A model generated the notes under the pieces. It had not been told where the DNA came from. It worked only from the letters and a program-made list of their open reading frames with translations, and made no database searches. From contig JAKCAB010000778.1 of assembly GCA_021839785.1 (NCBI GenBank), positions 1 to 7,464 of the forward strand: a stretch of DNA of 7,464 bases, given 5' to 3'. The translations under genes and the position numbers were made by a program. Shown in pieces: positions 1 through 7,464 of the stretch (positions are counted from its first letter, which is position 1; every line of letters starts with the position of its first letter). The stretch comes from a bacterium. Lineage in GTDB: Bacteria > Verrucomicrobiota > Verrucomicrobiae > Limisphaerales > J093.

Positions 1-2
1 GC

Positions 3-2462
3 CCGCCGGAACTGAGCTTGTTTTTCATGGGCGACGCGCGCGACCCGGCCACGTTGCGCTTCGAATTCCACGGCAAGGCGGCTGGCGCGCTCACGTCCTG
101 GGGCCGGCTGAACCGCCTGCAACTCCTGGCGAAAGTCAGCCCCGATCCGTCCGGCAACACCCCCGAACGGACGGAGTTGGAGATTCGGCTCGGCTCCGCG
201 CAAACGCCATGGGGCCGGCTCCGCGACGGCCGATTCCACGCGGTGGCGCACCACCGCTTCACCAACGCCCCGCCCGCGCGCATCGACTGGGACCTCGAGG
301 CCGCCGGGTGGGTTTCGCCGGCGGTGAGTGTGCGGCGACCGCGCGCCGAAGGGCAGAGCCTTTGCCGTGACGACAAGTCCAGCGAATATCGCACCACCTT
401 CCACGTTTCCGCCGAGCGCCTGACCGCGCCTTCGGCGACGTGGGACGGCGCTCGCTTCGACGGCCAGGCGGATCAAGTCATGACCAACCCGGTGCCACGC
501 GAAATCGCCGGTCGCCTGGCGGTGACGGGCTTGTCGGTGAGAAACGTGCGCGTGGCGGACACGGCCGTGGACTTGCGGTTGACACCGACCGCTCCGTCCC
601 AGGAAGCCACCGATCCAGAACTCGGTTTCTGGTCGCAATTGGCACCGGTCAAAGCGGAGTTTGCGCTGAGCGTGACGAACGTGCAGTCGCCGCAAGTAGC
701 GTTGGACGCGGCCCGGCTCGGCGGGAGTTGGCGCTTTCCGGACCTGACATTGACGAACGTCCACGCCGCGCTTTGCGGCGGCACACTGGCCGTGGACCGG
801 CTAGCGTTGAACGCGGCCACGCGCGAAGCCGCGACCGATCTGGCCCTGGATTTCGACCTCCAGCGCCTCGACCGCGCGCTGCCGCCGGCAGCCTTGGAAT
901 GGCTCGGTCAGTTCACCTATCAGGAGCCGCCGCACGCCACCGCCACCGCGCGCGTGCGCCTCCCACCCTGGCGCGGGGCCGCCGCGGATGCCGGCCGGCA
1001 ACTGCTCGCATCGCTCGATTTGCGGGCGCGGATCGATGGCCGCGACGCGGTGTATCGGGAACTCCCGGCCGACCAGGCCGGCGTGACGCTGACCATTTCC
1101 AATCAAGTCCTGCGGCTTCGAGACCTCGCGCTGGTTCGGCCCGAAGGGCGGGCGGATTTGCGCTACGACTTGAATCTCCGCTCGCGCGCCTTCCGCTGGA
1201 GTTTCGCCTGCAACGTGGATCCGCAGGCGGCCGCGCCGGTGATCGACCCCGCGTTGCCCGAGATCGTGAGCCACTTCGCCTTCACCGGGCCGCCGGTGGT
1301 AACCGGTGAGGTCTGGGGCAACTGGGGACCGCCCAAGCAAGTCGAGTTTGCCCTGCAACTCGCGGCCACAAACTTTGCCTTTCGCGGCGAGCATTTCGAC
1401 ACCCTCACGGCCGGGCTGCAAATGACCAACGAGGTCCTGTCGGCCACGGAGGTCGCGTTGCGCGCCGGCGACGAGTCCATTCACGCGCCGTGGGCCACTT
1501 ATTCGCCGGAGGAAGACCTGGTGACTTTGACCAACGCCCGCGCGCACATGGACCCGCAACGGATCGCCCGCTGCCTCGGGACGAACGTCGTGGAACTGCT
1601 CGCACCGTACCGCTTCGCGGCGCCGCCGGATGTGTTGGTGCAAGGCCAAGTGCCGACCGGCAGTGACTTGACGCGGGCGGACATGAGCTTCGAAGTGGCT
1701 GGCGGGCCCTTCAATTTCTGGCGGTTCAACACGCCGCAGATCACCAGCCGCGTGCGCTGGGCCGGCAACCGCGTTTCGGTCACCAATCTCACTTGCGACT
1801 TTTATGCCGGCCGGCTGGTCGGCGGCATTGACCTCGACCTGGAGCCGGGCGGCGACGCGCGGTTCCAGTTTCAGACCCAGGCCACGGACGTGGACCTGCA
1901 TCGCTTGCTGGCGGATGTCGTCGGCGCCACCAACCGCATCGAAGGCACGGCGACCGCGTCGCTCATCGTCACCAACGCCACCACCGCGGACTGGAAAAGC
2001 TGGTTCGGCCACGGGCGCGCCGAGATGCGCAACGGCCTGCTTTGGGACCTGCCGATCTTTGGCACGCTGTCGCACGTCATGAACGTCTTCGTTCCCGGCC
2101 TCGGCAACAGCCGGGCGCGGGCGGCCGCGGCCACGTACACCATCACCCGGAGCGTGATTCGCACCGACGACCTCGCTATCGAGGCCGGCCCCGCGCGGTT
2201 GCTGTATCGTGGAACGGTGGACTTCGACGGGAACGTGTCGGCGCGGGTCGTGGCCGAGGCGCTGCACAGCACGCCGATCATCGGCCCGCTGATCAGCCTG
2301 GCGTTGTCCCCGGCGGCGAAGGCGCTCGAGTTCAAGGTGAGCGGCACCCTGGACAAACCGGAGTTGAAGCCGGTGTATGTGCCGCCGTTCCTGCTGCCGT
2401 TGTTGAACCCGATCGGCACGCTCAAAGGCATCGTGGCGCCTCCGCCAACCAAGCCGCGTTGA
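3..2462 (+). CDS. AsmA/YhdP-like envelope protein, C-terminal part (5' end outside window)
   Basis: The frame is open from the first complete codon of the window to a TGA at 2460-2462, so the true start is upstream; the TTG at 18 is only the first possible start inside the window. About 820 residues are visible. They are rich in short alternating beta strands with repeated aromatic or hydrophobic residues, Thr-Asn turns and Gly-rich connections, as in the long beta-groove proteins of the AsmA/TamB/YhdP group. Numbered from the TTG, the last 250 residues resemble the AsmA-like C-terminal domain: NGLLWDLPIFG at 672-682, then a strand-rich segment, and TPIIGPLISLAL at 752-763 before a Pro-rich end. 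Proteins of this group are anchored in the inner membrane, span the periplasm and are implicated in phospholipid transport to the outer membrane. The N-terminal membrane anchor would lie outside the window. The AsmA-superfamily call is fairly secure, but the exact subfamily and cargo cannot be read here. Confidence 0.7.
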   Translation, partial: PPELSLFFMGDARDPATLRFEFHGKAAGALTSWGRLNRLQLLAKVSPDPSGNTPERTELEIRLGSAQTPWGRLRDGRFHAVAHHRFTNAPPARIDWDLEAAGWVSPAVSVRRPRAEGQSLCRDDKSSEYRTTFHVSAERLTAPSATWDGARFDGQADQVMTNPVPREIAGRLAVTGLSVRNVRVADTAVDLRLTPTAPSQEATDPELGFWSQLAPVKAEFALSVTNVQSPQVALDAARLGGSWRFPDLTLTNVHAALCGGTLAVDRLALNAATREAATDLALDFDLQRLDRALPPAALEWLGQFTYQEPPHATATARVRLPPWRGAAADAGRQLLASLDLRARIDGRDAVYRELPADQAGVTLTISNQVLRLRDLALVRPEGRADLRYDLNLRSRAFRWSFACNVDPQAAAPVIDPALPEIVSHFAFTGPPVVTGEVWGNWGPPKQVEFALQLAATNFAFRGEHFDTLTAGLQMTNEVLSATEVALRAGDESIHAPWATYSPEEDLVTLTNARAHMDPQRIARCLGTNVVELLAPYRFAAPPDVLVQGQVPTGSDLTRADMSFEVAGGPFNFWRFNTPQITSRVRWAGNRVSVTNLTCDFYAGRLVGGIDLDLEPGGDARFQFQTQATDVDLHRLLADVVGATNRIEGTATASLIVTNATTADWKSWFGHGRAEMRNGLLWDLPIFGTLSHVMNVFVPGLGNSRARAAAATYTITRSVIRTDDLAIEAGPARLLYRGTVDFDGNVSARVVAEALHSTPIIGPLISLALSPAAKALEFKVSGTLDKPELKPVYVPPFLLPLLNPIGTLKGIVAPPPTKPR

Positions 2463-2525
2463 GCGGATCGCCTCCGCGGATGCCTGCATCGGACCGCAGC
2501 GGGGAAAGGCGGCCGCAACTTGGTT

Positions 2526-2544
2526 CCCCAATGGGGCAATTTTT
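2526..2544 (+). terminator. short hairpin plus T-run after the AsmA-like gene
   Basis: CCCC at 2526-2529 pairs with GGGG at 2533-2536 around an AAT loop, and a run of five T follows at 2540-2544. Flanking TTG and CAA could add three pairs across a bulge. It lies 63 bases past the stop of the AsmA-like gene and could be its intrinsic terminator. The core stem is only four pairs, so it is weak at best. Confidence 0.4.
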
Positions 2545-2559
2545 GTCGCAATTGCGACA
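2544..2559. promoter_or_regulatory. perfect 16-bp palindrome, candidate operator or activator site
   Basis: TGTCGCAATTGCGACA reads identically on both strands with no mismatch and no spacer. That is the form expected of a site for a dimeric regulator, including upstream sites of NtrC-type activators. It lies in the gap between the AsmA-like gene and the Tat dehydrogenase, 285 bases before the dehydrogenase ATG. Fifteen bases downstream, GGCAC (2574-2578) and TTGC (2585-2588) resemble a sigma-54 -24/-12 pair, but GG and GC are 11 bases apart instead of 10, so a sigma-54 promoter is not supported as it stands. The regulator is unknown. Confidence 0.4.
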
Positions 2560-2844
2560 TTTTCTGTGCCAGCGGCACCGACGCTTGCCTTTCCCACGAC
2601 CCGGCAACGGGCCTTGGCCGCTCCGGTCGTTGGCAGCAGTCAGGTCCATGAACCGTGGCCAGAAATGGAGATGCGCCCTTCCGACGCGCCGGGCTTGACT
2701 CCAGGCTTGACGCTGCCGGGTGCCAAGTCTAGTTGACTCGCATGATCACCGATGAGTCTCGAAGCGCCGCGCCTGGTGGCTCCGCGTTGTCGGGCCAGCC
2801 ATTTTCGTTGCTCATCACCTCCCAACTCAATTGAAAGCACGCCC
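2560..2844. other. intergenic region upstream of the Tat dehydrogenase, no gene seen
   Basis: I see no convincing gene here. A 5-bp hairpin (GTGCC at 2566-2570, GGCAC at 2574-2578) lies just past the palindrome. The only ATG-initiated frame worth naming starts at 2648 and encodes 16 residues with no family resemblance. Three TTGACT/TTGACG hexamers occur at 2695, 2707 and 2733. The middle one has a TAGTTG 17 bases downstream (2730-2735), which would be a poor -10 element, so the promoter of the dehydrogenase is not fixed by this. The frame of the dehydrogenase stays open back to an ATG at 2752, but the added 31 residues have no family features. Confidence 0.4.
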
Positions 2845-4179
2845 ATGAAACGACGTCAATTCCTGCGATCCGCCGCCCTGGCCGGGGCCGGCACCCTCAT
2901 CCTCCCCCGCGTCAAACTCTTCGGTGCCGGCGCCGCCAGCAACAAGCTCAACGTCGCCCTGATCGGCACCTGGGGCCGCGGCGAAGCGCATTTTGGCGCC
3001 TTGCGTGGCGAGAACGTGGTGGCCTTGTGCGACATCAACGAGGAGCACCTGGCTTTTGGCGCGGAAAAATTGAATGTCCCCAACGCCAAAAAGTACGTGG
3101 ACTGGCGCCAGTGCCTCGATCACAAGGGTCTCGATGCCGTGGTGTGTTGCACGACCGACCACACGCACGCCTTCGTCGCGAACTGGGCGATGAACCGCGG
3201 CCTGCATGTCTATTGCGAGAAGCCGCTGGCCAACAGCGTGGAAGAGGCCCGCGTGGTGCGTGCCAATTACCTGAAGAACAAGACCAAGATCGCCACCCAG
3301 TGCGGCACGCAGCGCCACGAGTTCGAGAACTTCAACCGCGTGCGCGAACTCATTCTTGACGGCGCCATTGGCGAGTTGGAAGCCGTCTCGGCGTGGGGCA
3401 ATCGGCAGATTCCGCGGCCGGGTTACCTGCCCGCCCAAGGCGAGCCGCCTAGCTACCTCCATTACGACTTGTGGATCGGGCCTTCGCCGTTTCACCCGTA
3501 CAACCCCGGTTACTTCGCCGGCGGTCCCGGAATGAATTGCCTGTCGTGGAACATGTACTGGGACTTCGGCAGTGGCCAGGTGGGCGACATGGGCAGCCAC
3601 ACGATGGACCTCGCGTGGAACGGCATCGACGCCACGCTGCCCACGTCAGCCGAGGCCAAGGGCGATCCATTCAATCCCGAAGTCACGCCGGTGCGCCTCG
3701 AAATGCACTTCGAGCACCCCGCCAACAACTGGCGCAAAGCGATCCAGGTCTCCTGGTACCAGGGCGGCGCGATGCCGGAGAACCCGCACCGCGGCGTCGA
3801 TCTGAACCGCATCGACCACGGCGCCATGTTCGAGGGCAGCAAGGGCGTGCTCGTGGCCGACTTCACCACGCGATTGCTCGTCCCGACCGGTGACGGCGCG
3901 GACATGACGTATTACCACCCGCGCGCCAAGAACCTGTTGATCCCGAAGATGCACGGCTTCCAGCAGGAATGGCTCAATGCCTGCAAGGGCAATCTGAAAA
4001 CCTCCTGCGACTTCGAGTACAGCGGCAACCTGATCGAGCAAATGCTCCTGGGCCTGGTCGCCTACCGCGTTGGCAAGAAGATCAGCTACGACGGGGCCGC
4101 CGGCAAAGTCACGGACAACGACGCGGCCAACGAACTCCTCCACCGCACCTATCGCCCCGGCTGGACGCTCAACGGCTAG
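2845..4179 (+). CDS. Tat-exported Gfo/Idh/MocA family NAD(P)-dependent oxidoreductase
   Basis: This 444-residue protein belongs to the Gfo/Idh/MocA dehydrogenases, which oxidise or reduce sugars, inositols and related polyols with NAD(P). Its substrate cannot be read from the sequence. The ATG at 2845 is chosen because it puts a twin-arginine signal at the very N-terminus (MKRRQFLRSAAL, then a hydrophobic Ala/Gly stretch to about residue 30), which implies folded export to the periplasm. The Rossmann domain follows: VALIGTWGRG at 37-46, an acidic strand end (LCDIN, 61-65) and the family EKP motif at 125-127. The second domain holds GDMGSHTMDLAW at 247-258, whose D248-x3-H252 spacing matches the catalytic Asp/His of inositol dehydrogenases. 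Length is normal for exported members. The glycine loop is slightly unusual, with Trp43 where many relatives have Gly. Only a weak purine-rich stretch (GAAAG at 2833-2837) precedes the ATG. A strong hairpin follows the stop, suggesting a single-gene unit. Confidence 0.87.
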   Translation: MKRRQFLRSAALAGAGTLILPRVKLFGAGAASNKLNVALIGTWGRGEAHFGALRGENVVALCDINEEHLAFGAEKLNVPNAKKYVDWRQCLDHKGLDAVVCCTTDHTHAFVANWAMNRGLHVYCEKPLANSVEEARVVRANYLKNKTKIATQCGTQRHEFENFNRVRELILDGAIGELEAVSAWGNRQIPRPGYLPAQGEPPSYLHYDLWIGPSPFHPYNPGYFAGGPGMNCLSWNMYWDFGSGQVGDMGSHTMDLAWNGIDATLPTSAEAKGDPFNPEVTPVRLEMHFEHPANNWRKAIQVSWYQGGAMPENPHRGVDLNRIDHGAMFEGSKGVLVADFTTRLLVPTGDGADMTYYHPRAKNLLIPKMHGFQQEWLNACKGNLKTSCDFEYSGNLIEQMLLGLVAYRVGKKISYDGAAGKVTDNDAANELLHRTYRPGWTLNG

Positions 4180-4194
4180 ACGGAGCGAACCTTC

Positions 4195-4470
4195 TCATAA
4201 TCGGGGATCGTACCCGCCGACGGTGCGGTCCCCGATTTCTTTGCCGTCGGGGCGCGCGGCTCTTCGTTGTTGATGCAGGCGAGCAATTCGTCGCCGGTGA
4301 TGCCGTCGGACTTGGCGACCCAGTCGCGCCAGCGGTAGGGCCGGTTCAAAGGCGGGCTTGAACTTCTCCTCAGTAAGCCTGACCTCGCCCACGCGCATGA
4401 TGTCGCGCACGGATTTCAGGAGCGCGCCGAGAGATTGGGCGGTGGTAGGTTGAGAAACAGGTTCTGGCAT
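4195..4470 (-). pseudogene. hsdM: hsdM remnant: N-terminus of a type I restriction-modification DNA methyltransferase
   Basis: Reading from the ATG at 4470-4468, the first 26 codons give PTTAQSLGALLKSVRDIMR, the typical start of HsdM, the N6-adenine methyltransferase subunit of type I R-M systems. The conserved stretch that normally follows (KDKGLNGDLDRLP and a TWxMFLKFLDD helix, roughly 30-35 residues) is missing. The text resumes at about 4386 with RLTEEKFKPAFEP. An extra G at 4341 then shifts the frame. The second frame reads PYRWRDWVAKSDGITGDELL and ACINNEE to 4260, which is unmistakable HsdM sequence. A one-base loss near 4260 restores the first frame for RPDGK, after which homology ends at about 4241. 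The remaining codons to the TGA at 4195 run through the neighbouring terminator. The SAM-binding and NPPF/NPPY catalytic motifs, hsdS and hsdR are all absent, so it cannot make a methyltransferase. It starts 51 bases after the dprA-like stop on the same strand. Confidence 0.8.
4199..4242 (+). terminator. intrinsic terminator of the Gfo/Idh/MocA gene
   Basis: AATCGGGGA (4199-4207) pairs perfectly with TCCCCGATT (4229-4237), and an inner CCGC/GCGG pairing (4214-4217 with 4225-4228) is possible across a bulge. The tail TTTCTTT follows on the + strand, while the - strand has no matching U-tract. It begins 20 bases past the dehydrogenase stop. The recognisable hsdM homology on the opposite strand starts at its downstream edge. 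Confidence 0.6.
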
Positions 4471-4501
4471 TGATCAAGAATGGAACACGGCAAACGATTT
4501 A

Positions 4502-4531
4502 TTTGTTGTGATGCAAGCCAGTCACAACAAA
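4502..4531. repeat. 10-bp perfect inverted repeat overlapping the dprA-like stop codon
   Basis: TTTGTTGTGA (4502-4511) and TCACAACAAA (4522-4531) are exact reverse complements around a 10-base spacer. On the - strand the first arm contains the last codons and the TGA of the dprA-like gene, and the second arm lies just after it. The stem is AT-rich and lacks a clean U-tract, so it would be a weak terminator. It could instead slow 3' decay or be a protein or recombination site. An 8-bp direct repeat CAAACGAT (4491-4498 and 4528-4535) brackets part of it. Confidence 0.5.
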
Positions 4532-5814
4532 CGATCAGCAACTCCCGTGGTGCGATAACGAACGGGTTTGGCGGTTTTTTCCAACTGTCCCTCTTCCACC
4601 AGCTTTGTCAGCCATGCCTTAGCTTGACTTTTCGAAACGTCAAGCAACCCGGCTACTTCTGCCTCGGTCTTTGCCACAATCAATTCGCGTTTCAAAATTT
4701 TGCCAACCGCGTCGAAAAGAGTCTGTGCCGGCAACCACTTTGCTTCATACAGGTTTTGTTCCGGTTGCGGGATTGTTGGGAGAACCTCGTCGCTCTTGAT
4801 CTGATATGGTGTTTGCTGCTCGCGAAGCGCAAAAGAAAGAGTCTCTTGTTTCGGTTCCGCTGCCACCGACTCAAGCGCGCTCACAAGCACTCTGGCCAAT
4901 TCATCGCCGTTTTGTGGGTTTGGCCAAGGCACGCCGCCGTGATGGATCAGCGCCGAATTTCCACGGCCAACATGATTTCCATTTCGGACAAACACCGGAA
5001 CAAAATGAAACCGCTCAAGTTGCTCAATGGCTCCCGCCCAAGTGCCTCCCGTTTCGAAATCGGAGGTCACAACCAAACCCGCATCGGCAATGGCGTAAAT
5101 CACCTTGTTGCGTTGCATCGCATTGCCGACGTTGAATCCCGCCGCCGGGTCGTAAGGCGACACCAAAACCAGCCGGTGATCCATCAACGGCTCGCGGTTT
5201 TCAAAGGCAACGGCTGCGCGTTCAAGGCTGTCGCTCATCACGGCCACCGCTTCGCCGCCGGATTGAAGCGCGCCCTTGATGGCGGCGCGGTCAATGCCTT
5301 TGGCGCCGCCGGAAACCAGCGTCCGGTGAGCTTCGGCGGCAAGCTTTCCGATTCCCTCCGTGTAGCTGATGAGTTCTTCGTCCACATGCCGGGAACCGAC
5401 CACGGCCAAACCGCCTTTTTCCAGCAATGCCAAATCTCCGCAACCGTACAGGAGCGGAGGTGCGTCCTCTTTCAGCCGTGTTTTCAATCGCTTGGGATAA
5501 ATCGAGTCCGCTCGGCTGATAACCCAGATGTTTCGTGCGTTCCATCGTTCGATGGCTTGACTCAACAAGAATCCCCGCCCCAAAAGCATGTCGAGTCGTT
5601 CTTTTCCAAACTGCTGCGCGCAAAGATTGATCACCTCGTCAGCATCGTTTCCAATCAAGTCAGCAGGTTGTTTCTGCTTTTCACGCAAGAGACGAGCAAG
5701 GCGGTTGTATTCGCCCAAACTCAACAGTTTGGCGGAGAGGTCTCCACGTCCCGCAACCAGCGGCGCGATTAGCAACAGGATTGCCTGCGTATTCTGGGTC
5801 AATGGTGTCATCAT
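4522..5814 (-). CDS. psyrA: DprA-like (Smf/LOG-fold) protein with C-terminal winged helix; PsyrA/RqlI-like antitoxin candidate
   Basis: This 430-residue protein has a DprA-type Rossmann domain in the middle: YPKRLKTRL at 107-115, LLYGCGD at 121-127, LAVVGSR at 136-142, SGGAKGID at 168-175, then QRNKVIYAIAD at 234-244 and LVVTSDFETGGTWAGA at 247-262. These match the order in DprA (VGSR, SGxAxGID, RNxxI, the GG/SGT loop). Residues 1-100 form a helical N-terminal region, and about 362-425 look like a winged helix (EVAGLLDVSKSQAKAWLTKL). Housekeeping DprA loads RecA on incoming single-stranded DNA. This copy is more divergent, lies directly behind a RecQ-PRTase gene and overlaps it by ATGA, which is the arrangement of PsyrTA/RqlHI. 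There the DprA-like partner restrains the helicase-PRTase. By analogy it would bind nucleotide or DNA and the partner in the cytoplasm. The ATG at 5814 has no clear Shine-Dalgarno sequence, so translational coupling is likely. The symbol is by architecture, not proven orthology. Confidence 0.8.
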   Translation of the reverse strand: MMTPLTQNTQAILLLIAPLVAGRGDLSAKLLSLGEYNRLARLLREKQKQPADLIGNDADEVINLCAQQFGKERLDMLLGRGFLLSQAIERWNARNIWVISRADSIYPKRLKTRLKEDAPPLLYGCGDLALLEKGGLAVVGSRHVDEELISYTEGIGKLAAEAHRTLVSGGAKGIDRAAIKGALQSGGEAVAVMSDSLERAAVAFENREPLMDHRLVLVSPYDPAAGFNVGNAMQRNKVIYAIADAGLVVTSDFETGGTWAGAIEQLERFHFVPVFVRNGNHVGRGNSALIHHGGVPWPNPQNGDELARVLVSALESVAAEPKQETLSFALREQQTPYQIKSDEVLPTIPQPEQNLYEAKWLPAQTLFDAVGKILKRELIVAKTEAEVAGLLDVSKSQAKAWLTKLVEEGQLEKTAKPVRYRTTGVADRLL

Positions 5815-7464
5815 GCGTCAGCGTGTGCAGTCGAGGCCAGAGCCAGAGGATGCACCGGCCCGCTGCCATTCGTGAGCAGCAGATAAGCCGCAACCGTCAT
5901 CGTCCATTTCGAATCTACCATATCATCCACCAACAAGACCGCGCCAGCCGGAACAGTGCCGTGGATCCTTAACGAGCCATCCACATTCCGAGCCTGCTGA
6001 CTGCTGTTTTCCATTTGCTTTTGTGCCGGGCGGTCATCGGTTTTTTCCAGCACGGGATGAAATGGCAGATTCAGCGCCGTTGCGAGACGGCGGGCAAAGT
6101 CCGGCACCAGTTCCGGATGTCGCCGAGAGGGGATGCAGGCAACCCAAGCTGGCGGCGGTTGCGGCGCCCAAGTTCGCACCATCGCGGCACAGGCTTCGAC
6201 CAATTGGTCGGCGAATCGTCCGTCCAGAGATTTTCCTTCACGCACCAACGAACCCCAGCCTGCGTCACCCCACATGCAAAGCACCCGACCGGGTTGAGCC
6301 TGATGTTCGGATGCGATTCGCCCAGCGACCTTCATGTGTGGCAATCCGCCGGTCGGCCATAGGCGGCGCGGCTCCAGCGGCAGACTCGTGCGACGCAGAA
6401 AGGCCACGGCCTCCCGGGCCAGTCCGTCATCAAACGCGGTGGGCAAAGGAGCGATGTTCGGTGCGCGATAAGTTCCCGCATCGCCGTCAAGTGCCCGGAT
6501 GAGAAATTCCATGTGGCCTGAAGTCAACGCCACGTATTCCTGCATTTGTTGCTGCTCTACCCGGCGCAATTCAGTCAGCCGCTCTGCCCGTTGCCAGAAC
6601 GCTTCCGAAAGATTGGCGGTCGTCAAAATCCATTTGCTGCCTTGCTTCACCACCGGAGCTGGCGATTCCAGCGACATGAGTTGCAGCGCCTTGTCAATGC
6701 GTCCTCTGCGAATGTTCACCCGGCTTAAAAGCTCATTGATCGAAAATCCGGCAGCAACACCGCGAAGCGCGTTCAGCGCGGATTCAACCTCCTGCCGTGA
6801 TGGAAAGGCGCTCTCGATGAAATAGTCGTTGATGTCCGATTCTTCTTGTCCACTTAATAACACGCCGTGCGCTTCTGGAATTTGCCGCCCCGCACGACCC
6901 ACCTGCTGATAATAGGCGACCACCGAACCGGGCGTTTGATAATGAATCACAAAGGCGAGGTCGGGTTTATCAAATCCCATTCCCAGCGCGGTAGTTGCTA
7001 CCAAGGCCTTCACGCGGTTTTCCAACAAAGCGTTCTCAAGCTCTACTCGCCGCTCGCCGGTTTCGCCACTGTAGGATTCCGCCTGAATGCCTCGCGATTG
7101 CAACCAACCCGCAACTTGAACTGCATCACGCACGGTGAGTGTGTAGATGATACCACTCCCCCGGATATTCGGCAGATGCGTTGCCAGCCAAGCCATGCGA
7201 GCCGCTTGGCTCGGCATACGAATTGTTTGCAGCCGCAAAGAGGGCCGGCCAAGTTCGCCACGCGATACAGTCAGGCGTGGACCGAGGATGGTCTGCAAAT
7301 CCACCAGCACCCGGTTGTTGGCCGTAGCTGTCGTGGCGAGCACGCGCAAGTTACGTGGCAATGTCCGCATCATTCGCTCAATGAACCGATAGTGCGGACG
7401 GAAATCATGGCCCCAATCCGAAATGCAATGCGCTTCATCCACCACCAGCAACGAGATTCGTCCC
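5811..7464 (-). CDS. psyrT: RecQ-like helicase fused to a phosphoribosyltransferase, PsyrT/RqlH-like (5' end outside window)
   Basis: The frame runs off the right edge, so the N-terminal helicase half with the Walker A motif is not seen; 551 residues remain. Numbered from the TTG at 7451, motif II is DEAHCISDWGHDFRP (5-19), typical of RecQ, followed by TTATA (40-44, motif III), VATTALGMGFDKPDL (151-165, motif V) and QQVGRAGR (182-189, motif VI). A helical and winged-helix-like linker follows. About residues 415-546 form a phosphoribosyltransferase domain: an ACIPSRRHPELV strand-loop, RPAQKQM, then VLLVDDMVDSKWTMT (505-519) at the PRPP-binding position. The linker has no Cys where RecQ proteins carry the zinc-binding cluster. 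In PsyrTA and RqlHI a RecQ-PRTase of this layout is the toxic component, countered by the adjacent DprA-like protein, and the module protects against phages. Its substrate is unknown. It ends in TGA at 5811, overlapping the start of the DprA-like gene by four bases. A solo RecQ-PRTase repair enzyme is possible but fits the neighbour less well. Confidence 0.85.
   Translation of the reverse strand, partial: GRISLLVVDEAHCISDWGHDFRPHYRFIERMMRTLPRNLRVLATTATANNRVLVDLQTILGPRLTVSRGELGRPSLRLQTIRMPSQAARMAWLATHLPNIRGSGIIYTLTVRDAVQVAGWLQSRGIQAESYSGETGERRVELENALLENRVKALVATTALGMGFDKPDLAFVIHYQTPGSVVAYYQQVGRAGRQIPEAHGVLLSGQEESDINDYFIESAFPSRQEVESALNALRGVAAGFSINELLSRVNIRRGRIDKALQLMSLESPAPVVKQGSKWILTTANLSEAFWQRAERLTELRRVEQQQMQEYVALTSGHMEFLIRALDGDAGTYRAPNIAPLPTAFDDGLAREAVAFLRRTSLPLEPRRLWPTGGLPHMKVAGRIASEHQAQPGRVLCMWGDAGWGSLVREGKSLDGRFADQLVEACAAMVRTWAPQPPPAWVACIPSRRHPELVPDFARRLATALNLPFHPVLEKTDDRPAQKQMENSSQQARNVDGSLRIHGTVPAGAVLLVDDMVDSKWTMTVAAYLLLTNGSGPVHPLALASTAHADA

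Follow-up and report, generated by a model that had tools for sequence, protein, structure and literature searches.

PsyrTA is a named system for which the papers cited here give little direct evidence of phage defence. Two better-known gene sets resemble it: ShosTA, whose ShosT is not known to have a helicase, unlike the PsyrT analysed here, and ComFA-ComFC-DprA of natural competence, which are separate genes with another helicase and a role in DNA uptake, unlike PsyrTA. ShosTA, according to the available part of PMC9122126, also joins a phosphoribosyltransferase (PRTase) toxin to a DprA-like antitoxin, while the competence genes likewise supply helicase, PRTase and DprA functions (available part of PMC5512222); in our reading, the PRTase of PsyrT is closer in sequence to ComFC. 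For comparison we used Pseudomonas syringae PsyrTA from strain GAW0119 (L025), which may not be the copy validated by Sberro 2013, and a plasmid relative of Escherichia coli RqlHI (L003, not the RqlH of strain F11).

The window, meaning the whole stretch of 7,464 nucleotides that was analysed, comes from a probable member of the Verrucomicrobiota. The first-pass annotation had described a RecQ-type helicase with a C-terminal PRTase followed by a DprA-like gene, a description now supported by the reading frames, sequence motifs, Pfam and PADLOC. Judged from these data, the locus encodes a predicted RecQ-fold ATPase/helicase-PRTase with a PRPP loop and an overlapping DprA-fold partner, beside a decayed restriction gene. 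Its features are as follows.

5811..7463, minus strand: psyrT (RqlH-like) gene (reading frame, PADLOC match, identity to P0001)
7428..7439, minus strand: Walker B / motif II, DEAH (sequence motif)
7320..7331, minus strand: TATA, read from 7331 to 7320, which we take to be helicase motif III (sequence motif)
6885..6908, minus strand: QQVGRAGR, read from 6908 to 6885, presumably helicase motif VI (sequence motif)
6441..6539, minus strand: segment matching the four-cysteine site of zinc-type PsyrT, here with no cysteine (P0001 residues 450-482)
5814..6299, boundary approximate, minus strand: C-terminal type I phosphoribosyltransferase domain (PF00156 in relatives, profile search, AF2)
5901..5930, minus strand: PRPP-binding loop, VDDMVDSKWT (sequence motif)
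5811..5814, minus strand: ATGA overlap of the psyrT stop and psyrA start, TCAT on the plus strand (reading frames, sequence)
4522..5814, minus strand: psyrA (RqlI-like) gene, complete reading frame of 430 amino acids (PADLOC, AF2, fold match)
5029..5544, minus strand: DprA-like Rossmann domain of PsyrA (PF02481, DNA_processg_A, 3.3e-33, residues 91-262)
4549..4731, minus strand: C-terminal helices and two strands of PsyrA, after a disordered linker (AF2 secondary structure)
4263..4470, minus strand: broken 5' part of an hsdM-like type I methyltransferase gene (spread over two frames that a gap separates)

The psyrT frame spans 550 amino acids, with an open 5' end cut off at the window edge. 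This fragment corresponds to residues 142-691 of a 691-residue protein, the N-terminal part of which, including Walker A, falls beyond the window edge. The full-length database protein P0001 is identical at 550/550 residues and contains Walker A as TGWGKS; the lack of Walker A or upstream break that the first-pass annotation had considered was thus not seen. PADLOC, the check it had suggested, called both PsyrT (4.5e-207, 687.5 bits, profile positions 142-688 of 689; next-best model DpdF, 183.2 bits) and PsyrA (6.8e-130, 431.8 bits; next ShosA, 87.3 bits). The helicase matches Pfam DEAD (1e-7) and Helicase_C (4.3e-13), and structural comparison gives RecQ as the fold of the PsyrT model. The DEAH residues D150, E151, A152 and H153 are invariant across a 10-row alignment, and QVGRAGR is found in 74/76 PsyrT rows, the exceptions being EIGRAGR (L005) and QAGRAGR (L036).

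Assignment of the PsyrT C-terminus as a putative PRTase rests on sequence profiles. PF00156 reaches 18.8 bits on the window protein alone, below the Pfam cut-off of 26.3, and is matched by 25 of 27 aligned relatives (E up to 1; best 7.5e-11), while a profile search retrieves PRPP synthetases and PRTases. The AF2 model of the domain shows an alpha/beta order; with the whole PsyrT model, the structural aligner gave no PRTase among the matches listed, where helicase matches fill the rows. By motif, the PRPP-loop aspartate corresponds to E. coli D663, and D663A abolishes the toxicity of RqlH except for a modest effect on viable counts (PMC4670107).

The AF2 model of PsyrA (pLDDT 88.7) has DprA and ShosA as its nearest folds. 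Its C-terminal segment is likely a winged helix in this model, and PF01978 is precomputed in the relatives P0153, P0173, P0230 and P0233. The 4-base overlap between the two genes recurs in 28/83 loci that have both.

Profile, architecture, gene order and phylogeny agree with the PsyrTA (RqlHI) assignment proposed in the first-pass annotation, and we regard membership as virtually certain. On sequence grounds, the window pair appears undamaged and is a typical representative of a known toxin-antitoxin system. Phylogeny was assessed with quick trees computed without bootstrap, the PsyrT tree holding 75 of the 86 loci with a PsyrT match (11 partial ones left out) plus the window, and the PsyrA tree 82 loci, the window and nine DprA rows. 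Clustering of the pair with housekeeping RecQ and DprA was not seen: the RecQ outgroup (8 rows) splits off at an SH-aLRT of 100, and eight of the nine DprA rows also split off at 100, the ninth, L094 (end branch 10), falling on the PsyrA side and probably being a wrongly picked frame.

Several other identities were rejected. For housekeeping DprA, PsyrA scores 77.3 bits on TIGR00732 dprA against a cut-off of 191.15, and for housekeeping RecQ, PsyrT without its first 141 residues scores 167.6 bits on TIGR01389 against 640.2, the trees also speaking against both. The Dpd system (DpdF) was dismissed on 112.1 bits for the shortened PsyrT on NF041063 (cut-off 550) and on its weaker PADLOC score, and ShosTA on the RecQ helicase carried by the toxin here and the far lower score of PsyrA on ShosA. 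In L159, an apparent PsyrT-PsyrA fusion (1035-aa frame) is an ORF-picking artefact, as tblastn gives a normal pair.

The P. syringae locus shares the two-gene order and overlap with the window, helicase-PRTase then DprA-like partner, at 64% identity for PsyrT and 49% for PsyrA, and differs in host phylum. The E. coli-type L003 has the same architecture and motifs, at 47% and 35% identity. The expectation that a copy outside Proteobacteria would extend the range of the family did not hold, since a 2015 survey of RqlHI already counted 240 genera, a cyanobacterium and Gram-positives among them (PMC4670107), and our database search for loci returned record titles naming more than 15 phyla.

What appears to be new here, at the level of sequence, is that the RecQ zinc tetracysteine is all-or-none in PsyrT, being present in 36/76 and absent in 40/76, and that the zinc-less proteins form a single branch of the PsyrT tree. 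This branch includes the window and P. syringae copies, whereas L003 keeps the four-cysteine motif and groups with the other branch in the PsyrT and PsyrA trees alike, the PsyrT zinc branch comprising the E. coli plasmid copy, cyanobacteria and others. The antitoxin tree broadly mirrors the split: 36 of 38 zinc-less rows fall in one 42-row group (six with incomplete PsyrT; support 94), L062 and L042 lying outside it, and 33 zinc-type rows form a group with 4 rows with incomplete PsyrT (support 97). Genome searches with PsyrA supplied 80 of the 90 loci and the same route in viral contigs another 3, so orphan PsyrT is under-sampled. These patterns show that the family divides into two old branches, one without the RecQ-type zinc site. 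As the P. syringae copy also has no four-cysteine motif, this motif does not define PsyrTA as a whole.

Within Verrucomicrobiota, PsyrA was detected at 1e-40 in 17/288 genomes, 15 of the 17 firm, in samples that carry no completeness data. Follow-up scoring, with three candidates per genome, gave only partial PsyrA and no full PsyrT in G134 and G254 (189 and 185 bits), and internal stops in the PsyrA of G282. PsyrTA was also found on plasmids. Matches were obtained in 25 phage records, in none of which a single place covered 80% of PsyrT, and IMG/VR returned 3 loci, with the pair present only in L088.

A PADLOC scan of neighbouring frames (97 of 177, the nearest 100 minus three very long ones) showed type I restriction genes to be recurrent beside 18 Verrucomicrobiota pairs, whereas type I restriction was absent among the 25 commonest of 31 PADLOC families in control frames (99 of 231, 100 random minus one very long). 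In total, 218 families were matched near pairs versus 31 in controls; PADLOC models are redundant, so these are not gene counts. Frames in both sets were chosen by length rather than by a gene finder, with the 25 commonest families shown per set. Control stretches came from 13 of the 18 genomes, several sharing the pair's contig or coming from RecQ/DprA contigs, and the control matches listed were RtcR-, GajB-, RTasHel-, mad3- and C3a187-like, with one frame per family. In the window itself, the hsdM remnant starts 51 bases after psyrA. In a search of plasmids, N-6 DNA methylases were found for its second piece (best 3e-8), and an A. chroococcum HsdM aligns with both pieces in sequence order, at residues 21-38 and 81-112; comparison with seven restriction/BREX proteins (from L003, L004 and L013) and with the ORFs of the collected loci gave nothing convincing. 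In an empty-site comparison, the closest relative has its version of the upstream gene close to the end of a contig (L151).

The reading we favour, and consider somewhat probable as a whole statement, is that the window holds a zinc-less-branch PsyrTA operon of a probable Verrucomicrobiota, acting by an abortive-defence mechanism; for the full mechanism taken separately, we see an even balance. By analogy with E. coli RqlHI and ShosTA, PsyrA would bind PsyrT and hold the PRTase off, and the helicase part would carry the complex to single-stranded or tailed DNA, as from a replicating phage or plasmid. There, PsyrA would be drawn away or changed, the freed PRTase would act with PRPP on a nucleotide or a base, and growth would halt through the nucleotide imbalance or DNA damage that follows, so that replication of the invader fails. 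The neighbourhood fits a role of the window copy in phage defence, which we infer. Published observations weigh against it. Deletion of PsyrTA in E. coli NILS69 had no detectable effect on protection against 10 phages, and PsyrTA cloned with its own regulation in K-12 gave no detectable protection against 15 phages, only a growth defect (PMC12409345). The available part of PMC10924106, which surveys MAGs from soil, marine and gut sources, reports PsyrTA as under-represented in defence islands and, inside them, as co-localised with other systems. Loss of helicase activity in E. coli RqlH does not lessen the harm but raises SOS and lowers the number of viable cells (PMC4670107), and the helicase may therefore restrain rather than trigger the toxin. 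The helicase of the zinc-less branch may also not unwind DNA in the manner of RecQ.

The alternative that survives best, although we consider it unlikely, is a DNA-processing or repair pair, as modelled in PMC4670107, in which PsyrT modifies nucleotides of cellular DNA and PsyrA resolves them, toxicity arising only when the two are unbalanced. RqlH stands alone in nearly all Gram-positive genomes of that survey, and the undetected phage protection in PMC12409345 also suits this model, but a core repair function should be distributed less patchily than in 17 of 288 genomes; the recurrence of restriction genes next to pairs, the occurrence on plasmids and across phyla, and a separate DprA over cut-off in 6/6 Verrucomicrobiota genomes checked likewise argue against it. 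Less probable still is a selfish addiction module, carried along by restriction and other mobile loci and giving no protection, the window copy having survived a decayed element. The adjoining broken hsdM would agree with this, as would signs of decay elsewhere, namely an altered PRTase loop together with a shortened PsyrA in L018, a PsyrA split over two frames in L001 and the stops in G282. Against it, PsyrA and the window part of PsyrT look intact, and among 120 listed PsyrT relatives 94 are 690-693 amino acids long and the PRPP-loop pattern is conserved in 108, which points to ongoing selection. A competence-like apparatus that handles incoming single-stranded DNA (helicase, ComFC-like PRTase and DprA) is highly improbable: it has the domain parallels with ComFA, ComFC and DprA (available part of PMC5512222; PMC4670107) and a weak match of the PsyrT C-terminus to GntX (20.2 bits, cut-off 304), yet a scan of four window proteins recognised no competence gene other than the DprA-like PsyrA, relatives have a separate DprA, and PsyrA lies far below the dprA cut-off.

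As to the window, the outcome is chiefly a correction: the annotation was good, and the known range is not extended. For the family, it is possible, if rather doubtful, that PsyrTA comprises two systems, with one ancestral loss of the zinc site, co-divergence of PsyrA, a helicase that now serves as sensor or regulator of the PRTase, and branch-specific sensing. If so, the zinc-less helicase would be such a sensor or regulator and not an unwinding enzyme of the RecQ type, and findings made with E. coli RqlHI would not transfer to the P. syringae/Verrucomicrobiota branch. The all-or-none split, broadly mirrored by the antitoxin tree, offers a straightforward explanation for possible differences in behaviour between copies, and it tells experimenters that both branches need testing.

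The first-pass annotation had called a PsyrTA (RqlHI) pair, and this was borne out by PADLOC profile matches for both genes and by the agreement of both trees. The features of the window are arranged as follows:

7463-5811, minus strand: psyrT (RecQ-like helicase with a C-terminal phosphoribosyltransferase, PRTase), an open frame of 550 aa, truncated at the window end; PADLOC PsyrT, 4.5e-207, profile positions 142-688 of 689
5814-4522, minus strand: psyrA (DprA-like partner), a complete 430-aa frame; PADLOC PsyrA, 6.8e-130, profile positions 1-395 of 398
4263-4470, minus strand: type I methyltransferase gene, present as a broken 5' remnant that is split into two pieces lying in different frames and starts 51 bases after psyrA
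2752-4179, plus strand: Gfo/Idh/MocA oxidoreductase, beyond the methyltransferase remnant
3-2462, plus strand: 819-aa frame with no family match in Pfam and NCBIfam

The two genes overlap by ATGA. The N-terminus lying outside the window was supplied by P0001, a 691-aa database protein to which the whole window fragment is identical and whose contigs reach 24.8 kb. Since this full-length protein has an N-terminus with a Walker A motif (TGWGKS), there is no sign that psyrT lacks the motif or is broken upstream, as judged from P0001 rather than from the window's own upstream DNA.

The comparison covered 90 loci: 80 named ones from genomes, located by their PsyrA, three from viral contigs and seven from plasmids. 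Both genes were present in 83 of them, overlapping or at most 38 bases apart in 79, and the four-base overlap was seen again in 28 of the 83. In the PsyrT tree the window grouped with Verrucomicrobiota rows and locus L011 (5 rows at 98, 6 rows at 99), and the same company recurred in the PsyrA tree (7 rows at 98). Placement with housekeeping RecQ and DprA found no backing: eight RecQ rows lay far from the window, and 8 of 9 DprA rows stood apart from its group. A separate DprA scored above the curated cut-off in all six PsyrA-bearing genomes of Verrucomicrobiota checked (G001-G006), and P0136, a database homologue of PsyrA at 82%, is named Verrucomicrobiota. Two labels deserve mention: the pair of L020, on a contig binned as Bifidobacterium, clusters with Pseudomonadota rows, which may reflect misbinning, and L054 (Kiritimatiellae MAG) and L055 (Verrucomicrobia MAG) have identical PsyrT and PsyrA, possibly one organism under two labels.

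The suggestion that this copy extends the family beyond Proteobacteria does not hold: the available text of PMC4670107 already counts RqlHI in 240 genera, and our locus titles (single MAG labels may be wrong) include Nitrospirae, Rokubacteria, Acidobacteria, Chlorobiaceae, Omnitrophota, Bipolaricaulota, Spirochaetaceae, Planctomycetaceae, Cyanobacteria, Gemmatimonadota, Chloroflexi, Fibrobacterota and Thermotogae, among others. PsyrTA of Verrucomicrobiota is not reported in the accessible literature text, supplements aside, that names both PsyrTA and Verrucomicrobia. Among 288 genomes spread across this phylum, 17 had PsyrA at 1e-40 and 17 had PsyrT scoring at least 860 bits (18 copies); PsyrT matches in a further 97 genomes stayed at or below 403 bits and were counted as RecQ relatives. 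Fifteen genomes had both PsyrA and PsyrT. PsyrA matches were only partial in G134 and G254, where full PsyrT was absent. Orphan PsyrT may exist in the phylum, because PsyrT is full in G163 and G198, yet their PsyrA matches are only at DprA level (118 and 110 bits), located 42 kb off on the same contig and on a different contig, respectively. RqlH alone was reported in 99.6% of Gram-positives (PMC4670107, available text); unlike this pattern, Mycobacterium colombiense (L030, 108-3556) has the pair, of the zinc-less branch described below. A PsyrT on a haloarchaeal plasmid (L005, 4971-7052) had no PsyrA within the 12-kb stretch.

The two pieces of the methyltransferase remnant align with a plasmid HsdM in the expected order, at its residues 21-38 and 81-112. 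The best model for the oxidoreductase, BT_2158 glycoside 3-dehydrogenase, fell below its cut-off (275 vs 750 bits). In related loci, the pair is flanked by hsdS and hsdR (L003, E. coli plasmid), lies within BREX (L004), or stands in a consecutive series of CBASS cyclase and phospholipase, WYL regulator, PsyrTA and full type I M/S/R (L088, 2881-16753, an IMG/VR contig). For 18 Verrucomicrobiota pairs, we set the 97 frames closest to them against a control of 99 frames picked at random from 18 other stretches, which came from 13 of the same genomes. Among the neighbours, type I methyltransferase occurred in 4 members, specificity subunits in 3 and HsdR domains in two, whereas neither methyltransferase nor specificity subunits appeared among the 25 listed of 31 control families; PADLOC families overall numbered 218 near pairs vs 31 in the control. 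This gene content supports a defence neighbourhood. In contrast, PsyrTA was under-represented in islands in a general survey that covered MAGs from soil, marine and gut samples (PMC10924106, available text). In L166 (3-1049), the frame immediately 5' of psyrT matches the PADLOC candidate PDC-S06 (4e-147, profile 402-726 of 732).

The 819-aa frame, which may be AsmA-like by appearance, is 79% identical in G003. In a phylum sample of 387 genomes, only one other genome matched it at 1e-60, with 34% identity; listed members of this sample are in common with the sample around G002 (genome of L009, titled an uncultured Verrucomicrobiales bacterium). The pair and the homologue of this frame lie on separate contigs in G003, which fits mobility, short of proof.

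In L018 (5926-9092), the PRPP loop of PsyrT is altered (LLLDGMVASRWT) and the adjoining PsyrA is shortened to 363 aa, as if toxin and antitoxin were decaying together. On Sinorhizobium pSymB (L001, 5001-8430), PsyrT is full-length and the PsyrA after it is spread over two overlapping frames, either real or a sequencing error.

E. coli RqlH without RqlI leads to SOS, filamentation and viability loss, its toxicity requires the PRTase, and the two proteins interact (PMC4670107); in the related ShosTA pair, the toxin is a PRTase that perturbs the purine pool, and ShosA is DNA-binding (review PMC12593503; available text of both). By analogy, the window pair would follow the same toxin-antitoxin logic, with the helicase fused to the toxin, and replication intermediates might set the toxin off. 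Against this mechanism, an E. coli PsyrTA gave no detectable protection from 10 phages in its own host or from 15 in K-12 (PMC12409345, available text).

The helicase core of RecQ enzymes is usually followed by four cysteines that bind zinc. Across 76 PsyrT (the window and 75 of 86 loci with a PsyrT match), cysteine filled all four of these columns (CCCC) in 36 and none of them in 40, with no intermediates; three zinc-less sequences (L028, L033, L047) have one cysteine each elsewhere in the segment. The pattern C..C..C was absent from all 120 database relatives listed for the window PsyrT, each at least 80% identical to it. In the tree with RecQ outgroup, a branch at SH-aLRT 99 set the zinc-less PsyrT apart from the rest, and this division was found again after the zinc columns were removed. 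In the PsyrA tree, zinc-type partners formed a single group at 97 (33 rows, joined by 4 whose PsyrT is incomplete), and 36 of 38 zinc-less partners another at 94, with L042 and L062 outside. An H-M-x-F-L-I-x-A-L-D-G-like sequence recurs among zinc-less segments, and a PsyrT model aligned with RECQL5 up to its residue 432; judging from both, the zinc-less segment is not degenerate. The P. syringae copy L025 shares the zinc-less branch with the window copy, unlike the E. coli plasmid copy, which belongs to the zinc branch together with most cyanobacterial rows and three copies without PsyrA nearby (L005-L007, two actinobacterial and one archaeal). The word 'zinc' is absent from PMC4670107, and no earlier report of the split was found in the literature searched, which included few subscription papers. 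Both branches circulate in Verrucomicrobiota, because the 18 regions from this phylum comprise 7 zinc-less, 10 zinc-type and 1 incomplete. In all, the first-pass annotation rightly recognised the window pair as belonging to a known family, and the zinc split adds a modest new comparative result.
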